DNA from: Halomonas sp. YLGW01 | GTDB lineage: Bacteria; Pseudomonadota; Gammaproteobacteria; Pseudomonadales; Halomonadaceae | DNA: 64,000 nucleotides | Direction: 5' to 3' | Assembly: GCF_014840935.1 (NCBI RefSeq) | Contig: NZ_CP062005.1 | Coordinates: 2,294,001-2,358,000, forward strand | Shown here: positions 1-64,000 of the stretch, piece by piece | Layout of the letters: the number at the start of each line of letters is the position of its first letter | Numbering within the stretch: the first letter of the stretch is position 1 | Notes under the pieces: model-generated | Databases searched by the model: none | Told to the model about the DNA's origin: nothing | The model's input: the letters and a program-made list of their open reading frames with translations, nothing else | Program-made: the position numbers and the translations under genes

Positions 1-250
1 CGAAGCTCACATCGCGGGTGATGACGATATTGCGCCGCCCCGGCAGCGGCCGGCCGATCGACTCGAAGGTCTTGCGACCCATGACCAGCGGCTTGCCCTG
101 GGTCATGGCCTTGAAGAACTTGAGATCCTCGGGCAGGTACCAGGGCAGCTGATTGTCGACCCCGATCACCCGGTTACGGGACATGGCGGCGATCATCGCT
201 ACCGGCACCAGGGTGTCGATGACGCCGTGGGCTTCGTTTTGCTCGCTCAT
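1..250 (-). CDS. folA: Dihydrofolate reductase, 5' part only
   Basis: Reduces dihydrofolate to tetrahydrofolate with NADPH in the cytoplasm. It restores the folate that the neighbouring thymidylate synthase oxidises. Only the first 83 codons lie in the window; the gene runs off the left edge. The visible part carries DHFR hallmarks: a [14 protein letters not shown] strand followed by [14 protein letters not shown] (substrate and cofactor pocket) and [17 protein letters not shown] (NADPH-binding segment). The ATG at 250 overlaps the thyA stop in an ATGA arrangement, so the two genes are translationally coupled. The first 12 or so residues before the conserved strand are longer than in E. coli FolA. 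The family assignment is secure. Confidence 0.93.
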
Positions 251-1101
251 ACCGCCACCTTGGCCTTGATATGGGGATGCGCCTCGTAGCCGTCGATGCG
301 GATGTCCTCGAAGCGGAAGGCAAAGAGATCATCGATCTCGGGGTTCAGCCACAGGCTGGGCGCGGCCAGCGGCGCGCGGGAGAGCTGCAGCTCGGCCTGT
401 TCCAGGTGGTTCGAGTAGAGGTGCGCATCGCCCAGGGTGTGAATGAACTCCCCCGGTGCCAGGCCGCAGACCTGGGCGATCATCTGGGTCAGCAGCGCGT
501 AGCTGGCGATATTGAAGGGCACGCCGAGGAAGATATCGGCACTGCGCTGGTAGAGCTGGCAGGACAGGCGGCCGTCGCTGACGTAGAACTGAAAGAGCGC
601 GTGGCAAGGCGGCAGGGCCATCTCGTCGACCAGCGCCGGGTTCCAGGCGGAGACGATCAGCCGACGCGAATCCGGGTTGTGCTTGATCTGTTCGATCAGT
701 TTGGCGATCTGGTCGACATGCCCGCCCTCGGGATGCGGCCAGCTGCGCCACTGATAGCCATAGACCGGGCCCAGGTCGCCGTTCTCGTCCGCCCACTCGT
801 CCCAGATCCGAACGCCGTTCTCCTTGAGGTAGGCGATATTGGTGTCGCCGGAGAGGAACCACAGCAGTTCATGGATGATGGAGCGCAGGTGCAGCTTCTT
901 GGTGGTGAGCAGCGGGAATCCCCGCGCCAGGTCGAAGCGCATCTGGTGGCCGAACACGCTCCTGGTGCCGACGCCGGTGCGATCGTGCTTGGTGACGCCA
1001 TGTTCGAGCACATGGCGCATCAGGTCCAGATAGGGCTGCTCGAGCGCCGGGGCGGCGCCGGTGGCGGTGTCGTGGGTGTCGTCTGGCATCAGGTCTGGCA
1101 T
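247..1101 (-). CDS. thyA: Thymidylate synthase
   Basis: Methylates dUMP to dTMP using methylene-tetrahydrofolate, giving dihydrofolate that FolA recycles. The catalytic cysteine is in the APCH-type motif (here PPCHALFQF), followed by the nucleotide-binding segment [13 protein letters not shown] and the NIASYALL motif. Similarity to E. coli ThyA starts at about EQPYLDLM and continues to the end. The frame is open upstream to a GTG at 1164, but those residues have no family counterpart. I therefore prefer ATG at 1101 (or 1089); neither has a clear ribosome binding site, so the start is uncertain. The gene lies between lgt (upstream) and folA, with an ATGA overlap to folA, as in many gammaproteobacterial lgt-thyA-folA operons. 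Confidence 0.95.
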
Positions 1102-1197
1102 CAGGGCATCGCCGAAGGTTGTGACAAAGCGCCTAGTGTACTGAGTCGGCGAATCGCCGGCCACCGCCCTGCCCGAGCCACCGATGGGGCTCGACGC

Positions 1198-2007
1198 TCA
1201 GGCACTCGCCGGGTCGACCGGCCGAGCGTCATCCACCGGGCAGCGACGCGACCACAGGATCAGCAGCACGCCGGCGAGGATCATGGGCAAGGACAGCAGC
1301 ATGCCCATGGTCAGCCAGTTCCAGGCGATGAAACCGAGCTGGGGATCCGGCAGGCGCACGAATTCGATCAGGAAGCGGAAGCCGCCGTAGCAGGCGAGGA
1401 AGAGCCCGGAGACCAGGCCGCGACGCCGCGGGGTCGCCGACACCCACCACAGGATCGCGAACAGAACCGCGCCCTCGAGGATCGCCTCGTACAGCGACGA
1501 GGGATGCCGGGGGGCCGGCCCCATGCCGGGAAACGGCATGCCCCAGGGAAGCGACGTGACACGGCCGGGCAGCTCGGTATTGATGAAGTTGCCGATACGT
1601 CCGGCTCCCAGGCCGATAGGCACCAGCGGCGCCACGAAATCGGTCAGCTGGAAGAAGGCCAGGCGATGCTTGCGGGCGAAGAGCAGCATCGCCACCAGCA
1701 CGCCGATCAGCCCGCCGTGGAAGCTCATGCCGCCATCCCAGACCTGGAACAGCCAGAGCGGGTCGGCCAGCAGCCGGTCGAGCCCGTAGAAGAAGGCGTA
1801 GCCCAGCCGCCCGCCGGCGACCACGCCGATGGCGGCATAGAAGATCAGATCGCCCACATCATCGCCCGAGAGCCCCACGCGGCTGGCGCGACGGCGGCCC
1901 AGCCACCAGGCGGCGACGAAGCCGATCACGTACATCAGGCCGTACCAGTGAATCTTGAAGGGGCCGAGGGCGATGGCCACCGGATCGATCGCGGGATAAG
2001 TCAGCAT
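1198..2007 (-). CDS. lgt: Prolipoprotein diacylglyceryl transferase
   Basis: Inner-membrane enzyme that transfers diacylglycerol from phosphatidylglycerol to the lipobox cysteine of prolipoproteins, the first step of lipoprotein maturation. The 269-residue protein has about seven hydrophobic segments. It shows the HGGLIG motif (His97), the Lgt signature [13 protein letters not shown] (136-148), RHPSSLYE (167-174) and the [11 protein letters not shown] segment with the essential arginine. I start it at ATG 2007 ([10 protein letters not shown]), because the residues encoded upstream of it are not Lgt-like and the first membrane segment follows normally. It is first in the lgt-thyA-folA group; the sensor-like gene upstream ends 88 bp before it. 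Confidence 0.96.
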
Positions 2008-2095
2008 CTTGCATCCAGGTCGAAGGGTAAAAGGGGGTTGGTAAGACAGGCATCGAGCCATGAAGTGCCCAAGACTCGGGAGAGTGGTCCGAGCC

Positions 2096-3484
2096 TCAGC
2101 CAGAGACTCGCTCTCGCCCCGGCAGCCAGCGCCTGACCATCTTGACCAGGGCCTGGGGCCGGTAGGGCTTGGCCAGATAATCATCCATGCCGGCGGCCGC
2201 GAAGTGCTCCCGGTCGGCCTGGCTGGCATTGGCGGTCAGGGCGATCAGCACGCTGCGCCCGCGGCCATCGGCTTGCGCCTCTCGCTCGCGCCAGCGGCGA
2301 CTGGTCTCCAGGCCATCCATCGAGGGCATGTAGATATCCATGAACACCAGGTCATAGAAACGTTCGGCGGCAAGCGCCAGTGCCCGATCGCCGCTGTCGG
2401 CCACATCCACATCGAAGCCCTCGGCCTCAAGCACATTGCGCGCCAGCATGCTGTTGACCGGGCCGTCATCGACGATCAACACCTTCGGCCAGGAGCAAGG
2501 CGCCTCCTCGGCACGGGACTCGGTCGACTGCCCCATCAGTTCGGGCACCGGTTCTGAGAGGCTGGCCACCAGCACGCCGACATCGGCCAGTCGCTCGCGC
2601 AGTCGTGCCTCGCCGGGGGCGCTGGCATGCTCGGAGATAAAGGCGTTGAGTTCCTGAATCACCGGTTCCAGCTCGCGCTGCAACAGGCTCATGTAGGTCG
2701 ACTTGAGACGCGAGTCTTCCCGCGCCCGGTCGCGGGCCTGGGTCAGCTGGTCGACATAGCCGGGCGCGTCATCCAGCGGCTCGAGGATACCCAGCTCATG
2801 ATCGTGGCGATCCCGCAGCGATAGCATCCGCAGCCCATGCCAGCCGCCGTGGCTGTCGTGCAGTCGCACCCGGGTCCATTCGGCCTCGGGGTCTTCGCAG
2901 CGCAGCAGACACTGGGTGCCCAACCCCTTGAGGTCGGCCTTCGGGCACCCCATCAGCTGCTCGAAGGCGGTGTTGGCATCCACCAGCACGTCATTACGCA
3001 TGATGAAGGCCGGTGCCGAAAGGCCGGTGAGCATCTGGTCGAGATGGGGACGCTCGGCGAGCCGACTCAGGAGGTTATCGAGGCTGTCGAGCAGGGTCTC
3101 GAGACGCGTCACCGGGCCGCACGCCGGTCCGCCGTTCAGATGGGCCCGTTTGGGCTTGAGCCAGCTGGGCATCTCCTTGTGCACTTCGCGCAGCAGTCGC
3201 TCGAGACGCTCATAGGGCACCCCCAGATGCGTTTCCCAGCGCTGCAGTCGGTGGCGCACCATGACCAGGAAGATGCTGACGATCAGGCCGGTGCCGACCA
3301 ATAGCACCAGCATGAGCAGTGCCTGAACGAGTGACAGGCTCTGCGCCGGGAGTGTCGCTCGCCAGATCATGCCCCAGGCGATGCCACACAGCAGGACCAG
3401 GCCCACCTCGGCCAGCAGCAAGGGCCAGAGCACCGGCCAGATCAGTCGCTGCCACAGGCTATCCGGACGCGTTTCCACTCGCAT
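2096..3484 (-). CDS. Degenerate membrane hybrid sensor: PAS, dead H-box, receiver
   Basis: The 462-residue protein has two transmembrane segments (about 15-39 and 52-75), a PAS-like region (about 150-235), and a coiled stretch ending in a HisKA-like helix (about 250-282). A complete response-regulator receiver domain follows (about 333-455). The receiver has the acid pair Asp339-Asp340, phospho-acceptor Asp383 in FMDIYMP, Thr417 and Lys439, so it should be phosphorylatable. The H-box-like sequence [14 protein letters not shown] aligns with the usual KSTFLANMSHELRTP but has Arg270 where the histidine should be. There is no HATPase domain between it and the receiver. This looks like a hybrid kinase that lost its kinase core and kept its sensing and receiver parts. 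GAAGG precedes the ATG. The partner kinase and output are not visible. Confidence 0.8.
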
Positions 3485-3648
3485 TGACTGCCTTCGGGTT
3501 CGTCGATGGAAGATGAAGAGAGTGTACGTGCCCGCGGGAGCCCTGTCATGACAGCCTTACACGCTAGCGGCGCCCTACCACCAACGGGCCGTGCCGCCGA
3601 GACGATCTCGCGCTTTGCAGCCACATCAGGGCGGGATAAGGTAGCGGC

Positions 3649-4446
3649 ATGTGCCTGATCGCTTTCGACTACCGCCCCGACGCCCCCGCCTGGTTGCGCC
3701 TGATAGCGAACCGGGATGAATTCTTTTCACGGGCCACGGCGCCCCTGGACGCCTGGCCCGAGGCTCCGGAGATCGTCGGCGGCCGCGACCTGGTGGCCGG
3801 CGGCAGCTGGCTGGCGGTACACCGCAGGGGCCGGGTGGCCGCGGTGACCAACGTGCGCGACGCAGGTCTGGTGACGCCGCCCGACGCCCCCAGCCGCGGC
3901 CAGCTGGTCCCCGAGGCGCTCCGGGTCGATGATCTGGCGGGCTGGCTTGACTCCCTGGCAGAGGGAGACGCCTGGCGGTATGCGGGGTTCAACCTGCTGG
4001 TCGGCGACCACACGGGGTTATGGCATCTGCATCGCGGCCGTGCGGACTTGCGGCTGCAGCGCCTGCCCGCCGGCCTGCACGGGCTCTCCAACGCGAGTCT
4101 CAACACGCCCTGGCCCAAGGTCGCCCTGGCACGCCAGGGTCTGGCCGAGAGCCTCGTCGCCGACGATTGGCCGCAGGCGTCCCTGTCGGTGATGCATGAT
4201 CCCGACTTCTCCCCCGCCCCCGACGAGCTTCCCGATACCGGGGTCGGTCTCGAGCTGGAGCGCCGGCTCGCGCCTCCCTTCATCCGGGGCGACACCTATG
4301 GCACCCGCGCCACCACCTGGCTGGAATGGCAGCGCAACGGCCGGCTCACCCTTGGCGAGCGCCGCTTCGGGCCGAACGCGCGTTGCCAGGGGGAATCGCG
4401 CCTGGCGCTCTCCCCGACGGACTGGGATGCCAGGCCGCGTGTCTAA
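3649..4446 (+). CDS. NRDE (TANGO2-like) family protein
   Basis: The 265-residue protein begins MCLIAFDYRP and contains the family-defining ANRDEFFSR motif (residues 20-28), then GGRDLVAGGSWLAV and AVTNVRD, the core of the NRDE/TANGO2 (DUF833) family. The family adopts an N-terminal-nucleophile-like fold in which Cys2 would be exposed after Met removal. Its biochemical role in bacteria is not established; the eukaryotic member is linked to lipid or heme handling. The length matches bacterial members. It is transcribed alone, divergent from the sensor-like gene and convergent with ptsP. It is followed by a block of short tandem repeats before ptsP. Confidence 0.85.
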   Translation: MCLIAFDYRPDAPAWLRLIANRDEFFSRATAPLDAWPEAPEIVGGRDLVAGGSWLAVHRRGRVAAVTNVRDAGLVTPPDAPSRGQLVPEALRVDDLAGWLDSLAEGDAWRYAGFNLLVGDHTGLWHLHRGRADLRLQRLPAGLHGLSNASLNTPWPKVALARQGLAESLVADDWPQASLSVMHDPDFSPAPDELPDTGVGLELERRLAPPFIRGDTYGTRATTWLEWQRNGRLTLGERRFGPNARCQGESRLALSPTDWDARPRV

Positions 4447-4447
4447 T

Positions 4448-4504
4448 CGTTGCGGCTGGAGGCGTTGCGGCTGAGGCGCTGGGGCTAGAGGCGCTGGGGC
4501 AAGG
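4448..4504. repeat. Imperfect 14-15 bp tandem repeat, about four copies
   Basis: Directly after the NRDE stop codon, units starting at 4448, 4463, 4477 and 4492 follow the pattern CGTTGCGGCTGGAGG / CGCTGGGGCTAGAGG with a few substitutions. The block lies between the convergent stop codons of the NRDE gene and ptsP. It has no inverted repeat and no T-tract, so it does not look like a terminator. Confidence 0.7.
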
Positions 4505-4548
4505 GAGGGGACGAGCGCTGCCGGCACCGCCCACTGCCACACATGGAC

Positions 4549-6810
4549 TCAGTCCCTGGGCGGCAACAGGTGCGCCAGCTGCCATTCTGTCAGGCGCGCA
4601 TCGAGGTGGGCACGCACCGCCGAGGGCGTCGTCAGCGACAGCGTCTCGGCGACCAGACCCTGAGCCGCCGGCAGGGACACACGCCGGATCGCGGCGCGCA
4701 CCCTCGGCAGACTGGGGGCGTTCATCGACAGCACATCGAAGCCCATGCCCATCAACAGCAGGGCCCCGGCCGGGTCGCCGGCCAGTTCCCCACACACCGA
4801 GGTCGGCATGGACAGCGCCGACGCCTCGTCGGCGAGACGGGCCAGCGCCGACAGCACCCCCGGGTGACAGGGGTCGTAGAGGTCAGCGACTCGCGGGTTG
4901 TTGCGATCCACCGCCAACAGGTATTGCGTCAGGTCGTTACTGCCCACCGAGAAGAAGTCGACCCGATCGGCCAGTGCCTCAAGCTGATAGAGCGTCGCCG
5001 GCACCTCGATCATCACGCCGACACACGGTCGCTCCACCGTCACCCCCTCTTCTTCGAGTTCGGCCAGCGCTCGACCGATCAGGCGCTGGGCGGCATCGAC
5101 CTCCTCGACGTTGGTGATCATCGGCAGCAGGATCTGCAGGTTGTCCAGGCCATGAGAGGCCCGCAGCATGGCGCGCAGCTGCACCATCAACACCTCGGGA
5201 TGATCCAGGGTCACCCGGATGCCCCGCCAGCCGAGGAAGGGGTTGGCCTCCTCGATGGGAAAATAGGGCAGATCCTTGTCGCCGCCGATATCGAGGGTGC
5301 GCATCACCACCGGCAACGGCGAAAAGCTCTCGAGCTGGTCGCGGTAGAGCCGGGTCTGTTCCTGCTCACCGGGGAAGCGCTCGGTGATCATGAAGGGCAC
5401 TTCGGTGCGATAGAGCCCCACCCCGCTGACCCGGGTCTTGAGCGAGGCCACCGCATCCACGGCCAGACCGGTATTGACCATCAGCGCCATGGCATGACCG
5501 TCGGAGGTCTCGCTGGGCAGGTCCTGCTCGTGCTCGAGCACCTCGGCCAGCGCCTCTTCCTCGGCGATCAGGCTCTGATAATGCCGCCCGAGCTCCTCAC
5601 TCGGGCGCACGAACAGCCGTCCGCGATGCCCATCGAGGATCACCCGCGCGCCGGTGAGGCGCGTCAGCGGCAGGTCGACCATGCCGAGCACCGTCGGCAC
5701 GCCCATGGCGCGGGCGAGGATCGCCACATGGGAGGTGCTGGAGCCGCGAATCGACACCAGGCCGGCAAGCTTACCGCGAGGCACCTCGCCGAGGGTGGCC
5801 ACGCTGAGCTCGTCGCCCACCAGAATGGTACTGTCGGGATAGGTGGCAGGCGTCTCGGCGCTTTCTTCCTGTAGATGCGCGAGCACCCGCCGCCCCAGGT
5901 CCCTCACGTCGGCGGCCCGCTCGCGCAGGTAGTTGTCGTCGACGCGCTCCAGGTACTGGACGTGGCGGCGCACCACGTCGGCCAGGGCACCGGGCGCCCA
6001 CTGCCCTTCGCGGATCCGCTTCTCGACCTCCTGACCCAGGGCGGCCTCGCTGAGCATCTGCTGGTAGACCTCGAACAGCGCCAGTTCCTGGGCACTGATG
6101 CGACTGGCCAGGCGCTCACCGGTGGCGCGCAGCTCATCACGAACCTTGAGGATCGCCTCCTTGAGCCTGGCGATCTCGAAATCGATATCGGTGGGGATCA
6201 GATCGGGGACGCTGTCCAGGTCGGCGGGCGGGGCGATCACCACGGCGTCGCCGATCGCCATGCCCGGCGAGGCGGCAACGCCGGTGAAGGTGGCCTGGCC
6301 GTCATTGCTCACCGGGCGACTCAGGACACCGGTGGCCAGCGCATGGGCCAGGACGCCTCCCAGCTGGGCGGCCATGGTCACCAGGAAGGCCTCATCGCCC
6401 TCGTCGTAGCGCCGCTTGTCCTGCTGTTGCACCACCAGCACGCCGAGCATGCGACGCTGGTGAATGATCGGTACGCCGAGGAAGCTCGAAAACCGCTCCT
6501 CGCCGGTCTCCTCGAAATAGCGAAAATGCGGGTGCGCCGGCGCATCTTCCAGATTGAGCGGCTCTTCCCGCTGGCCGACCAGCCCCACCAGGCCTTCGCC
6601 CAGTGACATGCTGACCTGCTTCACGGCGCGAGAGTGCAGGCCGATGGTCTCCATCAGCACCAGACGCTCCTGCTCGACGTCGTACAGATAGAAGGAACAG
6701 ACGTCGGTGCGCATCGCCTTGCGGATGCGGCGGACCATGGTCGAGAGCGCGGCATCCAGGCTCCGCGCCTCGTTGACCTCCTGGACGATACGACGTAACA
6801 CGTCGAGCAT
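4549..6810 (-). CDS. ptsP: PEP-protein phosphotransferase of the nitrogen PTS (EI-Ntr)
   Basis: First enzyme of the nitrogen-related phosphotransfer chain. It autophosphorylates from phosphoenolpyruvate and passes phosphate to NPr, a cytoplasmic regulatory relay tied to nitrogen and potassium status. The 753-residue protein has an N-terminal GAF domain (about 16-155) and the EI N-terminal domain with the phospho-histidine in GSSTSHVAILARAMGVPTV (His361). A C-terminal PEP-binding barrel carries the SVCGELAG cysteine segment. Length fits the E. coli protein (748). The start is ATG 6810 (MLDVLRRIVQEVNEAR), preceded by a purine-rich AAGAAGAA site. It sits 49 bp downstream of rppH on the same strand, the conserved rppH-ptsP pair. 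Confidence 0.96.
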   Translation of the reverse strand: MLDVLRRIVQEVNEARSLDAALSTMVRRIRKAMRTDVCSFYLYDVEQERLVLMETIGLHSRAVKQVSMSLGEGLVGLVGQREEPLNLEDAPAHPHFRYFEETGEERFSSFLGVPIIHQRRMLGVLVVQQQDKRRYDEGDEAFLVTMAAQLGGVLAHALATGVLSRPVSNDGQATFTGVAASPGMAIGDAVVIAPPADLDSVPDLIPTDIDFEIARLKEAILKVRDELRATGERLASRISAQELALFEVYQQMLSEAALGQEVEKRIREGQWAPGALADVVRRHVQYLERVDDNYLRERAADVRDLGRRVLAHLQEESAETPATYPDSTILVGDELSVATLGEVPRGKLAGLVSIRGSSTSHVAILARAMGVPTVLGMVDLPLTRLTGARVILDGHRGRLFVRPSEELGRHYQSLIAEEEALAEVLEHEQDLPSETSDGHAMALMVNTGLAVDAVASLKTRVSGVGLYRTEVPFMITERFPGEQEQTRLYRDQLESFSPLPVVMRTLDIGGDKDLPYFPIEEANPFLGWRGIRVTLDHPEVLMVQLRAMLRASHGLDNLQILLPMITNVEEVDAAQRLIGRALAELEEEGVTVERPCVGVMIEVPATLYQLEALADRVDFFSVGSNDLTQYLLAVDRNNPRVADLYDPCHPGVLSALARLADEASALSMPTSVCGELAGDPAGALLLMGMGFDVLSMNAPSLPRVRAAIRRVSLPAAQGLVAETLSLTTPSAVRAHLDARLTEWQLAHLLPPRD

Positions 6811-6859
6811 GAGCGTTCTTCTTGTCGTTGGCGGCTTGAATGACGGCGCCGGCCGAGGG

Positions 6860-7357
6860 TCAGTCCTCCCCCAGGGCCAGTCGCTGCGCACGGGGGGCGA
6901 GCTCACGCAGCGCGCGGCGATAGACCTCCCGCTTGAAGGGCACAACCTGCCCCAACGGATACCAGTAACTCACCCATCGCCAGCCATCGAACTCCGGCTT
7001 GGGGGTGGTATCCATGCAGACCCGGCTGTCGGTGCAGCGGATCCTCAGCAGAAACCACTTCTGCTTCTGGCCGATGCATACCGGCCGTGAATGGGTTCGT
7101 ATCATGCGTCGTGGCAGACGGTAGCGCAGCCACCCTCGGGTACAGGCGAGCAGTTCGACATCGGCCTCGGTCAGGCCGATCTCTTCTTCCAGCTCCCGGT
7201 ACAGGGCCTGTTGCGGTGTCTCGTTGGCCTGGATGCCTCCCTGGGGAAACTGCCACGCATTCTGTCCTACCCGACGCGCCCAAAGCAGCTGGCCCTCGTG
7301 GTTGGCAATGATGATGCCAACATTGGGGCGAAAGCCGTCAGCGTCGATCACGGACAT
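6860..7357 (-). CDS. rppH: RNA pyrophosphohydrolase
   Basis: Nudix hydrolase that removes pyrophosphate from the 5' end of mRNAs, triggering RNase E decay. The 165-residue protein starts [14 protein letters not shown], matching the start of E. coli RppH. It has the complete Nudix box [17 protein letters not shown] followed by EEEIGL (residues 40-62), with the catalytic glutamates. The ATG at 7357 has AAGG a few bases upstream. An in-frame extension to 7393 exists but adds residues foreign to the family. It lies upstream of ptsP, as in enteric bacteria and pseudomonads. Confidence 0.95.
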
Positions 7358-7559
7358 CACCTTATGAATCCAATATTGAAGCCATTCTTCCACAAAGCTG
7401 GAAAGGGCATCAATACACTTCAGGGCGCCTGTTCCGGGCGGTGTTCAACATCGGAGCACTCTGCAATAATTCACGCCTTATTTACCTGCCTCCCGACGAC
7501 CGTTATCTGCCCCGGTCGCAAGGCCCATCGTCCATCGCGAACATCACAAGGAGTGTGCC

Positions 7560-8213
7560 TTGAGCCTGGCCATCTTCGATCTCGACAATACCCTGATCGG
7601 CATCGACAGCGATCATGCCTGGGGAGAGTTCCTGCTTGAGCAGGGCGCGGTCGATCCGATCGCCTACCGGGAGGCGAACGAGCGCTTCATGCGCGATTAT
7701 GAGAACGGCACCCTCGACATGCATGCCTTTCTCGAGGTCGCCCTCAAGCCCCTGGCCGACAACACCCCCGAGCAATTGGCGGCCTGGCACCAGCAGTTCA
7801 TGGCCTCAAAGATCGAGCCGGCCATTCTGAGTCGCGGCGAGGAGCTGGTGGCGCGCCACCGCGCGCGGGGCGACACCCTGCTGATCATCACCGCCACCAA
7901 CCGCTTCATCACCGCCCCCATCGCCGAACGGCTGGGCATCGACCACCTGATCGCCGTGGAGCCGGAGATTCATGAGGGGCGCTACACCGGCCGGGTGACC
8001 GGCACCCCGAGCTACCGCGAGGGCAAGGTCACGCGCCTGGAGCAGTGGCTCGAGGGCCGCGATGTGACGCTGGACGGCGCCTGGTTCTACAGCGACTCCC
8101 ATAACGACCTACCGCTGCTGGAGCAGGTCGACCACCCGGTGGCCGTCGACCCGGACCCCACCCTGCGCCAGCATGCCCTGGACAGGGGCTGGCGACTCAT
8201 CAGCCTGCGCTGA
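7560..8213 (+). CDS. HAD-superfamily IB phosphatase
   Basis: The 217-residue cytoplasmic hydrolase has the HAD motif I DLDNTL (nucleophile Asp7, acid Asp9), motif II in IITATN, and motif IV YSDSHNDLPLLE. This layout is of the IB subfamily (SerB-like and histidinol-phosphatase-like enzymes). The substrate cannot be told from sequence. Translation starts at TTG 7560: an excellent AAGGAG lies 8 bases upstream and MSLAIFDLDNTL begins the domain directly, so the TTG is well supported. It is divergent from rppH, a neighbourhood also seen in Pseudomonas. A stem-loop without T-tract follows at 8232-8269. Confidence 0.88.
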   Translation: MSLAIFDLDNTLIGIDSDHAWGEFLLEQGAVDPIAYREANERFMRDYENGTLDMHAFLEVALKPLADNTPEQLAAWHQQFMASKIEPAILSRGEELVARHRARGDTLLIITATNRFITAPIAERLGIDHLIAVEPEIHEGRYTGRVTGTPSYREGKVTRLEQWLEGRDVTLDGAWFYSDSHNDLPLLEQVDHPVAVDPDPTLRQHALDRGWRLISLR

Positions 8214-8231
8214 TCGCCCCGCGCCCTGGCC

Positions 8232-8269
8232 ACCCTCCTCGACCACGCCTCTAGACGGGCGAGGAGGGT
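8232..8269 (+). terminator. Possible weak terminator of the HAD gene
   Basis: A 10-bp perfect stem (ACCCTCCTCG paired with CGAGGAGGGT) with an 18-base loop begins 19 bases after the stop codon. No T-tract follows, so intrinsic termination is uncertain. Confidence 0.4.
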
Positions 8270-8300
8270 CAGCCAACGGCCTCGTGGCCAGGCTTCGCGT

Positions 8301-8348
8301 CTCTCTACGGAACTCTCTACGGAACTCTCTACGGCCCCCTCTACAGCT
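8301..8348. repeat. 12-bp tandem repeat upstream of mqo
   Basis: Two perfect copies of CTCTCTACGGAA (8301-8312, 8313-8324) are followed by a copy with 10 of 12 matches (8325-8336) and one with 8 of 12 (8337-8348). The unit length is a multiple of three, but no plausible gene covers it. Confidence 0.75.
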
Positions 8349-8590
8349 CTCTCTTCGCCGCCACTCACGCTATCTTCCGCGCCGCCTCCCCTCCTCGATG
8401 TCATGGATCCGCATGGTGTCACGGCAATTCATGGCTATGATGGACTTTATCCATTGCTGCATTGCACCAAGGATCGACTCTCGCGGAACCAATGCAACAT
8501 GCTGATTTTTAAAGACAAAAACATAACCCACCAACCCAAGGTATTCCTTATGAGGTTCTTCTTCAGCATAAAGTCGAGCTTTGGGATGGA

Positions 8591-8618
8591 TTTTAATTGT
8601 CGGCGAAGTCGCTATAAT
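8591..8618 (+). promoter_or_regulatory. Probable sigma-70 promoter of mqo
   Basis: A perfect TATAAT -10 box at 8613-8618 lies about 115 bp before the mqo start. The -35 region is weak: TTTTAA at 8591-8596 with a 16-bp spacer is the best candidate. The predicted transcript starts near 8625, giving a leader of roughly 108 bases. Confidence 0.5.
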
Positions 8619-8678
8619 GCCCCCCAGTTGCTTCATGTCGACCCTGTTGGCGAACGCGCCTCGCCCGCAGGCACAGGG

Positions 8679-8699
8679 CCTCCGAGACCGTCTCGGAGG
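8679..8699 (+). other. Strong hairpin in the mqo leader
   Basis: CCTCCGAGA and TCTCGGAGG form a perfect 9-bp stem with a CCG loop, ending 33 bases before the mqo ATG. No T-tract follows. It could stabilise the mRNA or modulate translation; the effect is not known. Confidence 0.6.
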
Positions 8700-8732
8700 G
8701 TTCGTCCCGCACCAAGACAAGCGAGAGACCCC

Positions 8733-10127
8733 ATGACTACCCCGACCTACGATGTGCTGATTGTCGGTGGCGGCGTTTCCGGCACCGCCCTGCTCTATGA
8801 ACTGGCCCGCTATACCGACCTCAAGGCCGTCGGTCTGGTCGAGAAGTACGATCATGTGGCGATCGTCAACTCCCATGGCCGCAACAACAGCCAGACCATT
8901 CACTGCGGCGATATCGAGACCAACTACACCCTCGAGAAGGCCAAGACGACCAAGCGCACCGCCGGCATGGTGATCAACTTTGCCACCAAGCTGACCCCCG
9001 TCCAGCGCGACAAGGTCGTCTACAAGTACCCGAAGATGGTGCTCGGCGTGGGCGACGACGAAGTCGACTTCCTGCGTAACCGCTTCACCAAGTTCTCCGC
9101 CCTGTTCCCCCACATGAAGCTGCTCGAGCGGGACGACATCGCCGAGCTCGAGCCCAAGCTGGTGGAAGGCCGCCGCCCGGAAGAGCCTATCGTGGCCATG
9201 GGCTCCACCGACGAATACACCGCGGTCAACTACACCACCCTCTCCGAGTCCTTCGTCGAGGAAGGCAAGAAGGCCGCCGACGAGAAGGGCATGGACTTCG
9301 ATGTGCACCTCTCCACTGCCGTCCAGAAGATTCACCAGGAAGGCGACCTGTTCAAGGTCGAGACGCCCAACAAGGGCACCCTGACTGCGCGTTACGTGGT
9401 GGTCAGTGCGGGCGGCCACTCGCTGCTGTTCGCCCACCAGATGGGCTATGGCCTCGACAAGTCCTGCCTGCCGATGGCCGGCTCTTTCTACTTCACGCCC
9501 AAGGTGCTCAACGGCAAGGTCTACACCGTCCAGAACGAGAACCTGCCGTTCGCCGCCGTCCACGGTGATCCGGACGTACTGGTCGATGGCAAGACCCGCT
9601 TCGGCCCCACCGCCCTGATGCTGCCCCTGCTGGAGCGCTACAACGGCAAGACCTTCACGGAATTCCTGAAGGTGCTGCGCCTGGACAAGAACGTGGTCAA
9701 GGCCCTGTGGGACCTGCTCAAGGTGCGCGATATCCGCAACTACATCTTCAAGAACTTCATGTTCGAGGTGCCCTGGCTGCGCGAGCGCCTGTTCCTCAAG
9801 GACGTGCAGAAGATCGTGCCCAGCCTGACCGTCAAGGATGTCAGCTTTGCCAAGGGCTTCGGTGGCGTGCGTCCGCAGTTGATCGACAAGGACAAGCAGA
9901 AGCTGGTCATGGGCGAGGCCAAGATCAACCCCGGCACCGGCATCGTCTTCAACATGACGCCCTCCCCCGGCGGCACCAGCTGCCTGGGCAACGCCGAGAA
10001 GGACATGTACCTGGCGCAGCAGTTCCTCGGCTTCAACATCGACACCGAGGCCTTCGAGCGTGACCTGCTGACCGGTGAAGTACCGCTGACTGACCTGGAG
10101 CGGCCCGAGGCCTCATCGCTGATGTGA
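8733..10127 (+). CDS. mqo: Malate:quinone oxidoreductase, epsilonproteobacterial type
   Basis: Peripheral membrane flavoenzyme expected to oxidise malate to oxaloacetate and pass electrons to quinone. The 464-residue protein has an N-terminal FAD-binding motif VGGGVSGTALLYEL (11-24) and then HGRNNSQTIHCGDIETNYT. It also has the FAVHGDPDV-like segment (PFAAVHGDPDVLVDGKTRFG) and the C-terminal FNMTPSPGGTSC. These segments match the Helicobacter/Campylobacter-type Mqo from memory of the family, not the longer classical E. coli or Pseudomonas Mqo. ATG 8733 is chosen because the domain starts directly after it; GAGAGA lies upstream. An in-frame extension to 8403 is not protein-like. It is monocistronic, with a promoter and hairpin upstream and a strong terminator downstream. 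Substrate specificity is inferred from family. Confidence 0.85.
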   Translation: MTTPTYDVLIVGGGVSGTALLYELARYTDLKAVGLVEKYDHVAIVNSHGRNNSQTIHCGDIETNYTLEKAKTTKRTAGMVINFATKLTPVQRDKVVYKYPKMVLGVGDDEVDFLRNRFTKFSALFPHMKLLERDDIAELEPKLVEGRRPEEPIVAMGSTDEYTAVNYTTLSESFVEEGKKAADEKGMDFDVHLSTAVQKIHQEGDLFKVETPNKGTLTARYVVVSAGGHSLLFAHQMGYGLDKSCLPMAGSFYFTPKVLNGKVYTVQNENLPFAAVHGDPDVLVDGKTRFGPTALMLPLLERYNGKTFTEFLKVLRLDKNVVKALWDLLKVRDIRNYIFKNFMFEVPWLRERLFLKDVQKIVPSLTVKDVSFAKGFGGVRPQLIDKDKQKLVMGEAKINPGTGIVFNMTPSPGGTSCLGNAEKDMYLAQQFLGFNIDTEAFERDLLTGEVPLTDLERPEASSLM

Positions 10128-10145
10128 TCTCGTCCTCCAGAACGC

Positions 10146-10174
10146 AAAATGCCCCGGCCATGCCGGGGCATTTT
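10146..10174 (+). terminator. mqo: Intrinsic terminator of mqo
   Basis: A 13-bp stem AAAATGCCCCGGC with its exact complement and a CAT loop, with the TTTT tail as the end of the right arm, begins 18 bases after the stop. The A-rich left arm makes it potentially bidirectional, so it may also end transcription from the rsd side. Confidence 0.9.
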
Positions 10175-10267
10175 CGTTGGTGCCGCCTGTATCGAGTGCG
10201 GCGCCTGGTGGCGAGAGGGACTGCGCCGGAGGCCGCCTTGACCTCTCAGGTGCTGCTCAAGCGCTGA

Positions 10268-10771
10268 TCAAGAGCTGGTCAGGCCGACCTTCGGCGCCTC
10301 TGGAGGCGGAGAATGCGCGGCATGCAGACGGCCGATTAGCTGATCCTCGAGCTCGAAGCGCGCCTCCAGCCCCCGAGCCAGGCGATCCAGCCAGGCAGGC
10401 AAGCGGTTCAGATAGAACTCGCAACGACTGGGGCTCGCATAGTCGTTGTCGAAGGACAACACCAGCTCCGTGGACATCTCCAGCCGCTCTAGCAGCTGAT
10501 CGGCAATGGTCAGCGCCTCGTCGTCGCCGAAGGCCTTGGCTTCCTCGCGCAGCTGGGGATAGATCTCGAAATGACCGGCACTGATGTAGTCCATCAACAG
10601 CTCGCTGAAGCCATCGATCTGGGATTTCTCCACCGCCTCGAGCGCATCGTTACAATCCTTGCGCAGCGTCACGAAGCGGTCGAGCATCACCCGGCGCTCC
10701 TCGAGCCAGCGATCGATCAGGCGATGCACGCCGCCCCATCGCTCCAGTGCGGTCTTGCAGTCTTCCAGCAT
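10268..10771 (-). CDS. rsd: Rsd/AlgQ-family anti-sigma-70 regulator
   Basis: Small helical protein that binds the housekeeping sigma factor region 4 and lowers its use in stationary phase; the Pseudomonas member AlgQ also affects alginate and virulence traits. The 167-residue product begins MLEDCKTALERWGGVHRLIDRWL, closely matching the start of AlgQ/Rsd, and continues with the conserved FCQxLVDYVSAGHFEIY-like segment (here LLMDYISAGHFEIY). ATG 10771 is fixed by GGGAGG 6 bases upstream; codons upstream of it are not part of the family. It is a single gene, with dsbB 140 bp upstream on the same strand. Confidence 0.92.
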   Translation of the reverse strand: MLEDCKTALERWGGVHRLIDRWLEERRVMLDRFVTLRKDCNDALEAVEKSQIDGFSELLMDYISAGHFEIYPQLREEAKAFGDDEALTIADQLLERLEMSTELVLSFDNDYASPSRCEFYLNRLPAWLDRLARGLEARFELEDQLIGRLHAAHSPPPEAPKVGLTSS

Positions 10772-10910
10772 GATGGCCTCCCAAGCCTGGGCTCTATACC
10801 CCCGAACGGGTTTCCGTTGAGGGTCAGACTCCACCTCCCGCGAGGCCCTGTCAATGCCAAGATCGTGCTGCCCTTGATCCAGCGCAACCCTTTATCAACG
10901 CACGCGCGTT

Positions 10911-11441
10911 TCAAGCAACTGCTTGACGCGAGCGCGCCTTCAGGGAGGCATGCAGCAGACCAAGTGGCGCCAGCGCCAGCAGTAGAAAGCCGATCAGGGT
11001 CCAGCCCGGCAGCGACAGACCGAGCAACCGCGCACCGACCTCGGCGCATTCCCCGGAGCCCACCAGCACCATGTTCAGCACGTCCGCGAGCGGCAGGATC
11101 TCCAGCATGTAATCGAGCCCGGGACCACAGCTTGGCACCTCACTGGGCGGCAGCGACTGCAGCCACAGGTGCCGCCAGGCCAGCCCGATGCCGGCGGCCA
11201 CCGTGACGAGCCCCAAGAGGCCATAGACGGCCCCGCCACGCCCCCGGGGTCCGTGCAGCGCGGCCAGGCCCAGCACCAGGGCGGTGGCCAGTACCGCCAC
11301 CCGCTGGAAGATACAGAGCGGACAGGGCTCGAGGCCCATGACATGCTCCAGGAACAGGGCCACGCCCATCATCAGCACACAGAAACCGAGCCCCGCCAGG
11401 GCCCAGCGGCGCGGGGTCCACGCCTCGAGAAATCGAATCAT
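10911..11441 (-). CDS. dsbB: Disulfide bond formation protein DsbB
   Basis: Inner-membrane protein that reoxidises periplasmic DsbA and passes the electrons to quinones. The 176-residue protein has four hydrophobic segments and both active cysteine pairs: Cys40-Pro-Leu-Cys43 (CPLC) in the first periplasmic loop, and Cys105 with Cys132 (GSGEC) in the second. Length and layout match the family. AAGGA lies about 11 bases before the ATG. The gene reads alone between gshA and rsd; no dsbA is nearby. Confidence 0.96.
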   Translation of the reverse strand: MIRFLEAWTPRRWALAGLGFCVLMMGVALFLEHVMGLEPCPLCIFQRVAVLATALVLGLAALHGPRGRGGAVYGLLGLVTVAAGIGLAWRHLWLQSLPPSEVPSCGPGLDYMLEILPLADVLNMVLVGSGECAEVGARLLGLSLPGWTLIGFLLLALAPLGLLHASLKARSRQAVA

Positions 11442-11510
11442 GCGAAGAACATCCTTGAAGAGAACTGGAGACCAGGGGCCCCGCCCCGTCCGGCGAGGCC
11501 CATCGAGGGA

Positions 11511-13127
11511 TCAGGCCTCGCCGACGGTGCGAGGTTCCAGGGCCCGGGCAAAATAGTGCGCCAGGAAGTCGTCGAAGCCTTCCGGCTCGGCGGCCTCGAT
11601 ATCGCCCTGCTGCTGCAGGGACGTCTCGCGAAGCTCTTCCAACAGGGCCTCGCGGGCACGATCCATGGGCTTGGCGCGCCAGGCCTCGGCCTGCTCCCGA
11701 GCCAATGACAGGGTCGCTTCGACGAAGTCCTCGTCGTGTTCCTGAAGGCGCGCCGCCAGCTGACCGGAAGGCGTCAGGCGGGGATCCTCGAGGCGCGGCG
11801 CCAGGGCGCTCAGCGCTTGTGCATGCCCCTCGCCGCCCTCGATGATATCGAGCAGCTCGGCCACCCCCGCAAGCTCCGAGAATATCGCGCGCCCCCGCTC
11901 GGCCAGACGCTGCGGCCGACCATCGACGATCAGCTCGAGGGCCGGATCCCGACCGCGCTCGACGACGAGCCGGCGATTGTCATCCAGCCGGTCGCATTCC
12001 TCGTCGGAGATCCAGGGACTGTCGGACAGCAGACACCACAAGAGGAAGGTGTCCAGGAAGCGCATCTGCGTCTCGTCGACGCCCAGCGCCAGGAAGGGAT
12101 TGAGATCGAGACAGCGCACCTCGATATACTCGACACCCCGGGCCTCGAGCGCCTGGGTGGGCGTCTCGTCATGGCGCGCCACGCGCTTGGGACGAATGTC
12201 GCTGTAATACTCGTTCTCGATCTGCAGGATATTGGCATTGAGCTGGCGCCATTCGCCGTCCACCTTCACGCCTCGTTCCTCGTAGGCGGGCCAGGGAGTC
12301 GAAATGGCGTGGCGCAGGGTACCGACATAGTTCGACAGGGAGTTGAAGCAGATCTTGAGCTGCTCCTGCACCTTGTTCTGGTAGCCCAGATCCGACATGC
12401 GCAGCGTGGTGGCGTAGTCCGACAGCAGGGTATGGCGGCCATGGCGGCGCAGCTTGTCGGCGGGTGGCTTGCCATCCAGGAAGCTCTCGTCGATGGCCGG
12501 TGAGGCGCCGAACAGGTACATCAGCAGCCAGCTGTTGCGCCGGAAATGCCGGATCAGCCCGAAATAGCGCTGTGAGCGATAGTCGCCCTCGGTGTCGCGC
12601 CCTGCCTGGCGATCCAGCTCCTTGAGCAGCGGCCAGAGATTGTCCGGCAGCGAGACGTTGTAATGCAGCCCGGCGATGGCCTGCATGATGCGCCCGTAAC
12701 GCACGTCCAGCCCCTTGCGATAGACATGCTTCATGGTGCCGACATTGGAGTCGCCATAATCGGCGATCGGCACGCTGTCGTTGCCTGCGAGCCTTGACGG
12801 CATGCTGGCCGGCCAGATCAGCTCATCGCCCAGGTAGCGATAGCTGTAGCGGTGCAGGTCGCCGAGGAAGGCCAACGCATCCGCGGGTCGGCAGTAGACC
12901 GGCGTGATGTATTCGAGCAGCGCCTCGGAGTAATCGGTGGTGATGTACGGATGGGTCAGCTTCGACCCCAGGCAGCGGGGATGCGAGGTCGCCGCGATCA
13001 TGCCGTGGGCATCGGCGCGCAGGCCCTCCTTCTCGATACCGCGCCGCAGTCGGCCGATCACGCCTTGGCGGGCCGGCCCCTTGAGGCGCGAGAGGACGGT
13101 GGCGAGTTGCTCGGACAAGGTGAACAC
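11511..13127 (-). CDS. gshA: Glutamate-cysteine ligase
   Basis: Catalyses the first step of glutathione synthesis, joining glutamate and cysteine with ATP. The 538-residue protein is the E. coli type (class I; E. coli 518 residues). It has GIEKEGLRADAHGMIAATSHP (nucleotide and metal region), LTHPYITTDYSEALLEYITP, GDELIWPASMP, the YGDSNVGTMKHVYRKGL stretch and HYNVSLP. There is no ATG near the conserved start. GTG at 13127 and TTG at 13118 (GGGGTG 6 bases upstream) are both possible; I give the GTG. Codons further upstream do not resemble the family. It lies downstream of tex on the same strand with a 148-bp gap, so it may have its own promoter. Confidence 0.94.
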   Translation of the reverse strand: MFTLSEQLATVLSRLKGPARQGVIGRLRRGIEKEGLRADAHGMIAATSHPRCLGSKLTHPYITTDYSEALLEYITPVYCRPADALAFLGDLHRYSYRYLGDELIWPASMPSRLAGNDSVPIADYGDSNVGTMKHVYRKGLDVRYGRIMQAIAGLHYNVSLPDNLWPLLKELDRQAGRDTEGDYRSQRYFGLIRHFRRNSWLLMYLFGASPAIDESFLDGKPPADKLRRHGRHTLLSDYATTLRMSDLGYQNKVQEQLKICFNSLSNYVGTLRHAISTPWPAYEERGVKVDGEWRQLNANILQIENEYYSDIRPKRVARHDETPTQALEARGVEYIEVRCLDLNPFLALGVDETQMRFLDTFLLWCLLSDSPWISDEECDRLDDNRRLVVERGRDPALELIVDGRPQRLAERGRAIFSELAGVAELLDIIEGGEGHAQALSALAPRLEDPRLTPSGQLAARLQEHDEDFVEATLSLAREQAEAWRAKPMDRAREALLEELRETSLQQQGDIEAAEPEGFDDFLAHYFARALEPRTVGEA

Positions 13128-13275
13128 CCCATGTGATGGAAGGGCGGGGCCGCTGCCCCTCTCTTCGTGCTTGAAAACAAGGGCGAGCGCCATAGGCCTG
13201 ACGCTCGCACGAAACCTGAAACTTGATCGACTGATTATGCGGCCTCGGCGACGGCTTTCAAGCCGCCGCCGGGGC

Positions 13276-15624
13276 TCACTTGCCCTTGCGCTTGGCCTGC
13301 AAGAGGGCGGCGCCGAGCGCCCCCACGGACGCATCACCCTTGGTCTTGGCCTGGGCCTCGGGCTGGCGGCTGGGCTTGCGCTCCCCGCGGCGACGGGACG
13401 TGCCGGCGCCCCCGCGCTCGGCGCCCTCGGCCTCGGGCTCGTCGTCCAGGCGCATCGAGAGGCCGATGCGCTTGCGCGGGATATCCACCGCCATCACCTT
13501 GACCCTAACGATGTCGCCGGCCTTGACCACGCTGCGCGGGTCCTCGACGAAGCTGTGCGACAGCGCCGAGATGTGCACCAGGCCGTCCTGATGGACGCCG
13601 ATATCGACGAAGGCCCCGAAGTGGGTGACGTTGGTGACGCTGCCCTCGAGCACCATGCCGGGTTCGAGATCCTTGAGGGTCTCGACACCCTCCCGGAACT
13701 CGGCGGCCTTGAACTCCGGCCGCGGGTCACGGCCCGGCTTGTCGAGTTCCTTGAGGATGTCGGTGATGGTCGGCACGCCGAAACGCTCATCGGCATGCTC
13801 GGCGGGCTTGATTGCCTTGAGGGTGGCGCTGTCGCCGATCAGGCTCGCCACCTCGCGGCGGCCGGCCTTGGCGATACGCTCGACCAGCGGGTAGGCCTCC
13901 GGGTGCACGGCACTTGAATCCAGCGGATTGTCGCCGTTCATGATGCGCAAAAAGCCGGCGCACTGCTCGAAGGTCTTGGGACCCAGGCGGCTGACCTCGA
14001 GCAGCGCCTGGCGGCTGGTGAAGGCGCCTTCGGCGTTACGACGAGCGACGATGTTCTCGGCGAGCCCCGGGTTGAGGCCCGAGACCCGAGAGAGCAGCGC
14101 GCTAGAGGCCATGTTGAGATCCACCCCCACGGCGTTGACGCAGTCCTCGATCACCGCCTCGAGGCTTCTGGACAGCTGCACCTGAGAGACGTCGTGCTGG
14201 TACTGGCCGACGCCGATCGACTTGGGCTCGATCTTCACGAGCTCGGCCAGCGGATCCTGCAGGCGTCGGGCGATCGAGACGGCGCCGCGGATGGTGACGT
14301 CGAGATCCGGGAACTCCCGGGCCGCATACTCGGAGGCCGAGTACACCGAGGCTCCCGCCTCGCTGACCATCACCTTGCTGAGCTTGCCCCCGCCCAGACG
14401 GCCGATCAGCTCGCCGGCCAGCTTGTCGGTCTCGCGACTCGCCGTGCCGTTGCCCACCGCGATCAGCGCCACACCATGCTTCTCGACCAGCTTGCCGAGC
14501 ACGGCAAGCGACTCGTCCCAGCGGTTCTGGGGCGCATGGGGATAGATGGTGGCGTGTTCGAGGAACTGGCCGGTGGCGTCGACCACCGCCACCTTGCAGC
14601 CGGTGCGAAGCCCCGGGTCGAGGGCCAGGGTGGCCTTGGGGCCCGCCGGGGCCGCCAGCAACAGATCCTTCAGGTTGGCGGCGAAGACGTTGATGGCCTC
14701 CAGCTCGGCACGCTCGCGAAGCCGGCCCATCAGCTCGGTTTCCAGGTGAGTGTAGAGCTTGACCCGCCAGGTCCAGCGCACCACCTCGCGCAGCCAGCGA
14801 TCGGCCGGGCGGCCGTGATCCTGAATACCGGCCTGGCGGGCGATGGCCACCTCGGCCGGGTGCACCGGGGCCTCGTCCTCGCCGGGCAGCTTGAGGGCGA
14901 GCGCCAGCACCCCCTCGTTGCGGCCACGGAACATCGCCAGCGCCCGGTGCGATGGCGCCCTGAGCAGCCGCTCGTCATGCTCGAAGTAATCGGAGAACTT
15001 GGCGCCCTCCTCGCCCTTGCCCTCGATCAGGCGGGCGCTGAGCTCCCCCTCTTCCCAGAATCGCTCGCGCAGGCGCCCGACCAGCTCGGCATCCTCGGCG
15101 AAACGCTCCATGAGAATCTGCTTGGCGCCATCGAGGGCCGCCTTGGCATCCTCGATGGCCGGGGTGTCGCCCTCGGCGGCACGCAGGTAGCCCTGAGCCT
15201 CCTGCTGCGGGTCGAGAGAGGGGTCGGCGAGCAGCGCATCCGCCAGCGGCTCGAGGCCGGCCTCGCGAGCGATCTGTGCCTTGGTACGGCGCTTCTTGCG
15301 ATACGGCAGGTAGAGATCTTCGAGGCGCTGCTTGGTGTCGGCGTCGCGAATCAGCCCGGCGAGCGTGGGCTCGAGCTTGCCCTGCTCGTCGATGGCGGCG
15401 AGCACCGCCTCGCGGCGCTCCTCCAGCTCGCGACAGTAGCGCAGTCGCTCGTCGAGTTGACGCAGCTGGGTGTCGTCCAGGCCGCCGGTGACTTCCTTGC
15501 GGTAGCGGGAGATGAAGGGCACGCTGGCCCCGCCGTCGAGCAGCTCCACCGTGGCCGCCACCTGCTGGGGGCGGACCGCGAGTTCTTCGGCGAGGCGAGC
15601 ATTGATCTTGGCTTGTGCGTCCAT
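13276..15624 (-). CDS. tex: Tex-family S1 RNA-binding transcription accessory protein
   Basis: Cytoplasmic nucleic-acid-binding protein of the Tex/YhgF family, related to eukaryotic Spt6. The 782 residues show the N-terminal helical region and a YqgF-like RNase H fold (LALDPGLRTGCKVAVVD). Helix-hairpin-helix segments follow (VGVDLNMASSALLSRVSGL, FTSRQALLEVSRLGPKTFEQ). A C-terminal S1 domain (about 645-715, GMVLEGSVTNVTHFGAFVDIG) is next, and then a basic tail. Length is typical. AAGGA precedes ATG 15624. A predicted hairpin with wobble pairing (13249-13268) follows the stop, without T-tract. Confidence 0.95.
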   Translation of the reverse strand: MDAQAKINARLAEELAVRPQQVAATVELLDGGASVPFISRYRKEVTGGLDDTQLRQLDERLRYCRELEERREAVLAAIDEQGKLEPTLAGLIRDADTKQRLEDLYLPYRKKRRTKAQIAREAGLEPLADALLADPSLDPQQEAQGYLRAAEGDTPAIEDAKAALDGAKQILMERFAEDAELVGRLRERFWEEGELSARLIEGKGEEGAKFSDYFEHDERLLRAPSHRALAMFRGRNEGVLALALKLPGEDEAPVHPAEVAIARQAGIQDHGRPADRWLREVVRWTWRVKLYTHLETELMGRLRERAELEAINVFAANLKDLLLAAPAGPKATLALDPGLRTGCKVAVVDATGQFLEHATIYPHAPQNRWDESLAVLGKLVEKHGVALIAVGNGTASRETDKLAGELIGRLGGGKLSKVMVSEAGASVYSASEYAAREFPDLDVTIRGAVSIARRLQDPLAELVKIEPKSIGVGQYQHDVSQVQLSRSLEAVIEDCVNAVGVDLNMASSALLSRVSGLNPGLAENIVARRNAEGAFTSRQALLEVSRLGPKTFEQCAGFLRIMNGDNPLDSSAVHPEAYPLVERIAKAGRREVASLIGDSATLKAIKPAEHADERFGVPTITDILKELDKPGRDPRPEFKAAEFREGVETLKDLEPGMVLEGSVTNVTHFGAFVDIGVHQDGLVHISALSHSFVEDPRSVVKAGDIVRVKVMAVDIPRKRIGLSMRLDDEPEAEGAERGGAGTSRRRGERKPSRQPEAQAKTKGDASVGALGAALLQAKRKGK

Positions 15625-15718
15625 GGAGTCCTTGACGTTCGACCGACGAAAGATCGCGACAAGGTATCATAAACGCCGGGGCGTCGCTGCCCGGCGCAGG
15701 GCCGCGCCGGGTCGGGCC

Positions 15719-16216
15719 TCAGGCCGCCACGAAGGTCAGCGCCAGGCCATTGTTGCACCAGCGAAGGCCGGTGGGCTCGGGCCCGTCCTCGAACACATGG
15801 CCCTGGTGGCCACCGCAGCGCGCGCAGTGATACTCGGTGCGCGGCCAGATCGCCTTGTAGTCGACCTGAGTCAGCAGATGGCCCTCCACATGGGTGAAGA
15901 AGCTCGGCCAACCGGTGCCGGAGTCGTACTTCATCTCGCTCCCGAACAGCACCAGGTCACAGCCCGCACAGCGAAACTCGCCTTGACGGGTTTCCTTGTC
16001 CAGCGGGCTCGAGTACGCAGGCTCGGTGCCTGCCTCACGCAGGATATGGAACTGCGCGTCGCTCAGACGCTCGCGCCATTGCGCCTCACCGAGCTCAAGC
16101 ACCTCGATGCCTGCGGCGCGCTCGAGGGCGAGCTTTGGGCGGGCATTGGCCAGGGCGGGAAAGAGCCCCGCCAGGCCGCCGGCGCCGAGCAGACCGAGCA
16201 CATGTCGACGTTGCAT
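15719..16216 (-). CDS. msrB: Peptide-methionine (R)-S-oxide reductase with Tat signal
   Basis: Repairs the R form of methionine sulfoxide in proteins. The 165-residue protein has zinc-binding cysteine pairs Cys83/Cys86 and Cys131/Cys134, SGTGWPSF (99-106) and the catalytic Cys154 in GLRWCNNGLALTF, a variant of the usual RYCINSASL. The N-terminus MQRRHVLGLLGAGGLAG, ending in ALANA, reads as a twin-arginine signal peptide (Arg3-Arg4) cleaved near residue 25, so the enzyme should be periplasmic. GGAGG sits 7 bases before ATG 16216 and fixes the start. It follows pckA's terminator region on the same strand as tex. Confidence 0.92.
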   Translation of the reverse strand: MQRRHVLGLLGAGGLAGLFPALANARPKLALERAAGIEVLELGEAQWRERLSDAQFHILREAGTEPAYSSPLDKETRQGEFRCAGCDLVLFGSEMKYDSGTGWPSFFTHVEGHLLTQVDYKAIWPRTEYHCARCGGHQGHVFEDGPEPTGLRWCNNGLALTFVAA

Positions 16217-16332
16217 AACCACCTCCACAGATGAGACCTCTGGATACCTCGTCGCCACACACCAGATGCCATAGCAGCCGGCGACTCGCGCGACGCCCGG
16301 GCGCCTGAATGCGACCCGGGGAAGACACCCAC

Positions 16333-16357
16333 AAAAAGGGGAAGCCGCGGCTTCCCC
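16333..16357 (-). terminator. pckA: Intrinsic terminator of pckA
   Basis: The palindrome GGGGAAGCC-GC-GGCTTCCCC (16338-16357), read on the minus strand, is followed by TTTTTG. It lies 50 bases past the pckA stop codon. Confidence 0.9.
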
Positions 16358-16406
16358 TCTTCGACCCATGATCGGCGCCGGGGTTCGTCCCGACGCCATG
16401 GGCGTC

Positions 16407-17987
16407 TTATGCCAGTCGCGGACCGGCCTGGACGATCGCCTCGTCGATGCCGGCAAACTTCTTGAAGTTGTCGACGAACTTGGCCACCAGGTCCTGCATC
16501 TGGCGATCGTAGGCGGCGCGATCTTCCCAGGTCTCGCGCGGATCGAGCAGGCTGGAATCGACGCCCGGCACGGAAAGCGGCACCTCGAGGTTCAGGCCCT
16601 CGACGGTGCGGGTCTCGACGTCGCGCAGCATGCCGGACTGGATGGCGCTGATGATGCCGCGAGTGGTGGGAATCGCGAAGCGCGAGCCGCCCTGGCCATA
16701 AGCGCCACCGGTCCAGCCGGTGTTGACCAGGTAGACGCGGGCGTCGTTCTCCTCGACGCGCTTGATCAGCAGATCGGCGTATTCGCGAGCCGGGCGCGGG
16801 AAGAAGGGCGCACCGAAACAGGTCGAGAAGGTCGCCTCCAGGCCTGCCGAGGAACCCATCTCGGTGGAACCGACCTTGGCGGTGTAACCGGACAGGAAGT
16901 GATAGGCCGCTGCCTCCTTGGACAGCACCGAGACCGGCGGCAGCACGCCAGACATGTCGCAGGTCAGGAAGATGATGGCATTGGGCTCGCCGGCCCGGTT
17001 CTCCGGCACCCGCTTCTCGATGTGCTCGAGCGGATAGGCGGCGCGGGAGTTCTGGGTCAGGCTGTCATCGGCGTAGTCCGGGCTGCGGCGGTCGTCGAGC
17101 ACCACGTTCTCGAGCACCGCGCCGAACTGGATGGCCTGCCAGATCACCGGCTCGTTCTTCTCGGAGAGATCGATGCACTTGGCATAACAGCCGCCCTCGA
17201 TGTTGAACACCGTGCCCTTGCCCCAGCCGTGCTCGTCGTCACCGATCAGGTAGCGGCCCGGATCGGCGGAGAGGGTGGTCTTGCCGGTGCCGGACAGGCC
17301 GAAGAACAGCGTGGTCTCGCCATCCTCGCCGACGTTGGCGCTGCAGTGCATCGGCAGCACGTCGTGAGCCGGCAGCAGGAAGTTCTGCACCGAGAACATG
17401 GCCTTCTTCATCTCGCCGGCATAGCGCATACCGGCGATCAGCACCCGGCGCCCGGCAAAGTCGATGATCACCGCCGCCTCGGAATTAGTACCGTCCCGAG
17501 CCGGGTCACAGGCGAAGTTGGCGGCGTTGAGGATGGTCCACTCGTCCTTGGTGGCCGGGTTGTAGGCCTCGGGGCGCACGAACATGGTCCGCCCGAAGAG
17601 GTTCTGCCAGGCCGTCTCGGTGGTCATGCGCACCGGCAGGTAATACTGGGGGTCGGCCCCCACGTGCAGCTCGGAGAAGAAGCTGTCGCGCTCGCCCAGG
17701 TAGGTCTCGACCCGCTCCCACAACGCCTCGAAGGCGGCCGCCTCGAAGGGACGGTTGACGCTGCCCCAGTCGATCTGGGCACTGGTCGAGGGCTCATCGA
17801 CGATGAAGCGATCCGCCGGCGAGCGTCCGGTGCGCGCTCCGGTATTCACGACGAGGGCGCCGTTGTCGGCCAGTCGCCCTTCCCCCCGCAGCAGCGCATG
17901 CTCGATCAGCTCGGCACTGCTCAGGTTGGTGAACTGCTGCTGGCTTTCGGTCGCGTCTACGCGGGAGACGGCTTGGTTCATGGTCAT
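16407..17987 (-). CDS. pckA: Phosphoenolpyruvate carboxykinase (ATP)
   Basis: Converts oxaloacetate to phosphoenolpyruvate with ATP, the entry to gluconeogenesis. The 526-residue cytoplasmic enzyme carries [16 protein letters not shown], the kinase-1a P-loop [14 protein letters not shown], the metal-binding GDDEHGW segment, and [11 protein letters not shown]-like [14 protein letters not shown]. Length is typical of the ATP-dependent family. AGGA lies 8 bases before ATG 17987; an ATG two codons later is also possible. It follows hslO with its own promoter region, a terminator and a palindrome in between, and is separate from the hslR-hslO unit despite conserved order. Confidence 0.97.
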
Positions 17988-18028
17988 GTCGGTGTCCTGG
18001 GCCCGAAGGCGCTTCTCTCTCGTTAGCC

Positions 18029-18046
18029 GGCGCGCGCTGACGCGCC
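18029..18046 (-). other. GC-rich hairpin in the pckA leader
   Basis: GGCGCG and CGCGCC pair around a 6-base loop about 40 bases upstream of the pckA start codon. It lies in the probable 5' leader. A CATAAT-like -10 box on the minus strand near 18126-18131 could be the promoter, with a poor -35. Confidence 0.4.
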
Positions 18047-18136
18047 TTCATATTTTTCGTGCCGGCACCGGTGACAGGTGGTCCTGTTCTATTAGAAAAA
18101 CGGCGCCAGGCGGCTCGCATGGGCGAGCATTATGGC

Positions 18137-18163
18137 AAAAAGGGGCGCCAGGGAAAACGCCCC
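18137..18163 (-). terminator. Intrinsic terminator of the yrfG-hslR-hslO operon
   Basis: On the minus strand, GGGGCG pairs with CGCCCC around a 10-base loop, followed by a run of T. It lies about 70 bases beyond the hslO stop and separates that operon from pckA. Confidence 0.8.
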
Positions 18164-18179
18164 GTTTCGCCATCTTTCG

Positions 18180-18197
18180 TGTAGTTTTTCTACTACA
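18180..18197. promoter_or_regulatory. Palindrome TGTAGT-N6-ACTACA upstream of pckA
   Basis: A perfect 6-bp inverted repeat separated by TTTTCT lies between the hslO stop and the operon terminator, about 193 bp upstream of pckA. The shape resembles operators of central-carbon regulators of the HexR (RpiR) type, but the match is by eye and the distance from pckA is long. Confidence 0.45.
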
Positions 18198-18230
18198 TAG
18201 AGACACTTATGCGACGATGACACATGGCGT

Positions 18231-19112
18231 TCAGTGCAGGGTCGGGGCGGGGGCGTCCGGTGACTCGATCAGCGCCTCGATCTCCGCGGCCCCAAAGTGG
18301 TAGCGGGTATGACAGAAGTGGCACTGGGTATCGACGGCCTGCTGCTCCTCGAGGATGCTGCGAAGCTCCGCTTCACCGAGGTTGTGCAGGGCACGGGCAA
18401 TGCGCTCACGAGAGCAGCTGCAGGCGAAGTGCAGGGGCTTGGGGTCGAAGACCCGCACGGTTTCCTCATGGTAGAGCCGATGCAGCAGCTCATGCTGCTC
18501 GAGACCGAGCAGCTCATCGTCCTTGAGGGTACTGGCCAGGTGCACGGCACGGTCCCAGGCGTCCTGGTCCTGATTCTGGCTCTCGTCGGGCAGGCGCTGC
18601 AGCAGGAGGCCGCCGGCCCGGCGCCGGTCGGCATCCGCGGCCAGCCACAGCCGGGTCGGCAGCTGCTCGGAGCGGGCGAAGTACTCCTCCAGACAGCCCG
18701 CCAGGCTGTCCTCGGTCAGCTCGACGATGCCCTGGTAGCGATTGCCCTCCTTCGGGTCGAGGGTGATGACGATGCGCCCCTCGCCGAGCAAGTCACGAAA
18801 GTCCGCACCCTCGGCGGGCAGGGACTGATCCTCGGCCAGGCGAGCGATGCCGCGCAGCTCGCCGCCGGGGTTGGACTCGGCCATCAGCAGGCTCAAGGGC
18901 CCGTCGCCACGCACCTCGAGGCTCAGGGTGCCATCGAGCTTGACGGTCTCGGTGAGCAGTGCCGCGGCGCTGAGCAGCTCGCCCAGCAGGCGGGCGACCG
19001 GCGCGGGATAGGTCTGGGTATCGAGTACCGCCGCATAGGCGGCATCGAGGGTCATCAGCTCGCCGCGCACGTTGGTGTCGTCGAGCAGGAAGCGTTGAAT
19101 CTGGTCGGTCAT
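18231..19112 (-). CDS. hslO: Redox-activated chaperone Hsp33
   Basis: Cytoplasmic holdase chaperone switched on by oxidative unfolding. The 293-residue protein has the Hsp33 fold with four C-terminal zinc-binding cysteines, Cys231-x-Cys233 and Cys264-x-x-Cys267 (CSC and CHFC), which form disulfides under peroxide or bleach stress. Length matches the family. The site before ATG 19112 is a weak Shine-Dalgarno. It is the last gene of yrfG-hslR-hslO, the same order as in E. coli, where pckA follows. Confidence 0.96.
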
Positions 19113-19207
19113 GTGAAGGGTTCCGGTAACTTCGAATCAGGAAAATGCGGAGCTGACTGTCGTGGACAACGCCTGAGCCCTCAGGCGACGGCTGAACACA
19201 CGGATCG

Positions 19208-19594
19208 CTAGTCGCCCGAGTCGCGCATGAAGCGCTTGATCTCACGACGATCGCGGCGGTCGGGCCGCTTGAGGGGATGCTGCATGGCCTGGTTGGCCAG
19301 CCGGCGCTGCTCGGCTTCCTTGGCACGGCGCGCGGCGCTGTCGTCGGTCTCGCGGTAGAGAGTGCGCGCCTCGGGAGCCCCGCGGCGCTGCCCGGACAGC
19401 GCGAGCACCTCGACCTCATAGGTGTCCCACCCCTGGGGCGCACGGATCAGGGCGCCCACCTCCACGGTCTTGCTGGTCTTGGCGCGAGCGCCGTTGTAGT
19501 GCACCTTTCCGCCCTCGATCGCCTTCTTGGCGAGCTGACGGGTCTTGAAGAAACGCGCCGCCCACAGCCACTTGTCGAGTCGCACCTCGGCCAT
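19208..19594 (-). CDS. hslR: Heat shock protein 15 (S4 RNA-binding)
   Basis: Small RNA-binding protein that rescues stalled 50S subunits carrying nascent tRNA after translation aborts. The 128 residues start with an S4 domain (VRLDKWLWAARFFKTRQLAKKAI, about 4-60) and end in a basic tail rich in Arg and Lys, as in E. coli Hsp15. GAGGAG is placed 8 bases before the ATG. It begins two bases after the yrfG stop, so the two are co-translated, and hslO follows after 95 bp. Confidence 0.95.
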   Translation of the reverse strand: MAEVRLDKWLWAARFFKTRQLAKKAIEGGKVHYNGARAKTSKTVEVGALIRAPQGWDTYEVEVLALSGQRRGAPEARTLYRETDDSAARRAKEAEQRRLANQAMQHPLKRPDRRDRREIKRFMRDSGD

Positions 19595-19596
19595 GC

Positions 19597-20283
19597 TCAG
19601 CGCTCCTCTGCCTGCGGCGCGGCGCCGGGGCGCCCGTCGGGCAGGATGCTGGCGAAACGGTCGAGCGCGATGAACTCCTCGAGGTCGCGCTCCGGCCGGC
19701 GGCTGTCGGGCTGCTTGATGCCCAGCAGATGGCGGATGCCGAACTCGCGGGCACTCTCCAGTACCGAGGGGTTGTCATCGATGAACAGGGTACGGGCGGG
19801 GTCGAAGGGCTCGATCTCCTGCAACGCGAACCAGAATGCCTGCGCCTCCTTGGGCTCGCCGACATCCGCCGACGAGACGATGGCATCGAGATAGTCCTCG
19901 AGCCCGGTCAGCGGCAGCTTCAGCGCCAGGCTCTCGCGGTCGGCATTGGTGGCCAGCACCACCCGCGGATGGGCCCGCTTGAGCCAGGAGAGAAAGTCCA
20001 GGGCATCACTGCGCAGGCCGATCAGGTGCTGCACCTCGCGCTTGAGGGCGACGATATCCACCCCCAGCTCGCGGCTCCAGTAGGCCAGGCTGTACCAGTT
20101 GAGGGTGCCCTGCTCCGAGATGATCCGCGAGCGAACCTCCTCCTGGCTGCTCTCATCCAGGCGGTGCAGCTCGACATAGCGCCTCGGCAGGTGCTCGAGC
20201 CAGAAGTGGCTGTCGAAATGCAGATCCAGCAGGGTACCGTCCATGTCCAGCAGCACGGTATCGATGGCGCGCCAGTCGATCAT
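19597..20283 (-). CDS. yrfG: GMP/IMP nucleotidase, HAD family
   Basis: Removes phosphate from purine 5'-monophosphates, by analogy with E. coli YrfG. The 228 residues show the HAD motifs LLDMDGTLLDL (nucleophile Asp near residue 12), ATNAD (motif II), the KEAQAF lysine segment and LFIDDNPSVLESA (motif IV). ATG 20283 puts the start just before the first strand, as in YrfG; a TTG at 20304 is in frame but less likely. It is first gene of the yrfG-hslR-hslO operon and divergent from nudE, as in enteric bacteria. Confidence 0.92.
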   Translation of the reverse strand: MIDWRAIDTVLLDMDGTLLDLHFDSHFWLEHLPRRYVELHRLDESSQEEVRSRIISEQGTLNWYSLAYWSRELGVDIVALKREVQHLIGLRSDALDFLSWLKRAHPRVVLATNADRESLALKLPLTGLEDYLDAIVSSADVGEPKEAQAFWFALQEIEPFDPARTLFIDDNPSVLESAREFGIRHLLGIKQPDSRRPERDLEEFIALDRFASILPDGRPGAAPQAEER

Positions 20284-20356
20284 CGGCCAAGGGCTCCAGA
20301 GCAATGAATAGGGTGCTATTGTACCCCTTCATGCCACCGCTGCCCACGGAGCCTCC

Positions 20357-20947
20357 ATGCAACACCATGCCGATTGGCCGCACAAGCCCCGCACCCTGGC
20401 TCGCCGCGAGGTGGCCAGGAGTCGCCTGTTCGCCATCGAGGAAATGGAGCTTAAGTTTTCCAACGGTGCCGAGCGTACCTTCGAGCGCCTGATGCCCCGG
20501 GGCACCGGAGTCGATGCGGTCATGATCGTGGCCATGCCCGATCCCGAGCATGTGCTGCTGATCCGCGAGTATGCCGCCGGCTTCGACGACTACGTGCTAA
20601 CGCTGCCCAAGGGGATGGTTGATCCCGGCGAGGACATCATCGGCGCGGCCAATCGCGAGCTGATGGAAGAATGCGGCTTCGGCGCCCACCGCCTGGAACC
20701 GCTGGTCGAGCTGTCGCTGGCCCCCAACTACATGCATCACCGCATGCAGGTGATGCTGGCAAGCGAGCTCTATCCCCATCGCCTGCCCGGCGACGAGCCG
20801 GAGCCGCTGATCGTCGAGACCCACGCCATCGAGGAGCTGTCGGGCCTGCTGGCCCGGGAGGACTTCCACGAGGCCCGGGCCATCGCCGCGCTCTATATCG
20901 CCCGGGATCGTCTGCGCGAGAGCGAGATGTCGCCAGGGTTCTGGTAG
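20357..20947 (+). CDS. nudE: ADP compounds hydrolase NudE
   Basis: Nudix hydrolase active on ADP-ribose, NADH and diadenosine compounds. The 196-residue protein has the Nudix box GMVDPGEDIIGAANRELMEE followed by CGF (about 96-118). The downstream proline-rich selectivity region PNYMHHRMQVMLA is of the ADP-ribose type. GGAG lies 5-8 bases before the ATG. It is divergent from yrfG with a 73-bp shared promoter region. Confidence 0.93.
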   Translation: MQHHADWPHKPRTLARREVARSRLFAIEEMELKFSNGAERTFERLMPRGTGVDAVMIVAMPDPEHVLLIREYAAGFDDYVLTLPKGMVDPGEDIIGAANRELMEECGFGAHRLEPLVELSLAPNYMHHRMQVMLASELYPHRLPGDEPEPLIVETHAIEELSGLLAREDFHEARAIAALYIARDRLRESEMSPGFW

Positions 20948-20979
20948 CTTTCCCGCCGCTCACGGACACGACTACCGGC

Positions 20980-22047
20980 CTAGCGCCGGTGCATGCCTTT
21001 GCCCTCGCTCAGCTTGACCCAGCGCTGCTGGCGGTGGCTGTCGAGGCCGGCCTCCAGAAGCGTCATCACCTTGATCGCCGAGCCGACATCGACCGGGTTC
21101 GGTGCCGCCCCCGCCAGGGCTTCGGCAATGCCCTGATAGTAGGCCAGGTAGTCGCCGGGCAGGGTCGGATGCTCCCGGGCGACGAGTTCGCCCTCGGCCT
21201 CGTCCCAGGTGCGCAGGGTGCCGTGGTCCGTGTCGGTGCCCCACTCTGGCCCCGGCGTCTCACCCGCTTTGAGGCGAGCCTCCTGAGGATCGAGGCCATA
21301 TTTCACGTAGCTGCCCTTCGCCCCGTGGGCGGCGAAACGCGGCGTCGGCTCGGCGATCAGAGCACTGGCCTTGAGCGTTACCCGGCGCTCGCCGTAGTCG
21401 AGCAGGGCCAGGAAGTCGTCATCCGTGGTGGCGCCGTCACGGCTGACCCTCAGGTCGAGGAGGATGCTCCGCGGCATGCCAAACAGCTCCAGCGCCTGGT
21501 CGATCAGATGCGGCCCCAGGTCGTACCAGATGCCCCCGCCGGGCTGGGCCTTTTCGCGCCAGCGATCACGCACCTCGGGGCGGAAGCGATCGAAGCGCGA
21601 CTCAAGCGATACCAGTCGACCCAGCTCGCCTGAGGCCAGCAGCGCCTTGAGCGTCAGGTAATCGCTGTCCCAGCGACGGTTGTGGAACACCGACAGCAGC
21701 CGGTCGGCCTCCTCGGCCAGCCCACGCAGCACCTTCGCCTCGGACAGGGTCACGGTGAACGGCTTGTCGACCACCACGTGTTTACCGGCGGCGAGAGCCG
21801 CCTTGGCCAGCGGGAAGTGGGTCTGGTTAGGGGTCGGAATCACCACCAGGTCGATGTCCTTGCGCGCAAACAGCGCCTGGGGCTTGGCCTCCACCGCCAC
21901 CTCGGGCAGGCTCGCGCGCACCTTGTCGGCGTCGCTCGAGGAGATCGCCACCAGCTCGAGGTTCGGCGTGGCCTGGATCAACGGCACGTGGAAGGTCTGA
22001 CTGGCGAAGCCGAAGCCCACCACGCCGACCGTAAACTTCTGCTTCAT
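20980..22047 (-). CDS. Gfo/Idh/MocA-family oxidoreductase (YdgJ-like)
   Basis: NAD(P)-dependent dehydrogenase of uncertain substrate. The 355-residue protein has an N-terminal Rossmann fold with VGVVGFGFASQTFHVPLI (about 6-23) and the family EKP-like motif as VVDKPFTVTLSEA. The C-terminal GFO/IDH domain contains GGGIWYDLGPHLIDQALELFG, whose histidine is the usual catalytic-site residue. It resembles E. coli YdgJ. ATG 22047 follows AAGGA by 8 bases. It is convergent with nudE (32-bp gap) and stands alone. Confidence 0.9.
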   Translation of the reverse strand: MKQKFTVGVVGFGFASQTFHVPLIQATPNLELVAISSSDADKVRASLPEVAVEAKPQALFARKDIDLVVIPTPNQTHFPLAKAALAAGKHVVVDKPFTVTLSEAKVLRGLAEEADRLLSVFHNRRWDSDYLTLKALLASGELGRLVSLESRFDRFRPEVRDRWREKAQPGGGIWYDLGPHLIDQALELFGMPRSILLDLRVSRDGATTDDDFLALLDYGERRVTLKASALIAEPTPRFAAHGAKGSYVKYGLDPQEARLKAGETPGPEWGTDTDHGTLRTWDEAEGELVAREHPTLPGDYLAYYQGIAEALAGAAPNPVDVGSAIKVMTLLEAGLDSHRQQRWVKLSEGKGMHRR

Positions 22048-22245
22048 CGGGGGTCCTTGAGGCATGTCGAACAGAAATGGCCATCATGGGCCTGAGACGC
22101 CGCGACGGCTTAGTGCCGCTACGCCCATGCATATCAACAAACGATCAGAAAAACGTCACATCGACCTTGGTCGTATCAACCATACTGAAGAGTGGTTGTT
22201 CTTTTCCACCGTCGTGGTCATTCATGATCGAGGGAGGTTGGTTTG

Positions 22246-22353
22246 ATGTGTTATAGCGAGGCAAGTCTTGAGTTACTGGTGCTGTGGTTTGAACTGGAGT
22301 GTGAAATGCAGGCCCTGCTGGACGAAGACCAGCATTTCCCCCAGGCCGCCTAG
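22246..22353 (+). CDS. Possible 35-residue small protein
   Basis: The ORF begins at an ATG with GGGAGG about 8 bases upstream, a better site than many genes here. It encodes a 35-residue acidic, leucine-rich peptide starting MCYSEASLELLVLWFELECE and ending in QHFPQAA. The middle part could form an amphipathic helix. I do not recognise it. It lies in a 450-bp gap, on the strand opposite both neighbours, in sequence less GC-rich than its surroundings. A GC-rich hairpin follows 80 bases later. It could be a real small gene or a chance ORF. Confidence 0.4.
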   Translation: MCYSEASLELLVLWFELECEMQALLDEDQHFPQAA

Positions 22354-22432
22354 GCAGACCCTGCCGGCAGGCTCGATGTGCTTGGCCGGCAGGAGACGGA
22401 GCTGCCACGACACGGATGAGTCGATCTTCATC

Positions 22433-22472
22433 GAGGCCCGCGTCGATCGCTAAGATCGGGGACGCGGGCCTC
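22433..22472. terminator. Long 12-bp hairpin between ilvD and the small ORF
   Basis: GAGGCCCGCGTC and GACGCGGGCCTC form a perfect 12-bp stem. The 16-base loop can itself pair through two GATC words. There is no T-tract on either strand. It lies 28 bases after the ilvD stop, so it probably ends or protects the ilvD mRNA, and could also serve the small rightward ORF. Confidence 0.5.
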
Positions 22473-22500
22473 GTCATTGGTGGCTTGGCCGCGGCAGGTC

Positions 22501-24345
22501 TCAGTCGAGCTTATCGAGATCGCGCACCGCGCCCTTGTCGGCGGAGGTGGCCAGCAGCGCATAGGCCTTGAGCGCCGCCGAGACCTTACGGGTACGCTCG
22601 ATGACGGGCTTCCAGGCCTGCTTGCCCCGCGCCTCCATGGCGTCACGGCGCGCCTGTAGCTCGGCATCGCTCAACTGCACATTGATGCTGCGATTGGGGA
22701 TATCGATCAGGATGGTATCGCCCTGCTCCACGAGGCCGATGGCGCCACCGGCGGCCGCCTCCGGCGAGGCGTGACCGATGGAGAGCCCCGAGGTACCGCC
22801 GGAGAAACGCCCGTCGGTCAGCAGCGCACAGGCCTTGCCGAGGCCCTTGGACTTGAGATAGCTGGTCGGATAGAGCATCTCCTGCATGCCCGGCCCGCCC
22901 TTGGGCCCCTCGTAGCGGATGATGACCACGTCCCCCTCGCTGACCTTGTCGGCGAGGATGTCTTCCACCGCCTGATCCTGGGATTCGCACACGTAGGCAC
23001 GACCCTCGAAGACCAGAATGGAGTCATCGACGCCGGCGGTCTTCACCACACAGCCATCGACGGCGATATTGCCCTTGAGCACGGCGAGTCCGCCCTCGGT
23101 GGAGAAGGCATGCGCGAGATCGCGAATGCAGCCGGTGGCGCGATCGCCATCCAGGCTCGGCCAGCGGGCACTCTGGGAAAACGCCGTCTGGGTGGGGATG
23201 CCGCCGGGGCCGGCCTTGAAGAACTCCACCACCTCGGGGCTCGGTGAGCGCATGATATCCCACTCCTCGAGCGCCGCGGCCAGGCTGTCGCCGTAGACGG
23301 TCGGCACTCGGGTATCGAGCACCCCGGCCCGGTCGAGCTCACCGAGGATCGCCATGATGCCGCCGGCCCGGTGCACGTCCTCGATGTGGTACTTCTGGGT
23401 ATTGGGGGCGACCTTGCACAGCTGCGGCACTTCCCGGGACAGCCGGTCGATGTCGGTCATGGTGAAGTCGATCTCGGCCTCCTGAGCGGCGGCCAGCAGG
23501 TGCAGGATGGTGTTGGTGGAGCCGCCCATGGCGATATCCAGGGTCATGGCGTTCTTGAATGCCGCCTTGGAGCCGATGGCACGGGGCAGCAGGTGCGCCT
23601 CATCGCCCTCGTAGTAGCGCTTGGCCAGCTCGACGATACGGTGCCCGGCGGTCTCGAACAGGCGCCGGCGATCGGCGTGGGTCGCCAGCGCCGTGCCGTT
23701 GCCGGGCAGCGCCAGGCCCAGGGCCTCCATCAGGCAGTTCATCGAGTTGGCGGTGAACATGCCCGAGCAGCTACCGCAGGTCGGGCAGGCGCTGCGCTCG
23801 ACTTCGTTCAGGGTCTCATCGTCGACGCTGTCGTCGGCGGCCATCACCATGGCATCCACCAGATCCAGGCCGTGATCCAGCAGCTTGGTCTTGCCGGCCT
23901 CCATGGGCCCGCCGGAGACGAAGATCACCGGTACGTTGAGGCGCATGGCAGCCATCAGCATTCCCGGGGTGATCTTGTCGCAGTTGGAGATGCACACCAG
24001 CGCATCGGCACAGTGAGCGTTCACCATGTATTCGACGCTGTCGGCGATGATATCGCGGCTCGGCAGCGAATAGAGCATGCCGTCATGGCCCATGGCGATG
24101 CCGTCGTCCACCGCGATGGTGTTGAACTCCTTGGCCACGCCCCCGGCCTTCTCGATCTGGCGAGCTACCAGCTGCCCCATGTCCTTGAGATGCACATGGC
24201 CCGGCACGAACTGGGTGAAGGAGTTGGCGACGGCGATGATCGGCTTGTGGAAGTCGTCGTCCTTCATTCCGGTGGCGCGCCACAGGGCCCGGGCGCCAGC
24301 CATGTTACGGCCGGCGGTGGTGGTGCGGGAGCGATATTCGGGCAT
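22501..24345 (-). CDS. ilvD: Dihydroxy-acid dehydratase
   Basis: Dehydrates the dihydroxy acids of valine and isoleucine synthesis (and the pantothenate precursor). The 614-residue enzyme has iron-sulfur cluster cysteines in [12 protein letters not shown] and [18 protein letters not shown], and the conserved [20 protein letters not shown] near the C-terminus with the catalytic serine region. Length matches E. coli IlvD (616). GAGGA lies 6 bases before the ATG. It is alone, with the thiQPB genes upstream on the same strand and 236 bp between, in which I see no leader peptide typical of ilv attenuation. Confidence 0.97.
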
Positions 24346-24581
24346 GCGATCCTCTGTCTTCTTTGCGCGTCTCGTGTCTCGAGACGTCGGTGTCGTCTTG
24401 GCGCCGCGGTCGTCGCCGGGCGCTCGGTGTCCAGTCAGCGGTCGATTCTTACATGCACCCGGCCGCCATGGAAGCGCCCTGCCCGCCTCTCCCTTCCGGA
24501 CGGGGTCGGGACTAGATCCGCAGCGGATCCCGAGGCTCAGGGAATCACATCAGCGGGTGCCAGGCAGACGTCAGGTGGGCG

Positions 24582-25268
24582 CTACAAAGCCACCAAACGG
24601 CCATCCAATAGCTGCAGTCGGCGCTGAGCCAGGGCCTCGACATCCTCCGGGTCGTGGCTGACCAGCAGCACTGCCACGCCCGCGGCCTGCTGACGGCGCA
24701 CCAGGGCCCAGAGTGCCTCGCGATTACCGCGGTCGAGCCCGCTGAAAGGCTCATCGAGCAACAGCACCCGGGTCTCGCGCAAGAGCGAGCGCAGCAGCGC
24801 CACCCGCTGCTGCTGGCCGCCTGACAGCTCGCCGGGCAGCCGGTCATGGAGACCGCCCAGGCCGACCTCGGCGAGGCCATCGAGAATCTGCGCGCGCTGC
24901 GCCCCGGAGAGCCTCAGGTCCGGTGCCAGTCCGAGGCCGACATTGATCCATACCGGCAGGTGCTCGAAGAGGTTGTGGTCCTGGAAGACCGTGGTCATGC
25001 CCCGGGCCCAGGGCGGCCGCTCGGCCAGGTCCTCGCCCCTCTCTTCACTCAGCCCCTTATCCAGTCCCTCGCCTCGCCAGATGAGCCGGCCGTCGCTGGG
25101 CGTCAGGAAGCCCGCCAGCAGATTCAGCAGGGTGCTCTTGCCCGCCCCGGAGGGCCCCGACACCGCCAGGCACTCCCCCGGCGCCAGGCGGAAGGTGAAG
25201 GCGAAGTCCGGGGTCTCGCCCGGGTCACAGCGCGTGTAGTGAAAGCTCAGGTGGTCGGCGACAAGCAT
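24582..25268 (-). CDS. thiQ: Thiamine ABC transporter ATPase
   Basis: Energises uptake of thiamine, thiamine phosphate and diphosphate. The 228-residue ATPase has Walker A GPSGAGKSTL (about 38-47), a Q-loop FQDHNLFEHL of the ThiQ type, signature LSGGQQQRVAL, Walker B VLLLDEPFSGLD and the switch histidine in LVSHD. The ATG shares one base with the thiP stop (TGATG). It is last in thiB-thiP-thiQ. Confidence 0.93.
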   Translation of the reverse strand: MLVADHLSFHYTRCDPGETPDFAFTFRLAPGECLAVSGPSGAGKSTLLNLLAGFLTPSDGRLIWRGEGLDKGLSEERGEDLAERPPWARGMTTVFQDHNLFEHLPVWINVGLGLAPDLRLSGAQRAQILDGLAEVGLGGLHDRLPGELSGGQQQRVALLRSLLRETRVLLLDEPFSGLDRGNREALWALVRRQQAAGVAVLLVSHDPEDVEALAQRRLQLLDGRLVAL

Positions 25269-26986
25269 CAGGGCTCCGGGCGGTCGGTCGCGTGGGGCTG
25301 AGGGCGCAGCGGATCATGCAGCGGATCGCGTAATGGATAGCGCGGCAGGCGCCGCGTCAGCCAGCCAAGCAGCATGAAGAGCGCGCCCACCGTGGCCAGC
25401 AGCACCAGGGCGGTAGCCGCGGCGGTCTGCCAGCGGTAGCTGCCGAGCTGCTGGTAGAGCAGCATCGGCAGCGTCGGGGCCGACGGGCTGCCGAACAGGG
25501 CGATGACGCTGAAGTCCCCCAGCGACAGGGTCATGGCATAGGCCAGGGCCAATGCCGCCGGGCGCCGAAGACGCGGCCACAACAGCCAGCGAAAGCGCGC
25601 CATGCCCTGGATATCGAGCTGGTCGGCGAGGCGCCGCTGAGCCAGTGGCAGGCCGAGCAGCGCTCCGCGCAGTACCTGCATGACGAACGGCAGGGCCATG
25701 AAGCCATTGACCAGCACCACCAGGCCATAGCCCTGCCAGCCGCCGCCGAGCCGCGGGCGCAGCAACAGAAAGAGCCCGGTGCCGAGTACCAGCGCCGGCA
25801 GCACCAGAATCAACTGGCCGCTGCCCTCCATCAGCCCCGCCGCCAGACGCCGCCCGCGAGCCGCCAACCAGCCCCGGCCCGCGAGTAGCGAAAGCCCCAG
25901 TGCCAGGGCCAGGCTGCCCGCCCCGGCGGCCATGACGAGGCTGCGCATGAGCGCCGGCCACAGGCTCGCCTGGCCGGCGAGATCGGCCACCCCACCAAGC
26001 CCCGCCACCACCACCGCCGCCAGGGGCGGCAGCAGCAGCAGCGCCAGGGCCACGAGCCAGAGGCCATCCGTGAGTCGCGAGGCGCCCAAGGCATCGCGCC
26101 GCTGCCAGCGCCCGTGAAGCGGCGCCGGACCGTCGCCTGCCACCAGCGACGGCGCCCCGCCCTGGCTCAGCGCCAGGGCCCAGAGCCCCAGGCAGATCGT
26201 CAGCTGGGTCAGCGCCAAGAGCGCTGCCAGCGCCAGGTCGTTGTCGAACTTGAGGGCCTGATAGAGGGCGACTTCGAGCGTCGTCGAGGAAGGCCCCCCA
26301 CCGAGCGTCATGACGATGGCGAAGCTGGTGAAGCACAGGGTGAAGATCAGCGCGGCGAGTCGCGGCAAGAGCCGCCGGATGGCCGGCCATTCGAGGGTGC
26401 GCCAGATGGCTCGGGGCCCGAGGCCGAGCTGGGCCGCCAGCCGCCAGTGGGCGGCGGGGGCGCGCTCCAGCTCCTGCAGCAGCAGTCGCGCGGCCAGCGG
26501 CAGGTTGTAGAAGACATGGGCCAGCACGATACCGGAAAGCCCGTACAGGTAGCCTGCCGGCGTCCCGGTCAGCGCCTCCCACAGCGGCGCCGCCCAGCCC
26601 TGGCGGCCATGCACCGCCACCAGGCCGAACAGAGCGATCAGGCTGGGAATCACCAGCGACAGCTCCATGACCCGCAGCAGCAGGCGACGCCCGACAAAGC
26701 GTGGCCGCCGGGCCAGGGCCACGGCGACCGGTATCGCCAGGCCCAGCGAGGCCAGGGTAGAGAGACTCGCCTGCCAGAGGCTGAAGCGCAGCACGCCGGC
26801 CAGATACGGCTCCTGCCAGAGGCTCGACGGCGAGATGCCGGGCGCCTGGAGAAGCAGCGCACCGAGGCTGCCCAGCCCCAGCCCGACCAGCGCCGTCAGG
26901 GCCGCGAGCCCCGCCCACAGCGGCAGGCGGGTCAGCCGACGACGGCGCGGCGGCGCTTCGCTCGCCGTTACCGCCTCAGACGCCAT
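25268..26986 (-). CDS. thiP: Thiamine ABC transporter permease
   Basis: The 572-residue inner-membrane protein has about twelve hydrophobic segments arranged as two fused permease halves. Each half carries an EAA-like loop (for example PAAHWRLAAQLGLGPRAIWRTLEWPAI and QLDIQGMARFRWLLWPRLRRPAAL), as expected of ThiP. The start is at ATG 26986 with no obvious Shine-Dalgarno, 42 bp after thiB, so reinitiation is likely. The repeats of Leu, Ala and Gly give a very GC-rich gene. Confidence 0.93.
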   Translation of the reverse strand: MASEAVTASEAPPRRRRLTRLPLWAGLAALTALVGLGLGSLGALLLQAPGISPSSLWQEPYLAGVLRFSLWQASLSTLASLGLAIPVAVALARRPRFVGRRLLLRVMELSLVIPSLIALFGLVAVHGRQGWAAPLWEALTGTPAGYLYGLSGIVLAHVFYNLPLAARLLLQELERAPAAHWRLAAQLGLGPRAIWRTLEWPAIRRLLPRLAALIFTLCFTSFAIVMTLGGGPSSTTLEVALYQALKFDNDLALAALLALTQLTICLGLWALALSQGGAPSLVAGDGPAPLHGRWQRRDALGASRLTDGLWLVALALLLLPPLAAVVVAGLGGVADLAGQASLWPALMRSLVMAAGAGSLALALGLSLLAGRGWLAARGRRLAAGLMEGSGQLILVLPALVLGTGLFLLLRPRLGGGWQGYGLVVLVNGFMALPFVMQVLRGALLGLPLAQRRLADQLDIQGMARFRWLLWPRLRRPAALALAYAMTLSLGDFSVIALFGSPSAPTLPMLLYQQLGSYRWQTAAATALVLLATVGALFMLLGWLTRRLPRYPLRDPLHDPLRPQPHATDRPEP

Positions 26987-27028
26987 GGCGCAGGGCCAAG
27001 ACCTGAAGGTGCATTGACTTCACCCGCA

Positions 27029-28054
27029 TCATCGGGTGCTGGCGTTGAGCCATTCGCGAATCCACTCGCGGCGATGCTCCTGCACCTCGTCGGGGGTGAA
27101 GGTGAAGCTCTCCGGCTCGATCAGCCGGTCGAAGACCGCGGGGCGCTCCTCGCCGAGATCGATGGCCGGGTACATGACGTTGCCCAGCGGAATGTGGCGC
27201 TGGAAATCCGGGGTCAGCACGAAATCGAGAAACTCCCTCGCGAGCGCAGGGTGCTCGCTTCCCTTCAGCATCGCCGCGGTCTCCACCTGCAGGTAGTGGC
27301 CCTCGGCGAACTCGGCGGCCTGATAGCGGTCGGTGCCCTCGACGGCCATGTGGTAGGCGGGTGAGGTGCTGTAGGAGAGCACCATCGGCGCCTCGCCGTT
27401 CATGAACAGCGAGAAGTAGGCCTGGCTCCAGCCGCCGGTGACGGTCAGCACGTGATCGTTGAGCTTCTCCCAGGCGGCAGGGGCCTCGTCGCCGTAGACC
27501 CGCTTCATCCACAGCAGGAGCCCGAGCCCGGTGACGCTGGTGCGCGGATCCTGGATGATCACCTTGAGATCCTCCGGTGCCTCGAGCAGCTCAGCGAAGC
27601 TCTTTGGCGGTTCGGGCAGGGCCTCGCTGTCATAGACGAAGGCGAAGCGCCCCCAGTCATAGGGCAGGAAGACGGGATCGTCCCAGGCGATGGGCAACTC
27701 GAGGCGCGACAGATCCGCCTGGTGCGGCGCCAACAGATCCAGATCGCGGGCCTCGGCCATCAGGTTCATGTCGAGGCCGAGCACCAGATCGGCGGCACTG
27801 CCCTCGCCTTCCAGGCGCAGCCGCTGCAGCAGGTCGACCCCACCCGAGAGCGCCACGAACTCGAGCCGGCAGTCGCCGCAGCGCGCCTCGAAGGCTTCCT
27901 TGATGCCGGGGCCCGGGCCCCATTCGGCGACGAAGGAATCGTAGGTGTAGACCGTCAGGGTGCGCGGCTCGTCGGCCACTGCGGAGGCAGCGGCCAGCCC
28001 TGCCATAAGGCCTGCCGTGACCCCCAGGGCCGCGCGTGTCGCCTTGGCGTTCAT
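27029..28054 (-). CDS. thiB: Periplasmic thiamine-binding protein
   Basis: Substrate-binding component of ThiBPQ. The 341 residues start with a Sec signal peptide (about 1-27, ending ASAVADE). The mature protein begins RTLTVYTYDSFVAEWGPGPG, matching ThiB, and the later segment GGWSQAYFSLFMNGEAPMVLSYSTSPAYH lines the ligand site in the family. A GAGGGG site lies 11 bases before the ATG. Only 101 bp separate it from the lon stop; that gap contains a hairpin but no recognisable TPP riboswitch. Confidence 0.93.
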   Translation of the reverse strand: MNAKATRAALGVTAGLMAGLAAASAVADEPRTLTVYTYDSFVAEWGPGPGIKEAFEARCGDCRLEFVALSGGVDLLQRLRLEGEGSAADLVLGLDMNLMAEARDLDLLAPHQADLSRLELPIAWDDPVFLPYDWGRFAFVYDSEALPEPPKSFAELLEAPEDLKVIIQDPRTSVTGLGLLLWMKRVYGDEAPAAWEKLNDHVLTVTGGWSQAYFSLFMNGEAPMVLSYSTSPAYHMAVEGTDRYQAAEFAEGHYLQVETAAMLKGSEHPALAREFLDFVLTPDFQRHIPLGNVMYPAIDLGEERPAVFDRLIEPESFTFTPDEVQEHRREWIREWLNASTR

Positions 28055-28075
28055 GATTGTGTTGTCCCCTCATGC

Positions 28076-28101
28076 GCAGGGCCCCGAGATCGGGGCCCTG
28101 C
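28076..28101. terminator. Perfect hairpin between lon and thiB
   Basis: GCAGGGCCCCGA and TCGGGGCCCTGC form a 12-bp inverted repeat with a two-base spacer, 21 bases before the thiB start and 55 bases after the lon stop. No T-tract follows on the minus strand, so it may act as a weak terminator of lon or as a structure in the thiB leader. Confidence 0.5.
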
Positions 28102-28155
28102 CGTGCTGAAAGCGTGACCGGCGCCTGACTCAGACACCGACAAGGAAGCCGATCT

Positions 28156-30588
<2,433 letters not shown>

Positions 30589-30697
30589 GATCCATCCTGT
30601 GATCCAGTTGGTCTTCAGACCCTAGGCCTTGGAATGCGGGCGGCGGCGGCGAACTTCAAGTCACGCCCCATGGATGAAGTCCGGAGCGAGGGGCCTG

Positions 30698-30753
30698 GGC
30701 TCACTCTTAGCTCAGCCCTGGCTCACTCCTAGTTCAGCCTGTGGCTCAGCCCT
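30698..30753. repeat. 22-bp imperfect tandem repeat upstream of lon
   Basis: The unit GGCTCACTCTTAGCTCAGCC followed by CT (30698-30719) recurs with few changes at 30720-30741 and as a half copy at 30743-30753. It sits between the DUF945 stop and the lon start, both leftward, probably in the lon promoter region. Confidence 0.75.
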
Positions 30754-30772
30754 CGCGCCAGGCCAGGGCCCA

Positions 30773-32038
30773 TCAGAGCAGCGGCAACAGCGGCCGACCG
30801 TTGATGCTGGGTCGGCCCTTTTCGACGACGATAGCCAGCCGCTCGGTGGTCATCGGCAAGCCCAACTGCATCAGCACCAGCGGCGGCACGCCCTGCCAAT
30901 CGAAGCGACCATCGAGGCGATTAAGCCAGTGCCGTTGCTGGTTGGGCCGATCGAGACGGGCAATCGACAGCGATTCGGCCCCTGCACCTTCGAAGGTCAG
31001 CTCGCCGCTGAGGCGGGTATCCATGGCGAACATCTCGCTGGTCAGAGCCAGGCGGTGAAGCGTCAGCCGGGGCGAGTCGGCGAGCAGCGCCAGTAGCTTG
31101 GGCTGGAGGCGTTCGAGAAGCGCGGCGAGCTCGGCGTCGTTGCGGGCGTCGAGAGCGGCGTCGACGGAATGGCCGCGCGCCGCCTCGGCATCCAGGGCGG
31201 CCTCGAGCGCGCGCACGGCCTCGGCATCGATGCGGGCCAGGGAGAAGTCGAGCTCCCCCGAGAGCAGCGGCTCGCCGCCGAGGCGGGCCTCGCCGAGGGC
31301 GAGGGTGCCGCCCAGCTGCAGCTCCTCGGCGCCAAGCGTCAGATCGCCCTGGTAGCTCAAGGCCTCGAGCTCGATGGCGGGGCTGGCCTTGCGCGCCAGC
31401 ATCAGGCGATCCAGGGCGAGACGCCCCTGCTGATCACGCTGCCGACCCGCCTCGTCCTGGCGATAGCGGGCCGTGATGCTCAGGCGCCCCACCCGGAGAC
31501 GCTCCTTGCCGTGGAGGACTTCCCAGGGGGCGAGCTCGCCTGCCAGGCGCAGGTCCCCGGGCTCGCCGTCGAGGGTCAGGTGACCGCCTCGCATGGAAAG
31601 CCTGGCGCCCGCGTGCTCCGCCTCGAAGGCGGCGAGATCGAGCCGGCCGGCGACCGCCCCGCTCAGGGTTTCAAACTCGGCACTCCAGCGCGGGGGCGCC
31701 GCCTCGAGGCGCTCGGCGAAGAGCCGCTGCCCCTGCTCGTCGAGCAGCAGCTCGAGCTCCCCGGAGAGCCGGGTGCTGGCGAGGCCGTGGCGTGCGGTAT
31801 AGGGCAGGTGAAGGGTCCAGCCGTCATCGAGCCGAGGGCTGATGACGAGCTCGCCCTGGGAGGTGAACCAGCCCCGCTCGCTTGTCCGACGCTCGACCAT
31901 GACCTCGCCGCGGGCCTCGATGGCCTCGAGGCCATCCGTCAGCTCGGCCTCGAATCGTTCGCTTGAGTAGGCCTGGGCGGCGAGATAGCCGCCCCCCAGC
32001 AGTGCGACCGCCATGGCGGCCATGAGTCCCTTGCGCAT
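30773..32038 (-). CDS. DUF945 (YdgA-like) envelope protein
   Basis: The 421-residue protein has an N-terminal hydrophobic segment (about 4-23) that can be an uncleaved anchor or signal, followed by the SSERFEAELTDGLEAIEARG-type start of the DUF945 family. The rest is a long soluble, beta-rich region with repeated LSGELxx patterns, ending in a conserved KGRPSINGRPLLPLL. It resembles E. coli YdgA, whose role is unknown but which is linked to the envelope. GAGGGAG lies upstream of the ATG. It is followed by tandem repeats and lon on the same strand. Confidence 0.8.
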   Translation of the reverse strand: MRKGLMAAMAVALLGGGYLAAQAYSSERFEAELTDGLEAIEARGEVMVERRTSERGWFTSQGELVISPRLDDGWTLHLPYTARHGLASTRLSGELELLLDEQGQRLFAERLEAAPPRWSAEFETLSGAVAGRLDLAAFEAEHAGARLSMRGGHLTLDGEPGDLRLAGELAPWEVLHGKERLRVGRLSITARYRQDEAGRQRDQQGRLALDRLMLARKASPAIELEALSYQGDLTLGAEELQLGGTLALGEARLGGEPLLSGELDFSLARIDAEAVRALEAALDAEAARGHSVDAALDARNDAELAALLERLQPKLLALLADSPRLTLHRLALTSEMFAMDTRLSGELTFEGAGAESLSIARLDRPNQQRHWLNRLDGRFDWQGVPPLVLMQLGLPMTTERLAIVVEKGRPSINGRPLLPLL

Positions 32039-32100
32039 CGTGCTCCCTCACAGGCAGCGTCATCGCCTGGCGATGACGGTTGGACATGTCGGCGGCCTCA

Positions 32101-32124
32101 ACGGTGACCCGCCCTGGTCACCGT
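32101..32124 (-). terminator. Hairpin after pgpA
   Basis: ACGGTGACC and GGTCACCGT form a 9-bp stem with a 6-base loop, 21 bases past the pgpA stop. No T-tract follows. It is the likely 3' end of the nrdR-to-pgpA gene series. Confidence 0.45.
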
Positions 32125-32144
32125 CAACGCGGGCTGAGCTGAGT

Positions 32145-32618
32145 CTAGTGCAACCACAGCCAGAGGTGGATGGTACTCCAGGCATAGATGCCGGCCAGGA
32201 CATCATCGATCATGATGCCGAAGCCGCCGGCCACCCGTCGGTCGGCCCAGCGAATCGGCCAGGGCTTGTAGATATCGAAGACGCGGAAAATGGCGAAGCC
32301 CCATAGCGCCGCCTCCCAGGAGAATGGCACCGCCGCCATGGTGATCCAGTAGCCGACGAACTCGTCCCAGACGATGCCCGAGTGGTCATGGACCCCGAGG
32401 TCCCGAGAGGTGCGGTCACACAGCCAGATCCCCAGGAAATAGGCCACCACCACCACGCCCAGGTACCAAGCCAGCGGCAGATCGGTCATCAGCCAATAAA
32501 AAGGAATGGCGGCCAGGGTCCCGAAGGTGCCGGGGGCGAAGGGGACCACGCCGCTCCCCAGGCCGAAAGCCAGGAAATGGCTGGGGCGTCGCCAGACGCT
32601 GCCCGGTGCACGATTCAT
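32145..32618 (-). CDS. pgpA: Phosphatidylglycerophosphatase A
   Basis: Inner-membrane phosphatase that makes phosphatidylglycerol from phosphatidylglycerophosphate. The 157 residues contain FGLGSGVVPFAPGTFGTLAAIP (PgpA signature), DRTSRDLGVHDHSGIVWDEFVGYWI with the conserved acidic residues, and FRVFDIYKPWPI. There are about four membrane segments. The ATG overlaps the thiL stop (ATGA) and its GGAGC site lies inside thiL, so the two are coupled. It is last gene of the nrdR-rib-nusB-thiL-pgpA cluster, as in Pseudomonas. Confidence 0.95.
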   Translation of the reverse strand: MNRAPGSVWRRPSHFLAFGLGSGVVPFAPGTFGTLAAIPFYWLMTDLPLAWYLGVVVVAYFLGIWLCDRTSRDLGVHDHSGIVWDEFVGYWITMAAVPFSWEAALWGFAIFRVFDIYKPWPIRWADRRVAGGFGIMIDDVLAGIYAWSTIHLWLWLH

Positions 32619-33610
32619 GACGTTGCTCCTGAAAAGTGTTGCCAGCCGCCGGGGCCGGCCGCTTCCGCCCCGCGGATACCCGGGGTGGCACAGAAGCGCC
32701 CGATGACCGTCAGCGGCAGGCCGAGGGCATCCAGCGCCTCGCGGGCCGAGTCGAGTGCCGCCGCCGGCAGCCCGACCAGCAGTTCGTAGTCATCGCCCCC
32801 GGTGAGCGCCGCCTGACGGGCGCCCTCCTCGCCCAGCCGCGGGACCAGGCCCTCGGCCAGCGGCAGCGAGGCGAGATCCAGCTCCACACCGAGGCCCGAG
32901 GCATCACACAGATGCCCAAGGTCGGCGAGCAGACCGTCGGAGACATCGATCGCCGCGCTGGCGAGCCCGCGCAGCGCCTGACCGGCGGAGAGGCGCGGCT
33001 CGGGTAGGAGGTAGGCGGCCAGCAGAGGGTCGGCAAGCGAACGCTCGCCAGCCTGCCAGGCCGCCAGGCCGCCGGCGCCACCGCCCAGGCTGCCGGTGAC
33101 GGCCAGCAGGTCGCCGTCGCGGGCGCCGTGGCGGGTCAGGGCCTCGCCGGGCGGTACCTCGCCGTGCACGGTAACGCTCACCGCCAGGCCGCCGCGGGTC
33201 ACGTCGCCGCCCACCAGGTCGACCCTGGCCCGGGCACAGAGGGTATCAAAGCCCTCTGCGAAGGGCGCAAGCCAGGCCTCGTCGGCTTGATCGAGGGTCA
33301 GGGCCATCAGACACCAGCGGGGGGTGGCGCCCATCGCCGCCAGGTCGCTGAGGCTGACCGCCAGCGCCCGGTGACCGATGGCCGCGGCGGGCGCCTCGCG
33401 GGGGAAGTGGACGTCGGCCACCGAGGTATCAACGCTGACCGCCAGCTGATGCCCCGGCGTGGGGGTCAACAGGGTACAGTCGTCTCCCACGCCCAGCGCC
33501 ACTCCGGCGCCCCGGGCGGGGCGGGTGAAGTGGCGGGCGATCATCTCGAACTCGCTCGGCGAGGCGCCCGTGCTCGGGCGTGGCGTCGGCTTGTGCATCG
33601 CGAGAGACAT
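32615..33610 (-). CDS. thiL: Thiamine-monophosphate kinase
   Basis: Phosphorylates thiamine monophosphate to the active diphosphate. The 331-residue protein has the N-terminal SEFEMIARHF (metal-binding glutamate region), GVGDDCTLL, VSVDTSVADVHFP, SLSDLAAMGATPRW, and the later SAAIDVSDGLLADLGHLC and LTGGDDYELL motifs, all typical of ThiL. I place the start at ATG 33610, one base after the nusB stop; ATG 33598 is an alternative. Neither has a strong Shine-Dalgarno, consistent with coupled translation. Confidence 0.95.
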   Translation of the reverse strand: MSLAMHKPTPRPSTGASPSEFEMIARHFTRPARGAGVALGVGDDCTLLTPTPGHQLAVSVDTSVADVHFPREAPAAAIGHRALAVSLSDLAAMGATPRWCLMALTLDQADEAWLAPFAEGFDTLCARARVDLVGGDVTRGGLAVSVTVHGEVPPGEALTRHGARDGDLLAVTGSLGGGAGGLAAWQAGERSLADPLLAAYLLPEPRLSAGQALRGLASAAIDVSDGLLADLGHLCDASGLGVELDLASLPLAEGLVPRLGEEGARQAALTGGDDYELLVGLPAAALDSAREALDALGLPLTVIGRFCATPGIRGAEAAGPGGWQHFSGATS

Positions 33611-33611
33611 C

Positions 33612-34121
33612 TCAGCGGCGGGCGCTGACCTCGGCATAACGCAGACGCGCCGCGAGCTTGTCCAGCAGGCCGTTGATGTACTTGTGACCGTCGGTGGCGC
33701 CGAAGGACTTGGCGAGCTCCACGCCCTCGTTGATCACCGCGCGATACGGGACCTCGAGGCGGCGAGACAGCTCATAGGTGCCCAGGCGCAGGATGGCCAG
33801 CTCGATGCTGTCGAGATCCTCGAGACGGCGATCGAGCAGCGGTGCCAGCGACGCATCCAGGTCGCTCTGGAAGCGCACCACGTTGTGCACCAGCTCATGG
33901 AACAGCGCCAGGTCGGCGATCTCCATGACCTTGTGCCAGTTCTCGTGATCCTCCAGGTCGTCATCGGCGATCTGGCTGCGGAACTCGGCCTCGATGGTGC
34001 TGACCGGCTTGCCGGTCATCTGCCAGGTGTAGATGGCCTGCACCGCCAGCTCACGGGCGGCATGGCGAGCCAGCTGGCTCTTCGACGGCGCCCGACGCGC
34101 GCTGTCCGAGGAACGGCTCAT
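33612..34121 (-). CDS. nusB: Transcription antitermination factor NusB
   Basis: Binds NusE (S10) and boxA RNA for antitermination in rRNA operons. The 169 residues show [20 protein letters not shown] (RNA-binding helix), the FHELVHNV stretch, and the C-terminal [34 protein letters not shown] signature in pieces. A basic N-terminal leader of about 15 residues is longer than in E. coli. GGAGG lies 8 bases before the ATG; the ATG overlaps the ribH stop (ATGA). Confidence 0.97.
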
Positions 34122-34600
34122 GCCTCACCTCCGAACTGCTTGAGCAGGGAGACCATCTCCATGGCGGCCATGGCGGCCTCGGCGCCCTTGTTGCCGGCCT
34201 TGGTGCCGGCCCGTTCGATGGCCTGCTCGATGGAGTTGACCGTCAGCACGCCGTTGGCGATCGGGGTATCGAACTGCAGCTGCAGGGTGCCGAGCGCATT
34301 GTTGCAGCTGCCGGCGACATGCTCGAAGTGCGGTGTGCCGCCGCGGATCACCGCACCGAGGGCGATCACCGCATCCGGGCTCGCCACCTGAAGGGCACGC
34401 TTGACCGCCAGCGGCAGCTCCCAGGCCCCCGGCACATGGACGATATCGATATGTTCGGCGTCCACGCCATGGCGCACCAGGCTGTCCACGGCACCTTCGA
34501 CCAGACTGTCGACCACATGGTGGTTGAAGCGGCCCACCACGATCACGTAGCGGCCATCGACGTCGGTGAAGCTACCTTCGACTTGGGAGATCGGTTGCAT
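34118..34600 (-). CDS. ribH: 6,7-dimethyl-8-ribityllumazine synthase
   Basis: Penultimate riboflavin step: condenses the aminouracil with dihydroxybutanone phosphate; usually forms an icosahedral shell. The 160 residues contain [46 protein letters not shown] with the catalytic histidine, and [20 protein letters not shown] 34600 is chosen over 34609 because AGGA is 8 bases upstream and the sequence then begins as in the family. It overlaps nusB at its 3' end. Confidence 0.96.
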
Positions 34601-34710
34601 GCTTGTCATCCTGCTTGAATCTTCACGGCGCCCCGCGGGGCGTCTGGGTGTTGCGATCAACGCCCGGGCGCTCGTGATGAGCACTGGCCCGGGCGGTACG
34701 AAATCGGGGA

Positions 34711-35916
34711 TCAGGGGCTCAAGCGCTCGACCACTTCCAGATCGAAGCCGGAGAGGGCCGAGAACTTCCAGGGCGAGCTCAGCAGCCGCATCTTACCCAC
34801 GCCCAGGTGGCGCAGGATCTGCGAGCCGGTGCCGATGGTCAGGTAATTCCCGGCGCCATCGGAATCGCTGGAGCGCGGTGCGCGCTTGCGTTCGAGCAGC
34901 ACATCGAGCTGATCCTTGAGGTCGGTGTCCTGGCGCGCATCGTCGAGCAGGACGAAGACGCCGCTATCGGCGTCGGCGATCTCGGCCAACGCCTTCTGGG
35001 CGGTCCAGCTCTGGCTGCCCGGGCGGGTCAGGGTCAGGATGTCGCGCAGGGTATCGGCCAGGTGCACACGCACCGTGGTCGGCTCCTCGGCGCGGGGCGT
35101 GCCCTTGACCAGTGCCAGGTGGTGGGCGCCCTGGATGCTGTCGCGGAAGACATGCAGGGTCAGCTCGCCGTATGCGGTCTCCACCGGCGAGGCCTCGAGA
35201 TGATCCACGGTCTGCTCGGTATGAATGCGGTAGTGGATCAGATCGGCGATGGTGCCCATCTTCAGGCCATGCTCGGCGGCGAAGCGCTCGAGCTCCGGGC
35301 GACGCGCCATGCTGCCGTCGTCGTTCATTACCTCGCAGATCACGCCACTGGGATCGAACCCGGCCATCGCCGCGAGATCGCAGGCCGCCTCGGTGTGACC
35401 GGCGCGACGCAACACGCCGCCCGGTTCGGCCATCAGCGGGAAGATATGGCCCGGCTGGACGATATCGCTCGCCTTGGCATCGCGAGCCGAGGCGGCACGC
35501 ACGGTGCGGGCGCGATCGGCGGCGGAGATGCCGGTGGAGACGCCTTCGGCGGCCTCGATGGACAGGGTGAACTTGGTGCCGAAGCCGGAGCCGTTGTCGT
35601 GCACCATCAGCGGCAACTTGAGTCGCTCGCAGCGCTCGCGGGTCATCGGCAGGCAGATCAGGCCGCGGGCATGGCGAGCCATGAAGTTGATATGCTCGGC
35701 CTCGACCTTCTCGGCGGCCATGATGATATCGCCTTCGTTCTCGCGATCCTCATCGTCCATGAGGATGACCATCTTGCCCTGTCGGATGTCCTCGACCAGG
35801 TCCTCGATACGCGCCAGGTCGCCGGCGCCAGGGGCCGGTGCACTTGCGTCGCTGGCGGCCTGGGAAGCTCCGGCCTGGGAAGAAGGGTCCTGAGACAGGT
35901 CCTTGGAAAGCGCCAT
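34711..35916 (-). CDS. ribB: Dihydroxybutanone-phosphate synthase with dead GTP cyclohydrolase II-like domain (RibBX)
   Basis: The N-terminal half (about 35-235) is a complete 3,4-dihydroxy-2-butanone-4-phosphate synthase with [15 protein letters not shown] and the catalytic HTEAACDLA, making the four-carbon precursor of riboflavin. The C-terminal half follows GTP cyclohydrolase II in outline ([21 protein letters not shown] and [16 protein letters not shown]). It lacks the zinc site: where RibA has a CLTGD and CDCG pattern there are no cysteines, and the RQEGRGIG segment is replaced. I therefore call it a RibBX variant rather than bifunctional RibBA. GGAG sits 6 bases before the ATG. An N-terminal tail of about 30 residues rich in Ala and Ser is low-complexity. 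Confidence 0.92.
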
Positions 35917-36128
35917 GAGGTCTCCGAATTACTGTGCGTGCTGGCGTCAACGGAAGGCGCCGCAAACCGGGGCGCCGCTGGAAACAGCGGATGCAGCTGG
36001 CGCCGACGGGCTGCCGGCGGAATGCCGCCGACAGCGAAATCGGCGCTCAGGGTACCTTGGCAAGCCGCGCGGCGCCAGCATTCGACCGCCGCCGAATCGC
36101 CCTCACCGTCACGGTCTCATGCTCACGC

Positions 36129-37262
36129 TCAGGGCGACTGGCGCTGGGGGCGCGCAATGATCCGCCAGTCGCGGCCCACGGCGCGGATATCGAGAACATC
36201 CAGCGGCCGCTGCTGCGCCATGCGCTCGAGCCCGGGCAGGGCCACCAGGGGGCGAGCCTCGCCGCCGAGCAGGGTCGGTGCCACGTAAAGCTGCATCTCG
36301 TCGACCAGCTGGGCATCGAGCATGCCGCCGGCGAGCGTCGCCCCGGTCTCCAGCAGCACCTCGTTGGCCTGCTCTTCCCGGGCCAGGTGCTCGAGCAGCG
36401 CGGCCAGATCGACCCGGCCATCGGTCCCCGACGGCAGCTGTAGCACCTCGGCCCCGGCGGCCTCGAGCCGTGCCTGACGCTCGGCATCCCGAGTGCAGGT
36501 CGCGACCAGGGTGCGGCCGGGCTCGCTCAGGCAGGCCGCGGCCAGCGGCAGGCGCAGCCGGGAGTCGACGATCACCCTCAGCGGCTGGCGGCGGGCGATC
36601 GCCTCACCGTCCTCGAGGTCGAGCTGGGAGGCCCGCACGGTGAGCCGCGAGTTGTCGAAGATGATCGAATCCACGCCGCTGATCACCGCACTGGAGCGGG
36701 CACGCAGGCGCTGCACCTCGGTGCGCGCCCGGGGGCCGGTGATCCATTGAGACTCCCCGGAGCGCATCGCCGTGCGCCCGTCGAGGCTCATCGCCATCTT
36801 CATGCGCACGAAGGGGCGACCCCGGGTCATGCGGGAGATAAACCCCGGGTTCAGCGCCCGGGCCTCTTCCTCGAGCAGCCCGCATTCCACCTCGATGCCG
36901 GCCTCGCGCAGCATGGCGAAGCCCTGCCCCGCCACCGCCGCGTGGGGGTCCTGCATCGCGGCCACCACCTTCTTTACGCCGGCCTCGATCAGCGCCTGGG
37001 CGCAGGGGCCGGTGCGGCCGTGATGCGCACAGGGTTCCAGGGTCACATAGGCGGTGGCACCGCGGGCCTCGTCGCCGGCATCCCGCAGGGCATGGATCTC
37101 GGCATGGGGCTCGCCGGCACGCTCGTGATAGCCCTCGCCGACGATCTGGCGGCGCTTGACCAGCACGCAGCCGACCCGGGGGTTGGGGTCGGTGGTATAG
37201 AGGCCGCGGCGGGCCAGGGTCAGGGCACGGGCCATGAAGGCTTCCGGAGTCGCAGTGGCCAT
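36129..37262 (-). CDS. ribD: Bifunctional riboflavin deaminase-reductase
   Basis: Performs the second and third riboflavin steps: deamination and side-chain reduction. The deaminase domain (about 1-145) has the zinc motif HAEIHALRDAG and PCAHHGRTGPC; the reductase domain (about 146-375) has MKMAMSLDGRTAM and the NADPH region near VISGVDSIIFDN. I start it at ATG 37262, with AGGA 8 bases upstream; ATG 37268 is two codons earlier. It follows nrdR by about 30 bp. A 212-bp gap to ribBX contains neither the riboflavin synthase gene found there in Pseudomonas nor an FMN riboswitch. Confidence 0.95.
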   Translation of the reverse strand: MATATPEAFMARALTLARRGLYTTDPNPRVGCVLVKRRQIVGEGYHERAGEPHAEIHALRDAGDEARGATAYVTLEPCAHHGRTGPCAQALIEAGVKKVVAAMQDPHAAVAGQGFAMLREAGIEVECGLLEEEARALNPGFISRMTRGRPFVRMKMAMSLDGRTAMRSGESQWITGPRARTEVQRLRARSSAVISGVDSIIFDNSRLTVRASQLDLEDGEAIARRQPLRVIVDSRLRLPLAAACLSEPGRTLVATCTRDAERQARLEAAGAEVLQLPSGTDGRVDLAALLEHLAREEQANEVLLETGATLAGGMLDAQLVDEMQLYVAPTLLGGEARPLVALPGLERMAQQRPLDVLDIRAVGRDWRIIARPQRQSP

Positions 37263-37291
37263 GGGCATCCTATGCAGGTGGAAGGACAGAC

Positions 37292-37771
37292 TCAGTGATC
37301 GTCCTGGGGAGAGAAGCTCGGCTCCTGGGCCAGGCGGTCGATCTCGGCCCGGAACTCGTCGATGTCCTGGAAGCGCCGATAGACCGAGGCGAAGCGGATA
37401 TAGGCGACCTGATCGAGACGCTTCAGGGCATCCATCACCTCCTGACCGACCTCGATGGCCTTGACCTCCCGCTCGCCCCGCGCGCGCAGGCGCTGGCGGA
37501 TGCGCTCGACGGCGGCCTCGATCGACTCGGCGCTCACCGGACGTTTCTCCAGCGCCCGGAGCATGCCGGCGCGTAGCTTGGCCTCGTCGAACGTCTCCCG
37601 CGATCCGTCCGCCTTGACGACTCGCGGCATCACAAGCTCGGCGGTCTCGTAGGTCGTGAAGCGTTCACCGCAGGCGGCACACTGACGACGGCGACGCACC
37701 TGATCGCCCTCGACGACCAGGCGCGAGTCGGTGACCTTGGTGTCATGGGTACCGCAGAAAGGACAATGCAT
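37292..37771 (-). CDS. nrdR: Ribonucleotide reductase regulator NrdR
   Basis: Zinc-finger ATP-cone repressor of ribonucleotide reductase genes. The 159 residues start [18 protein letters not shown] with zinc cysteines Cys3, Cys6, Cys31 and Cys34, followed by the ATP-cone domain (about 46-136) with [20 protein letters not shown]. Length is typical (about 150). It is first in the leftward cluster and divergent from the GH13 gene; the 162-bp gap between them must hold both promoters. Confidence 0.97.
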
Positions 37772-37933
37772 CGGCTGGATTCCGGCCTGTTCGACACAAC
37801 AACTCTTGAACTATTGTAACGATTTGGCCGCATGGCGCCCAGTCAGCCGTCACCTTTGGCACGTCCCCTGCATGAGGCCAAGGATTCCCCTATTGCCCGC
37901 CAGGCGCGTGTTCCGGCCTTCAAGGAGTCGTCC

Positions 37934-39733
37934 ATGAGCTCATCCCTGCCCCCTACGCCCCCCCGTCAGCTGGACGAAACCGGGTTCGTCGAGGCCGCCC
38001 GCGCGCGGCTGGAGGAGGTCTATGGCCCGCGTAGCGATGCGATCCTGCGCCGCCTGGTCACGCTGATCTCGCACCAGCGTGGTGCCATCGACGCTAGCCC
38101 CCGTCCATTGTGGAGCGAGCGGGATCAATGGCTGATCAGCTATGGCGACAGCCTGCTCGACGGCGATCGGGCACCCCTCGACGTGCTCAAGCGCTTCCTC
38201 GATGAACGCCTGGAGGACACCTTCAGCGGCGTGCATGTGCTGCCCTTCTTTCCGTGGAGCAGCGATGACGGCTTCTCGGTGGTGCACTACAAGGAGGTCA
38301 ACCCGGAGCTCGGTGACTGGCCACAGGTTCGTGCACTGGCCGAGAACCGGGACCTGATGGTCGACCTGGTGATCAACCATGTGTCGCGAGACTCGCTGTG
38401 GTTCGTCGATTACCTGGCCGACAGCCAGCCCGGGCGCGACTACTTCATCGAGATGGACCCGGCCACCGACCTGTCCCAGGTCACGCGGCCGCGCAACTCG
38501 CCGCTGCTGGTGCCGGTCAGCACCCGCCGCGGGACGCGCCACCTGTGGGCGACCTTCTCCGACGACCAGATCGATCTCAACTTCGACAACCCGGACGTAC
38601 TGATCGAGTTCGTCGGCATCCTGCTCTTCTACCTCCAGCAGGGCGCCCGCACCATTCGCCTGGATGCCATCGCCTACCTGTGGAAGGAGGTCGGCACCTC
38701 CTGCATCCATCTGCCCCAGACGCATGCCATCGTGCGCCTGCTGCGTGCAGTGGTCGATTACGTGGCACCGGGCACCCGGCTGATCACCGAGACCAACGTG
38801 CCGCATCGCGAGAACCTGAGCTACCTGGGACTCGAGCGCGCCACCAGGGAAGGCACGCCACCAGACGAGGCGCACCTGATCTATCAGTTCACCCTGCCCC
38901 CGCTATTGGTTCACACCCTGACCAGTGGCGATGCCTCGGCGCTGGCGCAATGGGCGAACAGCCTGCCGGCCCTGCCGTCGGGCTGCAGCTATTTCAACTT
39001 CACGGCCAGTCACGACGGCATCGGCGTGCGTGCCCTGGAAGGACTGCTGCCGCCGCATGAGGTCGAGACCCTGCTGGATCTCATGCACCGCTTCGGGGGC
39101 TTCGTCAGCATGAAGACCGACCCGGACGGCAAGGATACTCCCTACGAGATCAACATCGCCTACTTCGACGCCATGAAGGGCACCCGGCGCGGCGCCGATG
39201 CCTGGCAGGTCGAGCGCTTCCTGCTGAGCCAGAACCTGCTGCTGGCCCTGCAGGGCATTCCCGGTATCTACCTGCATTCCCTGACCGCGACCCTCAACGA
39301 CCATGAGGGGGTCGAACGCCGGGGGCAGTTGCGTGCCATCAACCGCCGCCGCTGGCAGCTTTCCGAACTCAATGAGCTGATCGACAGCCGCAGCACTCCG
39401 ACCCGCGAGGCCTTCGGCTCGCTCAAGCAGCGCCTCAGGCTTCGCGCCGCCGAGCCTTGCTTTCATCCCGAGGCACCCCAACGGGTGCTCGACACCGCGC
39501 CGGGCCTGTTCGCCATCGAGCGGGGCCCCCTGCCGGATGGCCGCCGGCTGCTGGCGATCTACAACATCAGCGACCAGCGCCAGCCCCTCGACCTGGCGGA
39601 GCTCGCCCAGGACCCCTGGCTCGACGTGCTCGCCGACTATGCCCCCTGGTCGCCGCAAGAGCGCGATGTGCTGCGGCCCTACCGCAGCCTATGGCTGGTG
39701 CAGCCGGGCCTCGACCAGGCGGAGCCGGCATGA
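37934..39733 (+). CDS. GH13_18 glycoside phosphorylase, probably glucosylglycerate phosphorylase
   Basis: The 599-residue cytoplasmic enzyme is a family GH13 (alpha/beta)8 barrel of the sucrose-phosphorylase subfamily: HVLPFFPWSSDDGFSVVHY, LVINHVSRDSLWF, the nucleophile motif RLDAIAYLWKE, the acid/base ITETNVPH, and TASHDGIG with the third acid. Known activities in this subfamily are phosphorolysis of sucrose, sucrose-6'-phosphate and glucosylglycerate. I favour glucosylglycerate because the synthase and phosphatase of its phosphate ester lie 4-5 kb away. It would release glucose-1-phosphate and glycerate, recovering carbon when salt falls. AAGGAG 7 bases before ATG 37934 fixes the start. It is divergent from nrdR and convergent with the sulfur operon. 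Confidence 0.82.
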   Translation: MSSSLPPTPPRQLDETGFVEAARARLEEVYGPRSDAILRRLVTLISHQRGAIDASPRPLWSERDQWLISYGDSLLDGDRAPLDVLKRFLDERLEDTFSGVHVLPFFPWSSDDGFSVVHYKEVNPELGDWPQVRALAENRDLMVDLVINHVSRDSLWFVDYLADSQPGRDYFIEMDPATDLSQVTRPRNSPLLVPVSTRRGTRHLWATFSDDQIDLNFDNPDVLIEFVGILLFYLQQGARTIRLDAIAYLWKEVGTSCIHLPQTHAIVRLLRAVVDYVAPGTRLITETNVPHRENLSYLGLERATREGTPPDEAHLIYQFTLPPLLVHTLTSGDASALAQWANSLPALPSGCSYFNFTASHDGIGVRALEGLLPPHEVETLLDLMHRFGGFVSMKTDPDGKDTPYEINIAYFDAMKGTRRGADAWQVERFLLSQNLLLALQGIPGIYLHSLTATLNDHEGVERRGQLRAINRRRWQLSELNELIDSRSTPTREAFGSLKQRLRLRAAEPCFHPEAPQRVLDTAPGLFAIERGPLPDGRRLLAIYNISDQRQPLDLAELAQDPWLDVLADYAPWSPQERDVLRPYRSLWLVQPGLDQAEPA

Positions 39734-39799
39734 TCCAGAACGGACGGAACGTACCAAGACCAAACTGAGCCGGACCGAAGCGAGCCAGCCTGGCGCTCA

Positions 39800-40219
39800 T
39801 CACCCCAGGCGCCGGGCCAGCCACCAACCCGCCACCATCGCGGCGAGCATCGCCACGAGCGGCAGGCTCACGCCCGAGAGCGAGGCGACCGCCGGGCCCG
39901 GACAGTAGCCGGACAGCCCCCAGCCGATGCCGAACAGGGCCGCGCCGCCGAGCAGCTTCGCGTCCAGGTCGCGGCGGGTCGGCAGCTGGAAGGCGCCGGC
40001 AAACAGCGGCGCGGTGCGGCGCAGCACCCACCGGTAACCGATAAAGGTGGTGACCACGGCGCCGCCGAGCACGAACATCAGTGTCGGGTCCCAGGCGCCG
40101 GCCAGATCGAGGAACCCGATCACGCGACCCGGGTCGGTCATGCCGCCCAGCGCCAACCCCAGGCCAAACAGCAGGCCGGCGAGATAACCCGCGACGGGTT
40201 TCAACATCGCTGTCTTCAT
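39800..40219 (-). CDS. YeeE/YedE-family sulfur transporter, second half
   Basis: The 139-residue membrane protein has four hydrophobic segments and the family motif GYCPGPAVASL (DUF395), where the cysteine is thought to guide thiosulfate or sulfide-like ions. It resembles the PmpA/PmpB half-size transporters found next to persulfide dioxygenases. GGGAGG lies 7 bases before ATG 40219, which overlaps the upstream gene's stop (ATGA). It is last gene of the three-gene sulfur operon. Confidence 0.88.
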   Translation of the reverse strand: MKTAMLKPVAGYLAGLLFGLGLALGGMTDPGRVIGFLDLAGAWDPTLMFVLGGAVVTTFIGYRWVLRRTAPLFAGAFQLPTRRDLDAKLLGGAALFGIGWGLSGYCPGPAVASLSGVSLPLVAMLAAMVAGWWLARRLG

Positions 40220-40674
40220 GCCCCACCTCCCAGCAGATGCCGCACCACATAGACGGTCACGATGCCGGTGACCAGAAAGGTCAGGGTCGCCGCCATCGAG
40301 CGCGGCGAGAGCCGCGACAGGCCGCAGACGCCATGACCGCTGGTGCAGCCGCTGCCGATGCCGGTACCGACCCCCACCAGCAAGCCGGCAATCAGCATCA
40401 GCCCCACGCCGCCGGCGGGGGCGCCGATCACCACTCCCGGCTCCCCGGCGACGTTGCCCAGCCCGCCGAGCGCCATCAAGAGCATCGGCCCGCTGATCAA
40501 CCCCAGCAGGAAGGTCAGGCGCCAAGCGGTGTCGCCCTTGGGTCGCTCCAGCACCAGCGCCGAGAGGATCCCGCTGATGCCGGCGATGCGACCGAGCGTC
40601 GCCATCAGCCACACCGCCGACAGGCCGATCAATACGCCGCCGGCCAGGCCATAGAGGCTCGAACTCCAATCCAA
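40216..40674 (-). CDS. YeeE/YedE-family sulfur transporter, first half
   Basis: The 152-residue membrane protein has about five hydrophobic segments and the DUF395 signature GSGCTSGHGVCGLSRLSPRS, with two cysteines that line the conduction path in structurally known relatives. It should pair with the next gene to form a full YeeE-like channel for a small sulfur species. AAGGAGA is placed 9 bases before the ATG. It follows the persulfide dioxygenase gene by 53 bp. Confidence 0.9.
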   Translation of the reverse strand: MDWSSSLYGLAGGVLIGLSAVWLMATLGRIAGISGILSALVLERPKGDTAWRLTFLLGLISGPMLLMALGGLGNVAGEPGVVIGAPAGGVGLMLIAGLLVGVGTGIGSGCTSGHGVCGLSRLSPRSMAATLTFLVTGIVTVYVVRHLLGGGA

Positions 40675-40727
40675 GGTTGTCTCCTTCGTGATTCAGGTGG
40701 TGGGAGGGCGGTTACTGCCCTCGTGAG

Positions 40728-41594
40728 TCAGAACAGGTCGATCGGCACCTTGAGATAGACCTGGCCGTTGGCCTCGGCCGCCGGCATCGCGCCGGCGCGC
40801 ATATTGACCTGCACCGAGGGCAGGATCAGTCGCGGCATGCCAAGGGTCGCATCACGCTCGGTACGCAGCTTGACGAAGTCCTCCTCGCTCACGCCCTCGT
40901 GGGCGTGAATATTGTGCAGGCGCTGCTCGGTCACCGAGATCTGGTGCTGACGGGTATCGCGGTCGGGGCCCGGATAATCGTGACACAGGAATAACCGCGT
41001 CTCCCCGGGCAAGGCCAGCACCTTCTGAATCGAGCGATAGAGCGTGCGGGCGTTGCCGCCGGGGAAATCGCAGCGGGCAGAACCGTAATCGGGCATGAAG
41101 AGGGTGTCGCCGACGAAGGCGGCATCCCCGATCACATAGGTCAGGCAGGCCGGCGTGTGTCCCGGGGTATGCAGCACACGCCCCTCAAGCTCACCGATGG
41201 CGAAGGTATCGCCTTCCTCGAAGAGGCGGTCGAACTGGCTGCCGTCCCTTGCGAAGTCACTGCCGGCATTGAAGGCCTTGCCGAAGACCTCCTGCACCTC
41301 GGTGATCCGGGCGCCGATGCCGGTCTTCCCGCCCAGGACCTCCTGCAGATAGGGGGCGGCCGAGAGATGGTCGGCGTGGACATGGGTCTCGAGGATCCAC
41401 GCCACCTCCAGGTCGCGCTCGCGAATGAAGGCGACGATGGCGTCGGCGCTCTTCACGTCGGTGCGCCCGGCGGCGTAATCGAAATCCAGCACCGAATCGA
41501 GAATCGCGCAGGCGCGGCTGGCCGGGTCCTGGACCACGTAGCTGAAGGTGTGGGTGGGCTCGTCAAAGAAGGCGGTGACGATCGGGTCTGTCAT
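40728..41594 (-). CDS. MBL-fold persulfide dioxygenase-like protein
   Basis: The 288-residue protein is a metallo-beta-lactamase-fold enzyme related to ETHE1, Blh and the sulfur dioxygenases. It has THVHADHLSAAPYL (His71, His73, Asp75, His76), TPGHTPACLTYVIGD and GDTLFMPDYGSARCDFPGG, the last being characteristic of the persulfide dioxygenase branch. It should oxidise glutathione persulfide to sulfite. GGAGG sits 8 bases before ATG 41594; longer in-frame starts are not needed. It heads an operon with the two YeeE/YedE genes, the same combination as in BigR-controlled operons, but no bigR gene is adjacent. Confidence 0.9.
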   Translation of the reverse strand: MTDPIVTAFFDEPTHTFSYVVQDPASRACAILDSVLDFDYAAGRTDVKSADAIVAFIRERDLEVAWILETHVHADHLSAAPYLQEVLGGKTGIGARITEVQEVFGKAFNAGSDFARDGSQFDRLFEEGDTFAIGELEGRVLHTPGHTPACLTYVIGDAAFVGDTLFMPDYGSARCDFPGGNARTLYRSIQKVLALPGETRLFLCHDYPGPDRDTRQHQISVTEQRLHNIHAHEGVSEEDFVKLRTERDATLGMPRLILPSVQVNMRAGAMPAAEANGQVYLKVPIDLF

Positions 41595-41659
41595 GGCAAA
41601 GACCTCCAACACCGGAGATGGCTGGCATGCATGGCCTGCACCAGCATAACGAAAAAACA

Positions 41660-41690
41660 TTCTAAAGTTAGATGATTATTATCTATAGAA
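41660..41690. promoter_or_regulatory. AT-rich palindrome upstream of the sulfur operon
   Basis: TAGAT-N7-ATCTA (41669-41685) is an exact inverted repeat, flanked by TTCTA (41660-41664) and TAGAA (41686-41690). It lies 75 bp before the dioxygenase start, in a short AT-rich island. It is a good candidate operator for an ArsR-type sulfide or persulfide sensor such as BigR/SqrR, by position and shape only. Confidence 0.5.
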
Positions 41691-41754
41691 AAACAGGCCG
41701 CGAGTCGACTCTGGCCTAGGCTGCCGAGCATCGGAACACGGCGGAACCGGCACG

Positions 41755-43197
41755 CTAGAGTTCGATGCACTGCTGGTAGACGGGAATCTCGGCATCGATG
41801 CCGGTGGTGGCCAGGGCCTGCTGCAAGGCCTTCTGGGCCGTGGGCTCGCCGTGTACCAGGTAGAACCGCGGGTGATCGCGAAAGGCGCCGGCCCAGGCGA
41901 TCAGCTGAGTCTGCCCGGCATGCGCCGAGAAGCCACCGATGGTATGGATGTGCGCCCTCACCTTCAGGTCCTTGCCCAGCACCCTGAGGTGGTCGGCGCC
42001 ATCGACCAACCGCCTGCCATTGGTGCCCGCGGCCTGGAAGCCGACGATGACGACCCGCGTACTGGCATGCTCGATGTTGTAGCGAAAGTGATGAAGGATG
42101 CGGCCGCCGTTGCACATCCCGGCACCGGCGATGATGATCGCCCCGCCCCGGATGCGGTTGATGGCCATGGATTCCTCGACGTTGCGGGTCAGACGCAGCC
42201 CGGGCAGATACTGCTCGGGATCGCCGTGCGCCGCCACGTTGAGCGCGTGCAGGTCCTCGGGATCGAGAGTCGAACGACGGCGTTCGTAGAGTTCGGTGAC
42301 TCGGATCGCCATCGGGCTATCGAGGAAGATGCGCTGCTGGCGTAGCCGGCCCTGGTGATAGAGCATGCTCAGGTGATAGAGAATCTCCTGGGTTCGGCCG
42401 ATGGCGAAGGCGGGAATCAGCACGTTGCCGCCATCCTCGAAGGCCGCCTCGAGGACCTGGGCAAACTCCTCGATGGTCTCCTTGAGCGGCCGGTGATCGC
42501 GGTCGCCATAGGTGCTTTCCATCAACACCAGGTCGGCATCACGCTGGGTCTCCGGATCCTTCATCAGCGCCGAGTCGGGATTGCCGAGATCCCCGGAAAA
42601 CACCAGGCGCCGGGTGCGTCCTCCCGAGGGAATCGCCAGCTCGACGATGGCCGAACCGAGGATATGGCCGGCATCGTGATAGACCAGCTCGACGCCGCCG
42701 GCGAGCGTTGCCGGCTGGCCGAAGTGATGGGTCTGGCACAGCTTGAGGGTGCGCTCGACGTCGTCGATGTCATAGAGCGGCTCGAGGAGCGGCTTGCCGG
42801 CCCGATGCCGCCAGCGGTTCTCCCACTCGACATCCTTGGCCATGATGAAGGCGGAGTCGGCCAGGGTGATCTCGAGCAGCGCCTTGGTGCCCGGTGTACA
42901 GTGAATGGGGCCCCGGTAGCCCTCGCGCACCAGCTTGGGCAGGAGCCCGCAGTGATCCAGGTGGCCGTGTGAGATCACGACTTCATCGAGGGTCTCGGCC
43001 AGGTGGCCGAAGGGCTCGGCATTGACGCGTTCAGCATCCTCACCTCCCTGATGTATGCCGCACTCGAGCAGCAGACGACAGGCAGCCGAGCCCTCGCCTG
43101 GCCCGTCGCCACTGCCTTCCTCATGTCCATCTACTTCGATCAGATAGCGCGAGCCGGTCACCTCACCGACCGCACCCAGAAACGTCAGTGTCGACAT
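41755..43197 (-). CDS. MBL-fold beta-CASP RNA nuclease
   Basis: The 480-residue protein has a metallo-beta-lactamase core with ISHGHLDHCGLLP (His77, His79, Asp81, His82), YHDAGHILGSA, the FSGDLGNPDSAL segment, and beta-CASP motifs (ESTYGDRDH, FAIGRTQEIL, GFSAHAGQ). This is the family of RNA processing exonucleases (RNase J-like, CPSF73-like, YsdA-like). Compared with the family, residues 25-38 form an extra Gly/Glu/Asp-rich loop. Its target in bacteria is not established. It lies between the sulfur operon and gpgS, all leftward; the gap to gpgS is 54 bp, so it could be transcribed with it. Confidence 0.88.
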   Translation of the reverse strand: MSTLTFLGAVGEVTGSRYLIEVDGHEEGSGDGPGEGSAACRLLLECGIHQGGEDAERVNAEPFGHLAETLDEVVISHGHLDHCGLLPKLVREGYRGPIHCTPGTKALLEITLADSAFIMAKDVEWENRWRHRAGKPLLEPLYDIDDVERTLKLCQTHHFGQPATLAGGVELVYHDAGHILGSAIVELAIPSGGRTRRLVFSGDLGNPDSALMKDPETQRDADLVLMESTYGDRDHRPLKETIEEFAQVLEAAFEDGGNVLIPAFAIGRTQEILYHLSMLYHQGRLRQQRIFLDSPMAIRVTELYERRRSTLDPEDLHALNVAAHGDPEQYLPGLRLTRNVEESMAINRIRGGAIIIAGAGMCNGGRILHHFRYNIEHASTRVVIVGFQAAGTNGRRLVDGADHLRVLGKDLKVRAHIHTIGGFSAHAGQTQLIAWAGAFRDHPRFYLVHGEPTAQKALQQALATTGIDAEIPVYQQCIEL

Positions 43198-43251
43198 CAG
43201 GCCTGCCTCCGACTGCTGGGATCATGCCTTCAGCATAGTCGGAGGTTGCCG

Positions 43252-44472
43252 CTAAACCTTGCCCTGATTGTCGAGCTCCACCGCCGCGTGCATGCGCTCG
43301 AGCAGGTCGGGAATCGCCGCCTGTACCCGGTTCCAGCTGGGGATGAAGGGCTTGTCACGGGGGTTGTCGAGGAAGGCCGCGCCGGCCTCCATGATGTTGG
43401 CGGCGAACAGTTCCACCGCCTGCTCCTCGCTGTGCCGGTCGAGCTTCAGGCCATTCATGGTGGCATCGTTGTCGTAGGCCTCGATCAGGTCCAGTGCGAT
43501 GCGGTAGTAGGTCGCCTTGATGGTACGGAAGGTCTCGGCGTGGATCTCGATACCCAGGGTCGCCAGCTTGCGATACAGCGCCTTGGCGATATCCAGGCTC
43601 ATGCGGTTGAGCCCTGTCGAGGCATCCTCGGCAGAGACCGTCTGATGCTTATGGTCGTAGACATCGGCGATGTCCACCTGGCAGAGCTGCTTGGTGGAGT
43701 AGTTGCGATGTACCTCGGAGAGCACGCCGATCTCCAGCCCCCAGTCGCTGGGGATGCGGATGCCGTCGAGCACGTCGGTGCGCATCGAGAACTCCCCGGA
43801 CAGCGGATAGCGGTAGCTGTCGAGGTAGTCGAGATAGGGCAAGGGGCCATAGATCTTCTTGAGCGCCCGGATCAAGGGTGTGACCATCAGCCGCGAGACC
43901 CGGCCATTGAGCTTGCCCTCGGCGATGCGGGAGTAGTAGCCCTTGCAGAACTCGTAGTTGAACTGCGGGTGCGCCACCGGATAGATCAAGCGCGCCAGGA
44001 GGCCGCGATCATAGGTGACGATGTCACAGTCGTGCAGGGCGATCGCCTCGGTGCGGCGCGAGGCCTGGACATAGCCGCCGCAGAACCAGACGTTGCGCCC
44101 CTTGCCGAGCTCCTGGGGCGAGATGCCCTCCTCGGCCAGCTCCGCATCCAGTGCCTTGAGCCTGGGGCCATCGTTCCACAGGATACGATGGTGCTGGGGC
44201 AGCTTGGCGAAGAACTCTCGAGCATGCAGGAACTGCTCCCGGTCGGCCCGGTCCAGCCCGATCACGATCTCGGAAAGATAGGGCACCTTGGCCAGTTCAT
44301 CGACGATATGGGAGAGCGCCGGGCCTTCGAGCTCGGAATAGAGCGAAGGCAGGATCAGCCCCATCGGGCGACGCCGGGAGAAACGCACCAGGTCGGCCTC
44401 CAGGGCCTCCACCGGGCGCCGCATCAGGTTATGGAAGTTGGTGATGATGCCGTTCTGGTAGAAGTCGCTCAT
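43252..44472 (-). CDS. gpgS: Glucosyl-3-phosphoglycerate synthase
   Basis: Transfers glucose from an NDP-glucose donor to 3-phosphoglycerate, giving glucosyl-3-phosphoglycerate, the precursor of the compatible solute glucosylglycerate. The 406-residue cytoplasmic protein matches the GT81 family from the start (ITNFHNLMRRPVEALEADL). It has LPSLYSELEGPALSHI, the metal-binding ALHDCDIVTYDRGLLARLIYP (DxD), and the C-terminal acceptor region. GAGGAG precedes the ATG, and the ATG overlaps the stop of the phosphatase gene (ATGA), so the two are coupled. Confidence 0.93.
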   Translation of the reverse strand: MSDFYQNGIITNFHNLMRRPVEALEADLVRFSRRRPMGLILPSLYSELEGPALSHIVDELAKVPYLSEIVIGLDRADREQFLHAREFFAKLPQHHRILWNDGPRLKALDAELAEEGISPQELGKGRNVWFCGGYVQASRRTEAIALHDCDIVTYDRGLLARLIYPVAHPQFNYEFCKGYYSRIAEGKLNGRVSRLMVTPLIRALKKIYGPLPYLDYLDSYRYPLSGEFSMRTDVLDGIRIPSDWGLEIGVLSEVHRNYSTKQLCQVDIADVYDHKHQTVSAEDASTGLNRMSLDIAKALYRKLATLGIEIHAETFRTIKATYYRIALDLIEAYDNDATMNGLKLDRHSEEQAVELFAANIMEAGAAFLDNPRDKPFIPSWNRVQAAIPDLLERMHAAVELDNQGKV

Positions 44473-45341
44473 CCGCGGCTCTCCTCATCGTTGCTCAGGG
44501 TGGGGAGCTCGTCTCCCCACCAATGGTCGATCCCCTCCGCCCAGCCCGAGGGACCGGCTCGAAGCGCCAGGTATTGATGAGGGTTGGTCAGGCTGATGGT
44601 GTGGCCATGATGGCCCGGGATCAGCACGGCGCGATCCACGGCCTCGAGCAGCGGCACATCATTGGGGCCATCGCCAAGCCCCAGCGTCTCGGGCAGACGG
44701 CCGCGCAGTGCCCGATAGCGCTCCACTAGCCAGCGCACCCCGTCCCCCTTGTCGAGCCGCCCCATGGCATGCCAGAAGCGACCGCCCCTCATCAGGCACA
44801 GGCCGTCCGCCTCCAGGGCCTGACGAAAATCCGCCAGCGCCGCCTCGCTGTCGTCCCAGATCAGGGGTTCGCAGCCCTCCCGCACCCGCGCCAGCCGCGC
44901 CCGATGCTCCGAAAGGCCGGTCAGGGCAATGATGTCATCGATGGGCATCTCACCCATGCCACGAAACCGCACGCCCAGCCGATCACGCAGCACCCCCAGG
45001 CGCGTGCGCAGGAAGCCGATATCGATGCCTGGCGTCTTGATCGCCAGGCCATCGACATGGGTCGGATCGCGATCCAGACGCGCATGCTGCCAGGCCTGTG
45101 GCAGACCAATGACCGCACCATTCTCGGCTATGAAGGGGGTATCTCGAAGCCCCAGTTCCTGACGCAGCGGCATCAGCTCGGCGCGGGTCTTGCTGGTGAC
45201 CGGGATCACCGTCACGCCGACATGGCGCAGACGCTCGAGCCAGGGCGCGGCCGGCTGCCACTCGTAGCTGTCATGATCGAGCAGGGTGCCATCGAGATCG
45301 GTAAAGACCAGGCGGGGCGGTGAGGACGGGACGGAGGACAT
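44469..45341 (-). CDS. Glucosyl-3-phosphoglycerate (MPGP-family) phosphatase
   Basis: The 290-residue protein is a HAD-IIB phosphatase of the mannosyl-3-phosphoglycerate phosphatase family. It has VFTDLDGTLLDHD (nucleophile Asp15, acid Asp17), VTSKTRAEL (motif II) and GDGPNDVPLLE (motif IV). Family members act on mannosyl- and glucosyl-3-phosphoglycerate. Because gpgS follows directly with an ATGA overlap and no mannosyl synthase is present, I infer glucosyl-3-phosphoglycerate as substrate. It is first in the operon, about 36 bases behind a sigma-54-like promoter. Confidence 0.9.
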   Translation of the reverse strand: MSSVPSSPPRLVFTDLDGTLLDHDSYEWQPAAPWLERLRHVGVTVIPVTSKTRAELMPLRQELGLRDTPFIAENGAVIGLPQAWQHARLDRDPTHVDGLAIKTPGIDIGFLRTRLGVLRDRLGVRFRGMGEMPIDDIIALTGLSEHRARLARVREGCEPLIWDDSEAALADFRQALEADGLCLMRGGRFWHAMGRLDKGDGVRWLVERYRALRGRLPETLGLGDGPNDVPLLEAVDRAVLIPGHHGHTISLTNPHQYLALRAGPSGWAEGIDHWWGDELPTLSNDEESRG

Positions 45342-45726
45342 GGACGATACCTGCTGAAGGGCATGATCTTGCCGATATACAAGACCCTAGCACGCGGCGT
45401 GCCAGACGACCGCATCCGGCATGGTCTCTGGTCGCGCAGCGGGCGACGGCGATACAGGCGCCCGCTTCAGGCACCAAGATGAGGCACTCATGCCAGGGCG
45501 TGACGACGCCTTGCACCATCATGTTTCATCGCCCACCGATGCGTCGCCAAGTACCAGAAAAGGAAGGCGTCTGCGATGATAAAAATCCGATCATCACGGC
45601 ATCAACAAGACCGTCAATAAGCCCATCACAAAGAGCAGGGATGCGCCATATTACCGCTGGCCACTGCCCGCTTATTTTCGCTATCATTCGGTATCGTCAA
45701 CCGCCTTCACTGTCGAGAAATAGCGA
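45342..45726. other. 385-bp divergent region, glucosylglycerate operon to gntK
   Basis: The left part holds the sigma-54-like promoter and two possible activator sites for the leftward operon. The right part (45540-45726) is AT-richer and should carry the gntK promoter; a GATGAT / ATCATC dyad sits near 45576-45596. I see no gene in it. Confidence 0.55.
45389..45404 (-). promoter_or_regulatory. Sigma-54-like promoter of the glucosylglycerate operon
   Basis: On the minus strand the sequence TGGCAC-GCCGC-GTGCT matches the -24/-12 consensus TGGCAC-N5-TTGCA with correct spacing and the essential GG and GC present. Transcription would start near 45377, giving a leader of about 36 bases. Two weak NtrC-like dyads lie upstream at 45470-45486 and 45512-45528. 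Confidence 0.55.
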
Positions 45727-46254
45727 ATGAAAAACTCGTCACTTACTCTGCTTGTCATGGGCGTCTCCGGGTCGGGAAAATCTCATATCGGCTGCCGTCT
45801 TGCCGAGGCAATACATGCCGAATTCATCGATGCGGATGATCATCACAGTGAGGCCAGCATCGCCAAGATGGCCAAGGGCGAGCCGCTGACCGACAGCGAC
45901 CGGCAGGACTGGCTGCTGACGCTTGCCGACCTGTACCGCGACTACCAGCAACAAGGCAAGGATGTGGTGATCGGCTGCTCGGCGCTCAAGCACCGCTATC
46001 GCGATGTCCTGCGACAGGGTGCGCCCGAACTGAAGATCCTCTATCTCGACGGTTCCCGAGAGGTCTTGCTTGAGCGTCTGGGCGGACGCACTGGCCACTT
46101 CTTCGCCGGCGAGCACATGCTGGACAGCCAGTTGGCTGATCTTGAAGTACCGGAAGATACGGAAGCCATCCGACTGAATATTCGTCAGTCACCCGATATC
46201 ATCGTGGATAAATTCCTGAAGAAAATCGGCATTAAAGCCGACAAACATCAGTAG
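45727..46254 (+). CDS. gntK: Gluconokinase
   Basis: Phosphorylates gluconate to 6-phosphogluconate, feeding the Entner-Doudoroff or pentose phosphate path. The 175-residue protein has the P-loop MGVSGSGKSHIG (11-22), FIDADDHHSEASIAKMAKGEPLTD, and the IGCSALKHRYRDVLR lid region of the gluconokinase family. Its codon use is somewhat less GC-biased than neighbours. Only a weak GAGA site precedes the ATG. It converges with the TRAP operon on the opposite strand, whose predicted substrate is a sugar acid, so the two may form one functional unit. Confidence 0.94.
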   Translation: MKNSSLTLLVMGVSGSGKSHIGCRLAEAIHAEFIDADDHHSEASIAKMAKGEPLTDSDRQDWLLTLADLYRDYQQQGKDVVIGCSALKHRYRDVLRQGAPELKILYLDGSREVLLERLGGRTGHFFAGEHMLDSQLADLEVPEDTEAIRLNIRQSPDIIVDKFLKKIGIKADKHQ

Positions 46255-46267
46255 GGAATTCCTGAGA

Positions 46268-46288
46268 ATGCGCCAACATATGGCGCAT
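46268..46288 (+). other. Short hairpin after gntK
   Basis: ATGCGCCA and TGGCGCAT pair around a 5-base loop 13 bases after the gntK stop. A C-rich tract, not T, follows, so this is not a standard intrinsic terminator. Confidence 0.4.
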
Positions 46289-46505
46289 ACCCTCCCTCCC
46301 CCACAACCCCTTATCACTTATCATCACGCCTTTCAGTTTCCTTTCCATCTCAGCGCCATGGCCGCCTCATATGCCGTCAATGAGTCGAATAATTCCCAGA
46401 GAGCTACTGAGCACTTCGTTACCCTACCTGGCTCCCTCAAGGGGTGTGCCATTCCTTCCATTACATACGAGACCCGCCTCGACTCGGTGCGCCTGAACGA
46501 CAAAC

Positions 46506-46530
46506 GCCCCGACCACCAGGTGGCCGGGGC
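46506..46530 (-). terminator. Terminator of the TRAP operon
   Basis: On the minus strand, GCCCCGGCCACC pairs with GGTGGTCGGGGC (one G-U pair), followed by GTTTGTC. It lies 33 bases past the dctM stop. Confidence 0.75.
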
Positions 46531-46562
46531 ATCCGCTCAGGCAGAGCCCATCCTGTCATGCA

Positions 46563-47864
46563 TCAGACCAGCCACATGGCCAGGTCGGGGAAGAACAGCA
46601 AGGCGAACAGCACGCAGAGCTGAATGGCAATGAACGGCAGCAGCGACACGAAGATGTCCTTGAGGCTGATACCGGCCGGCGCCACCCCCTTCAGGTAGAA
46701 GGCGGCCGGCCCGAACGGCGGTGACAGGAAGGAGACCTGCATGTTGACCGCGAACAGGATACCGAACCAGATCGGGCTGTAGCCCAGTTGCACGACGATC
46801 GGCACGAAGATCGGCAGGGCCAGCATCGCGACCCCGATCCAGTCGAGGAACATGCCCAGTACCAGCAGGATCGCCATCATCACCAGCAGAATCACGATCG
46901 GCTCCACCTCCATGCCGAGGATCATCTGCGAGATGAAGCGGTTGCCGCCCATCAGGTTGTAGACCCCGACCAGTGCCGCGGCGCCGATCCCGATCCAGAT
47001 GATCATGCCGCAGGTGGTCATGGTCTGACCGAGGCTTGCGTGCAGCGTCTTGAAGGAGAACTCGCCGCGCAGCACGATCGCCAGCAGCACCCCGAACACC
47101 CCCATCGCCGCGGCTTCGGTCACCGAGGCCACGCCGCCGTAGATGGTGCCCAGCACCATGAAGGCGATCAGCCCCGGCACCATGATGGCCCTGAGCGCCT
47201 GCCAGCGGGAGGAAAAGCCGTCTTCACGATCGGCATCGGTCATCGGTGGGCCCATACTCGGATTGCGCAGGCAGCGCACCAGCACATAGGCGATATAGGA
47301 GCCCATCAGGATCACCGCCGGCGTGATGGCCGCGGTGAACAGGTCGGCGATCGACACGCTGGCGATCAGGCCATAGATGATCAGCACGATCGAAGGCGGC
47401 ATCATGGTGCCCAGCGCCCCGCCGGCGCAGACCACACCGATCGACAGATGCTTGTCATAGCCCAGACGCAGCATCTGCGGCAAGGCCAGGATGCCCAGCA
47501 GCACGATCTCGCCGCCGATGATGCCGGACAGCGCGGCCAGGAAGAAGGCCACCACGATGGTCTGCACGGCGACCCCGCCGGGCAGCCGGCCGGCGAAGAC
47601 CCGCATGGCGTTGAACAGATCCTTGGCAATGCCGGATCGATCCAGCAACGAGGCCATCAGCACGAACATCGGCACCGCCACCAGCGAATATTCGGTGACG
47701 AAGCCAAATACCCGACTGGTGACCAGCGGCAAGGCATTGCCCCCGAACCAGCCGAAGGTGAAGACCAACGCCACCAGGCCGGTGATGAAGGCCAGCGGCA
47801 GGCCGGTCACCAGCAGCGCGAAGATGGCTCCGACCAGCAAGAGTGTTCCGTCGGCGATATCCAT
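46563..47864 (-). CDS. dctM: TRAP transporter large permease
   Basis: The 433-residue inner-membrane protein has about 12 hydrophobic segments and DctM-family motifs: SGSATANVAAVG-like regions are replaced by AGGALGTMMPPSIVLIIYG, with LSGIIGGEIVLLG and the C-terminal AVNMQVSFLSPPFGPAAFYLKG. It is the sodium-coupled translocating subunit of a tripartite transporter. The ATG overlaps the dctQ stop by one base (TAATG). Substrate is not deducible from this subunit. Confidence 0.95.
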   Translation of the reverse strand: MDIADGTLLLVGAIFALLVTGLPLAFITGLVALVFTFGWFGGNALPLVTSRVFGFVTEYSLVAVPMFVLMASLLDRSGIAKDLFNAMRVFAGRLPGGVAVQTIVVAFFLAALSGIIGGEIVLLGILALPQMLRLGYDKHLSIGVVCAGGALGTMMPPSIVLIIYGLIASVSIADLFTAAITPAVILMGSYIAYVLVRCLRNPSMGPPMTDADREDGFSSRWQALRAIMVPGLIAFMVLGTIYGGVASVTEAAAMGVFGVLLAIVLRGEFSFKTLHASLGQTMTTCGMIIWIGIGAAALVGVYNLMGGNRFISQMILGMEVEPIVILLVMMAILLVLGMFLDWIGVAMLALPIFVPIVVQLGYSPIWFGILFAVNMQVSFLSPPFGPAAFYLKGVAPAGISLKDIFVSLLPFIAIQLCVLFALLFFPDLAMWLV

Positions 47865-48469
47865 TACCGGCTCCCCTCGGTGTGTGTGGTCGGCTTGGCG
47901 CGCAGCGACTGGACGCTATGAATCAGCGCCTGGACGCTCATCACCATCAGCGAGGCCATGATGATGCCCTTGACCAGGGCCGGAAACGGCGGATTCCAGG
48001 ACGTACCCGAGCGCTCCAGTGACCAGTCGCCGAGTGGATTATGAGAGGCATCCCAGAACATCACGAAGGCGGCATAGCTCATCGCCAGGCAGAAGCCCAG
48101 GGTCACCAGGTCATTGAAACGGTCCAGCCACAGCCTGAGGCGCGGCCCGGCGCTGTCGTAGAGCACCCGCACGCGGATGTGCTGATTGCCGGCCAGCGCC
48201 GCAGGACCGCCGAGGGCAAAGCTCACGGCCACCAGCATGACCACGGTCTCGTGCACCCAGGAGGTCGGCGAGTCGAAGCCATAGCGCATGATGACCTCGA
48301 AGACACTGATGCCCATGGCGATGAACACCAGCCAGGCCGCACCCCGGGACACCCAGGCCACGCTCCGGTCGAAGAGGCTACGCGCCGGATCACTCGGCTC
48401 GGGCTCCCCCGCGGTAGCGGCGACGAGCGCGTCGTCGGGCGCCTCATGGCGACGGGTTGGTCGAGACAT
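47864..48469 (-). CDS. dctQ: TRAP transporter small permease
   Basis: The 201-residue protein has a polar N-terminal tail of about 35 residues followed by four membrane segments with the DctQ motif VFIAMGISVFEVIMRYGFDSPTSWVHE. It supports the large permease. ATG 48469 is selected because GAGGA lies 8 bases upstream; a start five codons earlier lacks such a site. It is coupled to dctM downstream and about 100 bp after dctP. Confidence 0.92.
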   Translation of the reverse strand: MSRPTRRHEAPDDALVAATAGEPEPSDPARSLFDRSVAWVSRGAAWLVFIAMGISVFEVIMRYGFDSPTSWVHETVVMLVAVSFALGGPAALAGNQHIRVRVLYDSAGPRLRLWLDRFNDLVTLGFCLAMSYAAFVMFWDASHNPLGDWSLERSGTSWNPPFPALVKGIIMASLMVMSVQALIHSVQSLRAKPTTHTEGSR

Positions 48470-48552
48470 GATGGTTCCTCTCACATGAAAAAGGGGCGAC
48501 AGCCGCCACCGGGCACACGGTGACGGCAGGTCGAGGCGAGGCCGGGGTAGGG

Positions 48553-48566
48553 GCCCCGGCCGGGGC
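48553..48566 (-). other. GC palindrome directly after dctP
   Basis: GCCCCGG-CCGGGGC is a perfect 14-bp palindrome 4 bases past the dctP stop. Stem-loops here often lower expression of the permease genes relative to the abundant binding protein; I infer such a role. Confidence 0.5.
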
Positions 48567-48569
48567 GAA

Positions 48570-49619
48570 TCACATCAGGTTGTGATCCTGCAGGTAGGTG
48601 ACCACGGAGTCGTAGAACTTCTGGGTGATGGCGTTCTTCTCGGCCCAGACCGCCCACTCTTCCTTGGCGATATTGCGGAACTTGGCGCGCTCCTCGGCGG
48701 ACATATCGATGATCTCGATATCCGGATTCTGGTTGACCTGCTTCACCGCTTCGAGGTCCCGCGTCTTGAGCATGGACACCATCTCGTAGGACATGCTGTC
48801 GACAGACGTCTCTAGGATGGCCTTCAGGTCGGCCGGCAGGCCATCCCAGATGCCCTTGTTGAGCGAGACCGCAACCATCGGCAGCGAGTGGAAGCCCGGG
48901 TAGTTCGGATAGGGCGCGAACTCGTAGAGCCCCTGGTCGTAGTTGGTGGCAAAGACCGTGTAGTCGGCGGCGTCGATCACGCCCTTCTCGAGGGCGGTGT
49001 AGACCTCGGAGCCCGGCAGGTTGACCGGAGTGGCACCGGCCTTCTCGAAGATGTTGTAGACCATCCCCTGGGGAGCACGCAGCTTGAGGCCCTTGAGGTC
49101 CTCGACGGTGCGGATCGGGCGCGTGGAGGGCAACGCCTCGAGACCGGTGGCGGCCGCGCCGATCAGGTGCACGCCATAGGGCTCGGCCAGCTCGTTGTAG
49201 ATTTCTTCACCGCCGGCGTAGTTCATGTAGTCCAGGAACTCCACCGGGTCCCCCCAGGCACCGACCAGATTGCCCATCATGCCGAAGGCCGGATCCTGAC
49301 CGGAAAAGTAGCTCGGATCGGTCAGATGCCCCTGCAGGATGTTGGCGCTCACCGCCTGCAGGGTCTCGGTCGCCCCGACCACCGCGTTGACCGGCAGGAT
49401 CTCGATCTCGATGCGACCGCCGGACATGACATTGACGTTCTCGGCCCAGGCCTTCTTGAGCTCGAACTGGGGCTCCCCGGAGGTCTCCGAGGTCTGGAAG
49501 GTCCATTCGTACTCCGCCGCCTGGGCGCCGAAGGCCAGCGAACCGAGCACGGCCACCGTCAGGGCCTTGAGCGCGAACGGCTTGAGGGCGACGGACTTGA
49601 GAGGCGTGACATTTTTCAT
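48570..49619 (-). CDS. dctP: TRAP transporter substrate-binding protein
   Basis: Periplasmic solute receptor of the TRAP system. The 349-residue precursor has a signal peptide cleaved near FGAQA-AEYEW (about residue 34), and the DctP fold motif LKGLKLRAPQGMVYNIFEKAGATPVNLPGSEVYTALEKGVIDAAD in pieces, with the arginine that binds the ligand carboxylate. ATG 49619 has GAGGAA 8 bases upstream. The regulator type and nearby gntK suggest a sugar acid such as gluconate as ligand. Confidence 0.93.
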   Translation of the reverse strand: MKNVTPLKSVALKPFALKALTVAVLGSLAFGAQAAEYEWTFQTSETSGEPQFELKKAWAENVNVMSGGRIEIEILPVNAVVGATETLQAVSANILQGHLTDPSYFSGQDPAFGMMGNLVGAWGDPVEFLDYMNYAGGEEIYNELAEPYGVHLIGAAATGLEALPSTRPIRTVEDLKGLKLRAPQGMVYNIFEKAGATPVNLPGSEVYTALEKGVIDAADYTVFATNYDQGLYEFAPYPNYPGFHSLPMVAVSLNKGIWDGLPADLKAILETSVDSMSYEMVSMLKTRDLEAVKQVNQNPDIEIIDMSAEERAKFRNIAKEEWAVWAEKNAITQKFYDSVVTYLQDHNLM

Positions 49620-49699
49620 GGTGCGATTCCTCGTCATCGGTTGAGAGTGAGGTTGTTGTTATCGGTACACGAAGGCACCGCGGTCGGCCGCGCGCGTCG

Positions 49700-50488
49700 T
49701 CATGACGCGGGCGGCAATGCACCCGGCAGGCGCAAGTGAGAAAGCGGCGTGGTGAAGATGCTCTCGATGCCCAGATCCAGTCCGGTGCGCTCGAGCACGC
49801 GTAGCGCGGCCTGCTCGGCCTCGTCCGGACGACGCAGGCGAATGGCCTCCATCAGCAGGCGATGGCGCTCCATGCTGTCCTCGAGCTCGTCGGCGCTGTG
49901 ATTCGAGGTTTCGACCAACAACGCGATCGCCGGCTTGAGCACATGGCTGATCTGCGACCACAGCAGGTTGTGGGTGGCCGAGAAGATGGCCTCGTGGAAG
50001 GCCACATCGTGATCGTCATGACAGATGCCCTGATAGCAATGATCGGGCGACTCGAGTGCCCGGATCATGCCCAGATACGCAGTCTCGATCTCATGAAGGT
50101 CGGCGGCAGTGGCATGCTCGGCCGCCAGACGGGCCACGAAAGGCTCCACCGCCACCCGGAAGGCGAAGATTTCCCGGCGGATACGCGGGTTCGGCTGGGC
50201 GAACCGGGCCATCCAGTCGCTGACCCGAGGGTCGAGCAGGTGCCACTGCGCCAATTCCTGAACGCGGCTACCCTGTCCTGAGATGCGCTTGATCATCCCC
50301 GCGGCCACCAGCGACTGAAGAGCGCTGCGCACGGTGCTGCGACTCACGCCGAAGGTCGCGCAGAGATCGAGCTCCTTGGGAACGAAGTCACCCGGCGCAT
50401 AGACGCCCGCGAAGATGGCCTCGGCCAGCTGTTCGGCGATGTCCGGACGTGAGGCGCGCCCGCTTGAGGTGGAAGGTGCTTGGCCCAT
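49700..50488 (-). CDS. GntR-family regulator with FCD domain
   Basis: The 262-residue protein has an N-terminal winged helix (about 15-85, with FGVSRSTVRSALQSLVAAGMI) and a C-terminal FCD ligand domain (about 105-240) with metal-binding histidines in DHDVAFHEAIF, ISHVL and RHRLL. The linker WHLLDPRVSDWM resembles that of hexonate-responsive regulators such as DgoR. It lies directly upstream of dctP on the same strand, so it probably controls the TRAP genes and itself. A palindrome at 50522-50536 is a likely operator. Confidence 0.92.
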   Translation of the reverse strand: MGQAPSTSSGRASRPDIAEQLAEAIFAGVYAPGDFVPKELDLCATFGVSRSTVRSALQSLVAAGMIKRISGQGSRVQELAQWHLLDPRVSDWMARFAQPNPRIRREIFAFRVAVEPFVARLAAEHATAADLHEIETAYLGMIRALESPDHCYQGICHDDHDVAFHEAIFSATHNLLWSQISHVLKPAIALLVETSNHSADELEDSMERHRLLMEAIRLRRPDEAEQAALRVLERTGLDLGIESIFTTPLSHLRLPGALPPAS

Positions 50489-50521
50489 GGGAACCTGCCC
50501 GCATGTATGTTTGTCGAATCA

Positions 50522-50536
50522 CTATGTCCGACATAG
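50522..50536. promoter_or_regulatory. Palindromic operator candidate CTATGTC-C-GACATAG
   Basis: A perfect 7-bp inverted repeat with one central base lies 33 bp before the regulator start. A further half site GGACATA lies near 50550-50560. The size and position suit a FadR/GntR-type dimer, suggesting autoregulation of the regulator-dctPQM unit. Confidence 0.6.
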
Positions 50537-50630
50537 GATCGATCAAAAACGGACATAACGCCTTTAGACCATGGTCGCGACTCGGCATCGGCCGCTTTTC
50601 ACGCCCGCACACGCCGACCGCACGCGCGCC

Positions 50631-50669
50631 CAGAGCTCCCGACCAGAGCTCCCGACCAGAGCTCCCGAC
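50631..50669. repeat. Three perfect copies of a 13-bp tandem repeat
   Basis: The unit CAGAGCTCCCGAC occurs three times without gaps (50631-50643, 50644-50656, 50657-50669), just beyond the glyA terminator on the side of the regulator gene. Confidence 0.9.
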
Positions 50670-50683
50670 CAGGGCGCAGGCAC

Positions 50684-50713
50684 AAAAAAACGCCCCGGCC
50701 AGTGGCCGGGGCG
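50684..50713 (-). terminator. glyA: Intrinsic terminator of glyA
   Basis: On the minus strand, CGCCCCGGCC pairs with GGCCGGGGCG around an ACT loop, followed by TTTTTTT. It begins about 40 bases after the stop codon. Confidence 0.95.
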
Positions 50714-50753
50714 CTTCATGTACCGCCTGTAGGTTAGGCTGTCGAGCAAAGGC

Positions 50754-52019
50754 TCAGTCGCGGTAGACCGGGAAGCGGGCGCAGACCGCCTCGACCTTGG
50801 CCTGGACCTCGGCCTCGACGGCGCTGGAATCGCCGTTGGCCATGGCCTCGAGGATGTCGCAGATCCAGGTGGCCAGATCGTGGCACTCGGTCTCGCCGAA
50901 GCCGCGGGTGGTCACCGCCGGGGTGCCGATGCGCAGGCCGGAGGTGACGAACGGGCTCTGCGGGTCACCCGGCACGGCGTTCTTGTTGACGGTGATGTGG
51001 GCGCGGCCCAGGGCCGCGTCCGCGTCCTTGCCGGTCAGGCCCTGCTTGATCAGCGACAGCAGGAAGAGGTGATCCTCGGTGCCGCCGGAGACGATGTCGA
51101 AACCGCGCTCGATGAAGACCTTCGCCATGACCTGGGCGTTCTTGACCACCTGCTGCTGGTAGGCCTTGAAGCCCGGCTCCATGGCCTCCTTGAAGCAGAT
51201 CGCCTTGGCGGCGATGACATGCTCCAGCGGGCCGCCCTGGCCACCCGGGAAGACCGCGGACTGCAGCTTCTTCTCGATGTCGGCGTTGCCTTCGGCAGAC
51301 AGGATCAGGCCGCCGCGCGGACCGCGCAGGGTCTTGTGAGTGGTGGTGGTGACCACATGGGCGTGGGGCAGCGGCGTCGGGTAGACACCCGCGGCGACCA
51401 GGCCGGCCACGTGAGCCATGTCGACCAGCAGGTAGGCACCCACTTCGTCGGCGATCTCGCGGAACTTGGCCCAGTCGATGATCTGGGAGTAGGCGGAGAA
51501 GCCGGCGATGATCATCTTCGGCATATGCTCGCGAGCCAGGCGCGCGACCTCCTCGTAATCGATCAGGCCTTTGTCGTCGAGGCCGTACTGGATGGCGTCG
51601 TAGTGCTTGCCGGAGAAGTTCGGCTTGGCGCCGTGGGTCAGGTGACCGCCGGCGTCGAGGCTCATGCCGAGAATGGTATCGCCCGGCTTGACCAGCGCCT
51701 GGAAGACCGCACCATTGGCCTGGGAACCGGAGTGCGGCTGCACATTGGCATAGCTCGCGCCGAACAGCTCCTTGGCATAGTCGATGGCCAGCTGCTCGAC
51801 GATATCGACATACTCGCAGCCACCGTAGTAGCGCTTGCCGGGGTAGCCTTCCGCGTACTTGTTGGTCAGCTGCGAGCCCTGGGCTTCCATCACCCGCGGG
51901 CTGGCGTAGTTCTCGGAGGCGATCAGTTCGATATGCGCTTCCTGGCGAGCAGTCTCCTTCTGCATCGCCTCGAGCAGGGCATCATCGAATCCGGCAATCT
52001 GCATGTCACGGCTGAACAT
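50754..52019 (-). CDS. glyA: Serine hydroxymethyltransferase
   Basis: Pyridoxal-phosphate enzyme that converts serine and tetrahydrofolate to glycine and methylene-tetrahydrofolate, the one-carbon unit used by ThyA. The 421-residue protein has [20 protein letters not shown], the PLP lysine in [16 protein letters not shown], and GGLILS, typical of GlyA (E. coli 417). ATG 52019 ([12 protein letters not shown]) is chosen; an extension to 52106 is not conserved. AGGA is about 10 bases upstream and a good promoter lies at 52060-52088. Confidence 0.97.
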
Positions 52020-52059
52020 CGTCGGTGGTCCTCGAGCTAGGGGGGAAAACAATGGCGCC

Positions 52060-52088
52060 ATAATACCGCAGCCACGGGCGCCTTTCAC
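52060..52088 (-). promoter_or_regulatory. glyA: Probable sigma-70 promoter of glyA
   Basis: On the minus strand, a TATTAT -10 box (52060-52065) and a GTGAAA -35 box (52083-52088) are separated by exactly 17 bp. The leader would be about 35 bases. Confidence 0.6.
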
Positions 52089-52209
52089 ATGAAAGCCGAT
52101 CATCACGGGCTCGATAATTTCTCACCTTGGCTTTAGTCACGCTAAAACCAGACGCCTGTTTTCGCGATGACTCTGACCTGCACCCCGACCGGCGCTGACC
52201 TGGCGACGA

Positions 52210-53649
52210 TCACAGTTCGCCGTCGAGGCGTCGTTCCAGCAGCGCATTGATCTGCTCGATCACCTCGAGGCGCGCCTGGCGCTTGTCGTCGCAGGCGATC
52301 AGCGACCAGGGCGCGTGGGGCCGATGGGTCTGGGTGAACATGTCATCGATCGCCCCCTGATAGTCCTCCCAGCGGGCGCGGTTGCGCCAGTCCTCCTCGG
52401 TCAGCTTGTGCTGCTTGTGCGGCGTCCTGGCTCGGGCCTCGAAGCGCCTGAGCTGCTCGTCCTTGCTGATCGACAGGAAGAACTTGCCGAGCACGGTGCC
52501 GTGCTCGAGCAGGCGCTGTTCGAAGTGGCGAATCTCGCCATAGGCGCGCCGCCATTGAGCCGGAGTGGCGAAGCCTTCGACCCGCTCGACCAGCACCCGC
52601 CCGTACCAGGAACGGTCGAAGAGCGCGAAGCGCCCATCCGCCGGCAGCCGCCGCCAGAAACGCCACGCCCACGGGTGAGCACGCTCCTCGTCGCTGGGGG
52701 CGGCGATGCTGTGTACCCGATAGCGGCGCGCCTCCAGCGCCGAGGTGACCCGGTGAATGCTGCCGCCCTTACCGGCGGCATCATGACCCTCGAAGACCAG
52801 CACCACCGGTATACCGCGCCTTGCCGCCTCGCGGCTGTTGCGCGACAGCCGCGCCTGCTGCTCGACCAGCCGCCGATGATAGTCCGCCTTGTCCGGGGAC
52901 GCGGTTGGGGCCTGCTCGGGGCCAGGCGCGCGTACCGAAGGCGCCTCCCCGACCGCCGGCAGCGGCTGACTGCTCGCCCAGGGCGCCTCGGGGTCCACCG
53001 ATGGCCGGGACATGGCCTCGAGCAGTCGCTCGGCTACCTGATGCATCAGCTCATCCGGCTCCTTTCCCGTGAGACAGAACCAGGGCGCCCAATCGGCCTG
53101 GGTGGTCTCGCGAAGCGAGGCGCCGAGGCTCTCGATCAGCGGATGCTGGAGGTGACGCTGCCAGTCGCTGGGATCGAGCTGCCAGGCGCGGGCCGGGTCC
53201 TCGAGCATGGCCGCCAGACGCTCACCTTGAGCCTCGCGATCGATGTCCAGCCAGATCTTGACCAGTACCACGTTCTCGGCGGCGAGCTCGGCCTCGAAGT
53301 CGCGGATTCGTTCGAGGTGATCCTCGAAGGCACCCGCGCCGATGCGCCGCTCGGCCCGGGCGAAGAGCGCATCGCCATACCAGCCGTGGACGAAGATGCC
53401 GGTGGTACCGCGGGCCGGAATACGACGCCAGTAGCGCCACAGCGCCGGCCGCCTGGCCTCCTCGCTGCTGTGCTCCAGGGCATGCACCTCGGTACGACGG
53501 TTCTCGAGCCACTGATTGAGCAGGTTCAACAGGGGCTGCATGTAACTCGCCGTCTGACCACCCAGCAGTAGCACCAGGGCGCGATCCTCCCGCCTGGCCA
53601 TCTCGAGTTGCGCCGCCAGCAGACGATAGCGCAGGGTGTCTTTCTTCAT
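52210..53649 (-). CDS. pap: Polyphosphate:AMP phosphotransferase (two PPK2 domains)
   Basis: Uses polyphosphate to phosphorylate AMP to ADP. The 479-residue protein has two PPK2-like domains. The C-terminal one (about 250-475) is intact: Walker A EGHDAAGKGGS (287-297), FDRSWYGRVLVERV (Walker B) and the lid with RARTPHKQHKLT. In the N-terminal one (about 1-215) the Walker A position reads GGQTASYM and the DR of Walker B is HG, so it should not bind nucleotide. A linker of about 40 residues rich in Pro and Ala joins them. GGGAG precedes ATG 53649. It reads leftward, downstream of ybbP. Confidence 0.9.
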   Translation of the reverse strand: MKKDTLRYRLLAAQLEMARREDRALVLLLGGQTASYMQPLLNLLNQWLENRRTEVHALEHSSEEARRPALWRYWRRIPARGTTGIFVHGWYGDALFARAERRIGAGAFEDHLERIRDFEAELAAENVVLVKIWLDIDREAQGERLAAMLEDPARAWQLDPSDWQRHLQHPLIESLGASLRETTQADWAPWFCLTGKEPDELMHQVAERLLEAMSRPSVDPEAPWASSQPLPAVGEAPSVRAPGPEQAPTASPDKADYHRRLVEQQARLSRNSREAARRGIPVVLVFEGHDAAGKGGSIHRVTSALEARRYRVHSIAAPSDEERAHPWAWRFWRRLPADGRFALFDRSWYGRVLVERVEGFATPAQWRRAYGEIRHFEQRLLEHGTVLGKFFLSISKDEQLRRFEARARTPHKQHKLTEEDWRNRARWEDYQGAIDDMFTQTHRPHAPWSLIACDDKRQARLEVIEQINALLERRLDGEL

Positions 53650-53728
53650 CCATGCTCCCTGAAAGGTGGCGTCTTCATCCTTTATCCTTTCTTTCCTTGC
53701 CGGGGCATCCCCTGTCGGGGCACGCCTC

Positions 53729-56320
53729 TCACGTCTCGCCCAGAAGGCCAAGGCTCGCCATCGGCGTCTGCCGGCGCAGGCTGCGCGACAGACCATGGCC
53801 GATCAGCCCCACCAGCAGGGCGCCTCCCAATGGCAGCCCCAGCCACAGCCAGAGGTGAAGGCGAGGAGCGAGATCCAGCCAGCCGGCGTAGATGCCCGCC
53901 GCGGCAAGCTCGGCGAGCAACGCGCCCATCAGGCCGCTCGCCAGGCCCAGGATGGCGAACTCGGCGCCCTGCACCCGGGAAATCAACCGATCGCCGGCAC
54001 CGAACACCCGCAGCAGACCGCTCTCGTGGGCCCGCAGCGGTCGGCTCGCGATCAGCGCCGCATAGAGCACACTGATGCCGGCCAGCAGCACGAAACCGAG
54101 CACCAGCTCCACCGAGCGGGTGACCTGAGTCAGCAGTTCGCGCACCTGGCCGAGGATGGCCTCGACGTTGAGCAGTGACACCGCCGGGAAGTCCTCGACG
54201 ATCCGTCCGGGCAGCGGGCTCTCGGCATCGTCCAGATGAAAGGCGGTGATGTAGGTGTGACCGAAGCGCTCGAGCACCCCCGGGGGGAAGATCACATAGA
54301 AGTTGGGCCGGAAGCTGTCCCAGTCGAGATCACGCAGGCTGGTGATGCGGCCGGTGACGGTGGCGGCGCCGATGGTGAAGCTCATGGTGTCACCCAGCGC
54401 CAGGCCGAGACGACCGGCCAGGTCGTCTTCCAGGGAGATCGGCACCGTCCCGTCGGACGCATCGGCGTCCTGGTTCGCCGCCCCGAACCACTGCCCCGCC
54501 ACCAGGCGGTTGCCCTCGGGCAGGGCATCGCGCCAGGTCAGGTTGAGCTCACGGCGCAGGGCGTTGTCGCCCCGGCCGCTCTCGGGCACCGCGTCCATCG
54601 GTGGTTCGCCGTTCAGCGCGGTGATGCGACCGCGCACCATCGGGTAGAGCGCGCTGCGTTCATCGACGCTCCCGGCCAGGGTCTCGACGAAGTCGTCGCG
54701 CTCCTGGGGCTGGATATTGATGGCGAAGTAGTTGGGCGTGTCCTCGGGCAGCTGATCCTGCCAGGCGGTGAGCAGGTCGCCGCGTACCAGGGCGATCATC
54801 GCCATCGCCGCGAAGGTCACCGCGAAGGCCAGCAGCTGACCGAGGCTCGCCTGGCGACGACGGCCAAGCTGGCGGGCGCCGAGCCGCAGCGCCCGGGTCG
54901 GTGAGGCGGCATGCGTGCCCTGGGGCAGCATTGCGGCCAGGCGCAGTACCGCACTCAGCAGCAACGCGCCTACCCCACCCAGGATCACCAGCATCATCAG
55001 GCCCCCGACGAGCAGCGCCACGGACAGCCAGAGATCGCCGGAGTACAGCCACATCAGGCCGCCGAACACCAGACTCGCCATGGCCACCACCAGCCAGGCC
55101 GAGGCCGGCAGCGGGTCGAGTTCACGCCGCAGCACCTTGAGGGCGCTGACGCGTTTGAGGCGCAGGAGCGTCGGGCCGGCGAAGCCGACCAGCACGGCAA
55201 GCGCCGTAAGCACCCCGAGCGCCAGAGGCAGCGGCCCCGGCGGCGGCAGCTCCAGTGGCAGAAAGGCGGTCAGCAGCGCCAGCAGCCCCGCCTGACCGGC
55301 CAGGCCCAGCAGGGCTCCGCACGCGGAGGCGGCCAGCGCCAGCCAGCCCAGCTGCAGGGCGAACAGCCGGGTCAGCTGTTGCTGGGAGGCGCCGAAGCAG
55401 CGCAGCAACGCGGCGGTATCGAGGTGGCGATCCACATAGCGCCGGGTGGCCATGGCCACGGCCACCCCCGCCAGCAGCACCGCGGCGAGACCGGCCAGCG
55501 CCAGGTACTTCTCGGCACGCTCCAGGGCACGCCCGAGGCCCGGCCGGTCGACCCGCACATCCCGCACCTCGACGCCGTCACGCTTGAGTGCTTCGAGGCG
55601 GGCATCGAGGCTCGACACCGCCTCCGGCGGCCCGGCGGCCAGGATCTCGTACTCGACCCGCGAGCCCGGCTGCACCAGGCCGGTGGCGTCCAGGTCATCG
55701 ACATGCATCATCAGCCGCGGATTGAAGCTCGAGAAGCCCCCGGACTGGTCGGCCTCGCGCTCGATGATGCCGGTCACGGTCAGGGTGGTGCGCCCCACCC
55801 GCACCTCGTCACCGAGCTCCAGGTCGATCAGCGACTCGAGCCTCGGGTCGACCCAGGCCTCGCCTGGCGCGGGACCGCGAGCCAGGGCCTCGACGCCGTT
55901 GCCGACATCGACCCGGGAGGCGCCATACAGTGGATAGGCGCTATCGACCAGCTTGAGGCTGGCCGGCTGGAACCGCTCGCCGCGGCTGATCATCGACACC
56001 AGATCGACCTGATCCGAGAGCGTCATGCCGGCCTCGCGCAGCGTCCTTTTCAGCTCGCTGGAGAAGGGCTCGCCCTGCTCGAGCACCAGATCTCCACCGA
56101 GCATCTGCCCGGCCTGACGGGTCAGGCCGCGTTCGAGACGATCGAGGAAGAAGCCGATCATGGTCGAGGCCGCCACCGCCAGCGCCAGCGCCACGAACAG
56201 CGCCCGCACGTCGGCGGCGCGCAGATCACGCTTGAGGCCACGGGCCGCGAGACCCAGCCAGTGGAGGCCATTGGGAGAGGCGCGACGGAGCCCGCGCCGG
56301 GTGTCACCGCTCGCCATCAT
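53729..56320 (-). CDS. ybbP: ABC transporter permease YbbP, FtsX-like
   Basis: The 863-residue inner-membrane protein has an N-terminal segment, a large periplasmic domain, and FtsX/MacB-type permease segments (for example VLLAGVAVAMATRRYVDRHLDTAALLRCFGAS) repeated in two halves, about ten hydrophobic segments in all. E. coli YbbP has the same length class. Substrate is unknown; related systems act on lipids or extract lipoproteins. GAGGAGG lies upstream of the ATG, which overlaps the ybbA stop (ATGA). Confidence 0.93.
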   Translation of the reverse strand: MMASGDTRRGLRRASPNGLHWLGLAARGLKRDLRAADVRALFVALALAVAASTMIGFFLDRLERGLTRQAGQMLGGDLVLEQGEPFSSELKRTLREAGMTLSDQVDLVSMISRGERFQPASLKLVDSAYPLYGASRVDVGNGVEALARGPAPGEAWVDPRLESLIDLELGDEVRVGRTTLTVTGIIEREADQSGGFSSFNPRLMMHVDDLDATGLVQPGSRVEYEILAAGPPEAVSSLDARLEALKRDGVEVRDVRVDRPGLGRALERAEKYLALAGLAAVLLAGVAVAMATRRYVDRHLDTAALLRCFGASQQQLTRLFALQLGWLALAASACGALLGLAGQAGLLALLTAFLPLELPPPGPLPLALGVLTALAVLVGFAGPTLLRLKRVSALKVLRRELDPLPASAWLVVAMASLVFGGLMWLYSGDLWLSVALLVGGLMMLVILGGVGALLLSAVLRLAAMLPQGTHAASPTRALRLGARQLGRRRQASLGQLLAFAVTFAAMAMIALVRGDLLTAWQDQLPEDTPNYFAINIQPQERDDFVETLAGSVDERSALYPMVRGRITALNGEPPMDAVPESGRGDNALRRELNLTWRDALPEGNRLVAGQWFGAANQDADASDGTVPISLEDDLAGRLGLALGDTMSFTIGAATVTGRITSLRDLDWDSFRPNFYVIFPPGVLERFGHTYITAFHLDDAESPLPGRIVEDFPAVSLLNVEAILGQVRELLTQVTRSVELVLGFVLLAGISVLYAALIASRPLRAHESGLLRVFGAGDRLISRVQGAEFAILGLASGLMGALLAELAAAGIYAGWLDLAPRLHLWLWLGLPLGGALLVGLIGHGLSRSLRRQTPMASLGLLGET

Positions 56321-57045
56321 GCGCTCACCTCCTCACGGGTCATGTCCACCAGCTGGCCGTCGGAGAGTCGCAGGCAGCGGTCGCAGCGCCGGGCCAGGGC
56401 ATGGTCGTGGGTGACCAGGATCAGGGTAGTGCCGGCTTCACGGTTGAGGGCGAACAATCGCTCGATGATGCGCTCCCCGGTGGCCGGATCCAGGTTGCCG
56501 GTCGGCTCGTCGGCGAACACGAGCTCGGCCCCGGTGACGAAGGCGCGAGCCAGGGCCACCCGCTGCTGCTCGCCACCGGAGAGCTGCTTGGGCAGGTGAT
56601 CGAGACGCTCGCCGAGCCCTACCCGGGTCAGCCAGTCCCGGGCCCGGGCGTCGTTATCGGCGGCGGGCGAAAGCTCCAGGGGCAGCAGCACGTTCTCGAG
56701 CGCGGTGAGGGTCGGCAGCAGCTGGAAGTTCTGGAACACGAATCCCACCCGGCCGGCCCGCAGCTGGGCGCGTCCGTCCTCGTCAAGCGCCGCGAGGGAC
56801 TCGCCGAACAGGCTGAGCTCTCCGCTGCTCGGCGCATCGAGCCCGGCCAGCAATCCGAGCAGAGTGGATTTGCCGGCACCACTCTCGCCGAGGATGGCCA
56901 AGGTCTCTCCGGGGAACACCGTGAGCGAAAGATCACTCAGAATGGTCAATGAGCGATCGCCACTCCTGACCTGCTTGCCGAGTCGGCGAGCCTGTAGGAT
57001 GGGCGCAAGATCATGATTCGAGGAGGTGGACGCAGTGGTGGACAT
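56317..57045 (-). CDS. ybbA: ABC transporter ATPase YbbA
   Basis: The 242-residue ATPase is of the LolD/MacB type: Walker A LGESGAGKSTLLGLLAGLD, Q-loop FVFQNFQLLPTLTALENVLLPLEL, signature LSGGEQQRVALARAF, Walker B LVFADEPTGNLD and ILVTHDHALA. It energises YbbP. ATG 57045 (MSTTASTSSNHDLAP) is chosen; an upstream in-frame extension overlaps the tesA coding start and is not conserved. It is divergent from tesA as in E. coli. Confidence 0.94.
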   Translation of the reverse strand: MSTTASTSSNHDLAPILQARRLGKQVRSGDRSLTILSDLSLTVFPGETLAILGESGAGKSTLLGLLAGLDAPSSGELSLFGESLAALDEDGRAQLRAGRVGFVFQNFQLLPTLTALENVLLPLELSPAADNDARARDWLTRVGLGERLDHLPKQLSGGEQQRVALARAFVTGAELVFADEPTGNLDPATGERIIERLFALNREAGTTLILVTHDHALARRCDRCLRLSDGQLVDMTREEVSA

Positions 57046-57091
57046 AGTGACTGGATTCCCTGTTGGCCTGACTGTGTCGAGGGTCAATGCA

Positions 57092-57844
57092 ATGAAGCGG
57101 CTGCAATGGCTGTATCGAGCGGCGAGCCTGGCGCTCGGCCTGACGATGAGTGTGAGCCTGCTCGGCCTGGCGCCATCGGTGCTGGCCGCCGGTGACGACC
57201 GCCCCACCCTGCTGATGATGGGCGACAGCCTGAGCGCCGCCTATGGTCTGGAGCGCCAGGAGGATGGCTGGGTCAGCCTGTTGGCCGAGCGACTCGAGGG
57301 CGAGGCGCGGGTCGTCAATGCCAGCATCAGCGGCGAAACCACCGCCGGAGGCGCCACGCGCCTGCCCGAACTGTTACGACAGCATGCGCCCGAGATCGTG
57401 CTATTGGAACTGGGCGCCAACGATGGCCTGCGCGGCCTGGCGCCGCGTCAGATGCGCAAAAACCTCGAGGCGATGATCGAGGCAAGCCAGGCTAGCGGCG
57501 CCCGGGTGGTGCTGCTCGGCATCGACATTCCCCCCAACTACGGCGATGCCTATCGGGACGCCTTCACCGGCATCTTCGAAGAGCTGGCCGCCCGCTTTGA
57601 GCTGCCGCTGGTGCCCTTCCTGCTCGAGGGCGTCGCCCTGGAAGATGGCCTGATGCAAGACGACGGCCTGCATCCCACCGCCCAGGCGCAGCCCGCGATC
57701 CTCGAGAATGTCTGGCCGACCCTGGCGCCGCTGCTCGAGACCATGACGGCCGAATCGGCCGATGGCATAGGCCAGACGCCAGGCGATCGGGTCGGGGCGG
57801 CTGCCCCCGCCATGCTGGCTCCCTCGACTTCCGCTCAGGGCTGA
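57092..57844 (+). CDS. tesA: Periplasmic esterase/thioesterase I (SGNH hydrolase)
   Basis: Acyl-CoA thioesterase I, also with lysophospholipase L1 and arylesterase activity. The 250-residue precursor has a Sec signal peptide (about 1-33, ending SVLAA), GDSLSAAYGL (nucleophile Ser46), the oxyanion Gly in ASISGETTAGG and GANDGLRG, and the catalytic DGLHP. The C-terminus is about 30 residues longer than in E. coli TesA, rich in Ala, Pro and Gly, and probably disordered. ATG 57092 begins the signal peptide. Its last 10 bp overlap the convergent EamA gene. Confidence 0.94.
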   Translation: MKRLQWLYRAASLALGLTMSVSLLGLAPSVLAAGDDRPTLLMMGDSLSAAYGLERQEDGWVSLLAERLEGEARVVNASISGETTAGGATRLPELLRQHAPEIVLLELGANDGLRGLAPRQMRKNLEAMIEASQASGARVVLLGIDIPPNYGDAYRDAFTGIFEELAARFELPLVPFLLEGVALEDGLMQDDGLHPTAQAQPAILENVWPTLAPLLETMTAESADGIGQTPGDRVGAAAPAMLAPSTSAQG

Positions 57845-58725
57845 GGCGCCGGCACCGCGGCCTTCTGCCATTGCTGAAGGCCGAGCCCTCCGAGGATCAG
57901 CACCAGGCCGACCAGGGTCGAGTCAAGGATCGGCTCGCCGATCACCAGGTGCAGCAGCAGCAGGGAGATCGGCGGCGACAGGAAGATCAGGTTGGCGATT
58001 CGGGCCGTGCGGGAGATGCCGCGCACCGCCAGCTGCCAGAGCACGAAGGCGATGCCCATCTCGAAGAGCCCCACATAGACCCCGGCACTCACGCCCTTCC
58101 AGCCATACCACTCGAACCCCGGCCCGAGGGCGATCAGTCCGGTGAGCACCGGCAGGCCCACGCTAAAGTTCTGCCACTGGGCGATCAGCGGGGCTCGATC
58201 GTCGCGAGCATTGAGCAGCCAGTAGAGTGCCCAGAGCAGGGTCGAGGCCAGTGCCAGCCCCACCCCCAGGGGATCGGCGAAGGCCACATCGAGCACCGCC
58301 CCCCGAGTAGCGATGGTCCAGACGCCCGCATAGGCGACCAGGCCGGCCAGGATATCGATGCGGGTCAATCGCTGGCCGAGGATCGGCACGGCGAGGAAGG
58401 CCATGGCCAGCGCCCAGGTATAATTCAGCGCCATCGCCTCCTGCCCCGGCAGGCGGTCGTAGGCGGCGAACAGCACCAGGTAGTAGGCCACCGGGTTCAT
58501 CAGCCCGGCCCACAGGCCGGTGCGCCAGCCCTGGCTCAGCGCCTGGCGCAGCTGGCCCTTGCGCCACACCAGCACGCCCATCAGCGCCCAGGAGACCAGG
58601 GCGGCGATCCATATCAGCTCCAAGGGCGACATCTCGCCGAGAGCGACCTTGAAGGCGGTGGCCACCGTGGACCAGAGGCCAACGGCCCCCAGGCCGCACA
58701 GCATGGCATGACGTTCCCGTGTCAT
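57835..58725 (-). CDS. EamA (DMT) family transporter
   Basis: The 296-residue membrane protein has ten hydrophobic segments made of two EamA repeats (about 8-140 and 150-285), with GAVGLWSTVATAFKVAL and AMALNYTWALAMAFLAVPILGQRL in the first. Such proteins export metabolites such as amino acids or related small molecules; the substrate is not visible. GGGAGAG lies upstream of the ATG. It converges with tesA (10-bp overlap). Confidence 0.88.
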   Translation of the reverse strand: MTRERHAMLCGLGAVGLWSTVATAFKVALGEMSPLELIWIAALVSWALMGVLVWRKGQLRQALSQGWRTGLWAGLMNPVAYYLVLFAAYDRLPGQEAMALNYTWALAMAFLAVPILGQRLTRIDILAGLVAYAGVWTIATRGAVLDVAFADPLGVGLALASTLLWALYWLLNARDDRAPLIAQWQNFSVGLPVLTGLIALGPGFEWYGWKGVSAGVYVGLFEMGIAFVLWQLAVRGISRTARIANLIFLSPPISLLLLHLVIGEPILDSTLVGLVLILGGLGLQQWQKAAVPAPQP

Positions 58726-58868
58726 GTTCTCTCCCTTTTATGATGAGATGCCCCGAGCGGGGCAAGACGCCCGGGGTGAGCCCTGCGCTCTAGAGGCCAC
58801 CCCCCGCGTCACGTTCCAGATGATCGCTGCGCCGCAGGCCTCCTCGGCCAGTCGCCAGCGACAACGCC

Positions 58869-59138
58869 TCAGCGATCCAGATGCCCCAGGTCTCGCTCGG
58901 GATCGAGGCGGTCACGCACCCGCTGCTTGAGCAGCTTGATGTCCGGGAAACCGCCATCGCGCTTGCGCTCCCAGAGGCACTCGCCGTCGACGGTGATCTC
59001 GAAGTGCCCGCCATGACTGGGCATCAGTGCCACCTCCTCAAGCTCCTCGCCGAAGGTCGACAGCAGCTCCTGGGCATACCAGCCGGCGCGCAGCAACCAG
59101 TGGCACTGAGTACAGAAGTGGATTCGCACGCTTGCCAT
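58869..59138 (-). CDS. SelT/SelW/SelH-like (Rdx) redox protein
   Basis: The 89-residue cytoplasmic protein has a thioredoxin-like fold of the Rdx family: HFCTQCHWLLRAGWYAQELL with the CxxC pair Cys9 and Cys12 (selenocysteine in animal SelW), and PSHGGHFEITVDGECLWERK. Family members are thought to act in redox reactions with glutathione; the bacterial role is unknown. A GAGAGAG site lies upstream. It stands alone between the EamA gene and the divergent MFS gene. Confidence 0.9.
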   Translation of the reverse strand: MASVRIHFCTQCHWLLRAGWYAQELLSTFGEELEEVALMPSHGGHFEITVDGECLWERKRDGGFPDIKLLKQRVRDRLDPERDLGHLDR

Positions 59139-59221
59139 GAGACTCTCTCGCGGTTGGACATTTGCCCGGCATCATAACTGAGGCATGATGGCCACAGGAA
59201 TGCGCGACAAGGAACCGAGTC

Positions 59222-60538
59222 ATGCCAGCCCCCGACATTTCACAGCGCCGCCTCTTCGAGGCGCTGACCGGCGACGACGACAGCCGGATGTGCAAGGACA
59301 TCTCGGATGATGCCTGTCAGGAGCAGCCCCGCAACTTCTTGCTGCACCTGGCCGCTGCGCTTGGCAACAAGCTGGCCGACGAGCTATCCAGCGCGCGGCT
59401 GGTACTGCCCTGGCTGCTGGGGGCGATCGGCGCCCCGCTGTGGATGGTGGGCCTGCTGGTGCCGATTCGCGAGGCCGGCGCCCTGCTGCCCCAGGTCTTC
59501 GTGGCCGGCTTCATCCGCCAGAAGGCGCAGCGCAAGTGGACCTGGGTGTCCGGCGCCCTGATCCAGGCCCTGGCCGCCCTGCTGCTCGCCGCCCTGGCAC
59601 TTCTTGGCGAGGGCGGCATGGGCGGCAGCCTGGTGCTGGTGGTTCTGGTCGCGCTGTCGCTGGCTCGCGGCCTGTCGTCGATCGCCACCAAGGACGTGCT
59701 GGGCAAGACCATCGCCAAGCAGCGCCGCGGCACCCTGATGGGCTGGAGCGGCAGCGTGGCCGGCGGTGTGACCCTGGCCGCCGGTGCCGTGCTGATGCTC
59801 TTCGATGACCGCCCCGGCGAGCTGGCTTTGGCGGTGCTACTGGGCGTGGCGGCGCTGGGGTGGGGACTCAACGCCCTCTGTGCGGCCCGCATCCAGGAAA
59901 CCCCGGGCGCTGTCGAGGGCGGCGAGAATGCCTGGGACAGCGTGCGTCAGGGCCTGCACCTGCTGCGCGAAGACCCGGCCTTCCTGCGCTTCAACCTGGC
60001 GCGTGCCCTGCTGCTCTCCAGTGCCCTGGCCCTGCCCTACATCGCCCTGCTCGCCCAGCAGCGCAGCGACGCGGCCCTCGGCGACCTGGGCCTTCTGATC
60101 GTCGTCTCGGGACTCGCCGGCATGCTGGCAAGCCCCCTGTGGGGCAAGCGGGCCGATGCCTCGAGCCGGCGAGTGATGCGCGATGCCGGCCTCGCCGCGG
60201 CGGCCTGCTGCGCCCTGGCGGCGCTCGCCGGCGGGCTTCCCTCGGCCTGGACCGCCACGCCCTGGCCCTATGCGCTGCTCTACGGGCTCTTGGTGATCGC
60301 CCATGCGGGCGTACGACTGGGACGCAAGACCTATGTGGTGGATCTCGCCGGCAGCGACCGGCGCGCCCTCTATGTGGCGCTGTCCAATACGCTGACCGGC
60401 GTGCTGATGCTACTGGTCGGCGGTCTGGTCGGCGCCCTCGCCCAGTGGTTCGGCAGCGCCATCCTGCTCGGGGTGCTCGCGGCCTGCGCGCTGGCCGCCG
60501 CGCTCACTGCCCAGGGGCTGCCCGAGGTCGAGGAGTGA
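59222..60538 (+). CDS. MFS transporter of unknown substrate
   Basis: The 438-residue protein has about twelve membrane segments after a cytoplasmic N-terminal tail of about 45 residues that contains RMCKDISDDACQEQPRNF. The tail then leads into LAAALGNKLADELSSARLVLPWLLGAIGAP. MFS loop-like motifs are weak (GKRADASSRRV between segments 8 and 9). AAGGAA lies before the ATG. It is 106 bp upstream of the LOV gene on the same strand and may be transcribed with it, though the gap could hold a promoter. Confidence 0.85.
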   Translation: MPAPDISQRRLFEALTGDDDSRMCKDISDDACQEQPRNFLLHLAAALGNKLADELSSARLVLPWLLGAIGAPLWMVGLLVPIREAGALLPQVFVAGFIRQKAQRKWTWVSGALIQALAALLLAALALLGEGGMGGSLVLVVLVALSLARGLSSIATKDVLGKTIAKQRRGTLMGWSGSVAGGVTLAAGAVLMLFDDRPGELALAVLLGVAALGWGLNALCAARIQETPGAVEGGENAWDSVRQGLHLLREDPAFLRFNLARALLLSSALALPYIALLAQQRSDAALGDLGLLIVVSGLAGMLASPLWGKRADASSRRVMRDAGLAAAACCALAALAGGLPSAWTATPWPYALLYGLLVIAHAGVRLGRKTYVVDLAGSDRRALYVALSNTLTGVLMLLVGGLVGALAQWFGSAILLGVLAACALAAALTAQGLPEVEE

Positions 60539-60644
60539 ATGCAACACATTGAAATCTGGCGACCGCCTAGCCATGATAGAGCGATATACACGGTGGGCAG
60601 GATGTCTGCCTACGCCCCCTAGGGTCGCGACAGGAACGCCTCGC

Positions 60645-61076
60645 ATGAAAAGACCGCCCATGATCAGCCCCGAGCTTCTGGAACGCATCATCGACGCCTC
60701 GGAAGACGGGATCGTCGTTGCCGAACGTGAGGGCGACGAGCACATCCTGATCTACGTCAACCAGGGCTTCGAACGGCTGACCGGCTACAGCACCGACGAG
60801 ATCCTCTACCGGGACTGCCGCTTCCTGCAGAACGATGATCACGATCAGCCCGGGCTCGCCCGCATTCGCCAGGCCCTGCTCGAAGGCCGCCCCTGCCGCG
60901 AGATCCTGCGCAACTACAAGAAGGACGGCACCCTCTTCTTTAACGAGCTGTCGATCACGCCGATGTACGACGAGCAGGAGGATATTACCTACTACCTCGG
61001 CGTGCAGAAGGACGTCACCGAGCGCGTCGAGGCGATTGCCGAACTCGAGCGCATCAAGGCCGCCCCTCAAGGCTGA
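60645..61076 (+). CDS. Short LOV blue-light photoreceptor
   Basis: The 143-residue protein is essentially one LOV (flavin-binding PAS) domain with short helical extensions and no fused output domain. The LOV motif reads YRDCRFLQNDD, with the photoactive cysteine expected to form an FMN adduct in blue light; the NELSITPMYDE strand and the flavin-contact glutamine in GVQKDVTERV are present. It closely resembles the Pseudomonas putida short LOV proteins PpSB1 and PpSB2. Numbering from the inner Met at 60660, the cysteine is 53, as in PpSB1. I give ATG 60645 because AGGA is about 9 bases upstream; 60660 is the family-like alternative. The signalling partner is unknown. Confidence 0.93.
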   Translation: MKRPPMISPELLERIIDASEDGIVVAEREGDEHILIYVNQGFERLTGYSTDEILYRDCRFLQNDDHDQPGLARIRQALLEGRPCREILRNYKKDGTLFFNELSITPMYDEQEDITYYLGVQKDVTERVEAIAELERIKAAPQG

Positions 61077-61211
61077 GCATTTTTCCCTCCTCCCCTCTTG
61101 CCCTCCCCCATGACTGGCGTTATATAGCGAGCAACGCCCCCGCGTTATGCGATGCTCGCCCCCGGCGAGCATCCGTTGCCATCTGCCATTGGGGTCATGG
61201 GAGGACATCGC

Positions 61212-61454
61212 ATGAGCCAAGAACACCAAGTACACGGCACGTCCGACGATGCCGCCGATGATGTGACGTATGATGGGGATGTGGACGCGTTCATGGACGC
61301 CGTGAACGACAGTCACTACACCCCTAGCCGCTCTTCTCGTGCAGAGACCCTGCAGGCCCGGCGTCGACTCGAGCAGCGGCTGGAAGAGCGCCGCCTCAGA
61401 CAGGTCATCGACGACGACTGGCATCTCGACGTCGAGGAGGAAGAGGAAGAGTAA
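61212..61454 (+). CDS. Small acidic protein, PA3496-like
   Basis: The 80-residue soluble protein has an acidic N-terminal part with DVDAFMDAVNDSHYTPSRSSR, a basic helical segment (LQARRRLEQRLEERRLRQVID) and an acidic tail of six glutamates. The pattern is that of the PA3496 family in Pseudomonas and relatives, described as putative envelope integrity protein; function is not established. GGAGG lies 7 bases before ATG 61212. It is placed between the LOV gene and ettA. Confidence 0.75.
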   Translation: MSQEHQVHGTSDDAADDVTYDGDVDAFMDAVNDSHYTPSRSSRAETLQARRRLEQRLEERRLRQVIDDDWHLDVEEEEEE

Positions 61455-61611
61455 GACCCGATAAGGAACGCGGGCCTCGCCGCCCGCGTTGCCTTCGGCA
61501 TTGACCTTTCCCTGGGCTGCCGTGGCTGCCTTGACGATCACCGTCCGGCGCTGGCCTTTCGCGGGTGCGGCCACTATCATCGTGCCGAAACCCTCAACCC
61601 AATGGATTTCC

Positions 61612-63273
<1,662 letters not shown>

Positions 63274-63300
63274 GGCGGATGCCATATTCGCGGTGACCCG

Positions 63301-63329
63301 ACGGGCGGTGGCGACACCGCCCGTTTCTT
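63301..63329 (+). terminator. ettA: Intrinsic terminator of ettA
   Basis: ACGGGCGGTG pairs with CACCGCCCGT around a GCGA tetraloop, followed by TTCTT, 28 bases past the stop codon. Confidence 0.85.
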
Positions 63330-63341
63330 ATGGCCGCTATA

Positions 63342-63430
63342 GCGTTTCCCTGCTCACCCACGTTTCCCTGAACCTCTCTCTGCACTTCTCCCTGAACGCC
63401 TCCCTGCCCTCTCCGTCATCTCTCCCGCAC
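63342..63430. repeat. Imperfect pyrimidine-rich repeats before the DUF2254 gene
   Basis: Related words CGTTTCCCTG (63343-63352 and 63361-63370), CTTCTCCCTGAAC and CCTCCCTG recur at intervals of about 18-25 bases. Spacing and sequence are irregular, so this is a low-order repeat. Confidence 0.4.
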
Positions 63431-63507
63431 CGCTCTTCGTATCGCCCGCCTTGCAAGACGCGCCCACACGAGTGATAAAGCCAGCATGATCATCACAGGA
63501 TGTGCCC

Positions 63508-64000
63508 ATGAAACGCCCCCTTCGTTGGCTACTACACCATGTCCTGCGCTTTCGCCAGAGCATTGCCTTCCTCCCGAGCCTGCTGGCGCTGCTCTACCTG
63601 ATGCTTGGGCTATTGGCGGTGCTGCCGCTGGGTGAACGGGTGCCGCTGACGGAGTTCCTGGCGGGTGTCCGTTTCACCGAGGCACAGACGCCGCGGACCC
63701 TGCTGTCGACGCTGATCGCCGGAATGATCTCGCTTGCCGTGTTCAGCTTCTCGATCGTGATGTCGGTACTGACCCAGGCCGGCGGCAACTTTTCTCACAA
63801 GCTGGTCTTCGGCCTGATCAGCGAACGTCACCATCAGTGGGTACTGGGCCACTACCTGGGCACCATCCTTTACATCCTGATGCTGCTGATGGTCCCGGTG
63901 AGCGGCGAGGTGCCGAGCATCTGGCGCTCGCTGAGCACCTACCTGGGCGTGGCCATGGTCATTCACTGCCTGGCGCTGTTCGTCTACTTCATTCATAACG
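63508..64000 (+). CDS. DUF2254 membrane protein, 5' part only
   Basis: The 164 visible codons encode a protein with hydrophobic segments at about 18-42, 68-90, 112-134 and 145-164, running off the right edge. The segment QTPRTLLSTLIAGMISLAVFS, then VLTQAGGNFSHKLV and HYLGTILYILMLL, fits the DUF2254 family of predicted inner-membrane proteins of unknown function. AGGA lies 8 bases before ATG 63508. Confidence 0.85.
   Translation, partial: MKRPLRWLLHHVLRFRQSIAFLPSLLALLYLMLGLLAVLPLGERVPLTEFLAGVRFTEAQTPRTLLSTLIAGMISLAVFSFSIVMSVLTQAGGNFSHKLVFGLISERHHQWVLGHYLGTILYILMLLMVPVSGEVPSIWRSLSTYLGVAMVIHCLALFVYFIHN

Follow-up and report, generated by a model that had tools for sequence, protein, structure and literature searches.

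Which signal switches on the putative glucosylglycerate operon of Halomonas sp. YLGW01, and through which promoter it does so, is the question raised by the 64,000-nucleotide stretch of DNA analyzed here (contig NZ_CP062005.1, positions 2,294,001 to 2,358,000; referred to as the window). The answer that we consider highly probable, judging from the sequence and its conservation, is that gpgP-gpgS is transcribed from a σ54 (RpoN) promoter, that NtrC activates this promoter via two dyads, and that the arrangement acts as a nitrogen-limitation switch for glucosylglycerate. The first gene of the operon (44469..45341, minus strand, 290 amino acids) encodes a HAD-IIB phosphatase of the mannosyl/glucosyl-3-phosphoglycerate phosphatase family (GpgP-like), which reaches 253.7 bits with TIGR01486 (cutoff of 164.75) and remains under the cutoff of the narrower model NF001216 (328.3 versus 353). 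Its relatives in the PDB are 1xvi and 3ztw, and the closest solved ones are annotated as mannosyl-3-phosphoglycerate phosphatases. The second gene (43252..44472, minus strand, 406 amino acids) overlaps the first by 4 bases and encodes a glucosyl-3-phosphoglycerate synthase-like protein (GpgS) with 65 to 96% identity to 10 chosen relatives. This protein matches the NCBI equivalog model NF040724 over nearly its full length (353.1 bits; E value of 1.8e-105), below the cutoff of 700, and the solved GpgS 7p5l weakly, and it is therefore treated here as GpgS-like and not placed inside the equivalog. Because of this score, we infer glucosylglycerate as the operon product from family membership, backed by the available part of a report that Chromohalobacter salexigens, a member of the same family as the window genome, makes this solute (PMC3308980).

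The intergenic region upstream of the operon is bounded by a divergent gene for a GntK/IdnK-type gluconokinase (45727..46254, plus strand; TIGR01313, 167 bits versus a cutoff of 113.75), which lies outside the operon. At the other end, between gpgS and the next gene (43198-43251), there is a perfect 9-bp inverted repeat, CCTCCGACT...AGTCGGAGG, with no clear T run, which may end or attenuate the operon. The next gene (41755-43197, minus strand) encodes a beta-CASP metallo-β-lactamase-fold protein whose best NCBIfam match is a type VII CRISPR Cas14 model, at 334 bits versus a cutoff of 800; the protein is probably a common RNase-like one that automatic annotation could easily misname. An Rfam search of 43000-46300 returned no match.

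The sequence-only reading of this region had claimed a minus-strand −24/−12 element with correct spacing 48 bp before the phosphatase-gpgS operon, preceded by two NtrC-like dyads at distances usual for NtrC, and both features can be read directly from the DNA. The σ54-type element, TGGCAC-GCCGC-GTGCT (45389..45404, minus strand; TGGCACGCCGCGTGCT from 45404 to 45389), agrees with 10 of 11 consensus positions and fits TGGCAY-N5-NTGCW, with the GG and GC dinucleotides 10 bases apart as expected of a σ54 promoter; it reads GTGC at the site of the consensus TTGC. Its end is separated by 47 bases from the phosphatase ATG at 45341. If the C of the GC dinucleotide is taken as −12, transcription would start at about 45378 (45377 in the earlier reading), giving a predicted 5′ untranslated leader of 37 bases from +1 to the base before the ATG (45342..45378, minus strand). 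Further upstream, at enhancer distance, are two 17-bp NtrC-box-like sites spaced 42 bp apart: dyad 1, TGAAAC-ATGAT-GGTGCA (45512..45528, minus strand), is centered at about −142 and matches at 10 of 12 arm positions, and dyad 2, TGCCTC-ATCTT-GGTGCC (45470..45486, minus strand), is centered at about −100 and matches at 9 of 12. These are the two dyads of the earlier reading, written here as they appear on the promoter strand. The predicted course of events, from NtrC binding and activation through an RpoN- and NtrC-dependent transcription start to the product and its physiological purpose, would be as follows. When nitrogen is short, NtrB would phosphorylate NtrC, and phosphorylated NtrC on the two dyads would loop onto the closed RpoN-polymerase complex and open the promoter. 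Transcription of gpgP-gpgS would then lead to glucosylglycerate, an anionic, nitrogen-free osmolyte, which would lessen the cell's need for glutamate and ectoine.

The single genome offers modest evidence for a promoter. In the window, TGGCAC-N5-GTGCT is found once (0.05 expected), and the canonical pattern with one mismatch allowed occurs 4 times (3.26 expected). Across the 3.45-Mb genome, TGGCAC-N6-TGCW has 36 matches versus 11 for the reversed pattern, and a minority of the 30 matches retrieved have an open reading frame starting shortly after; elements of comparable quality are found in coding DNA, too. The pattern of half-box plus downstream element matches 18 times genome-wide, versus 1 for the reversed pattern. 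The argument for a promoter is carried by conservation across relatives.

To this end, we searched 58 genomes, including that of YLGW01, with the phosphatase; 41 had a match, and 30 loci were read (L001-L030). A GG-N10-GC element with 9 or 10 of 11 consensus positions lies 60 to 174 bases before the search match in all 20 loci from L001 to L020 and in L026 and L027, and no element at 9/11 was found in L021-L025 and L028-L030. Conservation of the GG and GC dinucleotides in close relatives had been set beforehand as a refutation test of the promoter, which passed it in all of L001-L020 and in all seven loci of the window's genus (our own included). When 20 loci were aligned to the window, the best-conserved 16-bp stretch of the 260 upstream bases was the element itself, with a mean identity of 0.83, compared with 0.58 and 0.63 for the boxes and 0.34 for the remaining upstream DNA. 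Within dyad 1, T1, G2, A3, A7, A10, T11, and the GTGC at positions 13 to 16 are identical in the window and in 6 other loci of the genus.

A second set of loci was collected by a scan with an 11-member GpgS alignment, using one genome per species and the best 80 of 588 loci, a choice that biases the set toward close relatives. Here we used a joint criterion, namely an element with at least 9/11 positions plus an NtrC box with at least 9/12 positions starting 45 to 220 bp upstream of the element; these thresholds were picked after seeing L001-L030 and then applied to the second set, which shares some genomes with the first (L091, L093, L094, and L099 versus L005, L015, L009, and L018). Among these best 80 of 588 loci, the pair was found within 1.7 kb before gpgS in 34. 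The reverse strand gave it in 1 of the 80, and none of 75 stretches taken downstream had it. Three of the 34 (L103, L156, and L159) were set aside as background, their matches lying inside the phosphatase frame. In the Halomonadaceae (L091-L101 and L105-L132), 31 of 39 loci carry the pair 880 to 1,120 bases ahead of gpgS, immediately upstream of the phosphatase gene, so that conservation of GG and GC held there also with the NtrC box added; the 9 joint matches elsewhere on both strands of 346 kb predict 0.003 per locus. The 8 misses comprise all five Kushneria loci and three Vreelandella loci (V. nanhaiensis, V. populi, and V. zhuhanensis), and four other Vreelandella loci carry the pair. The conservation of the pair is far beyond chance; the related loci share ancestry, and their counts are not independent events. 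In one of the Kushneria loci, that of Kushneria sinocarnis (L129), the operon looks split, since the end of the phosphatase gene and gpgS, otherwise adjacent, are about 825 bases apart. The expected place at 880 to 1,120 bases misses this locus, whose phosphatase gene is further off, and the pair was not found in its upstream DNA either.

The boxes also stand out when considered as such. An element with at least 8/11 positions is present in 32 of the 34 non-Kushneria Halomonadaceae loci, and the best box of these 32 reaches at least 9/12 in 31 (mean of 3.5 and maximum of 10 in shuffles that keep dinucleotides), at least 10/12 in 24 (mean of 0.49), and at least 11/12 in 7 (mean of 0.06), with a perfect box, TGCACCAAAGTGGTGCA, in Salinicola corii (L099). 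Box positions that were not scored agree with the E. coli NtrC box, given as TGCACCAnnnTGGTGCA in the available part of the publication (PMC8743547): of 52 promoters, 28 have A7 and 34 have T11, compared with 19% and 21%, respectively, under a plain shuffle. All 52 also have a purine at position 7 of the element, which likewise did not enter the score. These 52 promoters were drawn from 62 loci, with Kushneria and L021-L025 excluded and near-duplicates and loci below either threshold dropped. The 31 best sites cluster helically at a period of 10.5 to 11 (R of 0.52 to 0.57), a phasing that we do not lean on because related loci are not independent.

The regulators that such a promoter would need are encoded in the genome of YLGW01, with one match over the cutoff of TIGR02395 for rpoN and one over that of TIGR01818 for ntrC, the latter being over the cutoff in all 34 genomes searched, our own included. 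The presence of rpoN in this genome and of ntrC in it and its relatives, together with the conservation of the pair, supports the earlier proposal that RpoN and NtrC would control the operon. NtrC-like sites with at most 1 mismatch number 16 in the genome versus 2 for the reversed pattern, and several of the 15 retrieved are in coding DNA. A box plus element precedes both the NtrB-like histidine kinase gene adjoining ntrC and a gene for a periplasmic binding protein (Pfam Peripla_BP_5), which we take to be of the urea/amide type, and an ammonium transporter gene has an 11/11 element 214 bases upstream of it. On these grounds, the genome appears to use the grammar of box plus element at nitrogen genes.

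Two further elements were observed at other loci. At L038 (C1:1062949-1062964, minus strand), the element TGGCACGCTTATTGCT, with 11 of 11 consensus positions, stands just before rpoN and suggests that rpoN is autoregulated. L034 (C1:191453-191468, minus strand) is the σ54-like element TGGCACGAGCAGTGCA, roughly 520 bases beyond the point where the ntrC model stops matching an NtrC-family activator gene, the gene itself continuing somewhat further. No open reading frame of at least 100 amino acids starts within 300 bases after this element, and the stretch is rich in AACAACAACAAC. The arrangement resembles that of the CrcZ-type small RNA of Pseudomonas, which is driven by CbrB and RpoN; Rfam gave no CrcZ match at L034.

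Several other explanations of the region have to be weighed against these data. The 36 TGGCAC-N6-TGCW matches in the genome and the 18 versus 1 matches of half-box plus element could be taken to mean that the sequence upstream of gpgP is a chance match, but 31 of 39 loci have it at the corresponding position, where background predicts 0.003 per locus; this contradicts the idea, which we rejected as hardly credible. It is also very improbable that the element is in fact an inverted repeat, GGCACG-CCG-CGTGCT, that serves as the operator of a dimeric repressor or as a hairpin or terminator and resembles a −24/−12 element only incidentally. The 9-pair stem at 45386-45406 is indeed flagged as terminator-like (1 found versus 0.9 expected), and the dyad is kept in most of the same-genus loci read. 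Across 31 promoters, however, no more than 10 could pair the symmetric positions 6 and 12 (9 C-G and 1 T-A), whereas GG, GC, and the spacing hold in all 31 (GG and GC having been a selection criterion), and the upstream NtrC boxes would be left unexplained. As the symmetric positions are not kept across these promoters, an operator or hairpin in place of a promoter was rejected.

If a σ54 promoter is accepted, its main activator could still be another enhancer-binding protein of the NtrC family, and the signal could be the carbon/nitrogen ratio or stress. The genome does contain seven more ntrC-model matches of at least 250 bits, below the cutoff, but we regard this explanation as unlikely, given that the dyads match the NtrC box including its unscored positions, that the box is perfect in Salinicola corii, and that the same box precedes the NtrB-like gene of the window genome. 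Possible, though on balance doubtful, is that the main driver is a σ70-type or salt-responsive promoter further upstream, to which σ54 adds only under nitrogen stress. The glnA gene of E. coli is a precedent for tandem promoters, two overlapping σ70-like sites are found on the minus strand at 45617-45576 (the region has 4 such sites on both strands versus 0.5 expected), and Kushneria and the Enterobacterales keep the genes without the σ54 pair. These sites, however, score 9/12, and a second promoter would be compatible with NtrC-dependent transcription from the σ54 element.

Outside the Halomonadaceae, the combination of box and element is found in the Thalassolituus/Oleibacter/Bacterioplanes group (L133, L135, L137, L138, L139, and L158), whose operon has an extra first gene, giving the order glycerate kinase-gpgP-gpgS. 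The product of this gene in L138 matches D-glycerate 3-kinase structures (E value of 2.1e-21), and the five other loci of the group have genes for related proteins (56 to 98% identity) in this position; such a protein could salvage glycerate or provide 3-phosphoglycerate to the glucosylglycerate pathway. Relatives of this kinase-like protein are also encoded upstream of gpgP in L140, L162, L163, L167, and L169. In all six loci of the Thalassolituus group, an element with at least 9/11 positions lies 1,798 to 1,834 bases before gpgS, just before the first gene, and five of them have the joint match, L137 having the element with a best box of 8/12. In L135, L138, and L139, the distances from box start to element are 142 and 103 bases; they are 134, 102, and 71 bases in L158, and in L133 the distance is 141 bases. 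The reverse strand of the six loci gave no joint match, and L133 has one additional forward-strand match, inside gpgS.

In the Enterobacterales, the pair occurs somewhere upstream in 2 of 25 loci (0 on the reverse strand), in L156 inside the phosphatase frame and in L164 (Pantoea) considerably upstream of the phosphatase gene, 2,408 bases before gpgS. When the element was relaxed to 8/11 in a scan reaching at most 4 kb upstream per locus, matches were found on the forward versus reverse strand in 4 versus 3 of the 25 Enterobacterales and in 14 versus 12 of 49 loci overall; the 12 of 49 from the reverse strand mean that these relaxed matches carry little weight. Nothing convincing was found in Alloalcanivorax (3 loci), Marinobacter (2 loci), L153, L162, L163, L167, and L169. 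The Alloalcanivorax elements at about −346 (−344 in L103) lie inside the phosphatase frame and were not counted, and the boxes in Alteromonas L167 and Neptunicella L169 lie inside glycerate-kinase-like frames and were dismissed as coding coincidence. In Pseudohongiella L163, an 11/12 box stands just before the glycerate-kinase-like gene with no clear element in between. The pathway does not need this control, as the pair is missing in Kushneria, some Vreelandella, Marinobacter, most Enterobacterales, and other distant loci. We consider it reasonably likely that the core nitrogen regulon of at least two groups of marine and halophilic Gammaproteobacteria includes the choice of osmolyte, with NtrC and RpoN directly switching on glucosylglycerate in the Halomonadaceae and in the Thalassolituus group, and that Kushneria and the Enterobacterales either lost this control or never acquired it. 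The two groups were perhaps wired up separately, since their promoters precede different first genes (gpgP versus glycerate kinase).

The enhancer sites of glnAp2 lie at about −140 and −108. Both are described as high-affinity sites in the portion of the literature available to us (PMC3870243). The window promoter is like enterobacterial promoters of the glnAp2 type in having a −24/−12 element with 10-base spacing and, upstream, 17-bp NtrC boxes, whose form is given as TGCACCAnnnTGGTGCA in the accessible part of the source (PMC8743547). It differs from them in that its target is osmolyte synthesis and not nitrogen uptake or assimilation, and in that its boxes are imperfect. Hence, this kind of NtrC/RpoN promoter is already known, and osmolyte synthesis is the unexpected target.

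The link between nitrogen and glucosylglycerate that the first reading had invoked is in print for other bacteria, as far as the available parts of the sources go. Glucosylglycerate pools under nitrogen limitation are reported for Erwinia chrysanthemi, Synechococcus, Dinoroseobacter shibae, and mycobacteria, systems that have in common with the window operon the solute and the predicted trigger. Under nitrogen limitation, glucosylglycerate can replace glutamate as a counter-ion, and low-nitrogen media seem to favor it (PMC11009771); D. shibae prefers it when nitrogen is limiting (PMC9062515), and nitrogen-starved mycobacteria accumulate it (PMC6608630). In their accessible sections, the texts on these systems deal with the solute pool or the enzymes and do not describe an NtrC/RpoN promoter for gpgS. 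In C. salexigens, from the same family as the window genome, glucosylglycerate was reported from low-salinity conditions or an ectoine mutant and was not detected at high salinity, an absence that disfavors a simple salt role, and the available part of this report does not describe nitrogen regulation of this minor solute (PMC3308980); three other Chromohalobacter species (L096-L098) carry the pair. The literature searched, which covered few subscription papers and in part only excerpts, yielded no report of NtrC/RpoN control of glucosylglycerate synthesis.

A swap of nitrogen-rich osmolytes for glucosylglycerate has been reported in several organisms, and a regulator for this swap was not found in the partially available literature searched. 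A conserved NtrC/RpoN promoter would connect nitrogen sensing directly to solute choice, in a way open to testing. Predicted to switch by this route are the Onishia, Chromohalobacter, and Salinicola loci examined, most Halomonas, 4 of 7 Vreelandella, and 5 of 6 loci of the Thalassolituus group, and predicted not to do so are Kushneria and Pantoea/Erwinia. Ectoine production may also be affected, in that nitrogen supply could divert carbon to glucosylglycerate.
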